The translations under genes and the position numbers were made by a program. The notes beneath the pieces were generated by a model that had not been told where the DNA came from, did not search any database, and was given only the letters and a program-made list of their open reading frames with translations. This document shows, piece by piece, positions 1-64,000 of a stretch of 64,000 nucleotides of DNA; position 1 is the stretch's first letter, and each line of letters opens with the position of its first letter. This stretch comes from a virus, in the IMG/VR virus record IMGVR_UViG_3300032268_000759, positions 90,841 through 154,840 of that record. One strand, written 5' to 3'.

Positions 1-1
1 G

Positions 2-109
2 GTTTTACTTTCTTTAATAAAAGCTTCAACATTCCTTGGAGAAGACGTAGAAGCTATTTATAATATGGTTATTAAATTACAAAACCAATATTTAGAACAA
101 ACCAAATAA
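2..109 (+). CDS. C-terminal end of a truncated upstream gene
   Basis: An open frame enters from the left edge and stops at 107-109. The visible 35 residues (ending NQYLEQTK) are helical-looking and hydrophilic. The product cannot be identified from this fragment. It lies 7 bases before the next start codon, so both are probably co-transcribed. Confidence 0.5.
   Translation, partial: VLLSLIKASTFLGEDVEAIYNMVIKLQNQYLEQTK
35..66 (+). promoter_or_regulatory. possible host-type promoter inside the partial gene
   Basis: CTTG (35-38), 20 nt, then TATAATAT (59-66) fits the -33/-7 pattern seen elsewhere in the window. It lies within coding sequence about 50 nt before the 117 start codon, so chance is a real alternative. 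Confidence 0.25.
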
Positions 110-116
110 TTAAGTT

Positions 117-338
117 ATGGACATATTTTCAATAGATTTTAATCTGAATGAATTAAATTTCATTCGTCAATCCCTTGAGACAGTAACAATCCAAGGTAAA
201 GATGCTAAATTTTTAGCTAGTCTTCAAATAAAACTAGAGCATGAATTATCAGAAATTCAGCGTTTAAAACAAGAAGAAGAACAGAAAAAAATGTTAGCAT
301 TATCTGAAACAATATCAAAGGCTACATCTAAGAAATAA
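117..338 (+). CDS. small helical hypothetical protein
   Basis: A 73-residue protein, rich in Leu, Glu, Lys and Gln from about residue 35 on. This suggests one long amphipathic helix or coiled coil. There is no signal peptide or membrane segment. The start is an ATG preceded by AATTAAGTT, the common leader context of this genome. It sits just upstream of the fibre genes and could be a small structural or assembly protein, but no family is recognised. Confidence 0.6.
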   Translation: MDIFSIDFNLNELNFIRQSLETVTIQGKDAKFLASLQIKLEHELSEIQRLKQEEEQKKMLALSETISKATSKK

Positions 339-439
339 TATCTATATATTTATTGTAGACCATTGGCCCTTATAAGGGAAGTAGGCTCACGCACGGCATA
401 AGTGTATGTATCTAACCATGGTTTAATCATAAAAATAGT
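339..439 (+). other. intergenic leader with two palindromes before the first fibre gene
   Basis: This 101-nt gap holds CCCTTATAAGGG (367-378) and AACCATGGTT (414-423), both perfect palindromes, plus a late-promoter-like TATATTTATTG near 345-355. It is relatively GC-rich in the middle compared with its surroundings. It may be a structured 5' leader or a weak terminator; no run of T follows either palindrome. Confidence 0.35.
344..358 (+). promoter_or_regulatory. candidate late promoter (weak match)
   Basis: TATATTTATTG resembles the TAATATTTATAA motif found ahead of the tail genes. It lies about 85 nt before the fibre start at 440, further than in the better examples. Confidence 0.3.
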
Positions 440-3334
440 ATGCCAAATTGGAAAAAAATTGTCACTAGTGGCTCAGATGCTGCTCTAAACTCATTAAATG
501 TTACTTCAGGTGTAACAGGTTCATTATTTGGAACAGCCTCATTTGCTACAACAGCATCATTTGCCTTAAATGTAGGCGCAACTATAAATACAGGTTCATT
601 TGCAACTACTGGCTCAAACATATTTATAGGTAATCAAACAATATCTGGTTCTCTATCACAGGGATTAAGTACTTTAGCCTCAGGGAGCTTTTCACATGCA
701 GAAGGATTTCTTACTATAGCTTCAGGGAGTTATTCACATGCTGAAGGATCAGGATCAATATCATTTGGAATAGGATCACATGCTGAAGGAGAATTTACTA
801 TGGCATCTGGAAGCTACTCACATGCTGAAGGATATTATACATCAGCTTCAGAAGCTTACTCACATGCTGAAGGATATGGATCAATAGCCTTAGGAGTAGC
901 TTCACATGCTGAAGGAATAGGTACTGCAGCATTAGGAAATGTTTCACACACTGAAGGCAATGAGACAACAGCTTCTGGAGATTATTCACACACTGAAGGT
1001 AGTAATACAACAACATTAGGATATAGTTCACACGCTGAAGGTTATTTTACATTAGCATTAGGATCATACTCCCATGCTGAAGGTTATAATACAGTAACAT
1101 CAGGATCAACTTCCCACGCGGAAGGAAATAGTACACAAGCAATAGGAATTGCTTCACATGCTGAAGGATGGGTGACACAAGCCGTAGGATCAGGATCACA
1201 TGCTGAAGGATACTTTACATCAGCATCAGGACCTCATTCACATGCTGAAGGATCAGGATCAATAGCCTCAGGATTAGCTTCACATGCTGAAGGACTTAAT
1301 ACAGTAGCACAAGGTAATTACCAACATGTTCAAGGCCAATATAATATATCATCATCAGTACAATCAGCTTTTATTGTAGGTAATGGAACTGATGATAGCA
1401 ATAGACGTAATCTTATATATGCTGCAGGTACACAAGTTGAAATAACAGGTTCATTAAATGTAACTCAAGGCATAACAGGTTCACTATTCGGAACAGCATC
1501 ATTTGCAACAACAGCATCCTTTGCCTTAAATGCCGGTACAACTATAAATACAAGTTCATTAGCAACTACAGGCTCAAATTCATTTGTAGGTAACCAAACT
1601 ATAACAGGTTCATTTACTGTCACTACTGGCTCAAATATTGAACTGCAAGTACTAGACACAGGTGTTAGATTAGGTAATATTTCAACAGATGCTCATACTA
1701 TAACAGGTAGTTTAGGAGTAAGTGGTAGTTTAAATATTACTGGATCAGATGCAAATACTTTACAAGTAAGAGGATCAGGCTCAGCTATAGCATCAAGCGC
1801 TATCCAGGCTCGAAATGGAGCAGGTACTACTTTGTTTACTGTTAGAAATGATGGTAAAACTGTAGTTGGTTCTAATTCAGGATCAACAGCATCAGGTGTA
1901 TTAACTATATTTCAAGGAGGATCAAGTTTTGGAAATGGTATTAATTTTCAAACTACAGCAAATGATGCCAATACATTTGGTATAGGAGCATCAAGTACTA
2001 GTACTATTCAAATGGGATTTAATGCTGGTTATTGGAATGTTACTGGGAATCGTTTAGGTAGTTCATTAGTTAGTCTTGACACTAATGGTTATGGTACATT
2101 AGGAACAGGACTATATGGTAGTGGTATTGATATACAAGGTACATACACTAACCCAGGAGGTGCTGGTTTTGGAAATGGTGGAGGACGAGGTGGTAATTCA
2201 TTTGTTGATAGTGCAATAGTAACTGTAAATGCTTCATCAACTAACACATTAGCACAATATGCTACATTATTTGCTAATCGTACTGTAAATATTACTGGTT
2301 CACAATTACCAATTTCTAGTATAGTATTAAATAATACCTATAATCAAACACAAGCTGTATCATCAGGCAGTATAATTGGTATTAACCATATGCCTGTTTT
2401 AACATCAGCCTATAACTATAGAGCATTTGATTTTGGTAATACAACAGTATACACTCCAAATGCAGCTGTAACTAATTATGTTTGGAGTACTATATATTCT
2501 AATGTGAGTGCTTCTGTAAATAATCAACAGATTACAGGTTTAGATATTGTACTTAGTGGTTCAAACTCATCATTTACTGGAGTAAGAAGATCAGCTTTAA
2601 GATTAGCTACCCAAAATACAAATGACACAGCATTAACTGCTGTAGGTACTGTTATAATCACAGGTTCATTAATTGTTACTGGTGGTATAACAGGAAGTTT
2701 ATCTGGTTCATCTGGGGGAGGAGCAGCGTTCCCATTCACAGGCTCAGCTGGTATATCAGGAAGCTTAAGTGTAAATGGACCTATATCAGGTTCATATGTT
2801 AGACTATCTGGTTCATTTAATACAGCAGCATCTGGCTCAATATTAACAGTAATAGGTTCAGGCTCAGCACAACCAATATTTACAGTACAGGGATCTCAAG
2901 GTGAACTATTCTCAGTAACAGATAGTTTAACAGGATCTTTATTTAGTGTAAATGATATATCAGGTTTGCCAATATTAGAAGTATTCTCTGATAATACCAT
3001 ATTAATGGGTGACTATCAGGATCCGATGTTATTAACTACCAAAAAAGTAACACAAACAAACTCAGGATCATTTATAATTTACAGTATACCAACAGCATCA
3101 TATGATGGAGCATTTATAGAATATACAATAAAATCAGGTTCAAATGCAAGAGCAGGAACTATAATGAGTACCTGGGCTGGTTCATCAATTGAATTTACAG
3201 AGGTAGATACAATGGATATAGGTAATACAGCAGTAGTAGGATTAACAATGATACTATCAGGATCAAATGCAGTAATGACAGGTTCATCATCAACTGGATC
3301 TTGGACAATTAGAACAATAATAAGAGCAGTATAG
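440..3334 (+). CDS. modular tail-fibre / adhesin-like structural protein with SHAEG repeats
   Basis: A 964-residue virion protein, presumably trimeric and receptor-facing. The N-terminus (MPNWKKIVTSGSDAALNSLN) is followed by a Gly/Ser/Thr-rich block of GSLFGTASFATTASFALN type that recurs near residue 345. Residues 85-308 hold sixteen 14-residue units built on SH[AT]EG, a beta-roll type known from phage tail and YadA-like head domains. The C-terminal third has further GSL-rich and AFPFTGSAGI blocks shared with the fibre at 6375. There is no signal peptide or enzyme motif. It is followed 2 nt later by a LamG gene. The tail-fibre role rests on composition and context, and no chaperone domain was recognised. 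Confidence 0.75.
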   Translation: MPNWKKIVTSGSDAALNSLNVTSGVTGSLFGTASFATTASFALNVGATINTGSFATTGSNIFIGNQTISGSLSQGLSTLASGSFSHAEGFLTIASGSYSHAEGSGSISFGIGSHAEGEFTMASGSYSHAEGYYTSASEAYSHAEGYGSIALGVASHAEGIGTAALGNVSHTEGNETTASGDYSHTEGSNTTTLGYSSHAEGYFTLALGSYSHAEGYNTVTSGSTSHAEGNSTQAIGIASHAEGWVTQAVGSGSHAEGYFTSASGPHSHAEGSGSIASGLASHAEGLNTVAQGNYQHVQGQYNISSSVQSAFIVGNGTDDSNRRNLIYAAGTQVEITGSLNVTQGITGSLFGTASFATTASFALNAGTTINTSSLATTGSNSFVGNQTITGSFTVTTGSNIELQVLDTGVRLGNISTDAHTITGSLGVSGSLNITGSDANTLQVRGSGSAIASSAIQARNGAGTTLFTVRNDGKTVVGSNSGSTASGVLTIFQGGSSFGNGINFQTTANDANTFGIGASSTSTIQMGFNAGYWNVTGNRLGSSLVSLDTNGYGTLGTGLYGSGIDIQGTYTNPGGAGFGNGGGRGGNSFVDSAIVTVNASSTNTLAQYATLFANRTVNITGSQLPISSIVLNNTYNQTQAVSSGSIIGINHMPVLTSAYNYRAFDFGNTTVYTPNAAVTNYVWSTIYSNVSASVNNQQITGLDIVLSGSNSSFTGVRRSALRLATQNTNDTALTAVGTVIITGSLIVTGGITGSLSGSSGGGAAFPFTGSAGISGSLSVNGPISGSYVRLSGSFNTAASGSILTVIGSGSAQPIFTVQGSQGELFSVTDSLTGSLFSVNDISGLPILEVFSDNTILMGDYQDPMLLTTKKVTQTNSGSFIIYSIPTASYDGAFIEYTIKSGSNARAGTIMSTWAGSSIEFTEVDTMDIGNTAVVGLTMILSGSNAVMTGSSSTGSWTIRTIIRAV
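692..1363 (+). repeat. coding tandem repeat, 42-nt unit (14 residues), about 16 copies
   Basis: Each unit begins tcaca(t/c)gctgaagg or a close variant, coding for SH[AT]EG, and the spacing is exactly 14 codons. The last unit is degenerate (QHVQG). The DNA units have diverged, mainly at third positions and in the variable half, so this is an old protein repeat kept by selection. Confidence 0.85.
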
Positions 3335-3336
3335 TT

Positions 3337-3996
3337 ATGGCATTTAATTACTCACCAAAAATAGTAACAAATGGATTAGTATTCTATTTAGATGCTGCTA
3401 ACACTAAAAGTTATGTTAGTGGAAGTACTACTTGGATTAATATCTCACAAATAAATAATAATAACGGAACACTAACTAATGGACCTACATTTAACACAGG
3501 AAGTGGAGGCAGCATAGTATTTGATGGAGTTGATGACTCAGTTGTAAGTACTAATAACATTAATATAACAGGCTCAGCAGCTAGAACTATAAATATTTGG
3601 TTTAGAAGTACAGGTACAATATCAACACGTCAGGCATTAGCCTATTTTGGTTCAGAAGCAGCAAGTGGTAGATCATACATAGAAATAGAATCTAGTCAGT
3701 TTAAATTTAATACAGGAGCTGTTGCTCTTGGTGGAGCTGTTGTTGCAAATGTATGGTATAATGGAGCTGTTACTTTTGGTGGAAGTATACTAACAGTATA
3801 TATTAATGGTATACAAGTTAATACATCTACTCCTACTGTAAATACAGGTACTGGTAGTTTAATTTTAGGTAGATTTGTCACAAATGTATTTCCATTAACA
3901 GGAAATATAGCTCAATATTCACTATATGACAGAGCATTATCTGCTCAAGAAATTCTACGAAATTACGAAGCAACTAAAACAAGATTCGGACTATAA
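3337..3996 (+). CDS. LamG / concanavalin-like lectin domain protein 1
   Basis: A 219-residue single-domain protein of the laminin-G-like jelly-roll class. Its hallmarks are GLVFYLDAANTKSY near residue 13, FDGVDD near residue 65, a NIWFRS strand and the C-terminal ALSAQEILRNYEATKTRFGL. Such domains bind glycans or proteins and are common on phage tips. There is no signal peptide. It lies 2 nt after the big fibre gene and is the first of three paralogues. A role as a fibre tip or receptor-binding accessory is inferred. Confidence 0.75.
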   Translation: MAFNYSPKIVTNGLVFYLDAANTKSYVSGSTTWINISQINNNNGTLTNGPTFNTGSGGSIVFDGVDDSVVSTNNINITGSAARTINIWFRSTGTISTRQALAYFGSEAASGRSYIEIESSQFKFNTGAVALGGAVVANVWYNGAVTFGGSILTVYINGIQVNTSTPTVNTGTGSLILGRFVTNVFPLTGNIAQYSLYDRALSAQEILRNYEATKTRFGL

Positions 3997-4000
3997 AATT

Positions 4001-4660
4001 ATGGCAGGAAATGTAGCACCAAATACAGTAACAGATGGCTTAGTATTCTACTTAGATGCTGCTAATAATAAATCATACATTAGTGGAAGTAGTACTTGGA
4101 CTGACATTAGTGAATTTCAAAGAAATGGAACTTTAACCAATGGACCTACCTTCAATACACAAAGTGGAGGAAATATTGTGTTTGATGGTGTAGATGATTA
4201 TGTTACTTTTTCAACAATAACAAATACTGTTTATACTATTGAATTTTGGTATAAGATGTTTGGTAATGATGGAACTTATGGTTATTTTGCTTCAAGTGGT
4301 AATAATGGATTAGCAATAGGAGAAGGTGGAGCTGGCGTTGGATTTGGACAATTTTATTATTGGAATGGTACAGCTTCTGTTCTTTTAGCAACAATTCCGT
4401 CTACTACAAATTGGAATCATATATGTGCTTTAATTAATACAACCACAAATAATATACAAATATTTGGTAACGGAAATCAACTAAGTACTTCAACTCAAAC
4501 TAGCATGTCAACATCTGTTTCAAATATAGGAAGATTTATTTTTTCAAACTTAAATTTTCTTAGAGGTAATTTAGCTGTATATAGAATATATAATCGTGTG
4601 CTTACAACAACAGAAATAACACAAAACTATAACGCAACAAAAGGAAGATATGGACTATAA
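4001..4660 (+). CDS. LamG / concanavalin-like lectin domain protein 2
   Basis: A 219-residue paralogue of the preceding gene. It has the same DGLVFYLDAANNKSYISGSS opening, FDGVDDYV, an IEFWYK strand and a C-terminus in NATKGRYGL. The ATG at 4001 is chosen because it starts 4 nt after the upstream stop and gives the same length as paralogue 1; the frame is open further upstream but only inside the previous gene. The middle third, the likely ligand-binding face, differs strongly from its neighbours. Confidence 0.75.
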   Translation: MAGNVAPNTVTDGLVFYLDAANNKSYISGSSTWTDISEFQRNGTLTNGPTFNTQSGGNIVFDGVDDYVTFSTITNTVYTIEFWYKMFGNDGTYGYFASSGNNGLAIGEGGAGVGFGQFYYWNGTASVLLATIPSTTNWNHICALINTTTNNIQIFGNGNQLSTSTQTSMSTSVSNIGRFIFSNLNFLRGNLAVYRIYNRVLTTTEITQNYNATKGRYGL

Positions 4661-4673
4661 TAATAGAAATTTT

Positions 4674-4913
4674 ATGATATTTAGTGTAACAGAGTTACCT
4701 AATATCGATTTTACTCAAGTATGCGAAACATCAATCGATACAGTAAGAAAATCAGTTGATGGAACAAAAACATTTGTTAAATGGGATGGAGAAATTATTC
4801 CATCAAGTGTAGAAAGTCTTACAACAAAAGAAGGATCTTATAACTATGAGGAAATAGTAGTAATATTAGCTACAGAGGAATGGACTGATCCTAATATATT
4901 AGTGGGAATATAG
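4674..4913 (+). CDS. small hypothetical protein in the adhesion module
   Basis: A 79-residue protein starting MIFSVTELPNIDF. An in-frame ATG at 4650 would overlap the LamG 2 stop and add 8 residues; the 4674 start avoids that overlap. The sequence has alternating hydrophobic residues and a VKWDGEIIPS segment, suggesting a small beta-rich fold. It lies between two LamG paralogues and is probably co-expressed with them. The family is not recognised; an accessory structural protein is a guess. Confidence 0.6.
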   Translation: MIFSVTELPNIDFTQVCETSIDTVRKSVDGTKTFVKWDGEIIPSSVESLTTKEGSYNYEEIVVILATEEWTDPNILVGI

Positions 4914-4914
4914 T

Positions 4915-5622
4915 ATGAGTACTGTAGGAAATTGGAGAGGGCCAGATATAGTTAAAGATGGATTAGTATTCTATTTAGATGCTGGTTCACCAAATTCTTA
5001 TTTTGATAAGAGTAGTGCTATTATTAATGATATTAGTGGAAATGGAACTAATGGAACTTTAACTAACGGACCTACATTTAATACTGGAAATGGAGGTAGT
5101 ATAGTATTTGATGGTACAAATGATACCATAATAATGCCAACAACAGTAGTAAATTCTACATTTCCTGGGCTAACAGTAGAATGTTGGGTATATCCAACAA
5201 ATGCTGGTATTGGAATGATAATGGAAAATGGTACAAGTTATAATACTAACAGTTTTTACATAGCTCAAGAAAATACAACTCAATTTTCGTTTGAAATAGC
5301 AAGTAGCACAGTAGCATATGACAGCGTACTTAGCAGTATTTCATATTCAATAAATACTTGGTACCATTTAGTAGGTACATGGACTCCGGGTTCTAATGTT
5401 AACATGTACATGAATAGTACATTACGGAATGGTACCCGAATAACCACAGGAGTTCAAACTGTATTATTAAATGGAAATACTAATTTATATATCGGAATTA
5501 GACCACCTTCCTCACTACCTTATAAGGGAAATGTAGGTATAACAAGAATATATAATAAAGCACTTTCGGCTACCGAAGTACTACAAAACTATAATGCATC
5601 AAGAGCAAGATTCGGTCTTTAA
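4915..5622 (+). CDS. LamG / concanavalin-like lectin domain protein 3
   Basis: A 235-residue LamG-type protein. It opens with DGLVFYLDAGSPNSYFDKSS, then GTLTNGPTFNTGNGGSIVFDG, a TVECWVYPTN strand and a C-terminal YNASRARFGL. It is the most divergent and longest of the three paralogues. It starts 1 nt after the preceding gene, which implies translational coupling. The family assignment is firm; the ligand is unknown. Confidence 0.75.
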   Translation: MSTVGNWRGPDIVKDGLVFYLDAGSPNSYFDKSSAIINDISGNGTNGTLTNGPTFNTGNGGSIVFDGTNDTIIMPTTVVNSTFPGLTVECWVYPTNAGIGMIMENGTSYNTNSFYIAQENTTQFSFEIASSTVAYDSVLSSISYSINTWYHLVGTWTPGSNVNMYMNSTLRNGTRITTGVQTVLLNGNTNLYIGIRPPSSLPYKGNVGITRIYNKALSATEVLQNYNASRARFGL

Positions 5623-5623
5623 C

Positions 5624-5639
5624 TAATATTTATAATAAA
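5624..5639 (+). promoter_or_regulatory. candidate late promoter
   Basis: TAATATTTATAATAAA lies 38 nt before the homing-endonuclease start. The same sequence occurs ahead of tail genes at 11066 and 12121. No TTG box lies 20 nt upstream. Confidence 0.5.
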
Positions 5640-5661
5640 CCTGGATAGTGAAAGGAAAATA

Positions 5662-6378
5662 ATGACAAAAATAGGATACATATACAAAATAACCAGTCCT
5701 ACTGGTAAAATTTATATTGGGCAAACAACTCGTCTTAATGATAGAATTTCTAAATATAGAACATGTAGTTATATTGAAGAACAGAGAATACTTTATAATT
5801 CTATAAAAAAACATAGTTGGGATAATCATAATTTCGAAATACTAACAGAAGCACCTCAAGACACATTATCTGAATTAGAAATCAAATATATTAAAGAATA
5901 TAACAGTTTTCATTATGAAAATCCTAATGGAATGAACTTGACTCGAGGTGGAGAAGGAAGTTTAGGCAGAAAAGACACCCCAGAAACTATACAAAAAAGA
6001 ATTAATAGTATAAAAGGATCTAAACGCACAGAAGAGACTAAAAGATTAATGAGTTCTTTAAAAAAAGGAAAACCATCTAACAGTAAAGGAGTTCCATGTT
6101 CTGAACAAAGAAAACAAAAAATAGGACAAGCAAACAAAGGAAGAATTCGTGATAAATCAATTATAGAAAAGACAAACCAAACTAAACTATTGAATCTTGT
6201 CAAAAAGCATGAATGTATACTACAAATAGATAAAACAACTAATGAAGTAATAAAAGAGTGGGTGATGTTACCTAGATTTATAGGCCAATATTTAGGAGTG
6301 TGTGATTCCAACATTATTAAATGTTTAAACAACAAAAAACAACATACTGCTGGATGTATATGGAGGTATAAAAAATGA
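5662..6378 (+). CDS. GIY-YIG homing endonuclease with NUMOD repeats
   Basis: A 238-residue free-standing homing endonuclease of the Seg type. The GIY-YIG core is IGYIYKITSPTGKIYIGQTT at residues 4-23, with a downstream Arg and Glu in SELEIKYIKEYNS. Residues about 95-160 carry NUMOD3-like basic repeats (GRKDTPE, GSKRTEE, GVPCSEQ), and the C-terminus carries a NUMOD1-like DNA-binding segment ending CIWRYKK. It separates LamG 3 from the second fibre, and its stop overlaps that fibre's start by 4 nt. It probably spreads by cutting phages that lack it. Confidence 0.9.
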   Translation: MTKIGYIYKITSPTGKIYIGQTTRLNDRISKYRTCSYIEEQRILYNSIKKHSWDNHNFEILTEAPQDTLSELEIKYIKEYNSFHYENPNGMNLTRGGEGSLGRKDTPETIQKRINSIKGSKRTEETKRLMSSLKKGKPSNSKGVPCSEQRKQKIGQANKGRIRDKSIIEKTNQTKLLNLVKKHECILQIDKTTNEVIKEWVMLPRFIGQYLGVCDSNIIKCLNNKKQHTAGCIWRYKK

Positions 6379-7655
6379 ACGAATTCAAAGTAAGAAATGG
6401 TCTCATAGTAGACTCAGGAGTATCTGTTATAAGCGGATCTCTAATTGTATTAGGAGGAATAACTGGAAGTTTATCTGGTTCAGGTGGTGCAGGTAGCCCA
6501 GCATTTCCATTTACAGGCTCAGCAGGTATAACTGGAAGTTTAAATGTAGTTGGTAATACTACAATTACAGGCTCAGCTACAAATGCATTTAGTTTAAAAG
6601 GATCAGGAGCAACATCAGCTACAAATACTATGCGAGTGGTAAATAGTGCTGGAACTCCTGTAATGATTATACGTGATGATTTAACAGTAGGAGCCCAAAG
6701 TATAGTAATGCCAGGCTCTGTTTTAACACAATATCCTATTGTATCTGCTAGTAATTCAGTATTTGCTATGGGAGATACAACCACAGAGGCCTTAGGTTTA
6801 AATTCTGTAGCATTAGGTGGAGGAAGTAAAGCTCGAGCTCCATATAGTATAGCTGTAGGTCTTAATAGTAAAGCATATGGAACTTCTTCAGTTTCAATGG
6901 GTAATAATAATGAAGCATCAGCATCATACTCTACAGCATTTGGAGATAGTAACACAGCAAAAGGTTTATATTCATTTTCAGTAGGTTCAGGCAATAGATC
7001 ATCTGGATCTTACTCAGTTACTATGGGAGGTGCAAATTTTGCTGATGGAGTACGTAGTGTAGGTATTGGTGAAAGTAATGTAACACCAGGTTCACGAGCA
7101 ATGGCTTTTGGATTATCTAATACTGTACTTGGGAGTCAAGATGTTGTTATTGGAGGAAATAATTGGTCAAATGGAGGTTTAACAACACTTTTAGGACAAA
7201 ATCTATCAGGATCAGCATCTGAACAAGTTGTAGTAGGTAGATGGAATAGATCATCAGCTACAGCAATATTTGCAATTGGTAATGGTACCAACTCATCAAT
7301 AAGACGAAGTATTGTTGAAGTTATAGGAAACACATTTAACATAACAGGTTCATTTACTGTTAGCACAGGCTCAGCTGTTGAATTTCAAGTACTACCTACA
7401 GGTACCATATTAGGTAACATTATTACTGATACACATAATGTGACAGGTAGTTTTAGTATAAGTGGTTCTTTAACAACACAAGCTGCTGTAACAATCAATA
7501 ATCAAGGTGCGGGAAACCCAGCTAGTGGTACAACTGGTGGTGGTAGTCCTACAAATTATTATGGTAATGGTGGAACAAACTATTTATCTGATCCAACTGT
7601 ATGGTTAAAAATTAATTTAGATGGTACAGATTATTTTTTCCCAGGATACGCATAA
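6375..7655 (+). CDS. second modular tail-fibre / adhesin-like protein
   Basis: A 426-residue structural protein. It shares blocks with the fibre at 440: ITGSLSGSGG plus AFPFTGSAGITGSL near residue 30, IGNGTNSSIRR near 300, and a GSAVEFQVLPTG segment. Residues about 130-260 are YadA-head-like repeats (NSVALGGGS, YSIAVGLNS, YSTAFGDSN), which form left-handed beta-rolls. There is no signal peptide. Its ATG overlaps the endonuclease stop. It is likely a paralogue of the first fibre with a different repeat core; virion location is inferred. Confidence 0.7.
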   Translation: MNEFKVRNGLIVDSGVSVISGSLIVLGGITGSLSGSGGAGSPAFPFTGSAGITGSLNVVGNTTITGSATNAFSLKGSGATSATNTMRVVNSAGTPVMIIRDDLTVGAQSIVMPGSVLTQYPIVSASNSVFAMGDTTTEALGLNSVALGGGSKARAPYSIAVGLNSKAYGTSSVSMGNNNEASASYSTAFGDSNTAKGLYSFSVGSGNRSSGSYSVTMGGANFADGVRSVGIGESNVTPGSRAMAFGLSNTVLGSQDVVIGGNNWSNGGLTTLLGQNLSGSASEQVVVGRWNRSSATAIFAIGNGTNSSIRRSIVEVIGNTFNITGSFTVSTGSAVEFQVLPTGTILGNIITDTHNVTGSFSISGSLTTQAAVTINNQGAGNPASGTTGGGSPTNYYGNGGTNYLSDPTVWLKINLDGTDYFFPGYA

Positions 7656-7780
7656 TGATTAAATCAACACCCGAATTAGAAGCAAAAATAAAAGCTAGTA
7701 GTATTCCTGTTATAGAAATAACTCTAGAACAGCTACAAACAGCTCAAATAACAAAAGAAAAACCAAATATTTATACATAA
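7655..7780 (+). CDS. 41-residue hypothetical protein
   Basis: A short gene whose ATG overlaps the fibre stop (TAATG), the usual sign of translational coupling. The product starts MIKSTPELEAKIKASS and is amphipathic, with no recognised domain. Its 3' end contains a late-promoter-like motif for the next gene. Reality as a gene is supported by the overlap and tight packing only. Confidence 0.5.
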   Translation: MIKSTPELEAKIKASSIPVIEITLEQLQTAQITKEKPNIYT

Positions 7781-7781
7781 A
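7765..7781 (+). promoter_or_regulatory. candidate late promoter
   Basis: AAATATTTATACATAAA lies 20 nt before the 7785 start codon, inside the end of the 41-residue gene. It matches the late motif except in its first base and at the TAC. Confidence 0.4.
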
Positions 7782-7784
7782 ACA

Positions 7785-8102
7785 ATGGCAATACAAGTAA
7801 CAGGTAGTCTACAAGTAGGTTTAGCATACTACAAAGACCCAATTATTGAATTAATACCTCATTTAACATATAGAGGTAGTATAACAATGGATGCGAACAT
7901 ATGTGCTCCATCTATTAATCCTGAAACATCAAGTAGTTATTACACTCAAGCAAGTACTATACCTTACTATCCTCAAACGTCAGAACTACAGTATCCTGTT
8001 ATACCTGTAGATCCATATAGTGATTTAATTTATGCTTTAGAAATGTATGTTATTGAAGATTTACAAGTGAATAACTCAGGATCTATATTTAATATATTTT
8101 AA
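7785..8102 (+). CDS. hypothetical structural-region protein
   Basis: A 105-residue protein opening with MAIQVTGSLQVGLAYYKDP. The ITGSL-like start echoes the fibre proteins. The middle is Tyr/Pro/Ser-rich (SSSYYTQASTIPYYPQTSE). There are two Cys-poor halves and no membrane segment. It lies just after the fibre genes and before the sheath. It could be a fibre-associated or tail-tip protein, but no family is recognised. Confidence 0.55.
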   Translation: MAIQVTGSLQVGLAYYKDPIIELIPHLTYRGSITMDANICAPSINPETSSSYYTQASTIPYYPQTSELQYPVIPVDPYSDLIYALEMYVIEDLQVNNSGSIFNIF

Positions 8103-8134
8103 TTTGGATATTTAAAAAAATAATATTATAATAT
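8103..8134 (+). promoter_or_regulatory. host-type promoter, predicted leaderless
   Basis: TTTG (8103-8106), 20 nt, TATAATAT (8127-8134), then only 4 nt to the ATG at 8139. This fits the Bacteroidetes -33/-7 layout and would put transcription start at or next to the start codon. Confidence 0.55.
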
Positions 8135-8138
8135 TAAT

Positions 8139-8399
8139 ATGAAAAAAATACAACCAATACAAATATGGGTAAATGGTTCATTACAAACAGCTACAATGCT
8201 TAATTTAAGTATTTCATTTGATGATCTTCTTACATCATGTACTTTCTTTTATCAATTAGTAGAAGAAAATACTAATGTTAGTATAGGATATGGAAATTTA
8301 ATAATGGAAGGAGAAGATTATTTAAATTGGGATGATTCAAATGATGCAGCTTACACATATGCAATGACCAAACTAAATTTAACTCCTGCTGATATTTAA
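8139..8399 (+). CDS. small acidic hypothetical protein
   Basis: An 86-residue protein opening MKKIQPIQIWVNGSLQTATM and ending in an acidic helix (YLNWDDSNDAAYTYAMTKL). This layout suggests a small beta sandwich plus a C-terminal helix. It has its own promoter with a 4-nt leader, almost identical to that of the next gene. No family is recognised. Confidence 0.6.
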   Translation: MKKIQPIQIWVNGSLQTATMLNLSISFDDLLTSCTFFYQLVEENTNVSIGYGNLIMEGEDYLNWDDSNDAAYTYAMTKLNLTPADI

Positions 8400-8431
8400 T
8401 TTGGAGATTCAAAAAAACAATATTATATTAA
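8400..8431 (+). promoter_or_regulatory. host-type promoter, predicted leaderless
   Basis: TTTG (8400-8403), 20 nt, TATATTAA (8424-8431), 4 nt, then the ATG at 8436. The sequence from TTTGGA onward nearly copies the promoter at 8103, suggesting duplication or strong constraint. Confidence 0.55.
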
Positions 8432-8435
8432 AGAT

Positions 8436-8687
8436 ATGGAAAAAATACTTTTAACACAAGAAGAAATTGATTTATTAAAATCAATTCAAGAACAAAATAG
8501 TCAATTGATAGCTAATTTTGGTCAATTAGAAATAACTATTCAAAGTTTGGAACTACAAAAAGAACAGTTAATTGAAACATTATCAGCTCTTAAAACTAAA
8601 GAAGCTAGTATAGGTGAAACACTCCAAACTAAATATGGTAATGGCAACATTAATGTTGAAACTGGAGAATTTACTAAAGTAAATTAA
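8436..8687 (+). CDS. small coiled-coil protein
   Basis: An 83-residue protein, almost wholly heptad-like from residue 5 to 65 (LTQEEIDLLKSIQEQNSQLI and following), so a coiled coil is likely. The C-terminus is polar. It sits between the adhesion genes and the sheath gene with its own host-type promoter. It could be a tail assembly helper; nothing proves this. Confidence 0.6.
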   Translation: MEKILLTQEEIDLLKSIQEQNSQLIANFGQLEITIQSLELQKEQLIETLSALKTKEASIGETLQTKYGNGNINVETGEFTKVN

Positions 8688-8703
8688 TTTTTGAGAAAAG
8701 CTT

Positions 8704-8720
8704 AGATATTTATTGACAAC
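8704..8720 (+). promoter_or_regulatory. candidate late promoter for the sheath operon
   Basis: AGATATTTATTGACAAC lies 43 nt before the sheath start codon and matches the ATATTTAT core of the late motif. Confidence 0.4.
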
Positions 8721-8746
8721 AATCAATAAAATTAATCTAAGCAAAT

Positions 8747-10453
8747 ATGGCAGAAGTATTATTATCGCCTGGTGTTTTACAAAGAGAAAACGATAGTTCT
8801 CAGGTAACCCAAGGCCCAGTAACAGTAGGAGCAGCAATTATTGGACCAACAGTAAAAGGACCTGTTGAAATTCCAACATATGTTACTTCATACAGTGACT
8901 ATGTAAATAAATTTGGATCAACATTTGTAAGCGGCGGGAATGTATATTCTTATTTTACATCTATAGCTGCTTACAATTATTTCCAAAATGGTGGTGCATC
9001 ATTATTAGTAGCAAGAGTAGTAAGTGCTTCATCTACTTGGGCATCAGCAACAAGTACAGCTATTTCAGCAAGTACAAGTGCAACAGCATTTACTTTAGAA
9101 ACTCTTTCTAAAGGTACAATTATGAACAGTTCAAGTTCAATAGATGCAAGTGGATCTTTATTAAGTGGTTCAACTGATAATGTTAGATGGCAAATTGTAT
9201 CTCCAAATACAAGTTCAGGAACATTTGGTTTATTAGTTAGACAAGGTAATGATAATACAAACAATCCAATCATATTGGAAACTTGGACTAACTTATCATT
9301 AGATCCTAAAGCTCCTAATTATATATCTAATGTAATTGGTGATTACACATTTAATTACAATGCTACAAATAATCAAATTGAATTATCAGGTTCATATCCT
9401 AATGCTTCAAGATATCTTAGAGTAAAATCAGTAGCATTAACTACTCCAGATTATTTTGATAATACAGGTACTCCAAAATCACAATTTACAGGTTCAATTC
9501 CAGTAGCTGCAAGTGGTTCATTTACAGGTGCTACTGATACACAAAAAGGTGGAGCTGCATTTTATGATGCAATCACAACTTCAGGTAACACACAAGGTTT
9601 AGATGGTGGTAGTTATACAAACATGATCAATCTATTATCTAATCAAGATGATTATAGATTTAATATTTTATTAACACCAGGTTTATTCAATTCATTACAT
9701 GCAGATGCTGTATCAAATGTTATTACAAGTACTCAAGGTAGAGGTGATAATATTTTTGTATTAGATTTAGTACCTTATGGTTCATCAATTACATCAATTA
9801 CATCACAAGCTGCTTCACGTAATACTTCATATGCTGCTTCATACTGGCCATGGGGTCAAATATTAGATCCAGGTACAGGTAAAAATGTTTGGGTTCCAGC
9901 TTCAACTGTAATTGCAGGTGTTTACGCTTACAATGATAGAGTAGCTGAGCCTTGGTTTGCACCAGCAGGTATTAATCGTGGTGGATTAGGTAATGTAATT
10001 CGTGTAGAACAAAAATTATCTCAAGCTAATCGTGATACATTGTATCAAGCAAAAGTTAATCCATTAGCAACATTCCCAGGTACTGGAGTTGTAGTATATG
10101 GTAACAAAACATTACAAACTCAAGCATCAGCTTTAGATCGTGTAAATGTTCGTAGATTATTAATTTCACTAAAAGGATATATTGGTCAAGTAGCAAACAC
10201 ATTAGTATTTGAACAAAATACAACTGCTACAAGAAATCAGTTCTTAGCTCAAGTAAATCCATACTTAGAATCAGTTCAACAAAGACAAGGTTTATTTGCA
10301 TTTAGAGTAGTGATGGATGATTCAAATAATACTCCTGATGTAATAGATAGAAATCAATTAGTAGGTGCTATTTATTTACAACCAACTAAAACTGCTGAAT
10401 ACATTTACTTAGACTTTAACATTACTCCAACTGGTGCTACTTTCCCTGGATAA
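8747..10453 (+). CDS. 18: tail sheath protein (T4 gp18-like)
   Basis: A 568-residue contractile sheath subunit. The N-terminus (LLSPGVLQRENDSSQVTQGP) and the early VGAAIIGPTVKGPVEIPTYV stretch are typical of phage sheath proteins, whose N- and C-terminal arms link neighbouring subunits. The C-terminal domain shows the conserved IYLQPTKTAEYIYLDFNITP ending. T4 gp18 is longer (about 660 residues). The tube gene follows directly, the standard order. Identification is firm. Confidence 0.93.
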   Translation: MAEVLLSPGVLQRENDSSQVTQGPVTVGAAIIGPTVKGPVEIPTYVTSYSDYVNKFGSTFVSGGNVYSYFTSIAAYNYFQNGGASLLVARVVSASSTWASATSTAISASTSATAFTLETLSKGTIMNSSSSIDASGSLLSGSTDNVRWQIVSPNTSSGTFGLLVRQGNDNTNNPIILETWTNLSLDPKAPNYISNVIGDYTFNYNATNNQIELSGSYPNASRYLRVKSVALTTPDYFDNTGTPKSQFTGSIPVAASGSFTGATDTQKGGAAFYDAITTSGNTQGLDGGSYTNMINLLSNQDDYRFNILLTPGLFNSLHADAVSNVITSTQGRGDNIFVLDLVPYGSSITSITSQAASRNTSYAASYWPWGQILDPGTGKNVWVPASTVIAGVYAYNDRVAEPWFAPAGINRGGLGNVIRVEQKLSQANRDTLYQAKVNPLATFPGTGVVVYGNKTLQTQASALDRVNVRRLLISLKGYIGQVANTLVFEQNTTATRNQFLAQVNPYLESVQQRQGLFAFRVVMDDSNNTPDVIDRNQLVGAIYLQPTKTAEYIYLDFNITPTGATFPG

Positions 10454-10458
10454 GGGAA
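10442..10458 (+). terminator. weak hairpin over the sheath stop codon
   Basis: TTCCCT (10442-10447) pairs with AGGGAA (10453-10458) around a 5-base loop that includes the stop codon. No proper T-run follows, so termination is doubtful; an RNA-processing or stability role is possible. Confidence 0.25.
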
Positions 10459-10479
10459 GTAGTTACCTTTTAGAACCAA

Positions 10480-10495
10480 TAATATTTATAACAAA
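10480..10495 (+). promoter_or_regulatory. candidate late promoter for the tail tube
   Basis: TAATATTTATAACAAA lies 32 nt before the tube start codon. It is identical to the motif at 14285. Confidence 0.5.
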
Positions 10496-10511
10496 TAAAT
10501 AACATAAGAAA

Positions 10512-11000
10512 ATGGCAGTATTAAACGCAAACGAAATATTTTTCACAGCATTTGAACCTAAACAACAGAATAGGTTTATAATGTATATCGATGGTGTTCC
10601 TTCTTACATGGTTAAAGGTGTAGGTGCAGTTACATTAACCCAAGAATCAATTAAATTAAACCATATTAACGTTGCAAGATATGTTAAAGGTAAATCAAAT
10701 TGGGGTCCAATTACATTTACATTATTTGATCCAATCACTCCATCAGGAGCTCAATCAGTAATGGAATGGGTACGTTTACATCATGAATCTGTAACTGGTC
10801 GTGACGGTTACTCAGATTTTTATAAAAAAGATTTAACATTTAATGTTTTAGGTCCAGTAGGTGATATTGTAAGTGAGTGGATTATTAAAGGAGCTTTAAT
10901 CACAGATACAAACTTTGGTGAGTACAGCTGGGATAATGAATCAGCAGCTCAATCAATTACAATGACAGTTCAACCTGATTACTGTGTGTTAAACTTCTAA
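10512..11000 (+). CDS. 19: tail tube protein (T4 gp19-like)
   Basis: A 162-residue inner tail tube subunit, matching the length of T4 gp19 (163). The pattern NRFIMYIDGVPSYMVKGVGA, the LFDPITPSGAQSVMEWVR segment and the C-terminal AAQSITMTVQPDYCVLNF are typical of the gp19 family. It forms the hexameric-ring tube inside the sheath. It follows the sheath with its own candidate late promoter and is followed by a clear terminator, as suits a highly expressed structural gene. Confidence 0.92.
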   Translation: MAVLNANEIFFTAFEPKQQNRFIMYIDGVPSYMVKGVGAVTLTQESIKLNHINVARYVKGKSNWGPITFTLFDPITPSGAQSVMEWVRLHHESVTGRDGYSDFYKKDLTFNVLGPVGDIVSEWIIKGALITDTNFGEYSWDNESAAQSITMTVQPDYCVLNF

Positions 11001-11034
11001 GAAATTACTTTTTCCGAAGTATACGAAGAAAGTT

Positions 11035-11062
11035 AGCTTGGCCTTTGGCCAGGCTTTCTTTA
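11035..11062 (+). terminator. intrinsic terminator after the tube gene
   Basis: AGCTTGGCC pairs with GGCCAGGCT (9 bp including one G-T) around a TTT loop, followed by TTCTTTAT. The hairpin overlaps a host-type promoter at 11037. Confidence 0.7.
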
Positions 11063-11068
11063 TCTTAA
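11037..11068 (+). promoter_or_regulatory. host-type promoter nested with the terminator
   Basis: CTTG (11037-11040), 20 nt, TATCTTAA (11061-11068). The extended AGCTTGGC form recurs in other promoters of this window. The spacer is the terminator hairpin. Confidence 0.45.
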
Positions 11069-11081
11069 TATTTATAATAAA
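11066..11081 (+). promoter_or_regulatory. candidate late promoter
   Basis: TAATATTTATAATAAA, 37 nt before the 11103 start codon. It overlaps the -7 box of the host-type promoter, so the site may serve both classes. Confidence 0.5.
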
Positions 11082-11102
11082 CAAAGTTATTAAATAAAAT
11101 TT

Positions 11103-11840
11103 ATGAGTGAATTTAAATTTCCTACCGAAATGGTAGAGTTACCATCAAAGGGATTACCATACCCAGAATCAAATCCATTATCAGCAGGTAAGTTAGAAAT
11201 GAAATACATGACTGCTAGAGAAGAGGATATTTTAACTAATCAATCATATATTCAACAAGGAGTTGTTTTAGATAAACTATTACAATCACTTATTGTAACT
11301 AAAATTGATTACAATGATCTATTAGTAGGTGATAAAAATGCAATTTTAATTGCAGCACGTATTTTAGGTTATGGAAAAGATTATGCTTTTACTTATAAAG
11401 GTGAAGATGTAGTAGCTGATTTATCTACATTAGATAATAAAGTAATTGATGAAACATTATTTACTAAAGGTAAAAATGAATTTACATTTAAAGTACCTTC
11501 AACAAGTGATATTATTACTTTTAAATTATTAACTCATGGTGATGAATTATCTATGGATCGTGAATTAGCTGGTCTAAAGAAAATTAACCAATCACCAGAA
11601 GTATCAATGCGTTTAAAATATACTATATTATCAATTAATGGTAATAATGATCCTAAAAATGTTAGAGAATATGTAGATACTTACTTATTAGCGCGAGACG
11701 CTCGAGCATTACGTGAGTATATTAAGACAATACAACCTGACGTTAACTTAACGACTTCCATTGAAACATTAAACGGCTTAGTGGAGGAAGTCAATATACC
11801 TATTGGTCTTAACTTTTTTTGGCCTGACCTTGGAGTATAG
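11103..11840 (+). CDS. 26: gp26-like baseplate hub / tail assembly chaperone-like protein
   Basis: A 245-residue protein with the signature of the T4 gp26 baseplate family: VELPSKGLPYPESNPLSAG near residue 11, KYMTAREEDILTNQ near 34, then GDKNAILIAARILGYGKDY near 79. It lies between the tube and tape-measure genes, where tailed phages normally encode tail assembly chaperones. Its last codons include a run of seven T (11814-11820), where a +1 or -2 shift would add about 97 residues from the next frame. The family call is from motif memory; the chaperone role is inferred from position. Confidence 0.7.
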   Translation: MSEFKFPTEMVELPSKGLPYPESNPLSAGKLEMKYMTAREEDILTNQSYIQQGVVLDKLLQSLIVTKIDYNDLLVGDKNAILIAARILGYGKDYAFTYKGEDVVADLSTLDNKVIDETLFTKGKNEFTFKVPSTSDIITFKLLTHGDELSMDRELAGLKKINQSPEVSMRLKYTILSINGNNDPKNVREYVDTYLLARDARALREYIKTIQPDVNLTTSIETLNGLVEEVNIPIGLNFFWPDLGV

Positions 11841-12114
11841 AGTATTTCTATTTTCTCAAATTCATGAAATAATATTTCACGGAGGTGGTGGTTATGATTA
11901 TAGTACAGTATATAACATGCCTATATGGTTACGTAAATTTACATTTAGTAAATTAAGAGACCATTTTGATAAACAAAACCCAGACAATAACACAGATGAT
12001 ATTGTAGCTAAATCAAAAGCTGCAATGAGAATGGGAGCTAATGATGGAGTTGCTCCAAAAGTTAATGTTCCAACATATGTAACTAAAGCATCAAAGGCGT
12101 CACAACAAAAGTGA
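11803..12114 (+). CDS. frameshift extension or separate gp51-like protein
   Basis: An open frame overlapping the gp26-like gene by 38 nt in the +1 frame. The only start near its 5' end is TTG at 11803, within the overlap; the first in-frame ATG comes after a well-ordered region (FSQIHEIIFHGGGGYDYSTV). This suggests it is read by frameshifting at the T-run rather than on its own. The NMPIWLRKFTFSKLRDHF segment recalls the small protein after gp26 in T4-type phages (gene 51 position). The C-terminus is basic. A stem-loop covers its stop codon. Confidence 0.6.
   Translation: MVLTFFGLTLEYRVFLFSQIHEIIFHGGGGYDYSTVYNMPIWLRKFTFSKLRDHFDKQNPDNNTDDIVAKSKAAMRMGANDGVAPKVNVPTYVTKASKASQQK
11811..11823 (+). 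other. candidate programmed frameshift site
   Basis: In the zero frame the codons are AAC TTT TTT TGG. Skipping one T (+1) or slipping back two (-2) gives TTT TTT GGC and enters the downstream frame. A peptidyl tRNA-Phe can re-pair with UUU in either case. The zero frame ends only 6 codons later, at 11838-11840. Confidence 0.5.
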
Positions 12115-12121
12115 TGCCTTT
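12093..12121 (+). terminator. putative terminator over the stop codon of the frameshift frame
   Basis: AAAGGCGTCAC pairs with GTGATGCCTTT (11 bp, one G-T) around a 7-base A-rich loop, followed directly by TTTAATATTTAT. The T-tract is imperfect and merges with the next late-promoter motif. Confidence 0.5.
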
Positions 12122-12136
12122 AATATTTATAATAAA
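12121..12136 (+). promoter_or_regulatory. candidate late promoter for the tape measure gene
   Basis: TAATATTTATAATAAA, 25 nt before the 12146 start codon, identical to the copies at 5624 and 11066. Confidence 0.5.
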
Positions 12137-12145
12137 ATATACTAA

Positions 12146-14287
12146 ATGGCTGATCCAAATCAAAATATAAGAGACGGTAAAAAAGATCTTAATGAAATAA
12201 GTGCTATTGTTGGTGCATTAGACGATGGATTTCAATCGTTAACTTCCCGATTAACTGATTTAGCAGAAGGATTATCTAATATAGTTGATGATGCTAGAGC
12301 ATTCTCCAGAGTACAAAAAGATACAATATCTACATTAAATAAATTAGCTAAAACTAATGAAAAATTAATTAAAAATCAAATTGATTTAAATAATGGTCAG
12401 TTATCATCTAAAAAAATAAATGAACAAATAAATGAAATAACAGCTACAAGAGAAGTTCTTAATCAAAGATTAAATAATTTATTAGCAAAACAAACTCAGA
12501 ACTTAGTATTATCTCTAAATGAATTAGATGAAATAAAAACTTTACAAGAAGGTATAGCTGAAATAACAGGAGAAGTAACAGATAATTATAAGAATCAATT
12601 AAATTTTGCTAAAGAAATTGAAAAAAGAGCTGGAGGATTTCAAAAATTAGCAGGAGTAGTCAAATCAATTCCTGGTCTAAAAGGATTAGCTGGACCATTT
12701 CAAGATGCTGCTGATTCAGCTGCTAAAGCAGCCGCCAGTGGAAAAAGTACTTTCCAGATATTTAAAGCAGGAGCTGGGGGATTAATGTCATTCCTTAAAG
12801 GTCCAATTTGGATAACTGCTTTAGTTACAGCAGCAAAATTCTTTTTAGATGCTATGTTTGATGCTGATAAACGTGTCACAGATATAGCTAAGAATTTTTC
12901 AATATCTAAAGACAGTGCTAGAGCTCAATATGAGGTTTTAAAATCCTCAAAAACAGTTTTAACATCAATTTTAGACTCAACTAAAAATATAACTGAAGCT
13001 TTTAATGAGTTAGCTTCTTTATCTGATTTTGTATATCAAGCTTCATTTAAACAACTTGATACTCAAATACAATTAACTAAGGAAATAGGTATTCAAGCTG
13101 AAGAGGCTATTCAACTTCAACAATTATTTGTCTTAAATAATAATGAATCTGATAAAGGATTAGATATAATATATGATCAAATAGCAGCTTTTGCTAATCA
13201 GAATAAAATAGTAGCTGATGGTAGAAAAATTATAGCAGATGTAAATAGACTAAGTGGTCTAATAAAACTTAATTTTAGAGGTAACACAGGTGAAATAGTT
13301 AAAACAGTTTTAGAAGCTAAAAAATTAGGTTTAACATTAGATCAAGTAGCCAAAACTCAAAGTTCATTATTAGATTTTGAATCATCAATCTCAGCCCAAA
13401 TAGAAGCTGAGTTATTAACTGGAAGACAAATTAATTTAGAAAGAGCTAGATTATTTGCTTTAAATAATGATATAGCAGGTTTAACTGAAGAAATAGCTAA
13501 TCAAAATATTACTGCTGCTTCATTTAGTAGAATGAATGCTATACAACAAGAATCTATAGCTAAAACATTAGGAATGAGTGCTAATGAATTAGGTGATACT
13601 TTATATAAGCAAGAATTAATAAACAAAGCTGGAGGTCAGGAATTAAAAAATAAACGTGAAACTATTAAATTATTAGAATCACAAGGTAAATTAAGTGAAG
13701 CAGCACGTTTACAACAAGAATTAACAGCATTAGAAGGAGGATTATTACGTGGTGAAGCTTTAGAGGATGCTCAAAAATCATTAGATGCTCAAACTAAATT
13801 TGAAGCTTCATTAGAAAGAGCAAAAGAAATATTCTCTGATCTTGTTGATGGTGGAGCAATAGATAAACTATCAGACTTTATTATAAAATTTGCTAACGCT
13901 TTATCATCAGGACAATCATTAGCTAGTATATTGCTTCGTGGACCAAAAAGTGAAAATAAAGAAGAGAGACAAAATCGTCAAATGTCATCTTTAGGTGTAT
14001 CTCAATCTGAGATTAAACAAATACAAAAAGAAGAAGTCATAACAGCGGGTCCTGGTCCTAAATTTGCAGAGGGAGGAATTGTTAGAAAACCAATTTATAA
14101 CGCTACTGTAGGTGAAGCTGGTCCTGAGGCTATTATACCACTAGATAAATTTGATGGATTTATGAAAAGTCAACAAGAAACTAATATGTTATTAAGACAA
14201 TTAGTAAATAAATCAACAGATATAACACTTAACGGTGAAAGATTAACCAACGGCTTAGCTAAACAAACATATGCCTTAGGTTCATAA
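12146..14287 (+). CDS. tail tape measure protein
   Basis: A 713-residue, largely helical protein. Long heptad-rich stretches occupy residues 10-170. A Gly/Ala-rich hydrophobic segment (GLMSFLKGPIWITALVTAAK, about 210-230) could be a membrane-active part. Near residue 650 is the C-terminal signature FAEGGIVRKPIYNATVGEAG, followed by PEAIIPLDK, which is typical of tape measure proteins. It would set tail length and fill the tube lumen. It follows the gp26/frameshift pair, as expected. T4 uses gp29 for this; similarity to gp29 was not judged. Confidence 0.85.
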   Translation: MADPNQNIRDGKKDLNEISAIVGALDDGFQSLTSRLTDLAEGLSNIVDDARAFSRVQKDTISTLNKLAKTNEKLIKNQIDLNNGQLSSKKINEQINEITATREVLNQRLNNLLAKQTQNLVLSLNELDEIKTLQEGIAEITGEVTDNYKNQLNFAKEIEKRAGGFQKLAGVVKSIPGLKGLAGPFQDAADSAAKAAASGKSTFQIFKAGAGGLMSFLKGPIWITALVTAAKFFLDAMFDADKRVTDIAKNFSISKDSARAQYEVLKSSKTVLTSILDSTKNITEAFNELASLSDFVYQASFKQLDTQIQLTKEIGIQAEEAIQLQQLFVLNNNESDKGLDIIYDQIAAFANQNKIVADGRKIIADVNRLSGLIKLNFRGNTGEIVKTVLEAKKLGLTLDQVAKTQSSLLDFESSISAQIEAELLTGRQINLERARLFALNNDIAGLTEEIANQNITAASFSRMNAIQQESIAKTLGMSANELGDTLYKQELINKAGGQELKNKRETIKLLESQGKLSEAARLQQELTALEGGLLRGEALEDAQKSLDAQTKFEASLERAKEIFSDLVDGGAIDKLSDFIIKFANALSSGQSLASILLRGPKSENKEERQNRQMSSLGVSQSEIKQIQKEEVITAGPGPKFAEGGIVRKPIYNATVGEAGPEAIIPLDKFDGFMKSQQETNMLLRQLVNKSTDITLNGERLTNGLAKQTYALGS

Positions 14288-14300
14288 TATTTATAACAAA
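14285..14300 (+). promoter_or_regulatory. candidate late promoter
   Basis: TAATATTTATAACAAA, 35 nt before the 14320 start codon. It begins inside the tape-measure stop codon. Confidence 0.5.
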
Positions 14301-14319
14301 CAAATTAAACAATACAACT

Positions 14320-14628
14320 ATGGGACTTCAAAACAAATTATTAACAGGTGGTTCTAATTTCACATTATGGGATGGCTCAGATCCTGCTATTAACCCATTA
14401 GCAACTAAACAATCACCATTACATGCTAAAAATGACCAGCCTAGTTATTCTTTAAATGGTAGTAATGCATCAGCTGTTATTACAGCTTATGGTGAATATG
14501 TAGATGGTGTACTTAATGCGATTCCTCAACCTTCACAATTAGATTTAAATGGTATAACACCATCAAAATACTCAGATAATTTACCTGAAGGTGGAATTAG
14601 TGATAGAGCACTTGATATTACAGGGTAA
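14320..14628 (+). CDS. hypothetical baseplate-region protein
   Basis: A 102-residue polar protein without Cys. It opens MGLQNKLLTGGSNFTLWDGS and contains SQLDLNGITPSKYSDNLPEG. There is no transmembrane segment and no recognised family. It sits between the tape measure and a 602-residue baseplate-type protein and is probably co-expressed with them. A tail completion or baseplate role is a guess from position. Confidence 0.6.
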   Translation: MGLQNKLLTGGSNFTLWDGSDPAINPLATKQSPLHAKNDQPSYSLNGSNASAVITAYGEYVDGVLNAIPQPSQLDLNGITPSKYSDNLPEGGISDRALDITG

Positions 14629-14641
14629 TCAAATTAACTAA

Positions 14642-16450
14642 ATGGGTTTATTAAATTTACAAACAAATCTTAAATCCTTAAAGTACGGCAAAGATAGACC
14701 TGGTGGTGGTTCAAGCAACCAACCTTATATTATTACAGATATACCATCAGGAACTTCAACTTTATCTAACTACGATAATGATTTCATTTTACGAGGAGGC
14801 ATTTTAGCCGGTTCTCGTACGGCTCAAGATGTGTCTCGATTAACTCAAATGTTTGTTGATACAAAATCACCTAATGGGTTATTATTCACTATTAAACAAA
14901 ATGCTTTAACTAGATTAGGAGTTAGGACACAAGCTGGAGGACAAGAAATATATTTACCCACTAGTACATTAGCACAAGCTGGTGTAAATGCTTTTGGTTT
15001 ACATCTTTATAAACAAGGTGTAAATCCATTTCCTGATTTTAGCCTTGGTGGAATAGATATAGACCTACCAGGTAATATAAGAACATATTCTCAAGTAGTT
15101 AAAAGTAGTCAAGAGGCAAATAATAATAGACTATATAACTTAACTAATACTAAAATATATGGTAACATTGTTAATTTATCTGCATTAAATAATAATGTTT
15201 CTTTAAATCCTAATTTTTTAATTTCATATGGTGGAGGCCCAGGTTCTGTTTTAGGTATAGGTCCTACTAATATAAAATTAGCTGATAATACTATAACTAA
15301 AGGAAGTGGAGATGAATTTTATAACTATGCTAATAGTACTTTTAGTACATTACCTTATTATTTATTAAGTAAAGCTAGTGAAGTAAATGGAATTAAAGGA
15401 TTAACAGTTCCTTTTTCTCCTAAAATACAAGATTTTAGAAAAATTTTACAAGCAAAAATTTCTTCTATTATGTCTATATCACCTGAATATACAGGAAGTG
15501 CTGTTATAGAACAAAGAGTATTTTTAGGAAATCCAGGTCAAAGAGGAGATATTTCTAGTTATGTTACTGGTAAAAAAGATTTTACTGGAAGAGTATTAGG
15601 CGCTTTAGATAAGATAACAGCCAAACCTCTTTATAGTTCACGATTGGTAGATCCAAATGAAACAAATGATTTAGTTAAATTTAGAATTGAAGCAATTGAT
15701 AATGATGACCCAGGAAAATCTGTATTTATTCACTTTAGAGCATTTCTAAATAACTTTTCAGATGCATATAATGCTACTTGGAATTCTACTAAGTATGTTG
15801 GTAGAGGAGAAGAGTTTTATACTTATGGTGGTTTTAATAGAGGAATTTCTGTAGATTGGACTGTAGCAGCCCAATCAAAAGATGAATTAATTCCAATGTA
15901 TCAAAAACTAAATTACTTAGCATCTAACTTAACACCAGACTATAGTGCAAATGGTTATATGAGAGGACCTATGATGAGATTAACTATTGGAGGATATTTA
16001 TATTCTCAACCTGGTTTTATGACTAGTTTAACTTATACTATAGATGAATCAACTCCATGGGAAATAGGTATAAATAATACAAATGCTGGAAGTGATAACT
16101 CAGTAAAAGAATTATCTCATATTATAAAAGTATCTATGAATTATACACCAATTCATTCATTTGTTCCTCGTAAACAAACTAATAAGTATGAAGGTGTTAA
16201 AACATTAGTTGGTCCAATAATAGATGGAAAAAAAGCTAATGAAGCATCTAGTATATCAGAATTTGGTCCTGAACATTATATAGCATTAAACACAGGTAAT
16301 CATAATAATTATGATAATGAACCTAATTATACTCCTACAGTAAAACCTGTAGAAGTACAACCAATTCCAACTCCAACTCAACCACCACTAAAACAAGATC
16401 AAGAAGCTACATTCACTAATAATAACCCTAATAGATTTAAAGGATTCTAA
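14642..16450 (+). CDS. large tail/baseplate structural protein of unknown family
   Basis: A 602-residue protein rich in Asn, Gly, Ser and Tyr, with aromatic beta-type patterns (YVGRGEEFYTYGGFNRGIS near 380) and a Pro/Thr/Gln-rich tail near residues 560-590. There is no signal peptide. It is followed 2 nt later by a LysM-like baseplate gene and then the hub. The position corresponds to T4 tube-initiation/baseplate genes (48/54 region), but no homology to them is claimed. Confidence 0.65.
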   Translation: MGLLNLQTNLKSLKYGKDRPGGGSSNQPYIITDIPSGTSTLSNYDNDFILRGGILAGSRTAQDVSRLTQMFVDTKSPNGLLFTIKQNALTRLGVRTQAGGQEIYLPTSTLAQAGVNAFGLHLYKQGVNPFPDFSLGGIDIDLPGNIRTYSQVVKSSQEANNNRLYNLTNTKIYGNIVNLSALNNNVSLNPNFLISYGGGPGSVLGIGPTNIKLADNTITKGSGDEFYNYANSTFSTLPYYLLSKASEVNGIKGLTVPFSPKIQDFRKILQAKISSIMSISPEYTGSAVIEQRVFLGNPGQRGDISSYVTGKKDFTGRVLGALDKITAKPLYSSRLVDPNETNDLVKFRIEAIDNDDPGKSVFIHFRAFLNNFSDAYNATWNSTKYVGRGEEFYTYGGFNRGISVDWTVAAQSKDELIPMYQKLNYLASNLTPDYSANGYMRGPMMRLTIGGYLYSQPGFMTSLTYTIDESTPWEIGINNTNAGSDNSVKELSHIIKVSMNYTPIHSFVPRKQTNKYEGVKTLVGPIIDGKKANEASSISEFGPEHYIALNTGNHNNYDNEPNYTPTVKPVEVQPIPTPTQPPLKQDQEATFTNNNPNRFKGF

Positions 16451-16452
16451 TA

Positions 16453-16752
16453 ATGAACAGATATCAAAATATACCTATTGAAAAAACAAATGGAGGAAAA
16501 CGAACTTATAAAACAGTTCGTTATCCTGATGTTCCTTTAACTGAAAATGATATATATGTTTATACTGTACAAGGTGATCGTTATGATATTTTAGCTCAAC
16601 AATACTACTCAGATAGTTCACTATGGTGGGTAATATCTATTGCTAATGAACAATTAGCCCAAAACTCATTAATTATACCTGAAGGTATACAAATAAGAAT
16701 CCCAGCAAATCCTGCTGCAGTGATAAGAACATTTAATAATATAAACTCTTAA
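16453..16752 (+). CDS. LysM-like baseplate protein (gp53 / tail protein X type)
   Basis: A 99-residue protein with one LysM-like module at residues about 35-90: VQGDRYDILAQQYYSDSSLW, then WWVISIAN and IPEGIQIRIP. Such small modules occur in T4 gp53 and in P2 gpX-type tail proteins, where they join baseplate parts or touch peptidoglycan. It lies 2 nt after the preceding gene and just before the hub-lysozyme gene. The exact equivalent is uncertain. Confidence 0.75.
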   Translation: MNRYQNIPIEKTNGGKRTYKTVRYPDVPLTENDIYVYTVQGDRYDILAQQYYSDSSLWWVISIANEQLAQNSLIIPEGIQIRIPANPAAVIRTFNNINS

Positions 16753-16753
16753 T

Positions 16754-19606
16754 ATGAATATAATAGGAGAAGGTTTTCATGAAAATATAATAACAGAGAT
16801 TGATAGGAGACATAGAATCCATGGTTATAGAGCTAATCAAGGTATTAACTTTAATGAGTTTAGTGGTACTGTACCTAAAGTACTAGATTACTTAAATTCT
16901 AGAACAGGTTGGGTGAAAATGATATCATCAGTTGATATCAAAGATATCAATAACATTAACTCTCCAGGCATTAAAGATCTAAGATTAGGTGGACCTGAAT
17001 TAGCTAAAAAATTTATACTATTTAATGGTACAGGTGAATTAGGAAATTATAACTCTAGAGGAGGAGTAATGAATAAAGATTATGATACTGTTAATAATAA
17101 ATCTGTTAATAATATATTAGCTCCAGGAAAAGCATATGGTATAGGAGATACAAAGTACTTTGGTCAATCACCTATGATGGGTATAACCTCAGTAAATGTT
17201 AAAACTGAAACTAGAGGTAGTTTAAAAACATCCACAATAGGAATTAAAGCTTGGAATAAGGTTCAATTTGATATTATTGACAATTTATATTTAAGATTAG
17301 GATATAATGTTTTATTAGAATGGGGTTATTCTCATTATTTTAAAGACAACAATTTAACTCAATTAGAATCTAATGATATTACACTTGAAACAGAATATTT
17401 TAGTGGAAAAAATTACTATAATTTATTAAATTTAGTTCAAGAAAAACGAATTAAATCATATGGTAATTATGATGCATTATTAGGTAGAGTAGTTAATTTT
17501 AACTGGTCATTTAATACTGATGGTAGTTATGATATTGTTGTAATATTAAGAAGTCAAGGAGATGTTATTGAATCTTTAAAAGCAAATGCATTATTAACTC
17601 CTAAACCAACATTTAATGAGTTTTTAGCAAATAATGGTGTGAACCCAAACACCATTATAGGAAATACACCCACAGATAAAATATTAAACAATAAACCAAC
17701 TCAAGATATAGAAACCATAGATCAATCTACTGAATTAGGTAAATTATATGTTAAATGTAAAACAATTTTAGAAGCATCTAATAATCCATCTAAAGCAGGA
17801 TGTAAAGTTGATGTTTATAATTTAGGTGATAAGGATATAATGCGACAAGAGTTTAAAGATCTTGGTAAACCTTTATATTACATTCGTTTAGGTTCATTAT
17901 TTAAATGGATAGAAGAAGACTTAGTTCCCAAACTAAAATTAGATGTTGACTACTCTCCTATTATTAAATTTGATTATAATACAGAAAATAATTTAATATA
18001 CACACTATCATCAGATTATTCTTGGAGTTCAGACCCAACAACATGTTTAGTTAAAGGTAATGTAGTTTTAAATGAAAAATATTACACTATAGCTAATGAA
18101 GCAGCTGATTTCAGAAAAGAAATAGCTGGCTCACAAGCTGGTCAAATAATGAATATTTATTTAAATTTTGATTCTTTATTAAGTATATTTAATAGTAAAA
18201 ATAGTGAAGGTAAAGTTACCTTAATTAAATTTTTACAAATGATATGTACTTCTATAAATTCATCTTTAGGTAATATTAATTCATTAGAACCTGCTGTAGA
18301 TGAAACTAGTAATAAAATTATTATAATAGATCAAAATACTATTCCAAATAGAGATGGTATTATCAAATTAGTATCACCCCAATCTAATACATCATTAGCA
18401 ACATTTGAATTATTTGGGTATAATTTTAGTAATACAGGCTCAGTAAAAGGTAATTTTGTTCAAGATTTTTCATTAAAAACTAGTGTTACTCCACAGTTAG
18501 CAAGTATGATTACTATTGGAGCTACATCTCAAGGATTTGTTGTAGGAGAAGATGCTACAGCTTTATCAAGAATAAATAAAGGTTTAGAAGATAGGATTTC
18601 ACCATATAAAGTAGAAGCAAATTACTCTTTTTTTAATACAACTCAATCATTAGAAACAACATATGCTAGATTTACTTCTCAAGCTAATGAATTAGCTAAT
18701 TATATATCAATGTCATTTTCAATTGATAACAAAATACCTACTTTATCTAAAGTCTTAATAGAAGATATTAAAAATACATTACGTAATACTATTGAATTAG
18801 GAGAAGCATATTTTTCTATATCTCAATCTATAAGTAATAACATTTACAACTCTTCTAATACTAATGGTTTTTTACCATTTAATTTATCTTTAACTATTGA
18901 TGGATTATCTGGAATAAAAGTATATCAAAAGTTTACAGTAAATAATGATTACTTACCAACTAATTATCCACAATCATTAGAATTTATTGTTACATCTATT
19001 AATAATACTATTCAAGATAATAAATGGACAACTCAAATTGAATCTTTAGCTTTACCTAAAGTTACTTCACAGGCTCAATTAAATAGAGGAACATTACCTA
19101 AATTAAATATAATTAGCTCTCTACAAACATCAAGTTCTACAGATACTACTAATAATTTATTTACTTTAAATACTGATACTTTTAATAGATCTTCTTCAAT
19201 TCAAGAGACTATAAGCTTTTTTAAAGGTAAAGGTCTTACTGCTCCACAAACAGCTGGAATTATTGGTAACTTATTACAAGAATCAGGATTAACTCTTAAT
19301 AAAAAACAAGATAATGGAGGCCCAGCATATGGTATAGCTCAGTGGGAACCACCAAGAAGAACTGAATTAGAAAAAACTCCTGGATATAATTTAGTTTTGA
19401 TATCTCAATTAGAATTTATTTGGAAAGAATTCAATTCAACAGAAAGAAAAGCTTTAACTAAATTAAAAGAAACCACTACAGCAGCAGATGCAGCTGATAA
19501 ATTTGAAAAATACTTTGAACGTAGTGGCAAACCTCAATCTAAAAACAGAATAGGTTATGCTAATGATATATTAAATAAAATAAACTTAGGCAAATATACT
19601 TGGTAA
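16754..19606 (+). CDS. baseplate hub protein fused to tail lysozyme
   Basis: A 950-residue protein. Residues 1 to about 800 have a hub-like mixed fold with LLEWGYSHYF near 190 and many beta-type stretches. Residues 814-950 form a phage tail lysozyme-type domain with catalytic-type Glu843 in NLLQESGLTLN, followed by GGPAYGIAQWEPPRR. The combination would carry the wall-cutting enzyme to the tail tip, the job shared by gp5 and gp27 in T4. The lysozyme family call is good; the hub call rests on size and position. Confidence 0.8.
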   Translation: MNIIGEGFHENIITEIDRRHRIHGYRANQGINFNEFSGTVPKVLDYLNSRTGWVKMISSVDIKDINNINSPGIKDLRLGGPELAKKFILFNGTGELGNYNSRGGVMNKDYDTVNNKSVNNILAPGKAYGIGDTKYFGQSPMMGITSVNVKTETRGSLKTSTIGIKAWNKVQFDIIDNLYLRLGYNVLLEWGYSHYFKDNNLTQLESNDITLETEYFSGKNYYNLLNLVQEKRIKSYGNYDALLGRVVNFNWSFNTDGSYDIVVILRSQGDVIESLKANALLTPKPTFNEFLANNGVNPNTIIGNTPTDKILNNKPTQDIETIDQSTELGKLYVKCKTILEASNNPSKAGCKVDVYNLGDKDIMRQEFKDLGKPLYYIRLGSLFKWIEEDLVPKLKLDVDYSPIIKFDYNTENNLIYTLSSDYSWSSDPTTCLVKGNVVLNEKYYTIANEAADFRKEIAGSQAGQIMNIYLNFDSLLSIFNSKNSEGKVTLIKFLQMICTSINSSLGNINSLEPAVDETSNKIIIIDQNTIPNRDGIIKLVSPQSNTSLATFELFGYNFSNTGSVKGNFVQDFSLKTSVTPQLASMITIGATSQGFVVGEDATALSRINKGLEDRISPYKVEANYSFFNTTQSLETTYARFTSQANELANYISMSFSIDNKIPTLSKVLIEDIKNTLRNTIELGEAYFSISQSISNNIYNSSNTNGFLPFNLSLTIDGLSGIKVYQKFTVNNDYLPTNYPQSLEFIVTSINNTIQDNKWTTQIESLALPKVTSQAQLNRGTLPKLNIISSLQTSSSTDTTNNLFTLNTDTFNRSSSIQETISFFKGKGLTAPQTAGIIGNLLQESGLTLNKKQDNGGPAYGIAQWEPPRRTELEKTPGYNLVLISQLEFIWKEFNSTERKALTKLKETTTAADAADKFEKYFERSGKPQSKNRIGYANDILNKINLGKYTW

Positions 19607-19608
19607 AT

Positions 19609-20208
19609 ATGTATTATCCAAAATCTCAAATAGTAACAAATAAATATACTAATGGACAAGAATTTGTATTAATTAGTAATAATCAAGAATATATTGGTTA
19701 TTATTGGGAGACATCTGATAGTAAATTTTACACAGGCAAAACTCCTAATGATATTAATGTTGTTGAACTAAAAAAATTCACCACAACTGATCCATTATTA
19801 TTATCTAATCAAAATGTTGTTTCTTATAATAATATATTATCTAATGACACATATAATATTCTTAAACAAGTAGATAACAAAAAAGTATTACTCACACCAA
19901 TCTACTATCAATCACAACCCACCCAACAAGACTATCAAATAGGTGAATTTAGGAGATATTTTGTCAAAAAAATAAATGAAATACTTTATATTGAAGTTAG
20001 TAAAGATACATTTGAAAATATAATAAATAGAAACCCACAATGGTTATATCAATATTACACAGCATTTAATATACCTTGGACAATCTCAGGAGATGAATCT
20101 ACTATTGCTCAAACAAATAAACGTATTGTTGGTATAACTATGCAACGTCTTGATTTACCTAAATTTAATTTATATTTACGAGATGATTATACAAAATTTT
20201 ATAAGTAG
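19609..20208 (+). CDS. hypothetical protein at the end of the tail cluster
   Basis: A 199-residue protein starting MYYPKSQIVTNKYTNGQEF. ATG 19609 is preferred over an in-frame TTG at 19600 because it begins just after the hub stop codon. The N-terminal half has an EYIGYYWETSDSKFYTGKTP motif typical of small beta domains in tail clusters. The C-terminal half is Tyr-rich. It is the last gene before a host-type promoter that opens the replication region. The family is not recognised. Confidence 0.6.
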   Translation: MYYPKSQIVTNKYTNGQEFVLISNNQEYIGYYWETSDSKFYTGKTPNDINVVELKKFTTTDPLLLSNQNVVSYNNILSNDTYNILKQVDNKKVLLTPIYYQSQPTQQDYQIGEFRRYFVKKINEILYIEVSKDTFENIINRNPQWLYQYYTAFNIPWTISGDESTIAQTNKRIVGITMQRLDLPKFNLYLRDDYTKFYK

Positions 20209-20218
20209 ATTTCTTTAA

Positions 20219-20250
20219 CTTGGTTTTACATCTTACTATTGTTATTTTTA
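20219..20250 (+). promoter_or_regulatory. host-type promoter
   Basis: CTTG (20219-20222), 20 nt, TATTTTTA (20243-20250), then a 24-nt A-rich leader to the ATG at 20275. Confidence 0.5.
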
Positions 20251-20274
20251 TAGCATAATAAAGGTTATAAGAAA

Positions 20275-21537
20275 ATGTTTTGGCTAATAGAAAATAATAC
20301 ACAACTTAAAGAGTTTTACAATAAAGGATACAAAGAAGTATTTATTGAACCAATTCAACTTCATGATTATATTCATCCTAAATTAACTGATATATCACTA
20401 TTATATATTAGACCAACAAAAGGAAGAAAAGGATTCATTATAAGTATTAATCATAGTGAAGCAACATCTGTTAAGAAATCAACAGTATACAATATGTTAA
20501 AAACATTTGATACAGTATACATTCGCAATCAAAAAACATGTTTATACCACTTTCAATTAACTAATCTTGTTGATATTTCATTTAATACACCATTATTACC
20601 TGAAGTAACAACATCAGCCCATACATTTTTATATACAAATAACTCTAATAAGTTAGATATAAATAAAATTATACCAATAGTTAAACATTATGAAAAATAT
20701 GAAAGCATTTATAAACAAGTTAAAGATTACTGTGAAGAGAAAAATAAGTTCTATAGCAAAATATCTAAAGTATTTTACCTCCTTGAAAACTCAGGAATTA
20801 ATATTAATGAGCAAGTTTTTAACAAATACTTTGATCTTAACCATCCAGAATACAATATTTATAATTCCCGAATATATACCAATTATAATCTCCATACTAC
20901 AACGGGACGCCCCTCTAACACTTTTAACACTATTAATTTTGCTGCCTTAGTCAAAGATAATGGGTGCCGCAAGACATTTATACCAAAAAATCATACATTA
21001 ATAGAAATTGATATTAGTGCTTACCATCCTACATTAGCAGCACAGTTAATTAATCACCAATCAGATGACATATATTCTGAATTTGCTGAAGTAGCACAAG
21101 TAGAGTTAGCTCAAGCAAAAGAATTAATGTTCCGACAATTATATGGAGGAATAATGGATGAGTACAAAGAATGGGTGTATTTTAAAAAGATACAATCATA
21201 TATAGATAAGTTGTGGAATCAGTGGAAAACCAATGGTTATATTGAATGTCCCATATCAAACCACATGTTCCATAAAGACCGATTAGATAACATTAACCCA
21301 AATAAATTATTCAATTATGTGCTCCAAAATATGGAAACATCTAATAATGTTAACATATTGCGAGATATATTAAAAATATTACGAGATAAAAATACAAAAT
21401 TGATATTATATACTTATGACGCGTTTTTATTTGATGTAGATAATAATGAAATAGGTGTGATAGATGAAATAAAAACAATATTTACCAAATATAAATTAAA
21501 AACTAAAAATAAAACCGGAATAAGTTATGACTTTTAA
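20275..21537 (+). CDS. small family-A-like DNA polymerase
   Basis: A 420-residue protein whose second half follows the PolA polymerase motifs. TTTGRPSN at 208-215 resembles TGRLSS; motif A is LIEIDISAYHP with D246; the O-helix-like motif is AKELMFRQLYGG with K282, F286 and Y290; then FNYVLQNMET; motif C is LYTYDAFLFD with D382. The usual HDE is YDA, keeping the metal-binding Asp but losing His and Glu. The first 160 residues show no 3'-5' exonuclease motifs. A full gp43-type polymerase is encoded at 40097, so this enzyme must do something extra, perhaps repair, primer or bypass synthesis. Confidence 0.75.
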   Translation: MFWLIENNTQLKEFYNKGYKEVFIEPIQLHDYIHPKLTDISLLYIRPTKGRKGFIISINHSEATSVKKSTVYNMLKTFDTVYIRNQKTCLYHFQLTNLVDISFNTPLLPEVTTSAHTFLYTNNSNKLDINKIIPIVKHYEKYESIYKQVKDYCEEKNKFYSKISKVFYLLENSGININEQVFNKYFDLNHPEYNIYNSRIYTNYNLHTTTGRPSNTFNTINFAALVKDNGCRKTFIPKNHTLIEIDISAYHPTLAAQLINHQSDDIYSEFAEVAQVELAQAKELMFRQLYGGIMDEYKEWVYFKKIQSYIDKLWNQWKTNGYIECPISNHMFHKDRLDNINPNKLFNYVLQNMETSNNVNILRDILKILRDKNTKLILYTYDAFLFDVDNNEIGVIDEIKTIFTKYKLKTKNKTGISYDF

Positions 21538-21979
21538 TGATACTTTTAATACGTATATGATGGACTATGATACAAGTCCTTTTGATGGTATGCTAAACAA
21601 TAAGTTATTTTGCACATTTACTCAACTAGAAAATCTAGACAGTTTGATAGACAATCTAAATAATACATATTCAATTATGTATAATAAGATATTTGTCTTA
21701 TATGTTAAGAATAATGATGAGTATGTTTGTACATATAATGTAGACCAAGGAAATGTAAATGCCATCCCAGATAATACTATATTAGTCCATCGCAAAAAAG
21801 AATTTAATGTTTTATACACTATTAACTCATTAAATGAATTAATAAAATCACTTAATGGAGGAGTAGTTGATCCAGACTATCGCATTAACTGGCAACATTA
21901 TCAAAATACAATATTACTAACTCAACAAGGAGAACTAAAGCAACTAAAAACAAAAATCCACAAAATAGTAAATCTATAG
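21527..21979 (+). CDS. hypothetical protein coupled to the family-A-like polymerase
   Basis: A 150-residue protein whose start overlaps the polymerase stop by 11 nt. It is acidic at the N-terminus and basic at the C-terminus (KQLKTKIHKIVNL). The middle has alternating strands (YNKIFVLYVKNNDEYVCTYN). No motif or family is recognised. The coupling suggests a partner of the polymerase or a protein needed in the same amount. Confidence 0.6.
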   Translation: MTFNDTFNTYMMDYDTSPFDGMLNNKLFCTFTQLENLDSLIDNLNNTYSIMYNKIFVLYVKNNDEYVCTYNVDQGNVNAIPDNTILVHRKKEFNVLYTINSLNELIKSLNGGVVDPDYRINWQHYQNTILLTQQGELKQLKTKIHKIVNL

Positions 21980-22011
21980 TTTGGCATTTGCGCCCTCTTT
22001 ATATAAATTTA
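21980..22011 (+). promoter_or_regulatory. host-type promoter for gp32
   Basis: TTTG (21980-21983, in the AGTTTGGC form), 20 nt, TAAATTTA (22004-22011), then a 41-nt leader, the longest among these promoters. The long leader could hold a regulatory site; T4 gp32 is known to repress its own translation. Confidence 0.55.
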
Positions 22012-22052
22012 TAAAGACATAAACTAATTAATTATAAAACTAAGTTAAATAT

Positions 22053-22892
22053 ATGGATATAAATGCAATCAAAGCCCGTCTAGGTGCTTTACAACAATCA
22101 GGTAACTCTGGTAAAAGAGAAAAGATAGACTACACTAAAGTCTACTGGAAACCAAAACAAGAAGGTAAGTATCAAATTAGATTTGTTCCTTCTAAACTCG
22201 ATCCTCGCAACCCATTTAGAGAGATCTTTGTACATTATGGTTTTTCAAAATTCCCCATCTTCTCATTAACTAATTGGGGTGAAAAAGATCCAATCGTTGA
22301 ATTTGCAAAACAACTTCGTAAAACTGATGACAAAGAAAATTGGTCATTAGCTAAAAAACTTGATCCGAAATTGAGAGTTTACGCTCCAGTTATTGTTCGT
22401 GGTGAAGAAGACAAAGGAGTTCGTTTATGGGAGTTTGGCAAGGAAATCTATTTACAATTATTAGGTATTGCTGAAGATGAAGATTATGGTGATTACACAG
22501 ACATTAATGATGGTCGTGATTTCACTGTAGAAGCAGTTATGGGAGACATTGGTGGTCGTAGAGGTTTAAAATCATCAATTCGTGTTAAACCAAAAACTAC
22601 ACCATTAAGTACTAATAAAGCTGAAATTGAACGTTTATTAAGCGAACAACCAGATGTATTAGAAATCCAACGTAAAATGGAATTTGAAGCTATGAAAGAA
22701 GTATTACAAAACTGGTTAACACCTCCAACAGAGGAAGAATCACCAGAAGTAATCACAGCTGAAGATGAAGATGACTCAGACATGCCTTGGGAAAAGGAAG
22801 AAAAACCAAAAACACACACAACTAAGCCAATAACTAAACCTGCAAGTAAAGCAGATGCGTTTGATGCTGTGTTTAATGATGATGAGGAATAA
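22053..22892 (+). CDS. 32: single-stranded DNA-binding protein (gp32-like)
   Basis: A 279-residue ssDNA-binding protein. It has a basic N-terminal cooperativity segment (INAIKARLGALQQ and KREK), an OB-type core with YWKPKQEGKYQIRFVPSK and NPFREIFVHYGF, and a strongly acidic C-terminus (EDEDDSDMPWEKEE, ending FNDDEE) that would recruit partner proteins. T4 gp32 is 301 residues and carries a zinc ribbon; this protein has no Cys at all, so that site is absent. It precedes uvsX, its functional partner in recombination. Confidence 0.9.
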   Translation: MDINAIKARLGALQQSGNSGKREKIDYTKVYWKPKQEGKYQIRFVPSKLDPRNPFREIFVHYGFSKFPIFSLTNWGEKDPIVEFAKQLRKTDDKENWSLAKKLDPKLRVYAPVIVRGEEDKGVRLWEFGKEIYLQLLGIAEDEDYGDYTDINDGRDFTVEAVMGDIGGRRGLKSSIRVKPKTTPLSTNKAEIERLLSEQPDVLEIQRKMEFEAMKEVLQNWLTPPTEEESPEVITAEDEDDSDMPWEKEEKPKTHTTKPITKPASKADAFDAVFNDDEE

Positions 22893-22898
22893 TATCTT

Positions 22899-23981
22899 AT
22901 GGCCAAGAAAAAAACATCGTTAACAGAAGCTGTTTCTGGTGAACTTAAAGCTAATTTCAATTTAGATAAGTTTAAAGAGAAGAAGTTGTTAAACAACACT
23001 GTAAAGTTTAAAGAACAAAGATGGATTCCATTTTCAGAAGCATTACAGGATTCAGTCTCTATCCAAGGCGCTCCTATGGGCCATATCACCTTATTAAGAG
23101 GTCATAGTAATACCGGTAAAACAACAGCTATGTTAGAATTAGCTATTAGCGCTCAGAAAATGGGCATTTTACCGGTATTTATTATTACCGAAATGAAATG
23201 GTCATGGGAACATGCTAAACAAATGGGATTTGTACTTGAAGATGTAGTAGATGAATCAACAGGTGAAGTTGTCAATCATAAAGGATTTTTCTTATATGCT
23301 GATAGATCACAGTTAGGCACTATTGAAGATGTAGCAGGTTTTATAGCTGATTTATTAGATGAACAACGTAAAGGTAATTTACCATATGATTTATGTTTCT
23401 TCTGGGATTCAATCGGTTCTATACCTTGTAAAATGAGTGTTGAAGCAAATAAAAATAATCCAATGTGGAATGCAGGTGCAATGTCACAACAGTTTGGTAA
23501 TTTTATTAATCAACGTTTTCCATTATCAAGAAAAGAAAATTCACCATATACTAATTCAATGGTAGCGATTAATAAAATCTGGGTAGCACCAGCTGAAAAT
23601 GTTATGAGCCAACCTAAGATGAAGATGAAAAATGGTGAAACTATGTTCTTAGATGCTTCAATTGTAATAACATTTGGTAATATCACTAATAGTGGTACAA
23701 GTAAAATGAAAGCCCAAAAAGATGGTAAAGAAGTAGAATTTGCAGTTAGAACAAAAGTAGCAGTTGATAAAAATCATGTTACTGGTTTACAAACAAAGAG
23801 TGTAGTAATAGCTACAATTCATGGTTTTATTCAAGAAGAGGATATTAACAACTATAAAAAACATCATTCACATGAGTGGATTGGTATTTTAGGTGCTGGA
23901 GCAAGTGAAGCGAATTTAGTTGAAGATACGTCAGAATGGAATGAAAGTAAAGATCACCCAATTTTAATAGAAGAAGAATAA
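22899..23981 (+). CDS. uvsX: UvsX-like RecA-family recombinase
   Basis: A 360-residue strand-exchange ATPase. Walker A is GHSNTGKT at residues 68-75, followed by FIITEMKWSWEHAKQMGF. Walker B is LCFFWDSIGS near 165, and DNA-loop-type segments include GAMSQQFGNF. T4 UvsX is 391 residues. It acts with gp32 in recombination-dependent replication and repair. It lies 6 nt downstream of gp32 and 5 nt upstream of the exonuclease, an evident operon. Identification is firm. Confidence 0.92.
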   Translation: MAKKKTSLTEAVSGELKANFNLDKFKEKKLLNNTVKFKEQRWIPFSEALQDSVSIQGAPMGHITLLRGHSNTGKTTAMLELAISAQKMGILPVFIITEMKWSWEHAKQMGFVLEDVVDESTGEVVNHKGFFLYADRSQLGTIEDVAGFIADLLDEQRKGNLPYDLCFFWDSIGSIPCKMSVEANKNNPMWNAGAMSQQFGNFINQRFPLSRKENSPYTNSMVAINKIWVAPAENVMSQPKMKMKNGETMFLDASIVITFGNITNSGTSKMKAQKDGKEVEFAVRTKVAVDKNHVTGLQTKSVVIATIHGFIQEEDINNYKKHHSHEWIGILGAGASEANLVEDTSEWNESKDHPILIEEE

Positions 23982-23986
23982 AAGTT

Positions 23987-25045
23987 ATGAATAGAGATTT
24001 ATTAAAGATCCTAGATGGTATATCTAAGGATGATGACACCCGCGTCCCAGAAAAAGTAGATCCTATTTTAAAAAAATATGATAGAATATTAATTATAGAT
24101 GGTTTAAATCTATTTTTAAGAAACTTTGCAGTAATGAATGTTGTTAATGAACAAGGAGTTCATATCGGAGGCTTGGGAGGAACTCTTAGATCACTAGGAT
24201 ATTTAATAAATACTATTAAACCAACATCAGCCTATATCGTCTTTGACGGTATGGGCTCTTCTACTAACCGTAAAAATCTTTTACCTGAATATAAATCAAA
24301 TCGCAATACAGGTAAAATTATGAATTGGGAAGCATTTGATGATATTGATGATGAGGATGATGCTAAAGTAAATCAAATTAGCCGCTTAATCCACTATCTA
24401 AAATGTTTACCTGTCAAAACCATATCTATGGACAAAGTTGAAGCAGATGATATTATAGCGCATTTAAGTGATCAGTTATCAACTAAGCAAAATTCAAAAG
24501 TATATATTGTTTCATCAGATAAAGATTTCTTACAAAAAGTAAATCATAATATAACTGTATTTAGACCAATAGAGAAAGAGTTTTTAACACCAGAGAAGGT
24601 TAAGGCTAAATTTGAAATCCCACCTGAGAATTTTATATTATATAAGACACTATTAGGAGATAGTTCAGATAAGATACCTGGTATTAAGGGATTAGGCCCA
24701 GGTAAGTTATTTAAATTATTTCCTGAATTAAAAACACGAATATTAACATTAGATGATATATTTGATATTTGTGAAGAAAAGCATAAAGAACATATTATAT
24801 ATTCAAGAATATTATTTGAAACAGAATCTGTTCTAACAAACTATAAATTGATGGACTTATCTAAACCTATGATTGATGATAAAGAAAAACAATTAATAGA
24901 AGATTTAATTACTGCATCAACTTCAAAACTACAAGTAGACGCATTCATGAGATTATACAATGAAGATGGTTTAAAACATTTAATTAAAGACACATTGTTT
25001 TGGTTAAGAGACACATTCAAAGTATTAAATAGTTTTAATAAATAA
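23987..25045 (+). CDS. rnh: RNase H-type 5'-3' exonuclease (FEN family)
   Basis: A 352-residue flap/5' nuclease that would remove RNA primers. Acidic metal sites are visible in ILIIDGLNLFLRNF near residue 33, YIVFDGMGSS near 83, KVEADDIIAHL near 148 and VSSDKDFLQKV near 170. The helix-hairpin-helix follows as LGDSSDKIPGIKGLGPGKL. T4 Rnh is 305 residues; the N-terminus here is about 25 residues longer. The start ATG has the AAAAGTT leader. Well supported. Confidence 0.9.
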   Translation: MNRDLLKILDGISKDDDTRVPEKVDPILKKYDRILIIDGLNLFLRNFAVMNVVNEQGVHIGGLGGTLRSLGYLINTIKPTSAYIVFDGMGSSTNRKNLLPEYKSNRNTGKIMNWEAFDDIDDEDDAKVNQISRLIHYLKCLPVKTISMDKVEADDIIAHLSDQLSTKQNSKVYIVSSDKDFLQKVNHNITVFRPIEKEFLTPEKVKAKFEIPPENFILYKTLLGDSSDKIPGIKGLGPGKLFKLFPELKTRILTLDDIFDICEEKHKEHIIYSRILFETESVLTNYKLMDLSKPMIDDKEKQLIEDLITASTSKLQVDAFMRLYNEDGLKHLIKDTLFWLRDTFKVLNSFNK

Positions 25046-25066
25046 TATGACCCTTAATACCTTGAC

Positions 25067-25082
25067 TAATATTTATATTAAA
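25067..25082 (+). promoter_or_regulatory. candidate late promoter for the second homing endonuclease
   Basis: TAATATTTATATTAAA, 21 nt before the 25088 start codon. A late-type motif on a mobile gene inside a replication operon parallels T4 seg genes with their own promoters. Confidence 0.45.
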
Positions 25083-25087
25083 AAGAC

Positions 25088-25744
25088 ATGGTAGTTTATA
25101 TAACAACAAACTTAATTAATAATAAAAAATATATAGGTAAAGACATTAATAATAATCCTAATTATCTAGGTAGTGGAGCCTATATAAAAAAAGCTATTAA
25201 AAAATATGGTAAAGAAAATTTTAAAAAAGAAATTCTAGAATATTGCTCTTCAAAAGATGAGTTATGGCAAAAAGAAGAGTGGTGGTTAAATTTCTATGAT
25301 GTAGAGAGTAATTCTTTATTTTATAATAAAACAAATAAAGCTTTTGGAAACTCAGGTCAAACTATAGAAGGTAAAGAAAAAATAAGTAAAGCTAGAAAAG
25401 GATGGAAACCAACTGATGAAATGAAGAAAAAAATGTCAGAAGGAAAAAAAGGACATAAAATGTACACTGATGAGTGGAGAACTAAAATAAGTAATTCACT
25501 TAAAGGAAAACATAAATCTGAAGAATTTAAAAAACATCAAAGTGAAATTACAAAAGGTAATACAAATAGAAGAAAAATGGTTTTACAATATGATAAACAA
25601 GGTGATTTTATTAAAGAGTGGGAAAGTGCATTTAAAGCAGCGTTATCCTTAAATAAAAAAACAGGAGCAGCTATTACAGAAGTATGTAATGGTAAAGGTA
25701 AAAGAAAAAGTATTTATGGATATATCTGGAAATACAAGAATTAA
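25088..25744 (+). CDS. GIY-YIG homing endonuclease 2 with NUMOD repeats
   Basis: A 218-residue protein. The GIY-YIG core lies at residues 1-20 (VVYITTNLINNKKYIGKD), then LGSGAYIKKAIKKYGKENF and a conserved Glu in KEEWWLNFYDV. NUMOD3-like repeats (GKEKISKARKGWKP, EEMKKK-type) fill about 95-160, and a NUMOD1-like C-terminus ends YGYIWKYKN, closely echoing the endonuclease at 5662. It is inserted between rnh and the helicase gene. It probably targets a neighbouring site in related phages. Confidence 0.9.
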   Translation: MVVYITTNLINNKKYIGKDINNNPNYLGSGAYIKKAIKKYGKENFKKEILEYCSSKDELWQKEEWWLNFYDVESNSLFYNKTNKAFGNSGQTIEGKEKISKARKGWKPTDEMKKKMSEGKKGHKMYTDEWRTKISNSLKGKHKSEEFKKHQSEITKGNTNRRKMVLQYDKQGDFIKEWESAFKAALSLNKKTGAAITEVCNGKGKRKSIYGYIWKYKN

Positions 25745-25772
25745 TTATTAACAATTTAAATAAATAAAAGTT

Positions 25773-27113
25773 TTGACATTAAATAACATTTCCCAATATG
25801 GTATTGGATTCCAGATAAAAGTATTATCTGCTTTATTAACAGATAAAAAGTTTCTATTAGATATCAATGATGTTTTAAGTGATGATTATTTTGATAACTC
25901 AGCACATAAATGGATTGTAAATGAAACTTTAAAATATTTTACAAAATATCATACAACACCTACATTAGAAGTATTAAAAACAGAATTAAAGAAAATAGAT
26001 AATGAGGTATTACAAGTATCTGTTAAAGAACAATTACGTGAAGCATACCAATCAGCAGATGATGATTTAGAATATATTGAAACTGAATTTAGTAGTTTTT
26101 GTAAAAATCAACAGTTAAAAAAAGCATTATTAAGTAGTGTTGATTTATTAAAAGCAGGAGATTATGATTCAATCAGAGGAATGATTGATAACGCATTAAA
26201 AGCAGGTCAAGATAAAGCTTTAGGTCATGAATATAATAAGGATGTTGAGTCTAGATATAGAGAAAATCACCGTTTAGTTGTACCCACACCATGGCCTATT
26301 TTAAATGAATCATTACAAGGTGGATTAGGTGGAGGTGATTTTGGATTAATATTTGGTAACCCAGGAGGAGGTAAATCATGGGCATTAGTAGCATTAGGTG
26401 GTACAGCTGTTAAATTAGGATATAATGTAGTTCATTACACTTTAGAGTTAGGAGAAGATTATGTGGGTAGAAGATATGATGCGTTCTTTACCAATATATC
26501 AGTTAGTGATATAGGTAATCATAAAACACAGATTGAACAAATGACATCTGAATTACCAGGTAATTTAATCATAAGAGAATATTCACCAGGTCAAGCCACA
26601 ATATCTACTATAGAATCACATATCCAAAAATGTGTTAGCTCAGGATTTAAACCAGATTTAATTATTATTGATTATGTTGACTTACTTTCATCAAAAAGAA
26701 GGACTATAGATAAAAAACAAGAAATAGATGATATTTATATTAGCACCAAGGGACTTGCTAAACAACTTAATTTACCAGTATGGTCAGTTTCACAAGTAAA
26801 TCGTTCTGGTGCAAAGGATAATGTTATTGAAGGTGATAAAGCGGCCGGAAGCTATGATAAAATGATGGTGACCGATTTCGCTTTATCTTTATCTAGAAAA
26901 AAAGAAGATAAAGTAAATAACACAGGAAGATTCCATGTTATGAAAAATAGATATGGAGCAGATGGTATGACATATTTGGCCTCAGTAGATACATCTACAG
27001 GTCATATAGAAATCCAATCAGAATATGATGATGATGCTCCAACAAATAAAATAAGTGATGAAGAATTGGATAAAAAAGCATTAGCTAAAAAGTTTTATGA
27101 ATTTAATTTATAA
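25773..27113 (+). CDS. 41: replicative DNA helicase (gp41 / DnaB-like)
   Basis: A 446-residue hexameric 5'-3' helicase. It has an N-terminal helical domain (1-150), then the RecA-like domain with Walker A FGNPGGGKS at 194-202 and Walker B LIIIDYVDLL near 295, then SQVNRSGAKD and a C-terminal KNRYGADG arginine-finger region. T4 gp41 is 475 residues. The start is TTG at 25773, preceded by AAAAGTT exactly as at other starts; there is no ATG near the conserved N-terminus. No primase gene is visible in the window. Confidence 0.9.
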   Translation: MTLNNISQYGIGFQIKVLSALLTDKKFLLDINDVLSDDYFDNSAHKWIVNETLKYFTKYHTTPTLEVLKTELKKIDNEVLQVSVKEQLREAYQSADDDLEYIETEFSSFCKNQQLKKALLSSVDLLKAGDYDSIRGMIDNALKAGQDKALGHEYNKDVESRYRENHRLVVPTPWPILNESLQGGLGGGDFGLIFGNPGGGKSWALVALGGTAVKLGYNVVHYTLELGEDYVGRRYDAFFTNISVSDIGNHKTQIEQMTSELPGNLIIREYSPGQATISTIESHIQKCVSSGFKPDLIIIDYVDLLSSKRRTIDKKQEIDDIYISTKGLAKQLNLPVWSVSQVNRSGAKDNVIEGDKAAGSYDKMMVTDFALSLSRKKEDKVNNTGRFHVMKNRYGADGMTYLASVDTSTGHIEIQSEYDDDAPTNKISDEELDKKALAKKFYEFNL

Positions 27114-27118
27114 TAAAC

Positions 27119-28072
27119 ATGAACATAACAGAACCAAGACTTTGGTACAAACCATTTGAGTATCAACAAGCATTTGATTTCTATAAAGATCAACATCGCG
27201 TACATTGGTTAGCAGATGAAGTTCCATTAGCATCAGATTTAAATGACTGGAAATTAAAATTAACTGAACCAGAGAAAAATTTGATTGGTAATATTTTAAA
27301 ATCATTCGCACAAACAGAAGTACATGTTAATGATTATTGGTCAACAAAAGTATCAATGTGGTTCCCAAAACCAGAAGTACAGGCGATGGCTCGTGTGTTT
27401 GCTGATTTTGAAAGTATACATGCTGAGGCTTATGCTCGACTAAATGAAGAACTTGGATTAGATGATTTTAAAGCATTTTTAGAAGATGAAGCATCAAAAG
27501 CAAAAATAGATCGTTTAGTAGAAACACCAGGTGAATCATTAGAAGAAAGAGCATTATCATTAGCTATATTTTCAGCATTTACTGAAGGAGTTAATTTATT
27601 TAGTTCATTTGCTATATTGATGAGTTTCCAATTAAGAAACTTAATGAAAGGAACAGGACAGATTGTAGAATGGAGTGTTAGAGATGAATCATTGCATTCA
27701 AAAGCTGGATGTTGGTTATATAAAACATTACTGTCAGAAAATCCTACACTAGATACTCCTGAATTAAGAAATAAAATTATTGAAGCATGTGAGTTATCAG
27801 TACAATTAGAATCTGATTTTATTGATAAAGCATTTGAAATGGGAAATGTTGAAGGTTTAACTAAAGACCAGTTAAAAAACTTTATTAAAGCAAGAGCAAA
27901 CGAAAAAATAATTGAGTTAGGATATAATGCAATATATAATGATATTGATCCTAACTTATTAAAACAAATAGAATGGTTTGGACATTTAACAAGTGGTAAG
28001 ACACATCAAGACTTCTTTGCAGGTCGTGTTACTAACTATTCTAAGTCAAATGGTGATTGGAGTGATTTATAG
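27119..28072 (+). CDS. nrdB: ribonucleotide reductase class I beta subunit
   Basis: A 317-residue di-iron subunit that makes the radical for dNTP synthesis. DFESIHAEAYARL holds Glu and His ligands and the radical Tyr in the spacing E-x2-H-x3-Y. Further ligands are in AFTEGVNLFSSF (Glu) and VRDESLHSKAG (Glu/His). The length is near the usual 320-390. It lies 5 nt after gp41 and 8 nt before nrdA, so all three are co-transcribed. It supplies dNTPs to the phage polymerase. Confidence 0.93.
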   Translation: MNITEPRLWYKPFEYQQAFDFYKDQHRVHWLADEVPLASDLNDWKLKLTEPEKNLIGNILKSFAQTEVHVNDYWSTKVSMWFPKPEVQAMARVFADFESIHAEAYARLNEELGLDDFKAFLEDEASKAKIDRLVETPGESLEERALSLAIFSAFTEGVNLFSSFAILMSFQLRNLMKGTGQIVEWSVRDESLHSKAGCWLYKTLLSENPTLDTPELRNKIIEACELSVQLESDFIDKAFEMGNVEGLTKDQLKNFIKARANEKIIELGYNAIYNDIDPNLLKQIEWFGHLTSGKTHQDFFAGRVTNYSKSNGDWSDL

Positions 28073-28080
28073 AAAAAAAT

Positions 28081-29805
28081 ATGAGCATACAAGTAGATAC
28101 AAGTAAATGGATTAAGGGTAAAGATTACCCAGAGTGGATGGATGATATAGCTATCAGCATGATTTCAAAAGGTTATTTATTACCTGATGAAAATGTTTTT
28201 GACGCTTATAAAAGAGTAAGTAAAGCTGCTTCACGTAGATTAAAACGTAAAGATTTACAACCATTCTTTATGGAAGCAATAGTTAAAAATTGGTTATGCT
28301 TAGCATCACCTGTATTGTCAAATATGGGTACTGAACGTGGAATGCCTATTTCATGTTTTGGTATTGATGTTGGTGATTCAATTGAAGGAATTGCTGAAGC
28401 AAACGCAGAATTAATGCGTTTATCATCACAAGGTGGAGGTGTTGGTATTGGGTTATCTCGTATAAGAGGACGTGGTAAAAACATTAAAGACAACGGTATA
28501 AGTGAAGGTGTAGTGCCATGGGCTAAAATATATGATTCAACAATATTAGCTACAAACCAAGGTAGTGTTCGTAGAGGAGCAGCTTCAGTTAATTTAAATA
28601 TTAACCATCCAGATATTGAAGAATTTTTAATGATTCGTAGACCAAAAGGTGATGTTAATCGTCAATGTCTAAACTTACATCAGTGTGTAGTTGTAGATGA
28701 TGTGTTTATGGATAAACTTGAAAATAAAGATCCTAAATCATTAAAAATATGGGGTGAGATTTTAAAAACACGTCTTGAAACAGGTGAACCTTATATTATG
28801 TTTGGAGATAATATTAATAAGGCAAATCCTCAAGCGTATAAAAATAACAATCTTCAAGTATCAATGACAAACATTTGTACTGAGATTGCTTTATACACAG
28901 ATGAGTTACATTCATTTATATGCTGTTTATCTTCATTAAATTTATCTCGTTGGGATGAATGGAAAGATTATAAGTTTGAAAATGGAATGACATTACCTGA
29001 GTTATCAACTTGGTTTTTAGAAGGAGCATTACAAGAGTTTATTGATAGAGCAAAAAATATTAAGTTTTTTGAAAATACAGTTCGCTCAGCAACAAAAGGA
29101 AGAGCAATTGGATTAGGTATTTTGGGTTGGCATACATTCTTACAATCAAAAGGATTACCATTTGTAGGTATTCAAGCGAACGCTTATACAAGAATGATAT
29201 TTGACTTTATTGAAAAAGAAGCACTAAAAGCATCTCGTGACCAGGCAATTGAATATGGTGAACCAGAATGGTGTAAAGGAACAGGTTTAAGACATACTCA
29301 TCATTTAGCACCTGCACCAACAGTATCAAATGCTCATATATCAGGTGGAGTTTCACCTTCAATTGAACCAATACCTGCTAATGTTTATAATTTAAAAACA
29401 GCAAAAGGAGTATTTATTAAACGTAATAAAATACTTGAAGCATTACTTGAACAAAAAGGATATAATATTGATAGTGTTTGGGATCAAATTTTAAGAGACC
29501 AAGGTTCAGTAGTGGGTTTACCAGATTATATTTTAACTGATGAAGAAAAAGAAATATTCTTAACATTTAAAGAAATTAATCAATTAGAAATTGTTAAACA
29601 AAATGGTATTAGGCAACAATATGTTGATCAAGCAATATCTTTAAATTTAACATTTGATCCAAATGATTCTCCAAAATGGATTAGTCAAGTACATAAAGAA
29701 GCTTGGAAACAAGGAATTAAAACACTTTATTATCTAAGAACAGAATCAGTATTAAGAGGAGATAATTTACAAAGATTATCAGATTGTGTTAGTTGTGAAG
29801 GTTAA
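28081..29805 (+). CDS. nrdA: ribonucleotide reductase class I alpha subunit
   Basis: A 574-residue catalytic subunit. Active-site parts visible are PISCFGIDVGDS (first redox Cys), MTNICTEIAL (Asn, thiyl Cys and Glu in N-x-C-x-E), CCLSSLNLSRW (second redox Cys) and the C-terminal CVSCEG shuttle pair. T4 NrdA is about 750 residues. The shorter N-terminus has no ATP-cone, so dATP feedback through that domain is missing. Co-transcribed with nrdB. Confidence 0.93.
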   Translation: MSIQVDTSKWIKGKDYPEWMDDIAISMISKGYLLPDENVFDAYKRVSKAASRRLKRKDLQPFFMEAIVKNWLCLASPVLSNMGTERGMPISCFGIDVGDSIEGIAEANAELMRLSSQGGGVGIGLSRIRGRGKNIKDNGISEGVVPWAKIYDSTILATNQGSVRRGAASVNLNINHPDIEEFLMIRRPKGDVNRQCLNLHQCVVVDDVFMDKLENKDPKSLKIWGEILKTRLETGEPYIMFGDNINKANPQAYKNNNLQVSMTNICTEIALYTDELHSFICCLSSLNLSRWDEWKDYKFENGMTLPELSTWFLEGALQEFIDRAKNIKFFENTVRSATKGRAIGLGILGWHTFLQSKGLPFVGIQANAYTRMIFDFIEKEALKASRDQAIEYGEPEWCKGTGLRHTHHLAPAPTVSNAHISGGVSPSIEPIPANVYNLKTAKGVFIKRNKILEALLEQKGYNIDSVWDQILRDQGSVVGLPDYILTDEEKEIFLTFKEINQLEIVKQNGIRQQYVDQAISLNLTFDPNDSPKWISQVHKEAWKQGIKTLYYLRTESVLRGDNLQRLSDCVSCEG

Positions 29806-29817
29806 ACAATAAAAGTT

Positions 29818-30870
29818 ATGAATAACAAATATTTACCATATCTAATATTATTTTGTGCGCTGGGACTTGGAGTCTCAGCCGCATATTACAGCATTGTAGG
29901 TTTATCAATGTTGTTTGCAGGTGTTGCTTTACCTGTAACAATAATGGCCTCATTTTTAGAAATATCTAAACTTTCAATAGCAACTTTATTACATAGATCT
30001 TGGAAAACATTAAATGGATTACTTAAAACATACCTTACAATAGCTGTAGTAGTATTATCTTTAATAACATCTGCTGGTATTTATGGACTATTAAGTTCAG
30101 GTTATCAAACAACAGCAAATAAATCTGGTATTATTGATCAAAAAATAAGTTCACTAGAAAGTAAAAAACAATCTTATGAACTTATAAAAACAGGTTATTT
30201 AACAGATAAAGAGTCATTAACAAAATCAACATCAGAGTTAAGAACAGCCTTATCTAAAAATACAGTTTTGCAGTCTGTAGATAAAAAAGGAAATCTTATT
30301 ACTCGAGAAAGTAAAGGTAATAGAAAAGTATTTGAAAATCAACTTACATCTTCTATTAAAGCAGAAGAAGTATTATCAGCTAAACTTGATGTTATTAATG
30401 ACAGTATATTTAGTTTAGAGACCCAAATATTAAATATAAAAGCAAAAAATGATCTAGCTAATGAGTTAGGTCCATTAAAATACTTATCTGGTCTAACAGG
30501 ACAACCAATGGATAAAGTAATAAACTGGTTCATGATTATCATTATTTTAGTATTTGATCCATTAGCAATAGCATTAGTTATAGCAGCAAATGCTTCATTT
30601 GAAAAGAATAGAATACCAAAAGAATATCCAATATCTGAATCTGAACCTGATATAGAACCTAAACCCATATTAATACCTCAAACACAAGAGGAAATAATGG
30701 AGAAATATGATACAAATAAAGATGGAGTATTAAGTGAAGAAGAAATAAGTAAAATACCTCCTGAATTACAACAAATGAAAGAATTACTTAGCCGCCCAGA
30801 TATATCAGGATGGAGAAAAAATCGTATTAGAGAACAACTCCCTCCAGATGATAATGTAAAAGAATATTAA
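29818..30870 (+). CDS. membrane protein with coiled coil and EF-hand loop
   Basis: A 350-residue protein. Three hydrophobic segments lie near residues 6-25, 28-48 and 70-92, a long polar helical stretch (about 105-215) suggests a coiled coil, and a fourth membrane segment (WFMIIIILVFDPLAIALVIA) spans about 238-258. The C-terminal domain carries a canonical EF-hand loop at 298-309 (D-x-N-x-D-G-x-L-x3-E). It is the last gene of the nrd operon. The family is not recognised. It could sense calcium or remodel the host membrane; both are guesses. Confidence 0.65.
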   Translation: MNNKYLPYLILFCALGLGVSAAYYSIVGLSMLFAGVALPVTIMASFLEISKLSIATLLHRSWKTLNGLLKTYLTIAVVVLSLITSAGIYGLLSSGYQTTANKSGIIDQKISSLESKKQSYELIKTGYLTDKESLTKSTSELRTALSKNTVLQSVDKKGNLITRESKGNRKVFENQLTSSIKAEEVLSAKLDVINDSIFSLETQILNIKAKNDLANELGPLKYLSGLTGQPMDKVINWFMIIIILVFDPLAIALVIAANASFEKNRIPKEYPISESEPDIEPKPILIPQTQEEIMEKYDTNKDGVLSEEEISKIPPELQQMKELLSRPDISGWRKNRIREQLPPDDNVKEY

Positions 30871-30873
30871 AGG

Positions 30874-30905
30874 TTTGGCCTCCCAATAAATCTTCATTAT
30901 ATTTA
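30874..30905 (+). promoter_or_regulatory. host-type promoter, predicted leaderless
   Basis: TTTG (30874-30877, in AGGTTTGGCC), 20 nt, TATATTTA (30898-30905), 4 nt, then the ATG at 30910. It opens the 7-deazaguanine gene region. Confidence 0.6.
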
Positions 30906-30909
30906 CATT

Positions 30910-31398
30910 ATGAATAAAGATATAAAAGAAGTACTTGATTATCTAGGTTATAAAATAAATGTGGATGTTCCGGCTAAACCACCACATAGAGGTAATAATA
31001 AGTTTTATTGGTGGAGAAGATATCCAATTCATAAAGAATTACATAAATACCAACCAATTGAAGACAAATTAGCTAATGGTGATTTTAGTTATTCACCTTA
31101 TTGGACTCAAGTTCAATATGAACAATATTGGTTAGCAGAAGCCATATCTAAATCAAAATTAGAAAAGGAATGGTGTGTTGAAAAAGAAAGAGAAGTCAGA
31201 ACTATATACGCCAAACGTATAAATAAACTATCTGAAGATGCTATGAAAGATGAGTTTGAACGTTTACAATCATTTAAACTTGACTTAAAACGTCAATATG
31301 GAGGTAAACAAGATGATGTTAGTGAGTTTGTAGATAAGTTTGAAGGCAGTTTGGAAGAATGCGTTTTATTTTATAAATTATCAAAAAAGTTACAATAA
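30910..31398 (+). CDS. hypothetical protein coupled to the TGT-like gene
   Basis: A 162-residue charged protein with aromatic clusters (NNKFYWWRRYPIHKEL, YSPYWTQVQYEQYWLAEA) and a helical C-terminal half. There is no Cys pair or membrane segment. Its stop overlaps the next start (TAATG), so it is translationally coupled to the TGT-like gene and may serve the same DNA modification pathway. The family is not recognised. Confidence 0.6.
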   Translation: MNKDIKEVLDYLGYKINVDVPAKPPHRGNNKFYWWRRYPIHKELHKYQPIEDKLANGDFSYSPYWTQVQYEQYWLAEAISKSKLEKEWCVEKEREVRTIYAKRINKLSEDAMKDEFERLQSFKLDLKRQYGGKQDDVSEFVDKFEGSLEECVLFYKLSKKLQ

Positions 31399-32186
31399 TG
31401 AAAATATCACATGAAGTACCACTCTCATTACTTGAGAAAAGTTTAATGTTTAATGATTATCAGTACGTATTACCTCATTTAATAGACAAATATAATGAGT
31501 ATAAACTATTTATGTTGAGGTATAGAGCTCAAGAAAACTCATTTATAATAATGGATAATGGTCTTTTTGAGGGAGTAACTCATACAGCTGAGGATTTAGT
31601 TGAGAAAATGCATTTAGTTAAACCTGATATTTTTATAACACCTGATGATTGGAATAATTCTCATGCTACATATAAAAATGCAAAATACTGGATAAATACT
31701 CTAAAGTCACAACTACCATCAACTACAAAATTAATGGTTGTATTACAAGGTAAAACAATAGAAGAGATAACTAATTTATATAATAAATGTATTGATTTAG
31801 GTTTTAAACACTTTGCATTTAATCATTCTTCAGAAGCATACCAACGAATATTTAATCATCCTAATAAGTTAGTTAACCAAATGATGGGTAGAATTGAGGT
31901 AATAAATTCATTAAGAAGACAAGGTCATATTTTAGATAATCATTATATTCATTTACTTGGAGCATCACTACCTCAAGAGTTTATTTATTACAAAGGTATG
32001 GAATGGATTAATTCAGTTGATACTTCATCTCCAATTATAAATGGTGCTTTAAATATACCTTATGAAGAGTATGGTTTGTTAACTAAGCCAACAAATAAAA
32101 TTGAAGAGTTCTTTGAAGATAGTTTAGAAGAACAAATAGGAAATATTACATTTAATATAAATAAGTTTAAAGAATATACTTCATAG
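31398..32186 (+). CDS. tRNA-guanine transglycosylase-like protein, DpdA candidate
   Basis: A 262-residue protein with the order of TGT active-site motifs. IIMDNGLFEG (D53) matches the TGT DSGGFQ site; FITPDDW (D83/D84); MVVLQGKT (Q117-G118) matches VQGG; IHLLGAS (about 185-190) matches LMGVG; NSVDTSSP (D208) matches the nucleophile site DCVxPTR. The C-terminus lacks the Cys/His zinc site of tRNA enzymes. Phage DpdA proteins of this superfamily insert 7-deazaguanines into DNA. The neighbouring queC, queD, queE and folE support that role. The subfamily is not established. Confidence 0.65.
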   Translation: MKISHEVPLSLLEKSLMFNDYQYVLPHLIDKYNEYKLFMLRYRAQENSFIIMDNGLFEGVTHTAEDLVEKMHLVKPDIFITPDDWNNSHATYKNAKYWINTLKSQLPSTTKLMVVLQGKTIEEITNLYNKCIDLGFKHFAFNHSSEAYQRIFNHPNKLVNQMMGRIEVINSLRRQGHILDNHYIHLLGASLPQEFIYYKGMEWINSVDTSSPIINGALNIPYEEYGLLTKPTNKIEEFFEDSLEEQIGNITFNINKFKEYTS

Positions 32187-32202
32187 ATATATTAAAATAT
32201 AT

Positions 32203-32275
32203 GCTCCGTTAGTGAAGCGGTCTAACACGCTACCCTTTCACGGTAGAGGCACGGGTTCGATTCCCGTACGGAGTA
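32203..32275 (+). tRNA. tRNA-Glu (anticodon UUC)
   Basis: A complete 73-nt cloverleaf. The acceptor GCTCCGT/ACGGAGT has one G-T pair. The D-stem is GTG/CAC, the anticodon stem CTACC/GGTAG with loop CTTTCAC (anticodon TTC), and the T-arm ACGGG-TTCGATT-CCCGT. The discriminator is A and the 3' CCA is not encoded. No intron. It probably supplements the host for GAA-rich phage genes. Confidence 0.95.
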
Positions 32276-32295
32276 CAAATATTTTTAAAAATTAA

Positions 32296-32319
32296 AGCTT
32301 GGCCAACCAGGCTTTTTTT
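32296..32319 (+). terminator. intrinsic terminator after tRNA-Glu
   Basis: AGCTTGG pairs with CCAGGCT (7 bp, one G-T) around the CCAA loop, followed by six further T. It overlaps a host-type promoter. Confidence 0.8.
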
Positions 32320-32329
32320 GTTATATTAA
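32298..32329 (+). promoter_or_regulatory. host-type promoter nested with the terminator
   Basis: CTTG (32298-32301), 20 nt, TATATTAA (32322-32329), then a 19-nt leader to the ATG at 32349. The terminator hairpin forms the spacer. Confidence 0.55.
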
Positions 32330-32348
32330 TATTATAATAAAATAAGTT

Positions 32349-32567
32349 ATGACACAAACACAATACATTTCACTTTACGATTATTTAGGTAAAGCAGCTG
32401 GACCTGAATTAGGTAAACAAGTAGCAGATTATGCTAAATTAAAAAAATTTCCTGTTCAATTAAGGGAGGTTAATACAAAAACTTATAAAGGTAAAGTAAT
32501 GCTTTATACTAAAGAGTTTTTAACAGAGTTTTTTCATGCTAAAAATATTTTTACATATGCAAAATAA
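32349..32567 (+). CDS. small hypothetical protein before queC
   Basis: A 72-residue basic, helical protein (SLYDYLGKAAGPELGKQVADY). It resembles nothing certain. It overlaps the chosen queC start by 11 nt, implying coupling. A small DNA-binding or regulatory protein is possible but unsupported by a clear motif. Confidence 0.6.
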   Translation: MTQTQYISLYDYLGKAAGPELGKQVADYAKLKKFPVQLREVNTKTYKGKVMLYTKEFLTEFFHAKNIFTYAK

Positions 32568-33393
32568 AAAACATGCGGTTATAAGTTTAAGTGGAGGTAT
32601 GGATTCCTCTACTTTATTATTACATTTATTAAATGAAGGTTATGATTGTACTTGTTTAAGTTTTGATTATGGTCAAAAACATAAAGTTGAATTAGAAAGA
32701 GCAGTTGAATTAGTGAAGTACATTAATGAATATTTTGTTGTAGATGAAGAAAGTAAAACATTTGATTATCCATTTAACATTACTCATCAAATCATCAAAT
32801 TAGATGGTTTAAGTCAATTACTAAACTCATCATTAGTTGAAGGTGGACATGAAGTGCCTGAAGGTCATTATGAAAATGAAAACATGAAGGCAACTGTGGT
32901 ACCTAATAGGAATATGATATTTAGTTCAATAGTACAATCAGTAGCACTATCAATAGCTACTAAACATAATACTGAATGTGTTATTGCTTTAGGTTTACAT
33001 AGTGGTGACCATGCTGTTTATCCTGATACAACTGAACAATTTAGACAATCATGTTTAGAAACATTCAAAATAGGAAATTGGGAATCACATTTAGTAGATT
33101 ATTATGCTCCATATATGGAGACAAATAAATTTGGTATATTAGAAGATGGAGCCAAATGTTGTGAGTTCTTATGTTTAGATTTTGATGAAGTATATAAACG
33201 TACTAATACATCTTACAAACCATTTCCAAGTGGAAACAGTGATTACAAATCAGCATCATCAGTAGAACGTATTGAAGCATTTATTAAATTAGGCCGCCCA
33301 GATTCAGTTCAATATGAAGACGAATCAGGTCCTGTAAGTTGGGAAGTAGCTAAAGCACACGTAGAAACAGTTTTAAACAATCATAATAAATAA
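32557..33393 (+). CDS. queC: QueC-like 7-cyano-7-deazaguanine synthase lacking the zinc cysteines
   Basis: A 278-residue PP-loop ATPase. The ATP motif is SLSGGMDSSTLLLHLL at residues 11-26, then LSFDYGQKHKVELE, VVPNRNMIFSS and DTTEQFRQSC, all in QueC order. The reaction is conversion of 7-carboxy-7-deazaguanine to preQ0 through an amide. Canonical QueC has four zinc Cys near the C-terminus (C...C-x2-C-x2-C); here the matching stretch is TNTSYKPFPSGNSDYKSASS with Ser or other residues. ATG 32557 is chosen over an in-frame ATG at 32536 because conservation begins just after it. Confidence 0.85.
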   Translation: MQNKKHAVISLSGGMDSSTLLLHLLNEGYDCTCLSFDYGQKHKVELERAVELVKYINEYFVVDEESKTFDYPFNITHQIIKLDGLSQLLNSSLVEGGHEVPEGHYENENMKATVVPNRNMIFSSIVQSVALSIATKHNTECVIALGLHSGDHAVYPDTTEQFRQSCLETFKIGNWESHLVDYYAPYMETNKFGILEDGAKCCEFLCLDFDEVYKRTNTSYKPFPSGNSDYKSASSVERIEAFIKLGRPDSVQYEDESGPVSWEVAKAHVETVLNNHNK

Positions 33394-33394
33394 T

Positions 33395-33598
33395 ATGAAA
33401 AATCAATTAGAATTAACAAGAAGTTTTGGAGGAATAATATCAAATGATATTAAGAATTTCCAAAGTAAAGAACATATGCGTTCAGAACAAAAACATCTTA
33501 GAGCATACAAACAAGGTGTAAAATGGTTTACTAATGGAACCAAAGATGAAAAAACAAATGAAACTGTATATTTTAAAGTAGAGGAGAAGTGGAATTAA
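33395..33598 (+). CDS. small hypothetical protein between queC and thioredoxin
   Basis: A 67-residue basic protein. It opens MKNQLELTRSFGGIISNDIK and has a central KEHMRSEQKHLRAYKQGVKW segment. It is probably a helical hairpin. No family is recognised. It starts 1 nt after the queC stop and ends 1 nt before the thioredoxin, so it belongs to the que operon. Confidence 0.6.
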   Translation: MKNQLELTRSFGGIISNDIKNFQSKEHMRSEQKHLRAYKQGVKWFTNGTKDEKTNETVYFKVEEKWN

Positions 33599-33599
33599 T

Positions 33600-33848
33600 A
33601 TGAAAACATTATTTTATTTTAGTGCACCATGGTGTGTACCATGCCAATCATTAGGTCCTATTATGGATCAAGTAGCATTACGAGGTATTCCTGTAGAAAA
33701 AGTTAACATAGATTATGAAACAGATAGAACAGTAGCAGCAAATGTCACAAGTGTACCTACAGTAGTATTAGCTCAAAATGGAGTTGAAATTAAACGATTT
33801 ACAGGTGCTAAATCATTACAACAAGTATTAGACTTTTACAATAATTAA
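33600..33848 (+). CDS. thioredoxin-like protein 1
   Basis: An 82-residue minimal thioredoxin. The redox motif is WCVPC at residues 11-15 and the cis-Pro loop is VTSVPTVVL near 51-59. It would act in the cytoplasm as a reductant for ribonucleotide reductase or for que enzymes. A second small thioredoxin lies at 35376. Embedded between queC and queD in one operon. Confidence 0.85.
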   Translation: MKTLFYFSAPWCVPCQSLGPIMDQVALRGIPVEKVNIDYETDRTVAANVTSVPTVVLAQNGVEIKRFTGAKSLQQVLDFYNN

Positions 33849-33849
33849 T

Positions 33850-34311
33850 ATGAGTAAATTTCAATCAACAAAAGTATTTGATGGATACAGTTGTGTATTC
33901 CGTCAATGGAAAGCAGAAGGTACTCATTGTAGATTTCTACATGGTTATGGAGTATCATTTAGAGTATGGTTTGAAGGTGAATTAGATGAACGTAATTGGG
34001 TATGGGATTTTGGAGGCATGAAGCGTGCTAAAGGTACTATTGATGATATGAATCCTAAGCAGTGGATGGACTATATGTTTGACCATACTGTTATTATAGC
34101 AGATGATGATCCTTGTATTGGACTATTTAAGAAAATGCATGTTGAAGATCTTATACAGTTAAGAATAATACCAGCAGTAGGAGCAGAACAATTTGCAAAA
34201 TATATCTATGAAAAATTAAATGTATTTGTTCAAGAAGAAACAGATGGTAGAGTTAAAGTAGCAAGAGTAGAATTTATGGAACATAGTAAAAATACAGCTA
34301 TATATGAGTAA
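33850..34311 (+). CDS. queD: QueD-like 6-carboxytetrahydropterin synthase, HGY variant
   Basis: A 153-residue member of the QueD/PTPS fold, acting on dihydroneopterin triphosphate made by FolE. GTHCRFLHGYGVSFRVW holds the catalytic-type C27 and H31. Where classic QueD has a third zinc His (HGH) there is Y33, and the first zinc His position appears to be F17 (SCVFRQW). VWDFGGMKRAKG and FDHTVIIADDDP are further landmarks. An HGY form is known to me among bacterial QueD-like proteins, so this is a variant family, not decay. Its stop overlaps queE by 8 nt. Confidence 0.8.
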   Translation: MSKFQSTKVFDGYSCVFRQWKAEGTHCRFLHGYGVSFRVWFEGELDERNWVWDFGGMKRAKGTIDDMNPKQWMDYMFDHTVIIADDDPCIGLFKKMHVEDLIQLRIIPAVGAEQFAKYIYEKLNVFVQEETDGRVKVARVEFMEHSKNTAIYE

Positions 34312-35122
34312 AATAAGCACAGACAAGTTACTAATTAGTAGTGACTTTTATTCAGTTCAAGGAGAAGGAATTTCATCTGGTGTACCTTCATACTTCGTTC
34401 GTTTAGGTGTTTGTAATCTAACTTGTGGTATGAGTAGAAAATTCACTAACAACTTAGCTAAAGAACAAACATTACAAGATGGTGAAATATTTAAAGGTGA
34501 TTTAGAATTAGAAGGTAAAGCAACTTGGACTTGTGACTCAACATCTCAATGGTTATGGAGAGGTGAAGATAAAGATTTTCAATATCTAATTGATCAATGG
34601 AAAGAACAAGGTATCTATGAAGATATTTTAGATGGTACTATCCATATTATTTGGACTGGTGGGGAGCCTACAATTAAACAACATCAAGAAGCTATTGCTA
34701 ATTTTCATGAGTATTGGGGTGGATTTAACTCTTATGATGAAATAGAAACTAATGGGACAATAGTAATTGATAGACCATTATTTAGATTACTTGATCAAAT
34801 TAACTGTTCACCTAAATTATCTAACTCAGGTTTAGACGCTAAACAACGTATTAACCCAGATGCTATCAAACGTATAATGGAACATAAGAATTATACATTT
34901 AAGTTTGTTATATCAAATGAAGATGATGTTAGTGAAGTATTCCGTGACTTTGTAATACCATTTAATATACCACTTAAAAATGTAGTTTGTATGCCTGGTT
35001 TAGATAGTCAAACTAATTTTCATGAGCGCACTCAGTTTGTATTAGAGATGGCTAAGAAATATAAATTTAGAGGCTTAACAAGATTACATATCTCAGCTTG
35101 GGATAAAACATTAAACGTATAA
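34304..35122 (+). CDS. queE: QueE-like radical SAM enzyme with split cluster motif
   Basis: A 272-residue 7-carboxy-7-deazaguanine synthase candidate. FYSVQGEG near residue 15 and WTGGEPTIKQ near 115 are QueE landmarks. The cluster Cys are C37 and C41 in GVCNLTC, and C77 in WTCDST. The usual C-x3-C-x2-C is therefore C-x3-C-x35-C, with a 35-residue insertion before the third Cys. C-terminal segments include CSPKLSNSGLD and FKFVISNEDD. It overlaps queD by 8 nt. Function is likely unless the insertion changes specificity. Confidence 0.82.
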   Translation: MSKISTDKLLISSDFYSVQGEGISSGVPSYFVRLGVCNLTCGMSRKFTNNLAKEQTLQDGEIFKGDLELEGKATWTCDSTSQWLWRGEDKDFQYLIDQWKEQGIYEDILDGTIHIIWTGGEPTIKQHQEAIANFHEYWGGFNSYDEIETNGTIVIDRPLFRLLDQINCSPKLSNSGLDAKQRINPDAIKRIMEHKNYTFKFVISNEDDVSEVFRDFVIPFNIPLKNVVCMPGLDSQTNFHERTQFVLEMAKKYKFRGLTRLHISAWDKTLNV

Positions 35123-35125
35123 ATT

Positions 35126-35374
35126 ATGAAAACTCGTATCCATGTCAACCAACATCACATAAGATCTAATAAAACTAAAGGTACTAATCTTCCTGTTATA
35201 ACAGTTAAACAAGGTAAGAAAAATACCTATTGTAATGAGGTTGAAATATTAGGTCCAAGTAAGATAATTTATGGTGGAAATGGATGTGATGCAAAACCTC
35301 TATTAGGATGTGGAGCAAGAGTAGTAATAGAAACAGAAGCAGAAGTAATAATAAAACCTATCAATATTTATTAA
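35126..35374 (+). CDS. small hypothetical protein in the que operon
   Basis: An 82-residue beta-type protein. It has VNQHHIRSNKTKGTNLPVIT at the N-terminus and GGNGCDAKPLLGCGARVVIE near the C-terminus, with three Cys. No membrane segment. Its close packing (3 nt after queE, 1 nt before the next gene) places it in the modification operon. The family is not identified. Confidence 0.6.
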   Translation: MKTRIHVNQHHIRSNKTKGTNLPVITVKQGKKNTYCNEVEILGPSKIIYGGNGCDAKPLLGCGARVVIETEAEVIIKPINIY

Positions 35375-35375
35375 C

Positions 35376-35624
35376 ATGAAACATATATTATATTTTTACA
35401 AAAATGGTTGTGGACCATGTGATGAGATAAAATCAGTTATAGATAAATTATCTGAAACTAATAAAATAGATCGTATTAATATTAATGAGAGAGATACATT
35501 AGCTGATAAACTAAATATAATGTATACTCCAACTTTAGCAATTATTGATTCTGAAGCTAAAAGTATGGTTAAATATGAAGGTTCTAAAAAAATAAAACAG
35601 GTTATAAATGAAAATCTTATATAA
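35376..35624 (+). CDS. thioredoxin/glutaredoxin-like protein 2
   Basis: An 82-residue redox protein with motif NGCGPCDEI near residues 10-18 and a cis-Pro loop MYTPTLAII near 49-57. The CGPC active site is that of classical thioredoxins. It overlaps the HPRT start by 17 nt. Reduction of NrdA is a plausible role. Confidence 0.82.
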   Translation: MKHILYFYKNGCGPCDEIKSVIDKLSETNKIDRININERDTLADKLNIMYTPTLAIIDSEAKSMVKYEGSKKIKQVINENLI

Positions 35625-36132
35625 TAAAGAACAAATACAAACAGCTGTAAATAAAATAGCTTTAGAAATCCATAAAAGGCATTATAACGATCCAAACCCA
35701 CCAGTAATGATCTGTGTGTTAAATGGAGCATTTATGTTTTTTACAGACTTAGTTAAAGCAATAAATATTGATTGTGAAATTGATTTTATGAGAGCTAAAT
35801 CATATGATGATCAACTTCAAACTGAAGTAGTTATAACTAAAGACATTGAAACTGATATAACAGGCAGACATGTTTATCTAATAGATGATATTTTAGATTC
35901 AGGTAATACTTTAAGACATATTATAAAACATTATACTACAAATCCAAGAATATCTCCTGCTTCAATCACTCCAGTAGTGTTATTTAAAAAATGGTCAAGT
36001 GAACTTGATAATTGTTTATATGGCATAGAATTAATTAATGAATCCTGGTTATGTGGTTATGGATTAGATGGACCTAATGGTTTAATGAGAAATAGAGATC
36101 TTATATTTGGCTTTGAGCCAGAAATTGATTAA
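35608..36132 (+). CDS. hpt: hypoxanthine/guanine phosphoribosyltransferase
   Basis: A 174-residue type I phosphoribosyltransferase. The PRPP motif is HVYLIDDILDSGNTL near residue 90. The N-terminal CVLNGAFMFFTDL and DFMRAKSYDD (the HPRT flexible-loop region) and a C-terminal LINESWLCGYGLD fit HPRT. It salvages purine bases to nucleotides. Lying inside the deazaguanine cluster it may raise the GMP/GTP supply for FolE; handling of deazapurine bases is speculation. Confidence 0.88.
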   Translation: MKILYNKEQIQTAVNKIALEIHKRHYNDPNPPVMICVLNGAFMFFTDLVKAINIDCEIDFMRAKSYDDQLQTEVVITKDIETDITGRHVYLIDDILDSGNTLRHIIKHYTTNPRISPASITPVVLFKKWSSELDNCLYGIELINESWLCGYGLDGPNGLMRNRDLIFGFEPEID

Positions 36133-36137
36133 ATTAA
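36106..36137 (+). promoter_or_regulatory. host-type promoter for folE
   Basis: TTTG (36106-36109, followed by GC), 20 nt, TAAATTAA (36130-36137), then a 22-nt leader to the ATG at 36160. It lies inside the end of the HPRT gene. Confidence 0.5.
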
Positions 36138-36159
36138 TATTATAAATAAAGTTATAAAA

Positions 36160-36795
36160 ATGAAGTTATTACCAAAATCAAATGGAAACGTTCCTCGTAC
36201 GGAAGAAGAAATCGAGAATATGATTAAAGAAGCTACTGTACATTATGGTAAGTTCTTAGAAGCAGTAGGTTTTGATTATAAAGCAGATCCTCAAACTATA
36301 GATACACCTAAACGTGTTTCAAAAGCATGGTTAAAAGATTTGATTATAGGATCAGTATCAAATGAACCAAATATTACTACATTTCCTAATGAAGAAAACT
36401 ATGATGGCTTAGTGGTACAAGGTGGAATACCAGTTACATCAATGTGTGCTCATCATAATTTAGCATTTACAGGTTACGCTACAGTAGCATATCTACCTGG
36501 TGAACAAGTAGTTGGTTTAAGTAAGTTAAATCGTATTGTAGAATGGTTTTCTCGTAGACCGCAAATGCAAGAGTCATTAACACAACAAATCCATAACTAT
36601 ATAGCTGAGAAAATGGATTGTAGTTCAGTAGCAGTAAGTATAGCTTGTAAACATACATGTTGTTCACATAGAGGTATTAAACATAATTCAGTAATGACTA
36701 CTAATAAGTTTTCAGGTGCATTTATGGAAAAAGATAATTTAATCCGTGAGGAATTTTTACACGCTATTGAAAAAAATGGTACTAATCTTAAATAA
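36160..36795 (+). CDS. folE: GTP cyclohydrolase I
   Basis: A 211-residue FolE, first enzyme from GTP to 7-deazaguanines. Zinc and catalytic residues are in VTSMCAHHNLAF (Cys and His) and ACKHTCCSHRG (His and Cys), with GEQVVGLSKLNRIVEWFSRR as the family signature. The length matches bacterial FolE (about 220). With QueD, QueE and QueC in the same region, the full GTP-to-preQ0 path is present. Confidence 0.93.
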   Translation: MKLLPKSNGNVPRTEEEIENMIKEATVHYGKFLEAVGFDYKADPQTIDTPKRVSKAWLKDLIIGSVSNEPNITTFPNEENYDGLVVQGGIPVTSMCAHHNLAFTGYATVAYLPGEQVVGLSKLNRIVEWFSRRPQMQESLTQQIHNYIAEKMDCSSVAVSIACKHTCCSHRGIKHNSVMTTNKFSGAFMEKDNLIREEFLHAIEKNGTNLK

Positions 36796-36798
36796 GAT

Positions 36799-37278
36799 AT
36801 GACAGATAAATATATACCGTACATCTCAGAAGTAGAAACATTTAATGCTACTATGGGTAAACCAAATACTTATACACCTAACATCCCAGATGAAAAAGAA
36901 TGGATGTTTGTATATAACTTTATTTTAGAAGAACTTGAAGAATATAAACATGCTTGTGAAACTGGTAATATTGTTGAAGTATTAGATGCTTTATGTGATA
37001 TTACTTATGTAGCGACAGGTAATGGTGTTATGCTGCATGGTTTAAAAGATCAGTTCCAATCTGCATATGCTGAGGTACAAGCCTCAAATATGTCTAAAGC
37101 TTGTAAGACTGAAGAAGAAGCAATTGAAACTGTAAAAATAAGAAGTATAGAACAAGATACAGATTGCCATTATGAAAAAGTAGGTGACTACTGGATTGTG
37201 TATCGTACTCATGATAGAAAAGTAATGAAAAATATAAATTACTTTAGACCTGATTTAAAACAGTTTCTTAATAAATAA
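36799..37278 (+). CDS. MazG-like nucleotide pyrophosphohydrolase
   Basis: A 159-residue all-alpha NTP pyrophosphatase type. The metal-binding helix motif is FILEELEEYKHA (E-x-x-E type) followed by EVLDALCDITYVATGN, and the ASNMSKAC segment is typical of this superfamily. It would trim unwanted (d)NTPs or alarmones. It lies 3 nt after folE and closes the cluster before a strong terminator. The exact substrate is unknown. Confidence 0.8.
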   Translation: MTDKYIPYISEVETFNATMGKPNTYTPNIPDEKEWMFVYNFILEELEEYKHACETGNIVEVLDALCDITYVATGNGVMLHGLKDQFQSAYAEVQASNMSKACKTEEEAIETVKIRSIEQDTDCHYEKVGDYWIVYRTHDRKVMKNINYFRPDLKQFLNK

Positions 37279-37299
37279 TTAAATATATTAAATATTTAG

Positions 37300-37325
37300 A
37301 AGCTTGCCGTTTGGCAAGCTTTTCT
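37300..37325 (+). terminator. intrinsic terminator closing the deazaguanine cluster
   Basis: AAGCTTGCC and GGCAAGCTT form a perfect 9-bp stem with a GTTT loop, followed by TTCTC. Confidence 0.75.
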
Positions 37326-37335
37326 CATTCCATTG

Positions 37336-37351
37336 TAATATTTATGACAAA
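37336..37351 (+). promoter_or_regulatory. candidate late promoter for the third fibre
   Basis: TAATATTTATGACAAA, 30 nt before the 37366 start codon. A structural gene in a replication region having a late-type motif supports the late assignment. Confidence 0.5.
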
Positions 37352-37365
37352 ATAAATCAATTATA

Positions 37366-40041
37366 ATGGCATTAATATTAAGACAAACTAAAGGCGCTCC
37401 ATTGACATATGGTGAATTAGATGGTAATTTAACATATCTTTCTGAATCATATGCAGGATTAAGTGGCTCTAATACATTTAATGGTAATCAAACCATAGTA
37501 GGTAATCTAAATGTATTTGGGTCAGCATCTTTTACATATGTAACATCATCTACTAATGAAATAAGTTCATCAACATTTGGTATTACTATATCAACTCCTA
37601 CAATACGTTATGGTTTATATAATGTTTATGATGTAGGTTCAACTAAAACAACAGCATCATTTGCTTGGGACTCAACTAATAGTTACTGGTTATATCAAAA
37701 AGTTACAGGTTCTGTTACTAGTAGTGCTATATTTTTAACAGGTCCTAAAGGTACAGGAGGTTTAGGAACAGAAGCAAACATTCCACAATATCGTGTCCCT
37801 ATGTCTAATGGTGATCAATCATTAGTAAATTCTAATATATTCACTAGTGGTTCTTTTAATACTATAACAGGTTCAACACTTATATATTCTTTCGCTTCTT
37901 ACTCTACCCCAACATTAGGTACAGGTTCAGGTGGTTTCTTTTTAGGTGGAGACTCAGGATTTTATGGTTTATATATGGGTGTCTCATCATCAGGAACTAC
38001 ATGGATTCAATCTAATAGAAATGATGGTTTAGGATTAGCTTATAATATAGCACTTCAACCAGTTGGAGGTAATGTAAATATAGGTAAATTTAATCCCGCC
38101 ACTACAGGTCCTAAATTAGATATATCAGGTAGTACATTATTAACAGGATCTTTAGATATATTAGGTAATACAGTTATTACAGGTTCATTAATTGTAACAG
38201 GAGGAATAACAGCTACAGCTTCATATGCTTCAAATGCTAACTCATCATCATTTGCTTTAACATCTACAAGTGCGAGTAATGCTAGAACAGCTTCATTTTA
38301 TGATGGTTCAGTTACAAGTTCATCATTTGCTTCTACAGCATCATATGTTTTAAATGCTGTTTCAAGTTCATTTGCAGCTACATCTATATCATCATCATTT
38401 GCAACAACATCATCACTTACATCACAAGCTATAAGTGCTAGTTTTGCTACAACTGCTTCATATATATTAAATGCTGTGAGTTCATCATTTGCTACAACTG
38501 CCTCATTTTTAAGACCATTAAGTCAAAGTGTAGTAAATACAGGTAGTTTAGTAACAAGAAATACAGCAACTACAACAACATTTGCCGCTATTGGTAGATC
38601 AGGTAGTTTATATATTGATTTAAGTGGTGTTGGTCTTAATTACATAGATGGAAATGCTTTATTTATAAGAAACTCAGCTGGTACAACTAATTTAGTAACA
38701 GTATCTGGTAGTAAATTTATGGTTTCAGCTCCAACAGAATTAAGTGGATCTTTATCAATGCGAAGAGCAGATGGTGATGTAGCATTATTTGTTAGTTCAT
38801 CTGTAAGTTCATCTACTAGCACATCAGTTGTAGGAACAACTGCTAGTTTTGATAGTACTATAGCCTTTACTCCAGGTGGTTCTAATACAACAACTTGGGA
38901 TACAAATTTAGATATTTATTATTCAGGTAATTCAGGTAGTGGTCATACTAATCTAAGTCCAGTATCAAGTCAAGCAGCAGATAATGTTGCATATAGTACA
39001 TTTACTATTGTTCTTAATGATGGAGCAGGTACTGGTATTTCATTAACTCCAAGTGGAAGTATACCAAGTAATAAATATACTATATGGATATATGCTTCAG
39101 GTAGTATAAATAAATGGTTTGAAAAAATAGATAATGATATAAGTATTTTAAAATCTTCAGGTTTAACTATAAACATAAATGGAGGTAATACTAATACTCA
39201 ATTAGAAAGTGATTTAATATCAACTGGTTTTGCTGAAACATCTGATCCTAATCCATATACTAATAATATAACTACTATACTTACTATATCATCATCATTT
39301 ACTTCATCATTAATGAATGTTAAAGGTGCAACTATAATAACAGGCTCATTAAATGTAAGTGGTTCAACAAGTTTTGTAGGGACTCATACTTTATCTGGTT
39401 CAAATACTATTATTGGAGATACAGTAATGAGTGGTAGTATTATAATTAGTGGATCAACTACATTTAGAAATAGTATATTTACTGTTACTGGTTCTCAGTT
39501 TTATACTGGTTCATCTGATTTTAAAGGTAGCCAAACAATAACAGGTTCATTAAGATTAACTAGTAATGGTATAGGAACAGGATTATTTATTAATGGTCAA
39601 AAACAATTTAACTATATATCTCTTTTCCATACAGCAAGTATATTACCTACACAAAATGTATCTGGTTCATTTATATATAGTTCTCAAATAACATCAAGTG
39701 GTATATCTGTTGTAAGTGGTAGTAGAATAACATTTGCTAATACAGGTACATACAATATTCAATTCTCAACTCAAATGTATACTCCTACTAATAACACTAA
39801 TGTTTATATTTGGTTTAAAAAGAATGGAACAAATATAGCGAATTCAGCTACACAAATAGATATAGGTACTTCTGATTATGGAGTAGCAGCATGGAACTTT
39901 GTAGATACATTCACCTCAGGTTCATATGCTGAAATAGTATACCAAACTGATCAAAACAATGTTCAATTTCAATATTCTGCATCCTCAGGAAACATACCTG
40001 CAATTCCTTCAATAATAGCAACAGTTACTCAAGTAGCTTAA
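37366..40041 (+). CDS. third tail-fibre-like protein with C1q-like C-terminus
   Basis: An 891-residue structural protein. The N-terminus ALILRQTKGAPLTYGELDGN is a known phage fibre start. Residues about 270-390 are Ser/Ala-rich repeats of the SSSFA(T)TASY type. The middle has GSLN and TGS repeats shared with the fibre at 440. The last 140 residues form a C1q/TNF-like head (NTGTYNIQFSTQMYTPTNN and NVYIWFKKNGTNI). It is isolated from the other tail genes, between two terminators, with a late-type promoter. A host-recognition fibre is the likely role. Confidence 0.75.
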   Translation: MALILRQTKGAPLTYGELDGNLTYLSESYAGLSGSNTFNGNQTIVGNLNVFGSASFTYVTSSTNEISSSTFGITISTPTIRYGLYNVYDVGSTKTTASFAWDSTNSYWLYQKVTGSVTSSAIFLTGPKGTGGLGTEANIPQYRVPMSNGDQSLVNSNIFTSGSFNTITGSTLIYSFASYSTPTLGTGSGGFFLGGDSGFYGLYMGVSSSGTTWIQSNRNDGLGLAYNIALQPVGGNVNIGKFNPATTGPKLDISGSTLLTGSLDILGNTVITGSLIVTGGITATASYASNANSSSFALTSTSASNARTASFYDGSVTSSSFASTASYVLNAVSSSFAATSISSSFATTSSLTSQAISASFATTASYILNAVSSSFATTASFLRPLSQSVVNTGSLVTRNTATTTTFAAIGRSGSLYIDLSGVGLNYIDGNALFIRNSAGTTNLVTVSGSKFMVSAPTELSGSLSMRRADGDVALFVSSSVSSSTSTSVVGTTASFDSTIAFTPGGSNTTTWDTNLDIYYSGNSGSGHTNLSPVSSQAADNVAYSTFTIVLNDGAGTGISLTPSGSIPSNKYTIWIYASGSINKWFEKIDNDISILKSSGLTININGGNTNTQLESDLISTGFAETSDPNPYTNNITTILTISSSFTSSLMNVKGATIITGSLNVSGSTSFVGTHTLSGSNTIIGDTVMSGSIIISGSTTFRNSIFTVTGSQFYTGSSDFKGSQTITGSLRLTSNGIGTGLFINGQKQFNYISLFHTASILPTQNVSGSFIYSSQITSSGISVVSGSRITFANTGTYNIQFSTQMYTPTNNTNVYIWFKKNGTNIANSATQIDIGTSDYGVAAWNFVDTFTSGSYAEIVYQTDQNNVQFQYSASSGNIPAIPSIIATVTQVA

Positions 40042-40059
40042 AAATAAAAATAAAGTAAG

Positions 40060-40091
40060 ATTGGCTCCTTCGGGAGCTTTTCTTATCTTTA
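40060..40091 (+). promoter_or_regulatory. host-type promoter for gp43, predicted leaderless
   Basis: ATTG (40060-40063), 20 nt, TATCTTTA (40084-40091), then 5 nt to the ATG at 40097. The spacer is a UUCG-loop terminator. Confidence 0.55.
40064..40084 (+). terminator. UUCG-loop intrinsic terminator after the third fibre
   Basis: GCTCC-TTCG-GGAGC forms a compact stem with the very stable cUUCGg tetraloop, followed by TTTTCTT. Confidence 0.75.
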
Positions 40092-40096
40092 TTTAT

Positions 40097-42691
40097 ATGT
40101 ATCAATCTATTTATTATAATTATCGTGACTACACTTACCATCTTCGTGATGATAAACAAGGTTGGATTGATTTTCAATACCAACCTACTTATTGGAAACG
40201 AGTACCTGAATGGAGAGATGGAGCTCAACCTATATTAACTGGTGGATGGGCTGTACCAACCAAAAAATTAGATAAAAATGATCCTGATTTATTAGAAAAA
40301 GATTTAGATAAAAAATTACTTGTACTTCGAGAATTATATTACCAATATGATGATATAGTACCTTCATATCAAAATATAGTTTATATAGATATTGAAATTG
40401 AAATAGGAGGAGCACTTACTCCTAGTTATATTAAGTCTGCTCCTATGCCTATTACTTCAATTGCTTTAATTGATATAACAACTAAACAAAAAATATGTTT
40501 TGTAGTAGATAAAACAAATCAAATAAAAGAAATAAATACAGGAGATAAACTTATTATACCTTGTAGTTCAGAAAGAGAATTAATTAAACGATTTATAGAT
40601 AAATTTGAGGAACTAGACCCAACAATATTAGTTGGATGGAACTCAGAATACTTTGATATACCATACTTATATTATAGGATGCATAGTATTGTAGGTAATG
40701 AAGTTAATCGTTTATCTCCACTGGGTATCATTGATGAACGTGAATTTAATGGTGAGAACCAAGTTACAATTGCAGGTGTTAATCACTTAGATTATATGTT
40801 GCTTCATAAAAAGTATATTATGAAGGAAGAATCATCATACAAATTAGGTGACATAGGTCTAAAATATGTTAATTTAGGTAAGATTGAATATGAAGGTAAT
40901 TTAAATACATTATTTAGAGATGACCCAGAAAAATTTATTGATTATAACTTACGAGATGTTGAGATTGTTGAAGCATTAGAAGGTAAATTAAAGTTTATAG
41001 ATTTAACAATTATGATTTCTCATATTTGTAATATTCCATATGAATCAATTTATTGGAATACTGTTATGAATGAGGGTGCTATATTAAAATATCTTAAACG
41101 TGAGGGTATTGTTTCACCTAATAAACCAACAACACATAATCAACAGTTAAGACCAATTTCTGGAGTTAAAGGAGAAACATATGCTGGAGGTTATTTATTA
41201 GAACCAATACCAGGTTTATACTTTGATGTTATTGATCTAGATTTTACATCACTGTATCCTTCAATTATTAAATCATTAAATTTAGGTGTTGAAACATTAG
41301 TTGGTAGAATAAAAGTAGATTATAAACCAACATATGAACAAAATCATAGTTTAGAAAAACTAAAAGAACGAGACCCAGATGAAATAATCAACATAGAAAA
41401 ATTAGATAAGAAAAATTACAGATTAAAATCAGGTCAAATACGATTAGGAGATTTCATTAATTTAGTTGAAAAACAAGAATATACTATATCAGCATCTGGA
41501 GCTATTTTTAGAACTGATGAACAAAGTATAGTAGCTAAAATATTAGAAGGTTGGTTTGATAAACGAGAACATTATAGAGGTTTAAAGAAAACAGCTGGTA
41601 AAGAAGAGGATTGGGTGAATTATAAATCATATGATTTGTTTCAACATGCTTTTAAAATTCTACAAAATGCTATGTATGGTACATTTGCTAAATCAGGATG
41701 GAGATATACAGATGGACATTTAATTTGTAGTGCTGCTATTACAAATACAGGTCAAAGATTAACTCAAGAATCAATTAACTATTTAAATGATAGAATAAAT
41801 ACTGAGTTGCAAATAAATAAACAACATATTTGTATTTCAGACACTGATTCCATGTATATTGTACTAGGTGATTTATTAAAACATAGATATAAAGACTTAA
41901 CTTTAGAAAATAAAAATCAATATATTTTAGAAATAGCATCTGAATTACAGGAAGCAGCAAATTATAACCTGAATTCAATATGTAGGGAAATATTTAATAT
42001 TAATCCAAATATTCATTATTTTCAATTAAAACAAGAGGTAATTGCTACAAGTATTATTGTGACAGGTAAACGTCGTTATGCAATGTATGTTACAAATAAG
42101 GAGGGTGTAGCTGTTGAAGAATTAGATATGAAGGGACTTGAACTAATGAAATCCAATATGAATAAATTATTTAAATCATTTGGAGAACAATTTATTAAAG
42201 ATATATTATTTAGTAAAGATAAAGCTGAATTAGATTTAGATATTATTAATTTTTATAAAAAACTAAAAACAACAGATCCAAGACAATTAGGTAAACCAAC
42301 AGGTGTTAAACAAATAAATTCATATTATTTACCACCACGAGCAGGAGAAATATTTAGTTCATTTAGAACTGGAGCACCTTCAAATACTAAAGCAGCAGTT
42401 CGTTACAATGATTTATTACGTTTTAAAAAACTAGATACAACATATGAATCTGTTATTGAAGGTGATAAAATTTTTATTATTAACTTAAAACAAAATGGAT
42501 TTAAACTGGAAACAATAGGTTTACCAAATGCTAAGGTTCCTGAGGTAATAGAGAAATTTGTTAGAGATTTTATTAATATAGAGGAGATATTTGAATCATT
42601 ACTATTAAATAAACTTAAGGAACTATATAAAGATTTAAAATGGGATTTCCCAGCATTAAATGAAAACGTTACAAAATTTTTTAAATTTTAA
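40097..42691 (+). CDS. 43: family B replicative DNA polymerase (gp43-like)
   Basis: An 864-residue polymerase with proofreading. Exo I is VYIDIEIE (D98, E100), Exo II is VGWNSEYFDIPYL near 180-190, and Exo III is YNLRDVEIVE. Polymerase motifs: A, DLDFTSLYPSI near 380; B, QNAMYGTFAKSG near 521; C, SDTDSMY near 580. T4 gp43 is 898 residues. ATG 40097 is chosen; an upstream in-frame start at 40061 would lie inside the promoter and terminator. The clamp gene follows directly. Firm. Confidence 0.95.
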   Translation: MYQSIYYNYRDYTYHLRDDKQGWIDFQYQPTYWKRVPEWRDGAQPILTGGWAVPTKKLDKNDPDLLEKDLDKKLLVLRELYYQYDDIVPSYQNIVYIDIEIEIGGALTPSYIKSAPMPITSIALIDITTKQKICFVVDKTNQIKEINTGDKLIIPCSSERELIKRFIDKFEELDPTILVGWNSEYFDIPYLYYRMHSIVGNEVNRLSPLGIIDEREFNGENQVTIAGVNHLDYMLLHKKYIMKEESSYKLGDIGLKYVNLGKIEYEGNLNTLFRDDPEKFIDYNLRDVEIVEALEGKLKFIDLTIMISHICNIPYESIYWNTVMNEGAILKYLKREGIVSPNKPTTHNQQLRPISGVKGETYAGGYLLEPIPGLYFDVIDLDFTSLYPSIIKSLNLGVETLVGRIKVDYKPTYEQNHSLEKLKERDPDEIINIEKLDKKNYRLKSGQIRLGDFINLVEKQEYTISASGAIFRTDEQSIVAKILEGWFDKREHYRGLKKTAGKEEDWVNYKSYDLFQHAFKILQNAMYGTFAKSGWRYTDGHLICSAAITNTGQRLTQESINYLNDRINTELQINKQHICISDTDSMYIVLGDLLKHRYKDLTLENKNQYILEIASELQEAANYNLNSICREIFNINPNIHYFQLKQEVIATSIIVTGKRRYAMYVTNKEGVAVEELDMKGLELMKSNMNKLFKSFGEQFIKDILFSKDKAELDLDIINFYKKLKTTDPRQLGKPTGVKQINSYYLPPRAGEIFSSFRTGAPSNTKAAVRYNDLLRFKKLDTTYESVIEGDKIFIINLKQNGFKLETIGLPNAKVPEVIEKFVRDFINIEEIFESLLLNKLKELYKDLKWDFPALNENVTKFFKF

Positions 42692-42693
42692 AT

Positions 42694-43428
42694 ATGATAC
42701 ATAAATTAACATTACAAAGCATTATTTCAAAATATTACTTAAATGGTACAGTTGAAGCGGTTAAATGGGCTATTAAAGATGAAATACTAAATATTCGTTT
42801 TATGTCACCGTCTAAAGATATGTTAGGTGAGATTGAGTACAAAACCATTGGTTTAACCAACATTGAATTGGCAATATTTAATACGTCCCAACTAAATAAA
42901 CTAATTGGTATAACCGCAGGTACTTTACTATTAGACATTAATAAACATGGTAATGTTGCTACTCGTTTGAACATCCAGGATTCTCAATACAATTTAACAT
43001 ATGCATTAGCTGACACATTATTAATTGGTAAAGTAGCAAAAGTTGAAGAGCCAGAATCATACATTGTTGAAACAAATATAAACAATGAACAAATAACTGC
43101 CCTAATTAAAGCCAAATCAGCGTTGCCTGATACAACTCATATTATAATTAAGAATAGTACAGACTTTAATGAAGATACTGTTTTAGAATTCATATTAGGT
43201 GATCAGGGTGATTTTTCAAATAAAATTACATATTACATTCCAACCCCAATTGAATCATCATTTAAATTACCTTTTGACGCGAATATGTTTAAAGAAATAT
43301 TGAATGCAAATAAAGACGCAGATAATGGTAAATTAAGTTTGAGTCGTGATGGTTTGATGAAAATTGAATTTAAATACAAAGATGAACTATCTGCTACATA
43401 TTTTATGGTAAGAAAGCAAGAAGATTAA
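42694..43428 (+). CDS. 45: sliding clamp (gp45-like)
   Basis: A 244-residue protein 2 nt after the polymerase, as expected for the processivity clamp; T4 gp45 is 228. The repeated beta-alpha-beta layout and an N-terminal MIHKLTLQSIISKYYLNGTV segment fit gp45. GLTNIELAIFNTSQLNKLI and the C-terminal KFEYKDE-type strand with SATYFMV support a trimeric clamp fold. The call relies on weak similarity plus position. Confidence 0.75.
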   Translation: MIHKLTLQSIISKYYLNGTVEAVKWAIKDEILNIRFMSPSKDMLGEIEYKTIGLTNIELAIFNTSQLNKLIGITAGTLLLDINKHGNVATRLNIQDSQYNLTYALADTLLIGKVAKVEEPESYIVETNINNEQITALIKAKSALPDTTHIIIKNSTDFNEDTVLEFILGDQGDFSNKITYYIPTPIESSFKLPFDANMFKEILNANKDADNGKLSLSRDGLMKIEFKYKDELSATYFMVRKQED

Positions 43429-43436
43429 CTAACAAG

Positions 43437-43468
43437 CTTGGCTCCCCCAGAACAAGATGTTATATTTA
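43437..43468 (+). promoter_or_regulatory. host-type promoter for the chaperonin operon
   Basis: CTTG (43437-43440, in AAGCTTGGC), 20 nt, TATATTTA (43461-43468), 22-nt leader to the ATG at 43491. Confidence 0.6.
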
Positions 43469-43490
43469 TATCATAATAAAAATTAAAGTT

Positions 43491-43838
43491 ATGGAAGAAA
43501 ATGAATTATTAGTTTCGTCTACTATCATTAAAGACGCACTTATTGAACCTTATTTTATAGGTAAGGATGCAAATTGTTACACGGTTTATGAGTTATCAAA
43601 AGCAAAAAATGATACTGATAATAAACCTAAAAGAGGTAGAAAACGTGTTCTTACTGAAGAAAACAAAGATAAAACATATCTTAAATCTCATGGTTACTTT
43701 AATAAGTTTGAACATTGTTTACATCAAATTGCTAAATTAAAAGTTAATACTACTAACTATGATAGTATTAAAGCATATATCACTGAGTGGGATCGTGTTA
43801 AAGGAGAATTAAACCAAATTATTAACATAGGAGTATAA
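43491..43838 (+). CDS. hypothetical protein upstream of groES
   Basis: A 115-residue protein with an acidic N-terminus, a basic linker (KPKRGRKRVLTEENK, AT-hook-like core RGRK) and a helical C-terminus. It could bind DNA, but no family is recognised. It shares the operon with groES and groEL, starting the transcript. Confidence 0.6.
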   Translation: MEENELLVSSTIIKDALIEPYFIGKDANCYTVYELSKAKNDTDNKPKRGRKRVLTEENKDKTYLKSHGYFNKFEHCLHQIAKLKVNTTNYDSIKAYITEWDRVKGELNQIINIGV

Positions 43839-43840
43839 AT

Positions 43841-45775
<1,935 letters not shown>

Positions 45776-45776
<1 letters not shown>

Positions 45777-46021
45777 TGACTGAGAATATAGAAAAAAATA
45801 TTCTAATAGCTGAGCGTGTTCCACCTGGTGATCAATGGAAAATGATGGGTACTACGTACCCATCATTAATTGAAATGCTAAATGCTTACCACAAAATAGC
45901 TGTTGGTAAATATAAAGCTTATAGGTTAGAACCAGCGGTAGGTAAAGTGTATGCTATTACTGAGGCAATACAAGAAGTTCCACAACCTAAAAAATATGAT
46001 TTATACGGAGATCATGAGTAA
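45776..46021 (+). CDS. small hypothetical protein between groEL and gp44
   Basis: An 81-residue protein whose ATG overlaps the groEL stop by one base. It opens MTENIEKNILIAERVPPGDQ and has a YPSLIEMLNAYHKIAVGKYK helix and VGKVYAITEA strand. No family is recognised. It overlaps the gp44 start by 8 nt, so it is a linked part of the chaperonin/clamp-loader operon. Confidence 0.6.
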
Positions 46022-46928
46022 AAAACATACTATTTTAAATGAAAAATATAGACCTGATACTTTAGAGGGTTATGTTTGTAGAGATGAAGACAGGATTAAA
46101 TTCCAAGAATTCATTGATAATCAAGATGTTCCTCATTTATTGTTTGCTGGTAAACCAGGAGCAGGTAAAACTACACTAGCTAAAATATTAGTTAAAAATA
46201 TTAACTGTGATTATCTATATATTAATGCTACTGATGAAAGGTCAATAGATATTATGAGAGATAAAGTAGGAGCATTTGCTGCTGCAGGTTCATTTAAACC
46301 ACTTAAAATAGTAATTTTAGATGAGGCAACTCATATACTTCAAGCATCACAAGTAATATTACTTAATATGATGGAAACGTTTAGTTTAACTACTCGTTTT
46401 ATCCTAACAGGTAACTATCCAGAGCGATTAATTGAACCACTTAGAAGTAGATGTCAGGAATTTGATTTACAACCACCATCTAAAAAAGTAATTGCTAAAC
46501 ATATTGATAGTATCTTAAATCAAGAAAATATAGAACATACAGTTGAAGATGTAGTCACTATAGTTAAGAAATTTTATCCTGATTATAGAAAAATAATTAA
46601 TAGTTGTCAAAAATATACTGTTAATGGAGTTCTTAAATTAGATAACTTATCTGGAGCTGATAATGAATATAAGGAAAAAGTATTAGAACAACTAAAATCT
46701 AAAAAACCAGAACTAAATACTATTAGACAGATTATAGCTAATAGTGAAGTAGATGAATTTACTGATTTATTTAGATTTTTATTTGATAATATAGAAGTAT
46801 ATTCTAAAGGAAATGAGGGTGAAATAATAATGGCTATAAGTGAATATCAATATCATTCTAATTTCCGTATGGATCAAGAGATCAATATAATGAGTTTAAT
46901 AAGTAAAATCTTACAAATTATAAAATAA
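46014..46928 (+). CDS. 44: clamp loader large subunit (gp44-like AAA+ ATPase)
   Basis: A 304-residue clamp-loader ATPase (T4 gp44, 319). NEKYRPDTLEGYVC is the typical N-terminal motif. Walker A is AGKPGAGKTT near 45-54, Walker B IVILDEAT near 100, sensor 1 FILTGNYPERL, and the Arg-finger motif LRSRC. ATG 46014 is chosen since conservation starts there; longer in-frame options overlap the preceding gene. It loads gp45 together with the gp62-like protein. Confidence 0.92.
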   Translation: MSKKHTILNEKYRPDTLEGYVCRDEDRIKFQEFIDNQDVPHLLFAGKPGAGKTTLAKILVKNINCDYLYINATDERSIDIMRDKVGAFAAAGSFKPLKIVILDEATHILQASQVILLNMMETFSLTTRFILTGNYPERLIEPLRSRCQEFDLQPPSKKVIAKHIDSILNQENIEHTVEDVVTIVKKFYPDYRKIINSCQKYTVNGVLKLDNLSGADNEYKEKVLEQLKSKKPELNTIRQIIANSEVDEFTDLFRFLFDNIEVYSKGNEGEIIMAISEYQYHSNFRMDQEINIMSLISKILQIIK

Positions 46929-47182
46929 TGAATAACAACGAACAACCAAGATTAAATGTTGATTTAAATTCAACTCGTCCTGCTCCATCAGCAGCAGGTA
47001 ACCATGTATTTACTGAAGGTTTTGTACTAAGAAGAATATCTAAGTTTTTAACAGGTACAAATGAAGATGGAATGATTCCAATACCTTGTTTTTATGATGT
47101 TAAGACAGGTGAAATACTGATTGAAACATTACCTAAAGAATTAAGAGAAGAGTATGAAGAATACCAAAAAGCCAGCGAATAG
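46928..47182 (+). CDS. small hypothetical protein in the clamp-loader operon
   Basis: An 84-residue protein with a polar N-terminus (NNNEQPRLNVDLNSTRPAPS), a central VFTEGFVLRRISKFLTGTNE and a strand-type MIPIPCFYDVKTGEILIETL. It overlaps the gp44 stop and the gp62-like start. It is not recognised; it is probably expressed with the loader. Confidence 0.6.
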   Translation: MNNNEQPRLNVDLNSTRPAPSAAGNHVFTEGFVLRRISKFLTGTNEDGMIPIPCFYDVKTGEILIETLPKELREEYEEYQKASE

Positions 47183-47594
47183 TTTTACAATATTTGATTG
47201 GTTAAAGGAGGTTAGTTATAATAAATCTCCATGGGATAGTTTTTCAAATGAACAGAAAAAATCATTTGAACCGTATATGATTAATCGATTTCTAAGTATG
47301 AATAAAGAATACATTGAATTGATTAATTATATACAAATTACTCCATATAATGAAAAAGAAAAATATTATAAAATATATTGTAATTTTTTACCTAAAAAAC
47401 AATTCTGGTCTAAGTATATTAAAGCAGAAAAATCAAATATAAATGATGATTTAGTAAAGCATATAACTTTTTATTTTGAATGCTCAAGTAAAGACGCTAT
47501 TGAATATATTGAGTTACTTAGTAAAGATAATTTAAAAGAGATTTTATCTGGCTTAGGTATTGAAGATAAAGAAATTAAAAAACTACTAAAATGA
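47154..47594 (+). CDS. 62: clamp loader small subunit (gp62-like)
   Basis: A 146-residue protein directly downstream of the gp44 region. FTIFDWLKEVSYNKSPWDSF and SFEPYMINRFLSMNKEYIEL match the N-terminal signature of gp62-type subunits in T4-like phages. T4 gp62 is 187 residues. It lacks ATPase motifs, as expected. The gene overlaps the upstream one by 29 nt. Assignment rests on motif memory plus position. Confidence 0.75.
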   Translation: MKNTKKPANSFTIFDWLKEVSYNKSPWDSFSNEQKKSFEPYMINRFLSMNKEYIELINYIQITPYNEKEKYYKIYCNFLPKKQFWSKYIKAEKSNINDDLVKHITFYFECSSKDAIEYIELLSKDNLKEILSGLGIEDKEIKKLLK

Positions 47595-47845
47595 AAGATA
47601 AAATTACAGAAGCAGTTATTGAAGACTTAAAATCAAGAAGTGAACGTGGTATTAAAAAATATAATACTACATTATCAGAGAACAATAAAGATGATTTTAT
47701 GAATCACTTATATGAGGAATTACTTGATGCAGCTCAATATACTAAAAAAGAAATGTCTATTATTCCTTCATTACAAGATTTAATAGCTAGATTTCCAAAT
47801 GATCAAGAGTTAGGAGCTGTAGTTAGAGAAATTTTTAGTAAATAA
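47591..47845 (+). CDS. small protein with MazG-like helix
   Basis: An 84-residue helical protein. RSERGIKKYNTTLSEN followed by HLYEELLDAAQYTKKE is a layout seen in phage proteins of the MazG/dNTP-pyrophosphohydrolase-like group, with acidic helix EELLDA. It is too short for a full enzyme, so the role is uncertain. Its ATG overlaps the gp62-like stop. Confidence 0.55.
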   Translation: MKDKITEAVIEDLKSRSERGIKKYNTTLSENNKDDFMNHLYEELLDAAQYTKKEMSIIPSLQDLIARFPNDQELGAVVREIFSK

Positions 47846-47849
47846 TATT

Positions 47850-48794
47850 TTGACAAAAATACCTCAAATTGTAAAAACCATTCAACAGCATCCTATATTA
47901 GAAGTTGACTATAGATATCAAAAAAGTATATCTTATAGTCAATTCTCAATATATGAGACATGCCCACACCGATGGAAGTTACAATATAAAGATGGACATG
48001 ATGTTTCATCTTTTAGCATTCATACTTGTTTTGGAACAGCTGTACATGAAGCAATGCAGCATTATTTAACAATAATGTATAACACAAGTGGAGCTGAAGC
48101 TGATAGATTTGATATTGAAGAATATTTTAAAGAAAAATTTATTGAACAGTACCAAGAAGCCTATAAGAAAAATAATAAAACTCACTTTTCAACATCTGAG
48201 GAATTAAGAGAGTTCCATGATGATGGATTAAACATTCTTAACTGGTTTAAAAAATATAAATCAGATTACTTTAGTAAACGTGATTGGCATTTAATAGGAT
48301 GTGAGATCCCACTTATAATAACACCAGATCAACGTTATAAAAACGTTATATACAAGGGCTACTTGGATCTCGTATTATATCACGAACCAACTAATACTGT
48401 TAAAATAATCGACATTAAAACATCAACTCGTGGTTGGAGTGATAAGGAGAAAAAAGATGAACAAAAACAATATCAACTTATATTATATAAGGAACTATTA
48501 AGTAGAAAGTTTAATCTTGATCCAGATGATGTTGAAGTTGAATTTTTTATTGTAAAACGTAAGATATATGAAAACTCAGATTTTCCCCAAAAACGAGTAC
48601 AGTTATTTTCACCTCCATCAGGAAAAATAAAAACAAAACGAGCAATAACTAATTTAACATCATTTGTTGAGTCAGTGTTTGAAAATGATGGTACCATTAA
48701 AGAAAGAGAATATGTTACTAATCCTTCAAAATGGAATTGTTCATATTGTCCTTTTAAAAATAAAAAAGATCTTTGTGATAAAGGTATATCTTAG
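47850..48794 (+). CDS. PD-(D/E)XK nuclease with Fe-S cysteines (Cas4/RecB-like)
   Basis: A 314-residue nuclease. In order: ETCPHRW (first cluster Cys, near 37), GTAVHEAMQ near 62, YKGYLDLVL (catalytic Asp, near 170), IIDIKTS (D-x-K, near 188), KQYQLILY (Q-x3-Y, near 207), and NCSYCPFKNKKDLC (three Cys, 297-309). Four Cys in this arrangement mark a 4Fe-4S RecB/AddB/Cas4-type exonuclease. The start is TTG 47850. Likely in recombination or DNA end processing. Confidence 0.88.
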   Translation: MTKIPQIVKTIQQHPILEVDYRYQKSISYSQFSIYETCPHRWKLQYKDGHDVSSFSIHTCFGTAVHEAMQHYLTIMYNTSGAEADRFDIEEYFKEKFIEQYQEAYKKNNKTHFSTSEELREFHDDGLNILNWFKKYKSDYFSKRDWHLIGCEIPLIITPDQRYKNVIYKGYLDLVLYHEPTNTVKIIDIKTSTRGWSDKEKKDEQKQYQLILYKELLSRKFNLDPDDVEVEFFIVKRKIYENSDFPQKRVQLFSPPSGKIKTKRAITNLTSFVESVFENDGTIKEREYVTNPSKWNCSYCPFKNKKDLCDKGIS

Positions 48795-48833
48795 GCATTC
48801 TTATATATATGTATATACGATAATAAGTTATAT

Positions 48834-49022
48834 ATGAAATCAAAAGAACAAATACTAACATCAGTAAAAGTACAAACTGAACTATTTGAAGAGTTCAAAT
48901 TGGAATGTGTTAAGCGAAAATTCTCACTTCAAAAATTAACAGATCGAGCCATCGATTTATATTTACATGATGAAACATTTAGGAAAATGATTCATAACCA
49001 TCAAATAGAAGAAAAAAAATAA
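48834..49022 (+). CDS. small ribbon-helix-helix-like protein
   Basis: A 62-residue protein. ILTSVKVQTELFEEFKLECV followed by KFSLQKLTDRAIDLYLHD has the strand-helix-helix pattern of Arc/MetJ-type regulators. It sits alone between the nuclease gene and the glycan cluster, with a TATATATATG-rich leader. It could control the cluster that follows; that is inference. Confidence 0.55.
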   Translation: MKSKEQILTSVKVQTELFEEFKLECVKRKFSLQKLTDRAIDLYLHDETFRKMIHNHQIEEKK

Positions 49023-49027
49023 GTTTT

Positions 49028-50473
49028 ATGAAAGAAAAATTAGGTTACATTCCTCAAAAAGACAGAAAAAAAATACTCTTAATATGTGATGATATTAGAG
49101 TCCATTCTGGAGTTGCAACAGTAGCAAGAGAATTAGTTGTACACACCGCACATCATTTTAATTGGGTTAATGTTGGTGGAGCAATCCAACATCCAGAAGC
49201 AGGTAAACGATTAGATTTATCTCAAGATACCAATATACATGCTGGTATAGATGATTCATCAATAACAATATATCCAACAAATGGATATGGTGATACAACA
49301 TTTATTCGCCAGTTATTAGATTTAGAAAAACCAGATGCTATTTTCTTAATTACAGATCCAAGATATTTTGCTTGGTTATTTAATATTGAAAATGAAATAA
49401 GAAAACACACTCCAATTGCTTATTTAAACATTTGGGATGATTTACCTGCTCCACATTATAATAAACCATATTATGAAGCATGTGATGCTTTATTAGGTAT
49501 TTCAAAACAAACAGTTAATATCAATAAATTAGTTTTAGGTGATAAAGCTAAAAATAAGATTATTAAATATGTACCTCATGGTTTGAATGAAAATATATTT
49601 AAACCATTAACTGAAGGAGATATAGATTGGAAAGAATTTACAACATTTAGAAAAAATTTCTTTAAAGGTAAAGAATTTAATTTTGTTGTATTCTTTAATT
49701 CTAGAAACATTAGACGTAAACAAATTCCTGATACTATGATGGCATTTAAACTATTTTTAGATGGTTTAACACCAGAACAAGCTAAAAAATGTGCTTTAGT
49801 ATTGCATACAGAAACTATTAGTGAACATGGAACTGATTTGTTAGCAGTTAAAGAATTACTTTTTGATGGATTTGAAGATAATATTATTTTCTCAACTGAT
49901 AAGAAAGATCCTAAACATATGAATTTTTTATATAATTTGGCAGATGCTCAAATTTTACTAACTTCAAATGAAGGATGGGGATTAGCATTAACTGAAGCAT
50001 TATTAGCAGGTAGACCAATTATAGCTAATGTAACAGGTGGTATGCAAGATCAAATGCGTTTTGAAAATAATAAAGGTGAATGGGTTGACTTTGATGCAAA
50101 TGTTCCTTCAAATCATAGAGGTACATATAAAAAGCATGGTAAATGGGCATTCCCAGTATTTCCAAGTAATATTTCAATAATGGGTTCACCTCCAACACCA
50201 TATATTTTTGATGATAGATGCAGACCAGAAGATGCTACTGAATGTATAAAAGAAATATATGATATGTCTATTAGTGAAAGAACAGAAAGAGGATTAGCAG
50301 GTAGAGAATGGGCTATTAGTGATGAAGCAGGCTTAACAAGTGAAAAAATGGCTAATAGAGCTATTGAAGCAATGGATGAATTATTTGCTACTTGGAAGCC
50401 AAGAGAAACATTTGAGTTTATCAATACCAATGAAGTTAAAAAAAGAGTTTTAAACCATAAATTAATTTACTAA
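49028..50473 (+). CDS. glycosyltransferase (GT4-like, GT-B fold)
   Basis: A 481-residue enzyme. The N-terminal Rossmann-type start is KILLICDDIRVHSGVATVAR. The donor-binding half has VVFFNSRNIRRKQIPDTMMA and SNEGWGLALTEALLAGRPII near 313 (the E-x7-E type motif). A nucleotide sugar would be the donor. It is the first gene of the glycan cluster, 1 nt before the next glycosyltransferase. The acceptor is unknown. Confidence 0.85.
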   Translation: MKEKLGYIPQKDRKKILLICDDIRVHSGVATVARELVVHTAHHFNWVNVGGAIQHPEAGKRLDLSQDTNIHAGIDDSSITIYPTNGYGDTTFIRQLLDLEKPDAIFLITDPRYFAWLFNIENEIRKHTPIAYLNIWDDLPAPHYNKPYYEACDALLGISKQTVNINKLVLGDKAKNKIIKYVPHGLNENIFKPLTEGDIDWKEFTTFRKNFFKGKEFNFVVFFNSRNIRRKQIPDTMMAFKLFLDGLTPEQAKKCALVLHTETISEHGTDLLAVKELLFDGFEDNIIFSTDKKDPKHMNFLYNLADAQILLTSNEGWGLALTEALLAGRPIIANVTGGMQDQMRFENNKGEWVDFDANVPSNHRGTYKKHGKWAFPVFPSNISIMGSPPTPYIFDDRCRPEDATECIKEIYDMSISERTERGLAGREWAISDEAGLTSEKMANRAIEAMDELFATWKPRETFEFINTNEVKKRVLNHKLIY

Positions 50474-50474
50474 A

Positions 50475-51785
50475 ATGAGTAAACCGTTATTTGTAATAAG
50501 TTCGCCTTTTGATACCTACTCAGGGTATGGAGCACGCAGTCGTGATTTAATAAAAGCTATTATTGAGACTGATAAATATGATGTTAAATTATTATCTCAA
50601 CGTTGGGGTGATTGTGCCTGGAAGTTTTGTAGTGATAATCAAGAGTGGAGTTTTCTATACAATTATGTATTAAATACTCCTCAACTACCTAGACAACCTG
50701 AAATTTGGGCTCAAATTACTGTACCAAATGAATTCCAAACTATAGGTAAGTATAATATTGGTATAACAGCTGGAATAGAAACAACTATATGTTCCCCAGA
50801 GTGGATAGAAGGTGTAAATAGAATGAATTTAACTCTAGTATCATCAAATCACTCTAAACAAGTATTTGAAAACAGTAAATTTCAAAAACAAAATAAGCAA
50901 ACCAATGCAATTGAAGGTACTGTTGAGTTAAACAAACCAATTGAAGTATTATTTGAAGGAGCTAATTTAGAAACATACTTACCTCAAGAACCAGCTATTA
51001 AAGGAGCTAGTGTGTTAAGTGATACTATAACAGATATTAAAGAAGATTTTGCATATCTGTTTTTAGGACATTGGATGCAAGGTGATTTGGGTGAAGATAG
51101 AAAAAATGTTGGACTATTAGTTAAAGCATTTTATGAAACATTTAAAAATAAAGCTAAAAAACCAGCGTTAATTTTAAAAACATCAAGTGCTGTTTCATCA
51201 TATACTGATAGAGAATTAATATTAAATAAAATTCAACAAATTAAAGAAACAGTAGATTCTAAAAACTTACCAAATATTTATTTATTACATGGTGAATTTA
51301 GTGATGTTGAAATAAATGAAATTTATAACCATCCAAAAGTAAAAGCAATGGTTAGTTTAACTAAAGGTGAAGGTTTTGGTCGTCCATTACTTGAATTTAG
51401 TTTAATTAAAAAACCAATTATAGTAACTAATTGGAGTGGACATATGGATTTCTTAAATCCTGAATTTGTAGCTAGTGTTAATGGTAATCTTAAAAATGTT
51501 CATCCAAGTGCTGCTAATCAATTTTTATTAGCTGAGTCACAATGGTTTGAACCAAACTCAGGAGAAATAGGTCATAATTTAAAAGATGTATTTGAAAATT
51601 ATAAAAACTATTTAGAAGGAGCAAAACGTCAAGCATTTAGAAGTAAAAATGAATTTAGTTATGATAAAATGAAAGAATCAGTAGATTCAATTTTAACTAA
51701 ATACATTCCTGAGTTTCCAAAATCAGTTGAACTAAAACTTCCACAATTAAAAAAATTAGAATTACCTAAACTTAAAAAAATATAA
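50475..51785 (+). CDS. glycosyltransferase (GT4-like, second)
   Basis: A 436-residue GT-B type enzyme. It has an N-terminal SSPFDTYSGYGARSRDLIKA motif and, near 297, TKGEGFGRPLLEFSLIKKPI followed by NWSGHMDFL. The C-terminal tail (KLPQLKKLELPKLKKI) is Leu/Lys-rich with PxLKKL repeats, perhaps for membrane or partner binding. It is paralogous in layout to the preceding gene. Substrates are unknown. Confidence 0.83.
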   Translation: MSKPLFVISSPFDTYSGYGARSRDLIKAIIETDKYDVKLLSQRWGDCAWKFCSDNQEWSFLYNYVLNTPQLPRQPEIWAQITVPNEFQTIGKYNIGITAGIETTICSPEWIEGVNRMNLTLVSSNHSKQVFENSKFQKQNKQTNAIEGTVELNKPIEVLFEGANLETYLPQEPAIKGASVLSDTITDIKEDFAYLFLGHWMQGDLGEDRKNVGLLVKAFYETFKNKAKKPALILKTSSAVSSYTDRELILNKIQQIKETVDSKNLPNIYLLHGEFSDVEINEIYNHPKVKAMVSLTKGEGFGRPLLEFSLIKKPIIVTNWSGHMDFLNPEFVASVNGNLKNVHPSAANQFLLAESQWFEPNSGEIGHNLKDVFENYKNYLEGAKRQAFRSKNEFSYDKMKESVDSILTKYIPEFPKSVELKLPQLKKLELPKLKKI

Positions 51786-51789
51786 CTAA

Positions 51790-52236
51790 ATGGACGCTTT
51801 AGTAGAATGTACACGTTGTGAAGGAGATGCTTGCTACATGCAAGAAATATCTCCTGAAGTAAAAATATATCATTGTTATGGATGTGGTTTCACATCTAAC
51901 ACAGCAATGAAAGCTGAAAGTGAGTATTTAAAAGAACAATTAGAAATACTACCTGAACTATATAAGGCATTAATGGTTGAGGATGAAACAGGAAAAATCT
52001 GGATTCCATCAAGTATAAATGTACCTAGTGTAGGAATGGTATTTGCTAATGGTACAAGTACTCTTGATTGGAAATGGTCAGCTGTAAAAGCTACACCAGT
52101 ACTTGAAACTGAAAAAGAAAAGTATAAACTTAAAAATGGTAAACATGCTGAATTTAAAATGGATATGACTACCATAACTCATTTTGATGAGAAAGATTAT
52201 ATGGATGGTTTAGAGTACCTTGGCTTATTATTATAA
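51790..52236 (+). CDS. hypothetical protein with N-terminal zinc ribbon
   Basis: A 148-residue protein. Cys pairs in ECTRCEGDACYM and YHCYGCGFTS form a likely zinc ribbon in the first 40 residues. The rest is mixed alpha/beta (IWIPSSINVPSVGMVFANGT). No enzyme motif is seen. Similar small Cys-rich proteins occur in T4-type phages without known function. Confidence 0.6.
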   Translation: MDALVECTRCEGDACYMQEISPEVKIYHCYGCGFTSNTAMKAESEYLKEQLEILPELYKALMVEDETGKIWIPSSINVPSVGMVFANGTSTLDWKWSAVKATPVLETEKEKYKLKNGKHAEFKMDMTTITHFDEKDYMDGLEYLGLLL

Positions 52237-52250
52237 GAATATTATATTAA
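52219..52250 (+). promoter_or_regulatory. host-type promoter, predicted leaderless
   Basis: CTTG (52219-52222, followed by GC), 20 nt, TATATTAA (52243-52250), 4 nt, then the ATG at 52255. It lies mostly in the end of the preceding gene. Confidence 0.55.
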
Positions 52251-52254
52251 CAAT

Positions 52255-52398
52255 ATGACAACAAATGAGTTTTTAAAATGGTTACAAGGTTATTTAGATG
52301 GTATTGATGCAGCAGCTGGTTCAACAGCTAAAACAGAAACCATTAAAGAAAAACTAAAACAAATCTCTGAGTCTACTCAGAATGTAATAAAGGGTTAA
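52255..52398 (+). CDS. 47-residue hypothetical protein
   Basis: A short gene with sequence MTTNEFLKWLQGYLDGIDAA, then an Ala/Thr/Glu/Lys-rich helical end. It is supported by an exact promoter with a 4-nt leader and by fitting tightly between neighbours (the next start is 1 nt after its stop). A two-helix peptide is likely. Similar short FLxWLxGY-type phage proteins are known to me only as hypotheticals. Confidence 0.65.
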   Translation: MTTNEFLKWLQGYLDGIDAAAGSTAKTETIKEKLKQISESTQNVIKG

Positions 52399-52399
52399 T

Positions 52400-53032
52400 A
52401 TGAAAATAAGTTATGGTATCACAGTTTGTGATGAAAGTAAAGAATTATTTAATCTATTAAGTTATTTATATGATAAGATAGATGAAGGTGATGAAGTTAT
52501 TGTATTAAGAGATATGGGTAAAACTAATCATGATGTGACTAAAACTATAGTTCACTTTCATGAAAAGTTTAAATATCATCTTAAGTCTGCAGATGCTAAT
52601 TTGAATGGTGATTTTGCTACATTTAAAAATTACCTACCAACAATTGCTACAGGCGATTACTTATTCCAAATTGATGCAGATGAGATACCAAATGAATTTT
52701 TAATTGAAAACATTAAACCAATACTTAAAATTAACTCAGATATAGATTGCTTCTATATACCTCGAGTTAATAAAGTAGATGGTTTGACTCCACAACATAT
52801 AGAAAAATGGGGATGGAGAGTTGATGACCAAGAGCGCATCAACTTTCCTGATCCTCAGATGAGATTATTTAAATTAAATCAAGATATTAAGTGGAAAAAT
52901 AAAGTTCATGAAGTATTAGATGGTTATAAAACCATATCAACATTACCTTATGATACAGAGGATTTTTGTTTATATCATATCAAATCAATAACAAAACAAG
53001 AACAACAAAATAATTTTTATGAAACAATATGA
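52400..53032 (+). CDS. glycosyltransferase family 2-like
   Basis: A 210-residue GT-A fold enzyme. ISYGITVCDESKELFNLLSY opens the nucleotide-binding fold, GDYLFQIDADEIP near 88-100 gives the D-x-D metal motif, and WKNKVHEVLDGY near 175 is a further family feature. Short for GT2 but complete at both ends. It overlaps the next gene by 4 nt. Substrates are unknown. Confidence 0.82.
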   Translation: MKISYGITVCDESKELFNLLSYLYDKIDEGDEVIVLRDMGKTNHDVTKTIVHFHEKFKYHLKSADANLNGDFATFKNYLPTIATGDYLFQIDADEIPNEFLIENIKPILKINSDIDCFYIPRVNKVDGLTPQHIEKWGWRVDDQERINFPDPQMRLFKLNQDIKWKNKVHEVLDGYKTISTLPYDTEDFCLYHIKSITKQEQQNNFYETI

Positions 53033-53553
53033 TTAAGTTACATTTAGGTTGCGGAACAAAACATTTAGAAGGATATACTAATATTGATATAAGATATCTT
53101 CCTGGTGTTGATGAAGTAAATAATATTCGATTTTTAAGAAACTATAAAGAAAATTCAGTTGATGAAATTTATGCTTGTCATGTCTTAGAACATTTTGGAA
53201 GATGGGAGTATAAAGAAGTACTTAAGAGATGGTTTGAGATTTTAAAACCAGGAGGAAAATTACGTTTAGCTATACCTAATTTTTCATCTATATGTGCATA
53301 TTATAATAAAACAGGTAATCTAAATTCATTAATGGGGTTACTTTATGGAGGTCAAGATTATGATGAGAATTATCATTATGTTACTTTTGACTATCATACT
53401 TTATCTAATGATCTAAGACATATAGGATACACTTCAATTTCAGAATGGAACTCAGAAGATTACCCAGGAGATGATTTTAGTAAATCATATTTACCTCATA
53501 TGGATAAAGAAAATGGAATACTAATGAGTTTAAATATTTTAGCTATAAAATGA
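53029..53553 (+). CDS. SAM-dependent methyltransferase
   Basis: A 174-residue class I methyltransferase. Motif I is KLHLGCGTKHLEGYTNIDI. The acceptor-side motifs are ACHVLEHFGRWEY and LKPGGKLRLAIPNF. Such enzymes in sugar clusters often methylate a sugar hydroxyl. It overlaps both neighbours by 4 nt (ATGA junctions), indicating strict coupling. Confidence 0.85.
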   Translation: MIKLHLGCGTKHLEGYTNIDIRYLPGVDEVNNIRFLRNYKENSVDEIYACHVLEHFGRWEYKEVLKRWFEILKPGGKLRLAIPNFSSICAYYNKTGNLNSLMGLLYGGQDYDENYHYVTFDYHTLSNDLRHIGYTSISEWNSEDYPGDDFSKSYLPHMDKENGILMSLNILAIK

Positions 53554-54353
53554 AAGTAAAAGCAATTCATTTTGATATAGAACAATATTTACATTCTTGT
53601 AAAGATATTGATTTTTCATTATTCTTAGAAACTATTCCTGAAACTCAAGACGAATTATCTTCTATTAATATAATTTCTATTCATGAACCAAATGAATATT
53701 TTGGTAAACATGATTGGATTATTAAAAATAAACATTTATTTAATATTATATTAACTTGGAATGATAAGATATTAAATACATGTGAAAATGCTATTTATTT
53801 ACCATTTGGTCATACTTGGTTTAAACCTGATCAATATGAAAAAAATCATAAGAAAGAATTTAAGGTAGCTCATTTAAGAGGAAATTTACTTAAATCATAT
53901 GGGCATCAAATTCGTTGGGAAATTTTAGATAGAAAAGATGAAATTAAAATACCAACTAAGTTTTTTGATACCTATGGTGATAGACATAATATTGAAAAAG
54001 CTAGAATAGATAAAGAAGAAGTTTTTGGAGATTCAATGTTTGGAGTAGCTATAGAAAACTTTTCACATAGAGGATTTTTTACAGAAAAAATAATTGATTG
54101 TTTTTTACTTAAAACTATTCCTATATATTGGGGATGCTCTAATATAGGTGATTTTTTTAATGAGGAAGGTATAATAAAATTTGGAGACCCAGATGAATTT
54201 ATTTATATTAATAACAACTTAAATGAAAGTTATTATCATTCTAGAAAAGATATAATTGAAGAAAATTATCAAAAAGCACTTCAATATGTCAATTATGAAC
54301 AAAATATAGTAAATAAAATAACAGAAATATTTAAATTAAATAACATAATATGA
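53550..54353 (+). CDS. glycosyltransferase family 10-like (fucosyltransferase type)
   Basis: A 267-residue protein with the GT10 signature: FGVAIENFSHRGFFTEKIID near 165-185 followed by TIPIYWGCSNIGDFF. It also has LPFGHTWF near 92 and VAHLRGNLLKSYGHQIR, typical of the acceptor half. Family members move fucose or related 6-deoxy sugars. This fits with the deoxysugar enzymes next door, though the donor here may be another deoxysugar. Confidence 0.8.
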   Translation: MKVKAIHFDIEQYLHSCKDIDFSLFLETIPETQDELSSINIISIHEPNEYFGKHDWIIKNKHLFNIILTWNDKILNTCENAIYLPFGHTWFKPDQYEKNHKKEFKVAHLRGNLLKSYGHQIRWEILDRKDEIKIPTKFFDTYGDRHNIEKARIDKEEVFGDSMFGVAIENFSHRGFFTEKIIDCFLLKTIPIYWGCSNIGDFFNEEGIIKFGDPDEFIYINNNLNESYYHSRKDIIEENYQKALQYVNYEQNIVNKITEIFKLNNII

Positions 54354-55492
54354 AAAAAATATGGTATGCACCGTACAAATTTGAATCCTATGGAGAAGAA
54401 GAAATTAAAGCGGTGGAAAATTGTTTAAGACAAGGATGGTTAGGAGGAAATGGTCCTCGCACTACAGAATTTGAAGAGAAAATAGCAAAACATTTTGGAA
54501 AAAAATATGGAGTATTTGTAAATTCAGGTTCTTCAGCCTGTCTATTAGCACTAGCATGTCTACAACTACCAAAAGGAACTAAAATTCTTACTCCAGCATG
54601 TACATTTTCAACAACTCTAGCTCCTATTATTCAACTAGGATTGACTCCAGTATTTGTAGATGTTGATTTAAATACTTATGTTGTTAATGTAAAAGAAGTA
54701 TTAGCGGCTATTACAGATGATGTGAAGGTTCTTATGATTCCTAATTTAATAGGAAATAAACCAGATTGGAAAGCAATTAAAGATGGTTTAGCAGCTATAG
54801 GTAGAGAAGATATTATATTAATTGAAGATTCAGCAGATACAGTAACATATACTTCAGAAACAGATATTGCTACAACTAGTTTTTATGCTAGTCATGTTAT
54901 TACTGCTGGTGGTACTGGTGGTATGATAATGTTTAATGATAAATCTTTACTAGATAAAACATTACAGTTTAGAGATTGGGGAAGAATTGGTGGTGATTCT
55001 GAGGCTATGGAAGATCGTTTTAATTATAAAGTAGATGGTATTCCTTATGATTATAAATTTTTATATGGTGTTTTAGGTTATAATTTTAAATCATCTGAAA
55101 TGAATGCTGCGTTTGGATTAGTTCAATTAGAACGTTTTAAGATATTTGAAGGTATAAGAAGGGCTAATATTGAAAGATATATTGATAATCTTAAAGAAAT
55201 AGAAGATATTATAATACCTGATGATAGTATTAAACCAAATTGGTTAGCAATTCCTCTTCAAACAGAAAAACGTTTAGAATTATTAAATTTCTTAGAAGAT
55301 AATAATATCCAAACCAGAGTAACTTTTGCAGGTAATGTGACACGTCATCCTATTTATAGAGAATATTTACAAGAATTTAAAAATTCAGATACAATTATGA
55401 AAAATGGATTTTTATTAGGTGCTCATCATGGAATGACAATTGAAGATGTAGATTATGTGTGTGATAAAATTAAAGAATTTTTTAATAAATAA
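54350..55492 (+). CDS. DegT-fold PLP enzyme, ColD-like sugar 3-dehydratase candidate
   Basis: A 380-residue DegT/StrS-superfamily protein. YGVFVNSGSSACLLAL near 53-68 binds the cofactor phosphate, and IEDSADTV with D160 contacts the pyridine. In aminotransferases of this fold the next motif is SFxxxK with the Schiff-base Lys; here it is TSFYASHVITAGGTGG with His182. That Lys-to-His change marks 3-dehydratases such as ColD. No E1-type 2Fe-2S Cys set is seen. A role in 3-deoxysugar formation is likely. Confidence 0.8.
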   Translation: MKKIWYAPYKFESYGEEEIKAVENCLRQGWLGGNGPRTTEFEEKIAKHFGKKYGVFVNSGSSACLLALACLQLPKGTKILTPACTFSTTLAPIIQLGLTPVFVDVDLNTYVVNVKEVLAAITDDVKVLMIPNLIGNKPDWKAIKDGLAAIGREDIILIEDSADTVTYTSETDIATTSFYASHVITAGGTGGMIMFNDKSLLDKTLQFRDWGRIGGDSEAMEDRFNYKVDGIPYDYKFLYGVLGYNFKSSEMNAAFGLVQLERFKIFEGIRRANIERYIDNLKEIEDIIIPDDSIKPNWLAIPLQTEKRLELLNFLEDNNIQTRVTFAGNVTRHPIYREYLQEFKNSDTIMKNGFLLGAHHGMTIEDVDYVCDKIKEFFNK

Positions 55493-55495
55493 AAT

Positions 55496-56293
55496 ATGAA
55501 TACAAGAGAATTTAAATGTGTTTCCATCCTTAATGATTTAGTTGAAAATCATGGATTAATAGGAATAAAAACTAGTTTTGAAGATGAAGGAGCTACTTTT
55601 AATGAAGTTCTTAGATTAAAAGAAATTTGTAATCAAGCAAAAACTAAATTAACTCTAAAAATTGGAGGCCCAGAAGCATCTAGAGATATTCAAGACTCAT
55701 CAATTATAGGAGTTAAAGGTTTAGTAGCGCCTATGGTTGAATCAGGATTTGGCTTAACTAAATTTATTAATTGTGCCCATACTAATTTATCCTTAGATAT
55801 AATTAAATCATTAGAATTAATTATTAATATTGAAACTATTCAATCTTATAAAAATATTGATGAAATATTGAATGTAAAAGAAAGTAAAGATTTATACGCT
55901 GTTACTGTGGGAAGAGTTGATTTTGTTTCTTCAATGGGTAAAGATCGAAAATATGTTAACTCTCCTGAAATGTTAAAAATAACAAAAGATATTTTTACAA
56001 AAGCAAAACATAAAGGATTAACTGTTAATTTAGGAGGAGCTATTACTACTGATTCTTATGAATTTTTAACAGAACTTTATAAAGATGGTCTTTTAGATAA
56101 ATTTGAAACACGATATGCTATTTATGATCCTTCTAAAGCATTAAAAAATCTAAATAAAGCTTTAGCAAAAGGACAAATGTTTGAATATGAATGGTTAATT
56201 AATAAAAAAGAAACATATCAACACCAAGCAGATAAAGAAAATAAACGTATTCAGATGATTCAAGATAGAATCAATCAACCTACAGATATATAA
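55496..56293 (+). CDS. HpcH/HpaI-like aldolase / TIM-barrel protein
   Basis: A 265-residue barrel protein resembling the HpcH/HpaI aldolase superfamily. GIKTSFEDEGATFNEVLRL near 23-41, LKIGGPEASRDI, LVAPMVESGFGLTKF near 80 and YAVTVGRVDFVSSMG. The Glu and Arg positions fit metal- and substrate-binding sites. In this cluster it may make or break a carbon-carbon bond on a sugar. The family call is moderate. Confidence 0.65.
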   Translation: MNTREFKCVSILNDLVENHGLIGIKTSFEDEGATFNEVLRLKEICNQAKTKLTLKIGGPEASRDIQDSSIIGVKGLVAPMVESGFGLTKFINCAHTNLSLDIIKSLELIINIETIQSYKNIDEILNVKESKDLYAVTVGRVDFVSSMGKDRKYVNSPEMLKITKDIFTKAKHKGLTVNLGGAITTDSYEFLTELYKDGLLDKFETRYAIYDPSKALKNLNKALAKGQMFEYEWLINKKETYQHQADKENKRIQMIQDRINQPTDI

Positions 56294-56955
56294 TGATTAT
56301 ATTATTAACTGGGGGTTCAAGAGGGATTGGTAAAGGTATAAAAGAATTTTTTGAAAAACAAAGTCACACTGTACTTTCACCTTCAAAAAAAGAAATGGAC
56401 TTATCAAATTTAGAACATGTTAAGTCTTATTTAACAACAATAAAAAATGTAGACATCATTATAAACAACGCTGGAGTAAATTATTTAAATAATATAAAGG
56501 ATGAAACCACTGAAAGTTTAAATAAGACTTTAAATATTAATTATTTATCTCCTTTTATAATTTGTCAACATTTTTTACCTTTACTAAAAAACAAAAAATA
56601 CGGACGAATTATTAATATAGGAAGCATATGGATTGATTACGCTAAACCTCTTAGAGGAGGATATAGTGCTAGTAAAAATGCTCTCCATAGTTTAACTAAA
56701 ACTATAGTAAGTGAATACTCAGAACATAATATATTATGTAATACTATATCTCCAGGTTATATTTTAACAGACTTAACTCTTCAAAATAATACTAAAGAAG
56801 ATTTAGAAATTATAAAAAATCAAATCCCATTAAAAAGACTAGGTGACGTTAATGAAATAGCGAAATTAGTTTATTTTTTAACAATTGAAAACACTTATAT
56901 AAATGGACAAAATATTATCATTGATGGAGGATACTCTTGCACCTCTAAAAGTTAA
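56293..56955 (+). CDS. short-chain dehydrogenase/reductase
   Basis: A 220-residue classical SDR. The cofactor loop is LLTGGSRGIGKGI at residues 4-16, with IIINNAGVNYL near 57, a catalytic Ser in INIGSIWID and the Tyr/Lys pair in YSASKNAL near 123. IIDGGYS ends the protein. It would reduce or oxidise a keto-sugar or cyclitol. It overlaps the next gene by 53 nt. Confidence 0.88.
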   Translation: MIILLTGGSRGIGKGIKEFFEKQSHTVLSPSKKEMDLSNLEHVKSYLTTIKNVDIIINNAGVNYLNNIKDETTESLNKTLNINYLSPFIICQHFLPLLKNKKYGRIINIGSIWIDYAKPLRGGYSASKNALHSLTKTIVSEYSEHNILCNTISPGYILTDLTLQNNTKEDLEIIKNQIPLKRLGDVNEIAKLVYFLTIENTYINGQNIIIDGGYSCTSKS

Positions 56956-57952
56956 ATCTAATTTAAATGATTATAAAATAACTTTTCATGATACTGTAGA
57001 AGGATTATTAAATATTTTAGATAAACAAAGTTGGTTTATTATAGATAAAAATCTAAAACAATATTATGATTTTGATTTTTTACCTAATAAGATATTTTAT
57101 GAATGTAATGAAAATACAAAATCTTTTGATCATATTGAAATACTATTAAAAACTTTTACTCAAAATCAATTTAAATCTAACACAGAAGTTATTATTATTG
57201 GAGGAGGTACTTTACAAGATGTAGCTGGTTTTTGTTGTAGTATATATAGTAGAGGTATTAAATATAAATTTATACCTACTACACTGTTATCTCAGTGTGA
57301 TAGTTGTGTTGGAGGAAAAACATCTATAAATTTTAATTCTATAAAAAATATTTTAGGTACATTTTATCCTCCAACAGAAATTTTAATCTGTGATAAATTT
57401 TTACAAACTCTAAGTGAAAAAGATTTTAAAAGTGGTTTAGGAGAAGTATTTAAATTTAAGATATTGCAAAATAAATTAAATGAGGATATTTTTTCTAAAG
57501 ACAACTTAAATCAATTAATTAGAGAATGTTTAGAATATAAAATATCAATAATTGAAATTGATGAGTTTGATCAAGGTTTAAGAAAATTATTAAATTATGG
57601 ACATACATTTGGTCATGCTTTAGAAATTACATCTAACTATAAACTTCCTCATGGATCAGCTGTAATATTAGGTATTTTAATTGTAAATGATATACTTAAA
57701 GAATTAAATGTAGAAACAAATTTAGATTATAATGTTATTAATAAAATAGGTTTATCCTTAATTAAACATATTGATTTAGATAAAGAATGGTTTAATATCA
57801 AAGACATCATAAAAACAATTAAATTAGATAAGAAAAATACAGGTAAAATAAATTTGGTCTATCCAGATAAAAATTTTATATTTAAAATAATAACTTTAGA
57901 AGAAAATGAGACTATCAGATTATGTAATACAGTTTTTAAGAGATTCATATAA
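56903..57952 (+). CDS. 3-dehydroquinate synthase-like sugar phosphate cyclase
   Basis: A 349-residue AroB-superfamily enzyme. NAD binding is IIGGGTLQDVAGF near 97-109, then PTTLLSQCDSCVGGKTSINF. The metal triad is seen as Glu in GLGEVFKFK near 182, His in NYGHTFGHALE near 231-238 and His in LPHGSAV near 249. Members cyclise heptulose or hexose phosphates. A biosynthetic phage would not need dehydroquinate, so a cyclitol-type product is suspected. An in-frame ATG at 56924 is an alternative start that cuts the overlap. Confidence 0.82.
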   Translation: MDKILSLMEDTLAPLKVKSNLNDYKITFHDTVEGLLNILDKQSWFIIDKNLKQYYDFDFLPNKIFYECNENTKSFDHIEILLKTFTQNQFKSNTEVIIIGGGTLQDVAGFCCSIYSRGIKYKFIPTTLLSQCDSCVGGKTSINFNSIKNILGTFYPPTEILICDKFLQTLSEKDFKSGLGEVFKFKILQNKLNEDIFSKDNLNQLIRECLEYKISIIEIDEFDQGLRKLLNYGHTFGHALEITSNYKLPHGSAVILGILIVNDILKELNVETNLDYNVINKIGLSLIKHIDLDKEWFNIKDIIKTIKLDKKNTGKINLVYPDKNFIFKIITLEENETIRLCNTVFKRFI

Positions 57953-59636
57953 AGTAGATACTTTCTTCACTTTATCAGGTGGAGGTTGTATTTTTTTAAT
58001 GGATACATTAGGAAACACTGAAAATATAAAATATGTGGCTAACCACCATGAACAGGCTTCAGCTATAGCAGCTGAAGGTTATGCTAGAATGCATGGTAAA
58101 ATAGGTTGCTGTATTGTAACTAGTGGACCTGGAGGAACTAATACCTTAACAGGAGTATTATGTAGTTGGTTAGATTCTATTCCTATGATTGTTATTAGTG
58201 GTCAAGTAAATAAAGAAATGACTACTAATTATACAAATCTTCCATTAAGACAATTAGGAGATCAAGAATTCAACATAATAGACTCAGTGAAAAATATGAC
58301 TAAATATGCTGTTCAAGTAAATGATCCTAAAACTATTAGATACCATTTAGAAAAAGCATGTTTTGAAGCTACAAATGGAAGACCAGGTCCTGTATGGTTA
58401 GATTTACCTTTAAATGTTCAGTCTTTTGATATTAATCCTGAAGAATTAGAGTCATTTACTCCTGAAGATAACTTACCTAAACCAACTAATGAAGAAATTA
58501 ATCATATAATAGATAAACTTAACAATTCAAAAAAACCACTACTTATTGTTGGAAATGGAGTTAGATTAAGTAATGGAATAAATGAATTAAAAGAATTTTT
58601 AAATAAAACTAATATTCCTGTTATCACTGCGGTAAATGGAAATGATATAGTAAATGAAAATTATATAAATTACGCTGGAAGATTTGGAACTCATGCTCAG
58701 ATATGTGCTAATAATTTATTAGATGAATGTGATTTTCTTTTGACTATAGGTTCAAGATTATATGTTAGACAAACAGGTTATAATTTTAAATCTTTTGCTC
58801 AAAATGCTTATAGAATATATACAGATATAGATTTAAATGAATTAAATAAACCATCATTATTTCCTGATTATAAAGTAAATACAGATGCTAAAATTTTATT
58901 GAGTGAGTTAAATAAACAATCTATAAATCAAGTATCTCAAAGTTGGCAAAACCATGTTCAAGATAAATTTAAAAATAATATTACTGTATTAGATAAACAT
59001 AGAGATAAAATTAATACTGTTAGTAATTATCATTTTATTGAAAAATTAAATAATCACTTAACAGAAAAAGATCATGTTATCACTAGTGATGGATCAGCTA
59101 ATGTAGTTACTATGCAAGTCTTAAAATTAAAAGGAAACCAAAGACTAATTACAAATACTGGATGCGCACCTATGGGATATGGACTCCCAGCAGCTATTGG
59201 AGCGAGTAGTAATAATACTAGAGTAATTTGTTTAGAAGGTGATGGTAGTTTACATTTAAATATTCATGAGCTTCAAACTATGAAGCATAATAATTTACCT
59301 ATTAAATTAATTATTTTAAATAATAATGGTTATTTATCTATTAAATTAACTCAAAAGTTTTTATTTAAAGGTAAATATGTAGCTTCTGAAGAAAGTAGTG
59401 GAGTAACATTCCCAGATTTTAAAAAAATATCTAAAGCATATGATTTACCTTATTTTAGTATTAAAAATCATGATGATATAGATTTAGTATTAGAAAAATT
59501 TCTTAAAAATGATAAACCATCTATATTAGAAGTTTTTACAGATGAAAATGAATCTCATGAACCTAGAGTAATACCTGTTTTAGATGAAAATAGAAATTTT
59601 ATACCTGGAAAATTAAGTAATATACAATGGATTTAA
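57906..59636 (+). CDS. thiamine-pyrophosphate-dependent enzyme (acetolactate-synthase-like)
   Basis: A 576-residue three-domain TPP enzyme. ANHHEQASAIAAEGYAR near 45-60 holds the catalytic Glu. SGPGGTNTL follows in the N-terminal domain. LEGDGSLHLNIHELQ near 442 to LNNNGYLSIK gives the GDG-x(n)-NN cofactor motif. Members add two-carbon or larger units to keto acceptors. YerE, of this family, branches a 3,6-dideoxy-4-keto sugar in yersiniose synthesis, a suggestive parallel to the ColD-like neighbour. It overlaps the cyclase by 47 nt. Confidence 0.88.
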   Translation: MRLSDYVIQFLRDSYKVDTFFTLSGGGCIFLMDTLGNTENIKYVANHHEQASAIAAEGYARMHGKIGCCIVTSGPGGTNTLTGVLCSWLDSIPMIVISGQVNKEMTTNYTNLPLRQLGDQEFNIIDSVKNMTKYAVQVNDPKTIRYHLEKACFEATNGRPGPVWLDLPLNVQSFDINPEELESFTPEDNLPKPTNEEINHIIDKLNNSKKPLLIVGNGVRLSNGINELKEFLNKTNIPVITAVNGNDIVNENYINYAGRFGTHAQICANNLLDECDFLLTIGSRLYVRQTGYNFKSFAQNAYRIYTDIDLNELNKPSLFPDYKVNTDAKILLSELNKQSINQVSQSWQNHVQDKFKNNITVLDKHRDKINTVSNYHFIEKLNNHLTEKDHVITSDGSANVVTMQVLKLKGNQRLITNTGCAPMGYGLPAAIGASSNNTRVICLEGDGSLHLNIHELQTMKHNNLPIKLIILNNNGYLSIKLTQKFLFKGKYVASEESSGVTFPDFKKISKAYDLPYFSIKNHDDIDLVLEKFLKNDKPSILEVFTDENESHEPRVIPVLDENRNFIPGKLSNIQWI

Positions 59637-60412
59637 AAATTTTAATCACAGGTGGAAATGGTTATATAGCTAAAGGTCTTTATAATGGATTAAAGGATAA
59701 ATATGATATAACTTTAATTACAAGAAAGGATCTTGATTTAACAGACGGAGAAGCTACCACTCAGTGGTTTAAAAATAAGTTTTATGATGTAGTCATTCAT
59801 TGTGCTGTTACAGGAGGTAGTAGATTAAAAGCTGATACTTTTAAGGACATGGATGGAAATTTATGTATGTATTATAACTTACTACAATGTCAACTCCATT
59901 ATGATAAATTTATTCATTTTGGATCAGGTGCTGAATTATCACAAAAAGATACTCCATATGGTTTAAGTAAACATGTTATACGGCAATCTATATTAGAGAA
60001 GAATAAATTTTATAATATAAGAATATTTGCTATATTTGATGAAAATGAGTGGGAAACTAGATTTATTAAAACATGTATTAAAAAATACATTAATAAAGAA
60101 CCAATGTTATTACAAAATAAAAAAATGTCTTTCTTTTATATGAAAGATTTAATTACACTAGTAGATCATCATATTCTAACATATCCATATTCTTTAATAA
60201 AAGAAAGTAGTTGTGCCTATGTTAATTCAACTTCATTATTAGATATAGCTAATTTTATAAATGAATTAGATAATTATAAAGTTCGAATTTATGTAGATAC
60301 ACAAATAAGTGAGGATTATGAATCAAACTATAATGCTCCATATGGATTAAAATATATTGGATTAAAACAAGGAATTGTAGAAACATATAATAAAATAAAA
60401 AATGAATATTAA
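59627..60412 (+). CDS. NAD-dependent epimerase/dehydratase-like protein
   Basis: A 261-residue extended-SDR protein. LKILITGGNGYIAKGL near 3-18 binds NAD(P); KFIHFGSGAELS and PYGLSKHVIRQS (Tyr-x3-Lys) form the active site, recalling GDP-fucose synthase-type enzymes. It would act on a nucleotide sugar. It overlaps neighbours by about 10 nt on both sides. Confidence 0.83.
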   Translation: MDLKILITGGNGYIAKGLYNGLKDKYDITLITRKDLDLTDGEATTQWFKNKFYDVVIHCAVTGGSRLKADTFKDMDGNLCMYYNLLQCQLHYDKFIHFGSGAELSQKDTPYGLSKHVIRQSILEKNKFYNIRIFAIFDENEWETRFIKTCIKKYINKEPMLLQNKKMSFFYMKDLITLVDHHILTYPYSLIKESSCAYVNSTSLLDIANFINELDNYKVRIYVDTQISEDYESNYNAPYGLKYIGLKQGIVETYNKIKNEY

Positions 60413-61349
60413 AATATTAGTTCATATAATGCCATGGGATATAGATTACGCGTTACTTGCTTTTGACAAGTTAAAACAATCTTCTTATTTCATAAATAGT
60501 GATGATAAAATTTATATTGATTCTTTTTTAAATTTATCTCATAGTATTATTGATTGGAATAATTCTTCTTTTCCTAAAGAATATTTTATTAAAAAATATC
60601 AAGTACTTGATGACTTAATAAAAGATGTTTTTACTCATAAATCTTTTATATATGATAAAGAAGGTATTTATGGTCATTTAGATTCTCAAAAAGAAATTAT
60701 TGAATCTCATATTGACTATTATATTGGACTATGCCCTGATGTGAATTTTCAAGAACATTTATTATACTATTTAATTGAATCAGCTAAACAAATAAAAAGT
60801 GAATATTTTGTGTTGACTCCACAAATATTTAAAAGTTGGGACTCAAGTTGGGATACATTAGTAAATCAGAAATTTCAACATGTACCTTATGAAAAATGTA
60901 TAGATACTGACATACATGAAATAAGACATGCCTGTTCAGATTTAGGTGAACCTACTTTAAAATCAATTAGTCATTTTAAATTTGCTGGTTGGTTTGACTT
61001 ATGGAGTAAAAATTTTTATGAAAAATTAGTTCCAGTATTAGATGAATGGAAAGGATATGGACCTTGGGATCTATATGCTATGAATGTATGTGATATAGCC
61101 AAATCTTTAAATGTGGATGTTAAACAATATGTTTTAGAAAATCAAGTTATATGGTTTCAAGATACAGGATGCTGGAAAAATGAAAATGAGTATGGTGGTG
61201 ATGGTAAATTAAGATTAGTTTATAAAGATTTTCTAAAACTAAAACTTGGAAGACAAGAACAAAGATCATATATTGATACAAATTTAAATTCTTATTTACA
61301 TCAGTGGGTAGAATACGCTAACAATAATGGCATCACAAAATCAAAATAG
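60402..61349 (+). CDS. hypothetical protein of the glycan cluster, glycosyltransferase-like
   Basis: A 315-residue protein with aromatic-rich segments (KFAGWFDLWSKNFYEKLVPV, GYGPWDLYAMNVCDIAK) and an opening MNIKILVHIMPWDIDYALLA. These recall GT-A type proteins in phage sugar clusters, but no D-x-D motif can be placed with confidence. It overlaps both neighbours. Treat the function as unknown. Confidence 0.55.
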   Translation: MNIKILVHIMPWDIDYALLAFDKLKQSSYFINSDDKIYIDSFLNLSHSIIDWNNSSFPKEYFIKKYQVLDDLIKDVFTHKSFIYDKEGIYGHLDSQKEIIESHIDYYIGLCPDVNFQEHLLYYLIESAKQIKSEYFVLTPQIFKSWDSSWDTLVNQKFQHVPYEKCIDTDIHEIRHACSDLGEPTLKSISHFKFAGWFDLWSKNFYEKLVPVLDEWKGYGPWDLYAMNVCDIAKSLNVDVKQYVLENQVIWFQDTGCWKNENEYGGDGKLRLVYKDFLKLKLGRQEQRSYIDTNLNSYLHQWVEYANNNGITKSK

Positions 61350-61896
61350 AATCAGAAGTGTAGGTAAACATACTTACGGACATCATAATATTGAAATATA
61401 TTATTGGGGTGAAGGTACTTGGCTTGATATAGGTAGTTTTTGTTCTATATCAGGTCACATTAATGTATATTTAGGAGGTAATCACAGAACAGATTGGGCT
61501 ACTACATTTCCATTTGGTCATATCCATCAAAATGTATTTAATAATTTTAGTGGAGAAGGACATCCTCAAACTAAAGGTGATGTTAAAATAGGAAATGATG
61601 TTTGGGTAGGAACAAGTGTAGTGATTATGAGTGGTGTTACAATTGGAGATGGAGCTGTATTAGCTAATAATTCTGTTATAACTAAAGATGTTGAACCATA
61701 TACTATTATTGGAGGTAATCCATCTAAAGTAATTAAAAAACGATTTGATGAAGAAACAATAGCTCAATTATTAGAATTAAAATGGTGGGAATTAGATGAT
61801 TCTTATATTAATGAAATGTCTCCATACCTTTGCAATTCTAATTTTAAAGAATACATCTCAGACTTAATTAAAGCAAAACAAGAAATAAACAAATAA
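61327..61896 (+). CDS. hexapeptide-repeat acetyltransferase
   Basis: A 189-residue left-handed beta-helix protein of the CatB/xenobiotic acetyltransferase type. Hexapeptide-type coils are VKIGNDVWVGTSVVIMSGV, then TIGDGAVLANNSVI. GGNHRTDWATTFPF near 55 holds the catalytic-type His. PYTIIGGNPSKVIKKRF closes the helix. It would acetylate a sugar of the cluster using acetyl-CoA. It overlaps the previous gene by 23 nt. Confidence 0.88.
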   Translation: MASQNQNRIRSVGKHTYGHHNIEIYYWGEGTWLDIGSFCSISGHINVYLGGNHRTDWATTFPFGHIHQNVFNNFSGEGHPQTKGDVKIGNDVWVGTSVVIMSGVTIGDGAVLANNSVITKDVEPYTIIGGNPSKVIKKRFDEETIAQLLELKWWELDDSYINEMSPYLCNSNFKEYISDLIKAKQEINK

Positions 61897-61897
61897 T

Positions 61898-62479
61898 ATG
61901 TACGATTTAGAAAAAATAGTAAATCAAATTTATCAAACTCCATCAGATATTAATGAACATATTCCTACATTAATTGAATATGCTTCTGAATGTGATACAA
62001 TAACTGAAATGGGAGTTAGAGGAATTACCTCAACATGGGCATTCTTAGGAGCTGCTCCTAAAAGATTAATTAGTTATGATATGGAAGATCCATCTCATTA
62101 TGGTTCAAATATTCAAACAGTATATGATGTTGCTAAACAATATGGTTTAAACTTTTCATTCACTAAAGCAGATGTACTTAAAATAGATATTGAAGAAACA
62201 GATTTATTGTTTTTAGATACATGGCACGCTTATGATCAATTAAAAGCTGAATTAGAACGACATTCTTCTAAAGCTAAAAAATATATTATAATGCATGATA
62301 CTACTTCTTATGAACAAAGAGATGAACCATTAACTTCAGAAAATACATTTGAAGGAGAAAAATCATCAGGTAAAGGTTTATGGCCAGCAATTACTGAATT
62401 TTTAGAAGTAAATAATGAATGGCAATTACATAAGCGTTATACTAATAATAACGGATTAACTATTTTAAAACGTATCTAA
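61898..62479 (+). CDS. SAM-methyltransferase-like protein
   Basis: A 193-residue protein with class I methyltransferase features: ITEMGVRGITSTWAFL near 36-51 (motif I position), LISYDMEDPSH, then LLFLDTWHAYDQLKAELE and KYIIMHDTTSY near 128. This resembles the methyltransferase-24 / cephalosporin-hydroxylase-like group in sugar clusters. Its stop overlaps the next start. Confidence 0.7.
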   Translation: MYDLEKIVNQIYQTPSDINEHIPTLIEYASECDTITEMGVRGITSTWAFLGAAPKRLISYDMEDPSHYGSNIQTVYDVAKQYGLNFSFTKADVLKIDIEETDLLFLDTWHAYDQLKAELERHSSKAKKYIIMHDTTSYEQRDEPLTSENTFEGEKSSGKGLWPAITEFLEVNNEWQLHKRYTNNNGLTILKRI

Positions 62480-63174
62480 TGAAAATAAAAGTATTTGTAC
62501 GACACTGTAATTTTTCCTCTAACTCAGTAGGAAAAAATAAACCAGATTGGTTTTCAAGAGAAAAATGCTGGGATAGTCTAAAGTCAACTTCAGATGAAAA
62601 TACAGAAATAAATGTTATGTTTGATGGTGAACCTAATAAAGAACATTTCTTATATGACCCATCAGAAGGATATAACTTAATTTGTAAATATGGAGGAAAT
62701 GATGGTAAGTCATTTTTGAATCTATTAGAGTATGTTTATGAGCAAGATATAGATGATGATACAATTCTATATTTTTTAGAAGATGATTATATCCACAGAT
62801 CAGGGTGGACAAATATTTTAAGAGAAGGATTTGAATATATTGGAGTAGATTATATTACACTTTATGATCATAAAGATAAATATTTTTTACCTATGTATGA
62901 TGATCTTCAAAGTAAAATTATAGCAACACCTTCAATTCATTGGAGGACAGTTCCATCTACTACTAACACATATGCTATGTTAGCCAAAACCTTTAAAAAA
63001 CACTATAGTATTCATAGAGAATATTGTGATTTAGAAAAAGGATATACTCGAGATCATGATAAGTTTCTTAGATTATGGAATGAAGGATCTCATTTAGTAT
63101 CATGTATCCCAGGTTATTCAACACATTGTGAAGTAGAATATTTATCACCTTGTGTAGATTGGAGTAAAATATGA
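62479..63174 (+). CDS. glycosyltransferase-like protein
   Basis: A 231-residue protein. ILYFLEDDYIHRSGW near 95-109 holds an acidic E-D-D motif like the metal site of GT-A enzymes. DLEKGYTRDHDKFLRLWN near 190 and the CIPGYSTHCEVEYLSP end support a glycosyltransferase-like fold. It overlaps both neighbours. Substrates are unknown. Confidence 0.65.
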   Translation: MKIKVFVRHCNFSSNSVGKNKPDWFSREKCWDSLKSTSDENTEINVMFDGEPNKEHFLYDPSEGYNLICKYGGNDGKSFLNLLEYVYEQDIDDDTILYFLEDDYIHRSGWTNILREGFEYIGVDYITLYDHKDKYFLPMYDDLQSKIIATPSIHWRTVPSTTNTYAMLAKTFKKHYSIHREYCDLEKGYTRDHDKFLRLWNEGSHLVSCIPGYSTHCEVEYLSPCVDWSKI

Positions 63175-63923
63175 TTAGTGTAATAATACCAACATATAAA
63201 AGTCCTGAAGTATTAGACTTATGTCTTCAGTCAGCAATTGAAGGACAAGAAAAGAAAAATCAAATAATTGTTGTAGTTGATGGTTATTATGATATTAATA
63301 AAGAGGTGTTGGAGAAGCATTCAAAATCAATTGATATACTTAATTTAGAGGAGAATGTAGGACTATGTCGAGGAACAAATTTTGGTGTGTATAACGCCAA
63401 GTATGACCCGATTCTCATTGTTAATGATGACAATGTATTCCCACTTGGTTGGGATACAAAGTTATTAAGTAAGTTTCAAAAAGGTTGGGTATTTGCTCCA
63501 AATCAAATTGAACCAAACCCAAGTATGTTTCCTCAATTTAATATTAAAAACTTGGGACGTACAGTTGAGGAGTTTGATTTAAAAACATTTCAAGAATATG
63601 AACAAACATTATCTGTTGATAAAACAGAATTTAATGGTTCAACACTCCCAATATTCATGTCTAAAGATGATTATTTAATTGTTAATGGTTGGGATGAAAA
63701 CTACAGTCAAGGAATGGTAGCAGATTGGGACTTTTTCTTAAAATGTAATAAAGCAGGATTTCAAATGGTAAGAACATATAATACACATTTTTACCATTTT
63801 GCTTCAATATCAGTTAATGGAGAAAAAAGGCAACAAGCAGAACAAGAAGCACATATGTGGGCTATGTATAAGTGGGGAAAACCAATTCAACATAACCCAA
63901 AAAACAATCTTAAATATTTATAA
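63171..63923 (+). CDS. glycosyltransferase family 2
   Basis: A 250-residue GT2 enzyme. SVIIPTYKSPEVLDLCLQSA opens the nucleotide-binding domain. VGLCRGTNFGV and the D-x-D region LIVNDDNVFPLGW near 77-90 are classic. Acceptor-side features include GSTLPIFMSKDDYLIVNGWD and QGMVADWDFFLKC. It is the last gene of the coupled cluster before a new promoter. Confidence 0.88.
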   Translation: MISVIIPTYKSPEVLDLCLQSAIEGQEKKNQIIVVVDGYYDINKEVLEKHSKSIDILNLEENVGLCRGTNFGVYNAKYDPILIVNDDNVFPLGWDTKLLSKFQKGWVFAPNQIEPNPSMFPQFNIKNLGRTVEEFDLKTFQEYEQTLSVDKTEFNGSTLPIFMSKDDYLIVNGWDENYSQGMVADWDFFLKCNKAGFQMVRTYNTHFYHFASISVNGEKRQQAEQEAHMWAMYKWGKPIQHNPKNNLKYL

Positions 63924-63928
63924 TAAAG

Positions 63929-63960
63929 TTTGGCTTTTTAAAATACTTTAATTATATTTA
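63929..63960 (+). promoter_or_regulatory. host-type promoter, predicted leaderless
   Basis: TTTG (63929-63932, in AGTTTGGC), 20 nt, TATATTTA (63953-63960), 4 nt, then the ATG at 63965. Confidence 0.6.
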
Positions 63961-63964
63961 CACC

Positions 63965-64000
63965 ATGGCAAGAACTGTGAAACAATATGTACCACCAAAC
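63965..64000 (+). CDS. N-terminal start of a truncated gene
   Basis: A start codon followed by 11 codons (MARTVKQYVPPN) to the window edge. The promoter just upstream supports a real start. The product cannot be named. Confidence 0.5.
   Translation, partial: MARTVKQYVPPN

Follow-up and report, generated by a model that had tools for sequence, protein, structure and literature searches.

The phage examined here encodes a putative CP220-type (DpdA3-like) DNA-guanine transglycosylase together with the genes of 7-deazaguanine synthesis, and its DNA is very probably modified by this DpdA. Immediately before FolE the operon also carries a gene for a hypoxanthine-guanine phosphoribosyltransferase (HPRT). 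We propose that this phosphoribosyltransferase (PRTase) recycles the guanine expelled by DpdA into GTP, a salvage role to which we give a probability of roughly 0.55. The DpdA-type pathway of 7-deazaguanine DNA modification is known, and the link to guanine recycling is the addition proposed here. The window analysed is a stretch of 64,000 nucleotides (positions 90,841 to 154,840 of IMG/VR record IMGVR_UViG_3300032268_000759). The whole genome of 154,840 bp has a 123-bp direct repeat at its ends and, judged by this terminal repeat, looks complete. The features of the operon, in window coordinates, are as follows.

31398..32186, + strand: CP220-type (DpdA3-like) DNA-guanine transglycosylase, 262 aa (phrog_19058, hhalign, AlphaFold2, Foldseek, catalytic residues)
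32203..32276, + strand: tRNA-Glu (TTC), within the operon (ARAGORN)
32349..32567, + strand: conserved protein of 72 aa in the interval between DpdA and QueC
32557..33393, + strand: QueC (PF06508), start placed by overlap
33600..33848, + strand: thioredoxin-like protein (PF00085, 8.5e-14)
33850..34311, + strand: QueD, 6-carboxytetrahydropterin synthase-like (PF01242, PTPS, 1e-14; phrog_2389, 6.5e-39)
34304..35122, + strand: QueE, radical-SAM (phrog_2076, 3.2e-41)
35376..35624, + strand: thioredoxin-like protein (PF00085, 2.6e-10)
35608..36132, + strand: hypoxanthine-guanine phosphoribosyltransferase (PF00156, 1.4e-19; PDB 4qri HGXPRT, 2e-25)
36160..36795, + strand: FolE, GTP cyclohydrolase I (PF01227, 1.8e-48)
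36799..37278, + strand: MazG-like nucleotide pyrophosphohydrolase (PF01503, 1.5e-9; phrog_671, 5.9e-28)

The surroundings form a nucleotide-metabolism region with ribonucleotide reductase (RNR), thioredoxins and MazG. The HPRT gene, the two thioredoxins, the MazG-like gene and the tRNA-Glu were absent from the original prediction.

The 31398 product has no match above cut-off in Pfam and NCBIfam searches, and PF01702 (tRNA-guanine transglycosylase) has no match anywhere in the genome at E values up to 10. The product matches phrog_19058 (1e-32), which also holds the CP220 protein YP_009169190, and hhalign comparison with the CP220 protein gives a probability of 100 across 249 columns. The original prediction had suggested a structural comparison of the product, and this confirms a tRNA-guanine transglycosylase (TGT) fold in the AlphaFold2 model (pLDDT 95.3). 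In Foldseek searches with the model the nearest solved folds are tRNA-guanine transglycosylases, and the DNA preQ0 insertase DpdA (7ui4) is also matched. Across 11 diverse and 48 closer relatives, residues D53, D83, Q117-G118, H185-LLG and D208 vary little or not at all. Because the entire sequence contains one cysteine, a TGT-type zinc site of three cysteines and a histidine is impossible; the relatives likewise have no Cys/His zinc motif. These residues bear out the earlier description of Asp, QG and nucleophile motifs in a protein with no tRNA-type zinc site. Assignment to the CP220-type (DpdA3) group thus draws on full-length homology and a TGT fold with the catalytic Asp and the base-binding Gln, and the protein is encoded together with 7-deazaguanine synthesis genes. 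At least 577 relatives are present in one environmental virus collection, and a probable function can now be offered for this family, which is nameless in Pfam and NCBIfam.

In the proposed pathway FolE, QueD, QueE and QueC would convert GTP to preQ0 or its amide ADG, and the CP220-type DpdA would swap guanine for preQ0 or ADG in the phage DNA after replication, perhaps at the majority of guanines or at every one. The displaced guanine would be converted to GMP by the phage HPRT, and the GMP would be rephosphorylated to GTP and pass back through FolE to preQ0. Full replacement is computed to release 45,765 guanines per genome copy; for a burst of 50-100 in a cell of 1 fL, simple arithmetic puts this at about 4-8 mM. 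If the proposal is true, phages that replace bases operate a purine cycle, and this would explain how a genome can exchange guanines by the tens of thousands with neither a drain on GTP nor a flood of guanine in the cell. Phage phosphoribosyltransferase genes and Gpt-FolE fusions would then gain a function.

The 35608 product contains the PRPP motif LIDDILDSG and matches HGXPRT/HPRT structures in the PDB at 2e-25 and weaker; its score against TIGR01203 is 112 bits, under the cut-off of 150. A guanine-type PRTase, of either the HPRT or the Gpt type, is found in 30 of 43 related loci and lies within 1 kb of FolE in 29 of the 30. About three changes on the DpdA tree are needed to account for the two types at this place. 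PRTase genes also occur in CP220 and phiST, far from FolE in both, and Gpt-FolE fusions occur in other DpdA-bearing 7-deazaguanine phages (VpKK5, MMDA13 and others). No PRTase is seen near FolE in the remaining 13 loci or in the distant relatives MA9V-3 and BSP7, and none was found in seven other 7-deazaguanine phages checked. PF00156 overlooked the CP220 PRTase, which was detected by a Gpt profile, and absences that rest on Pfam only are therefore weak. The Gpt-FolE fusions accompany a different DpdA subfamily, so PRTase presence does not simply track complete replacement.

The principal competing explanation is that the DNA is modified as proposed and that the PRTase is merely a general purine-supply gene in a nucleotide-metabolism cluster. 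The RNR, thioredoxins and MazG-like gene of the region agree with it, as do the 13 loci that have no PRTase near FolE. However, the PRTase lies close to FolE in nearly every locus that has one, two different PRTase types take this place, and the PRTase is fused to FolE in other DpdA phages. We regard general purine supply as plausible but somewhat doubtful, and we think that the guanine PRTase belongs to the modification pathway. Under the guanine-salvage reading, HPRT, Gpt and the Gpt-FolE fusions would each meet one and the same need in a different way. It is slightly favoured that phage base-replacement pathways repeatedly include a guanine-salvage PRTase as a functional component, permitting heavy replacement of dG at little net purine cost. 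In a literature search that did not reach Crippen 2019 and Cui 2023, no paper was found to connect guanine salvage with phage DpdA.

The reading of the operon as one for DNA hypermodification is supported by the TGT fold, the lack of a zinc site, the preQ0 operon and the homology to CP220. From this homology DNA is a well supported, if predicted, substrate of the 31398 product. FolE, QueD, QueE and QueC were recovered at the place and on the strand originally given, with matches far above chance, and the reported lack of QueF holds across all 154,840 bp of the genome. QueF matches in the genome are cross-matches of FolE and were rejected. No formyltransferase is found in the whole 154.8-kb genome either. 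As the apparently complete genome has neither gene, the base is predicted to be dPreQ0 or dADG. We give dPreQ0 about an even chance and consider dADG quite possible; any other base is unlikely. Of the forms first suggested, preQ0 and the amide are retained, and the acid form CDG is improbable because a QueC with ATP-pyrophosphatase motifs is present.

The transglycosylase of the Campylobacter Firehammervirus CP220/CPt10 has reportedly been named DpdA3. The CP220 protein has 260 aa and is 34% identical to the 31398 product across 98%, and CP220 also has QueC, QueD and a purine PRTase. Its genes are scattered, its QueC keeps four zinc cysteines, and its PRTase, of a Gpt-like type, lies far from dpdA. 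Moreover, the base of CP220 was measured, whereas that of the present phage is predicted from genes. In CP220 DNA 100% of dG is replaced by dADG, according to the passage of PMC8306585 that cites Crippen 2019.

Flavobacterium phage immuto (vB_FspM_immuto) has a homologous DpdA (35%), the gene order QueD-QueE-PRTase-FolE-MazG and a zinc-less QueC of 56% identity. It differs in having QueF and a formyltransferase-like gene, in its Gpt-type PRTase and in a QueC that lies away from the operon. Cellulophaga phage phiST encodes a structurally similar transglycosylase (M4SLA5, TM 0.87), QueD-QueE-FolE-MazG and a Gpt-like PRTase, but the PRTase is about 17 kb away and no QueC is annotated, so a different base is expected there. 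The preQ0 pathway and a DNA-guanine transglycosylase are shared by DpdA phages of the Queuovirinae and comparable groups (9g, CAjan, VpKK5, MMDA13), and the Gpt-FolE fusion of VpKK5, MMDA13 and others is a further likeness. However, the VpKK5 DpdA has no detectable profile kinship with the 31398 product (hhalign probability 0.7), and no PRTase is seen in 9g and CAjan. Bacterial DpdA (PDB 7ui4) has the TGT fold and an aligned HLLG...S-D nucleophile region, but measures 413-436 residues as against 262 and is 15% identical within the aligned part.

The TGT-like protein could instead modify host or phage tRNA with 7-deazaguanine and so aid translation, as its nearest solved folds and the tRNA gene inside the operon might suggest. 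However, the tRNA-Glu (TTC) is not a queuosine-type tRNA with a GUN anticodon, the genome has no QueF, and the 31398 product has neither a zinc site nor a PF01702 match. Its family also includes the protein of CP220, whose DNA is fully modified, and a role in tRNA modification is very improbable. Least probable of all is that HPRT makes the base into a nucleotide that ribonucleotide reductase reduces and a polymerase incorporates, with the TGT-like protein secondary: RNR and HPRT are close neighbours, but the route is needless given a DpdA, purine PRTases make contact with N7, an atom absent from 7-deazaguanines, and CP220-type infections reportedly showed no dADG phosphates.

One point against the proposed pathway is that the activity of QueC and QueE has to be assumed, given the loss of zinc cysteines in the former and an altered Fe-S spacing in the latter. 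QueC matches PF06508 (6e-36; 124 bits against a cut-off of 22), with the PP-loop ATP pyrophosphatase core present, and scores 117.8 against the equivalog TIGR00364, under the cut-off of 150.3. Its most likely start, 32557, makes it overlap the stop codon of the 72-aa gene; a longer open frame begins at 32536. The four zinc-binding cysteines are replaced in the clade of this phage and in immuto, and are kept in CP220, with the same motif seen by eye in BSP7. Zinc-less QueC was dropped as a marker of an amide product, since the QueC of CP220, whose product is dADG, is of the zinc-bearing form, and immuto combines a zinc-less QueC with QueF. The Fe-S motif of QueE is CX3CX35C, with a 35-residue spacer, rather than CX3CX2C or a known variant, and is the same in 35 other loci. 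Both the zinc-less QueC and the long-spacer QueE are forms worth study.

The preQ0 operon is kept across dozens of related phage loci, and homologues of the 72-aa protein occur at the same place in dozens of them. This protein has no match in Pfam and PHROG searches; its predicted model (pLDDT 80, pTM 0.58) finds nothing significant in a fold search (best E 0.57). A search of MAG contigs gave seven loci on short contigs, three of which carry labels (Flavobacteriales, Flavobacteriaceae or Winogradskyella) that are only hints of the host.

The original prediction placed a complete route from GTP to preQ0 in this region. QueC, QueD and FolE are recognised by strong family matches and QueE through PHROGs, in an operon with the DpdA-like gene.

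Genes of the predicted modification operon
31398, + strand, DpdA-like, first gene of the series
32203-32276, + strand, tRNA-Glu (TTC), sole tRNA within the operon
32349-32567, + strand, 72-aa gene between DpdA and QueC
32557-33393 (open frame from 32536), + strand, QueC
33600, + strand, thioredoxin
33850, + strand, QueD
34304-35122, + strand, QueE
35376, + strand, thioredoxin
35608, + strand, HPRT
36160, + strand, FolE
36799, + strand, MazG-like

The 31398 product has no Pfam or NCBIfam match above cut-off. It matches phrog_19058, a family that includes the CP220 protein, and Campylobacter phage proteins share 34-35% identity with it over 98% of its length. Profile comparison of its family with the CP220 protein gives a probability of 100 over 249 columns. 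The Asp, QG and nucleophile motifs claimed for it are in place, with D53, D83, Q117-G118 and D208 at the acid, base-binding and nucleophile positions of tRNA-guanine transglycosylases (assigned by motif). The tRNA-type zinc site is missing as proposed, since the protein has a single cysteine. Structural comparison, the suggested check, agrees. The top PDB matches of an AlphaFold2 model (48 sequences, pLDDT 95.3, pTM 0.92) are tRNA-guanine transglycosylases (E 6e-8), followed by 7ui4, a solved DNA preQ0 insertase (DpdA; E 3.7e-7, rmsd 4.0). In a viral structure library the model matches M4SLA5 of the Cellulophaga phage phiST (TM 0.86-0.87). No relationship to VpKK5 DpdA was detectable by profile comparison, so the two belong to different subfamilies.

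The family is large, and an IMG/VR profile scan found at least 577 relatives among 600 candidate stretches. DpdA, QueC, QueD, QueE, PRTase (guanine-type phosphoribosyltransferase), FolE and MazG recur in the loci kept, often downstream of ribonucleotide reductase and at times with QueD upstream of DpdA. The gene at 30910-31398 shares bases with the start codon of DpdA, and its 162-aa product is conserved at this upstream place in about 40 related loci. The 72-aa protein (SLYDYLGxAAG...) matches no known family, gave no significant hit when its fold was searched, and occupies the same DpdA-QueC interval in dozens of related phages. After the operon lies a long Ser/Thr-rich protein with internal repeats (37366-40041), a relative of which adjoins DpdA in several related phage loci (L006, L007, L011).

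DNA of the Campylobacter phages CP220 and CPt10 is described in PMC8306585, citing Crippen 2019, as carrying dADG in place of 100% of dG. A 2019 grouping counted such phages as lacking DpdA (PMC6884629). Modification of DNA by the 31398 pathway, as originally proposed, is predicted from homology. The prediction is strongly supported and belongs to a known kind of system. The transglycosylase of these Campylobacter phages later received the name DpdA3. Action on tRNA instead is unlikely, given the missing zinc site, the lack of a PF01702 match, the lack of QueF and an operon tRNA that is not of the queuosine type.

The 154,840-bp record, of which the window is the final 64 kb, has an identical 123 bases at its start and end. 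The genome thus appears complete, and gene absences are meaningful. It holds no QueF and no formyltransferase, and no amidotransferase domain is fused to QueC, in line with the partners reported missing. This leaves dPreQ0 or dADG as the predicted base; of the forms first considered, preQ0 and the amide are kept and the acid is unlikely. All four QueC zinc cysteines are lost in the window, throughout its clade and in the Flavobacterium phage immuto, and a conserved TSYKP...SDYKSASSVER motif replaces them. In immuto this zinc-less QueC occurs together with QueF, a pairing that implies preQ0 as the product of this form. In contrast, CP220 and BSP7 retain the cysteines; the amide is possible because CP220 shows it. 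The radical-SAM motif of QueE is CX3CX35C, in which a 35-residue spacer precedes the third cysteine. Over the window and related loci, CX3CX35C occurs in 36 cases, CX3CX7C in 23 and CX3CX2C in 2.

The genes, fold, residues and linkage are observed, and on them we propose a guanine-recycling hypothesis. FolE, QueD, QueE and QueC would convert GTP to preQ0 or ADG, and DpdA would exchange guanine in DNA after replication. HPRT would then join the freed guanine to PRPP to give GMP, which kinases would return to GTP for FolE. If every guanine were replaced, each genome would by arithmetic set free 45,765 of them, or about 4-8 mM for a burst of 50-100 in 1 fL. The link appears in no paper within the searched literature, a coverage outside which the two most relevant papers fall.

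For the product of the 35608 gene, the nearest enzymes are the hypoxanthine-guanine(-xanthine) phosphoribosyltransferases (4qri, E 2e-25), whereas in immuto and others its position is taken by a shorter Gpt/XGPRT-type enzyme. One type or the other occurs in 30 of the 43 loci with FolE and sufficient flanking DNA, within 1 kb of FolE in 29 of the 30. On a 79-protein DpdA tree the two types require three changes, at least two forced by well-supported branches. HPRT-type genes are very rare elsewhere (18 of 50,697 phage records, several resembling host DNA). A search of the same number of records for the Gpt form found 40, and among the matches listed 13 of 25 lie inside genes annotated GTP cyclohydrolase. 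In four such genes examined, FolE is preceded by an N-terminal domain that carries RGG, DD(I/L)IDSG-like, lysine and W-V-V-x-P-W-E motifs and aligns with the free Gpt family (hhalign probability 99). Their operons also contain a gene assigned to DpdA by annotation or position. FolE consumes GTP, and its fusion to Gpt is the strongest hint for salvage by HPRT and return to GTP. This Gpt-like domain is unannotated in Vibrio, Sphingomonas and Pseudomonas phages (locus positions L146:4998-5900, L147:4989-5876, L148:2576-3469 and L150:5007-5930).

Brevundimonas phage MaInes has a xanthine PRTase directly 3' of FolE, the CP220 record lists a Gpt-like gene at 163869 under the name purine phosphoribosyltransferase, and phiST has a Gpt-like PRTase. 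None was found in seven other 7-deazaguanine phages (9g, CAjan, Dp-1, nt-1, Sonali, Finch, HVTV-1). The contrast, a PRTase in 8 of the 9 searched records of at least 150 kb with 31398-type DpdA against 0 of these 7, has a Fisher p of 0.0014, which is descriptive, the genomes being non-independent and both sets non-randomly drawn.

G+C is 29.6%. The host is likely a member of the Bacteroidota, because gene starts have no clear Shine-Dalgarno motifs and the close relative with the best annotation is a Flavobacterium phage. GroES-like and GroEL-like genes (43841-45776) resemble those of immuto, with 60% identity for GroEL.
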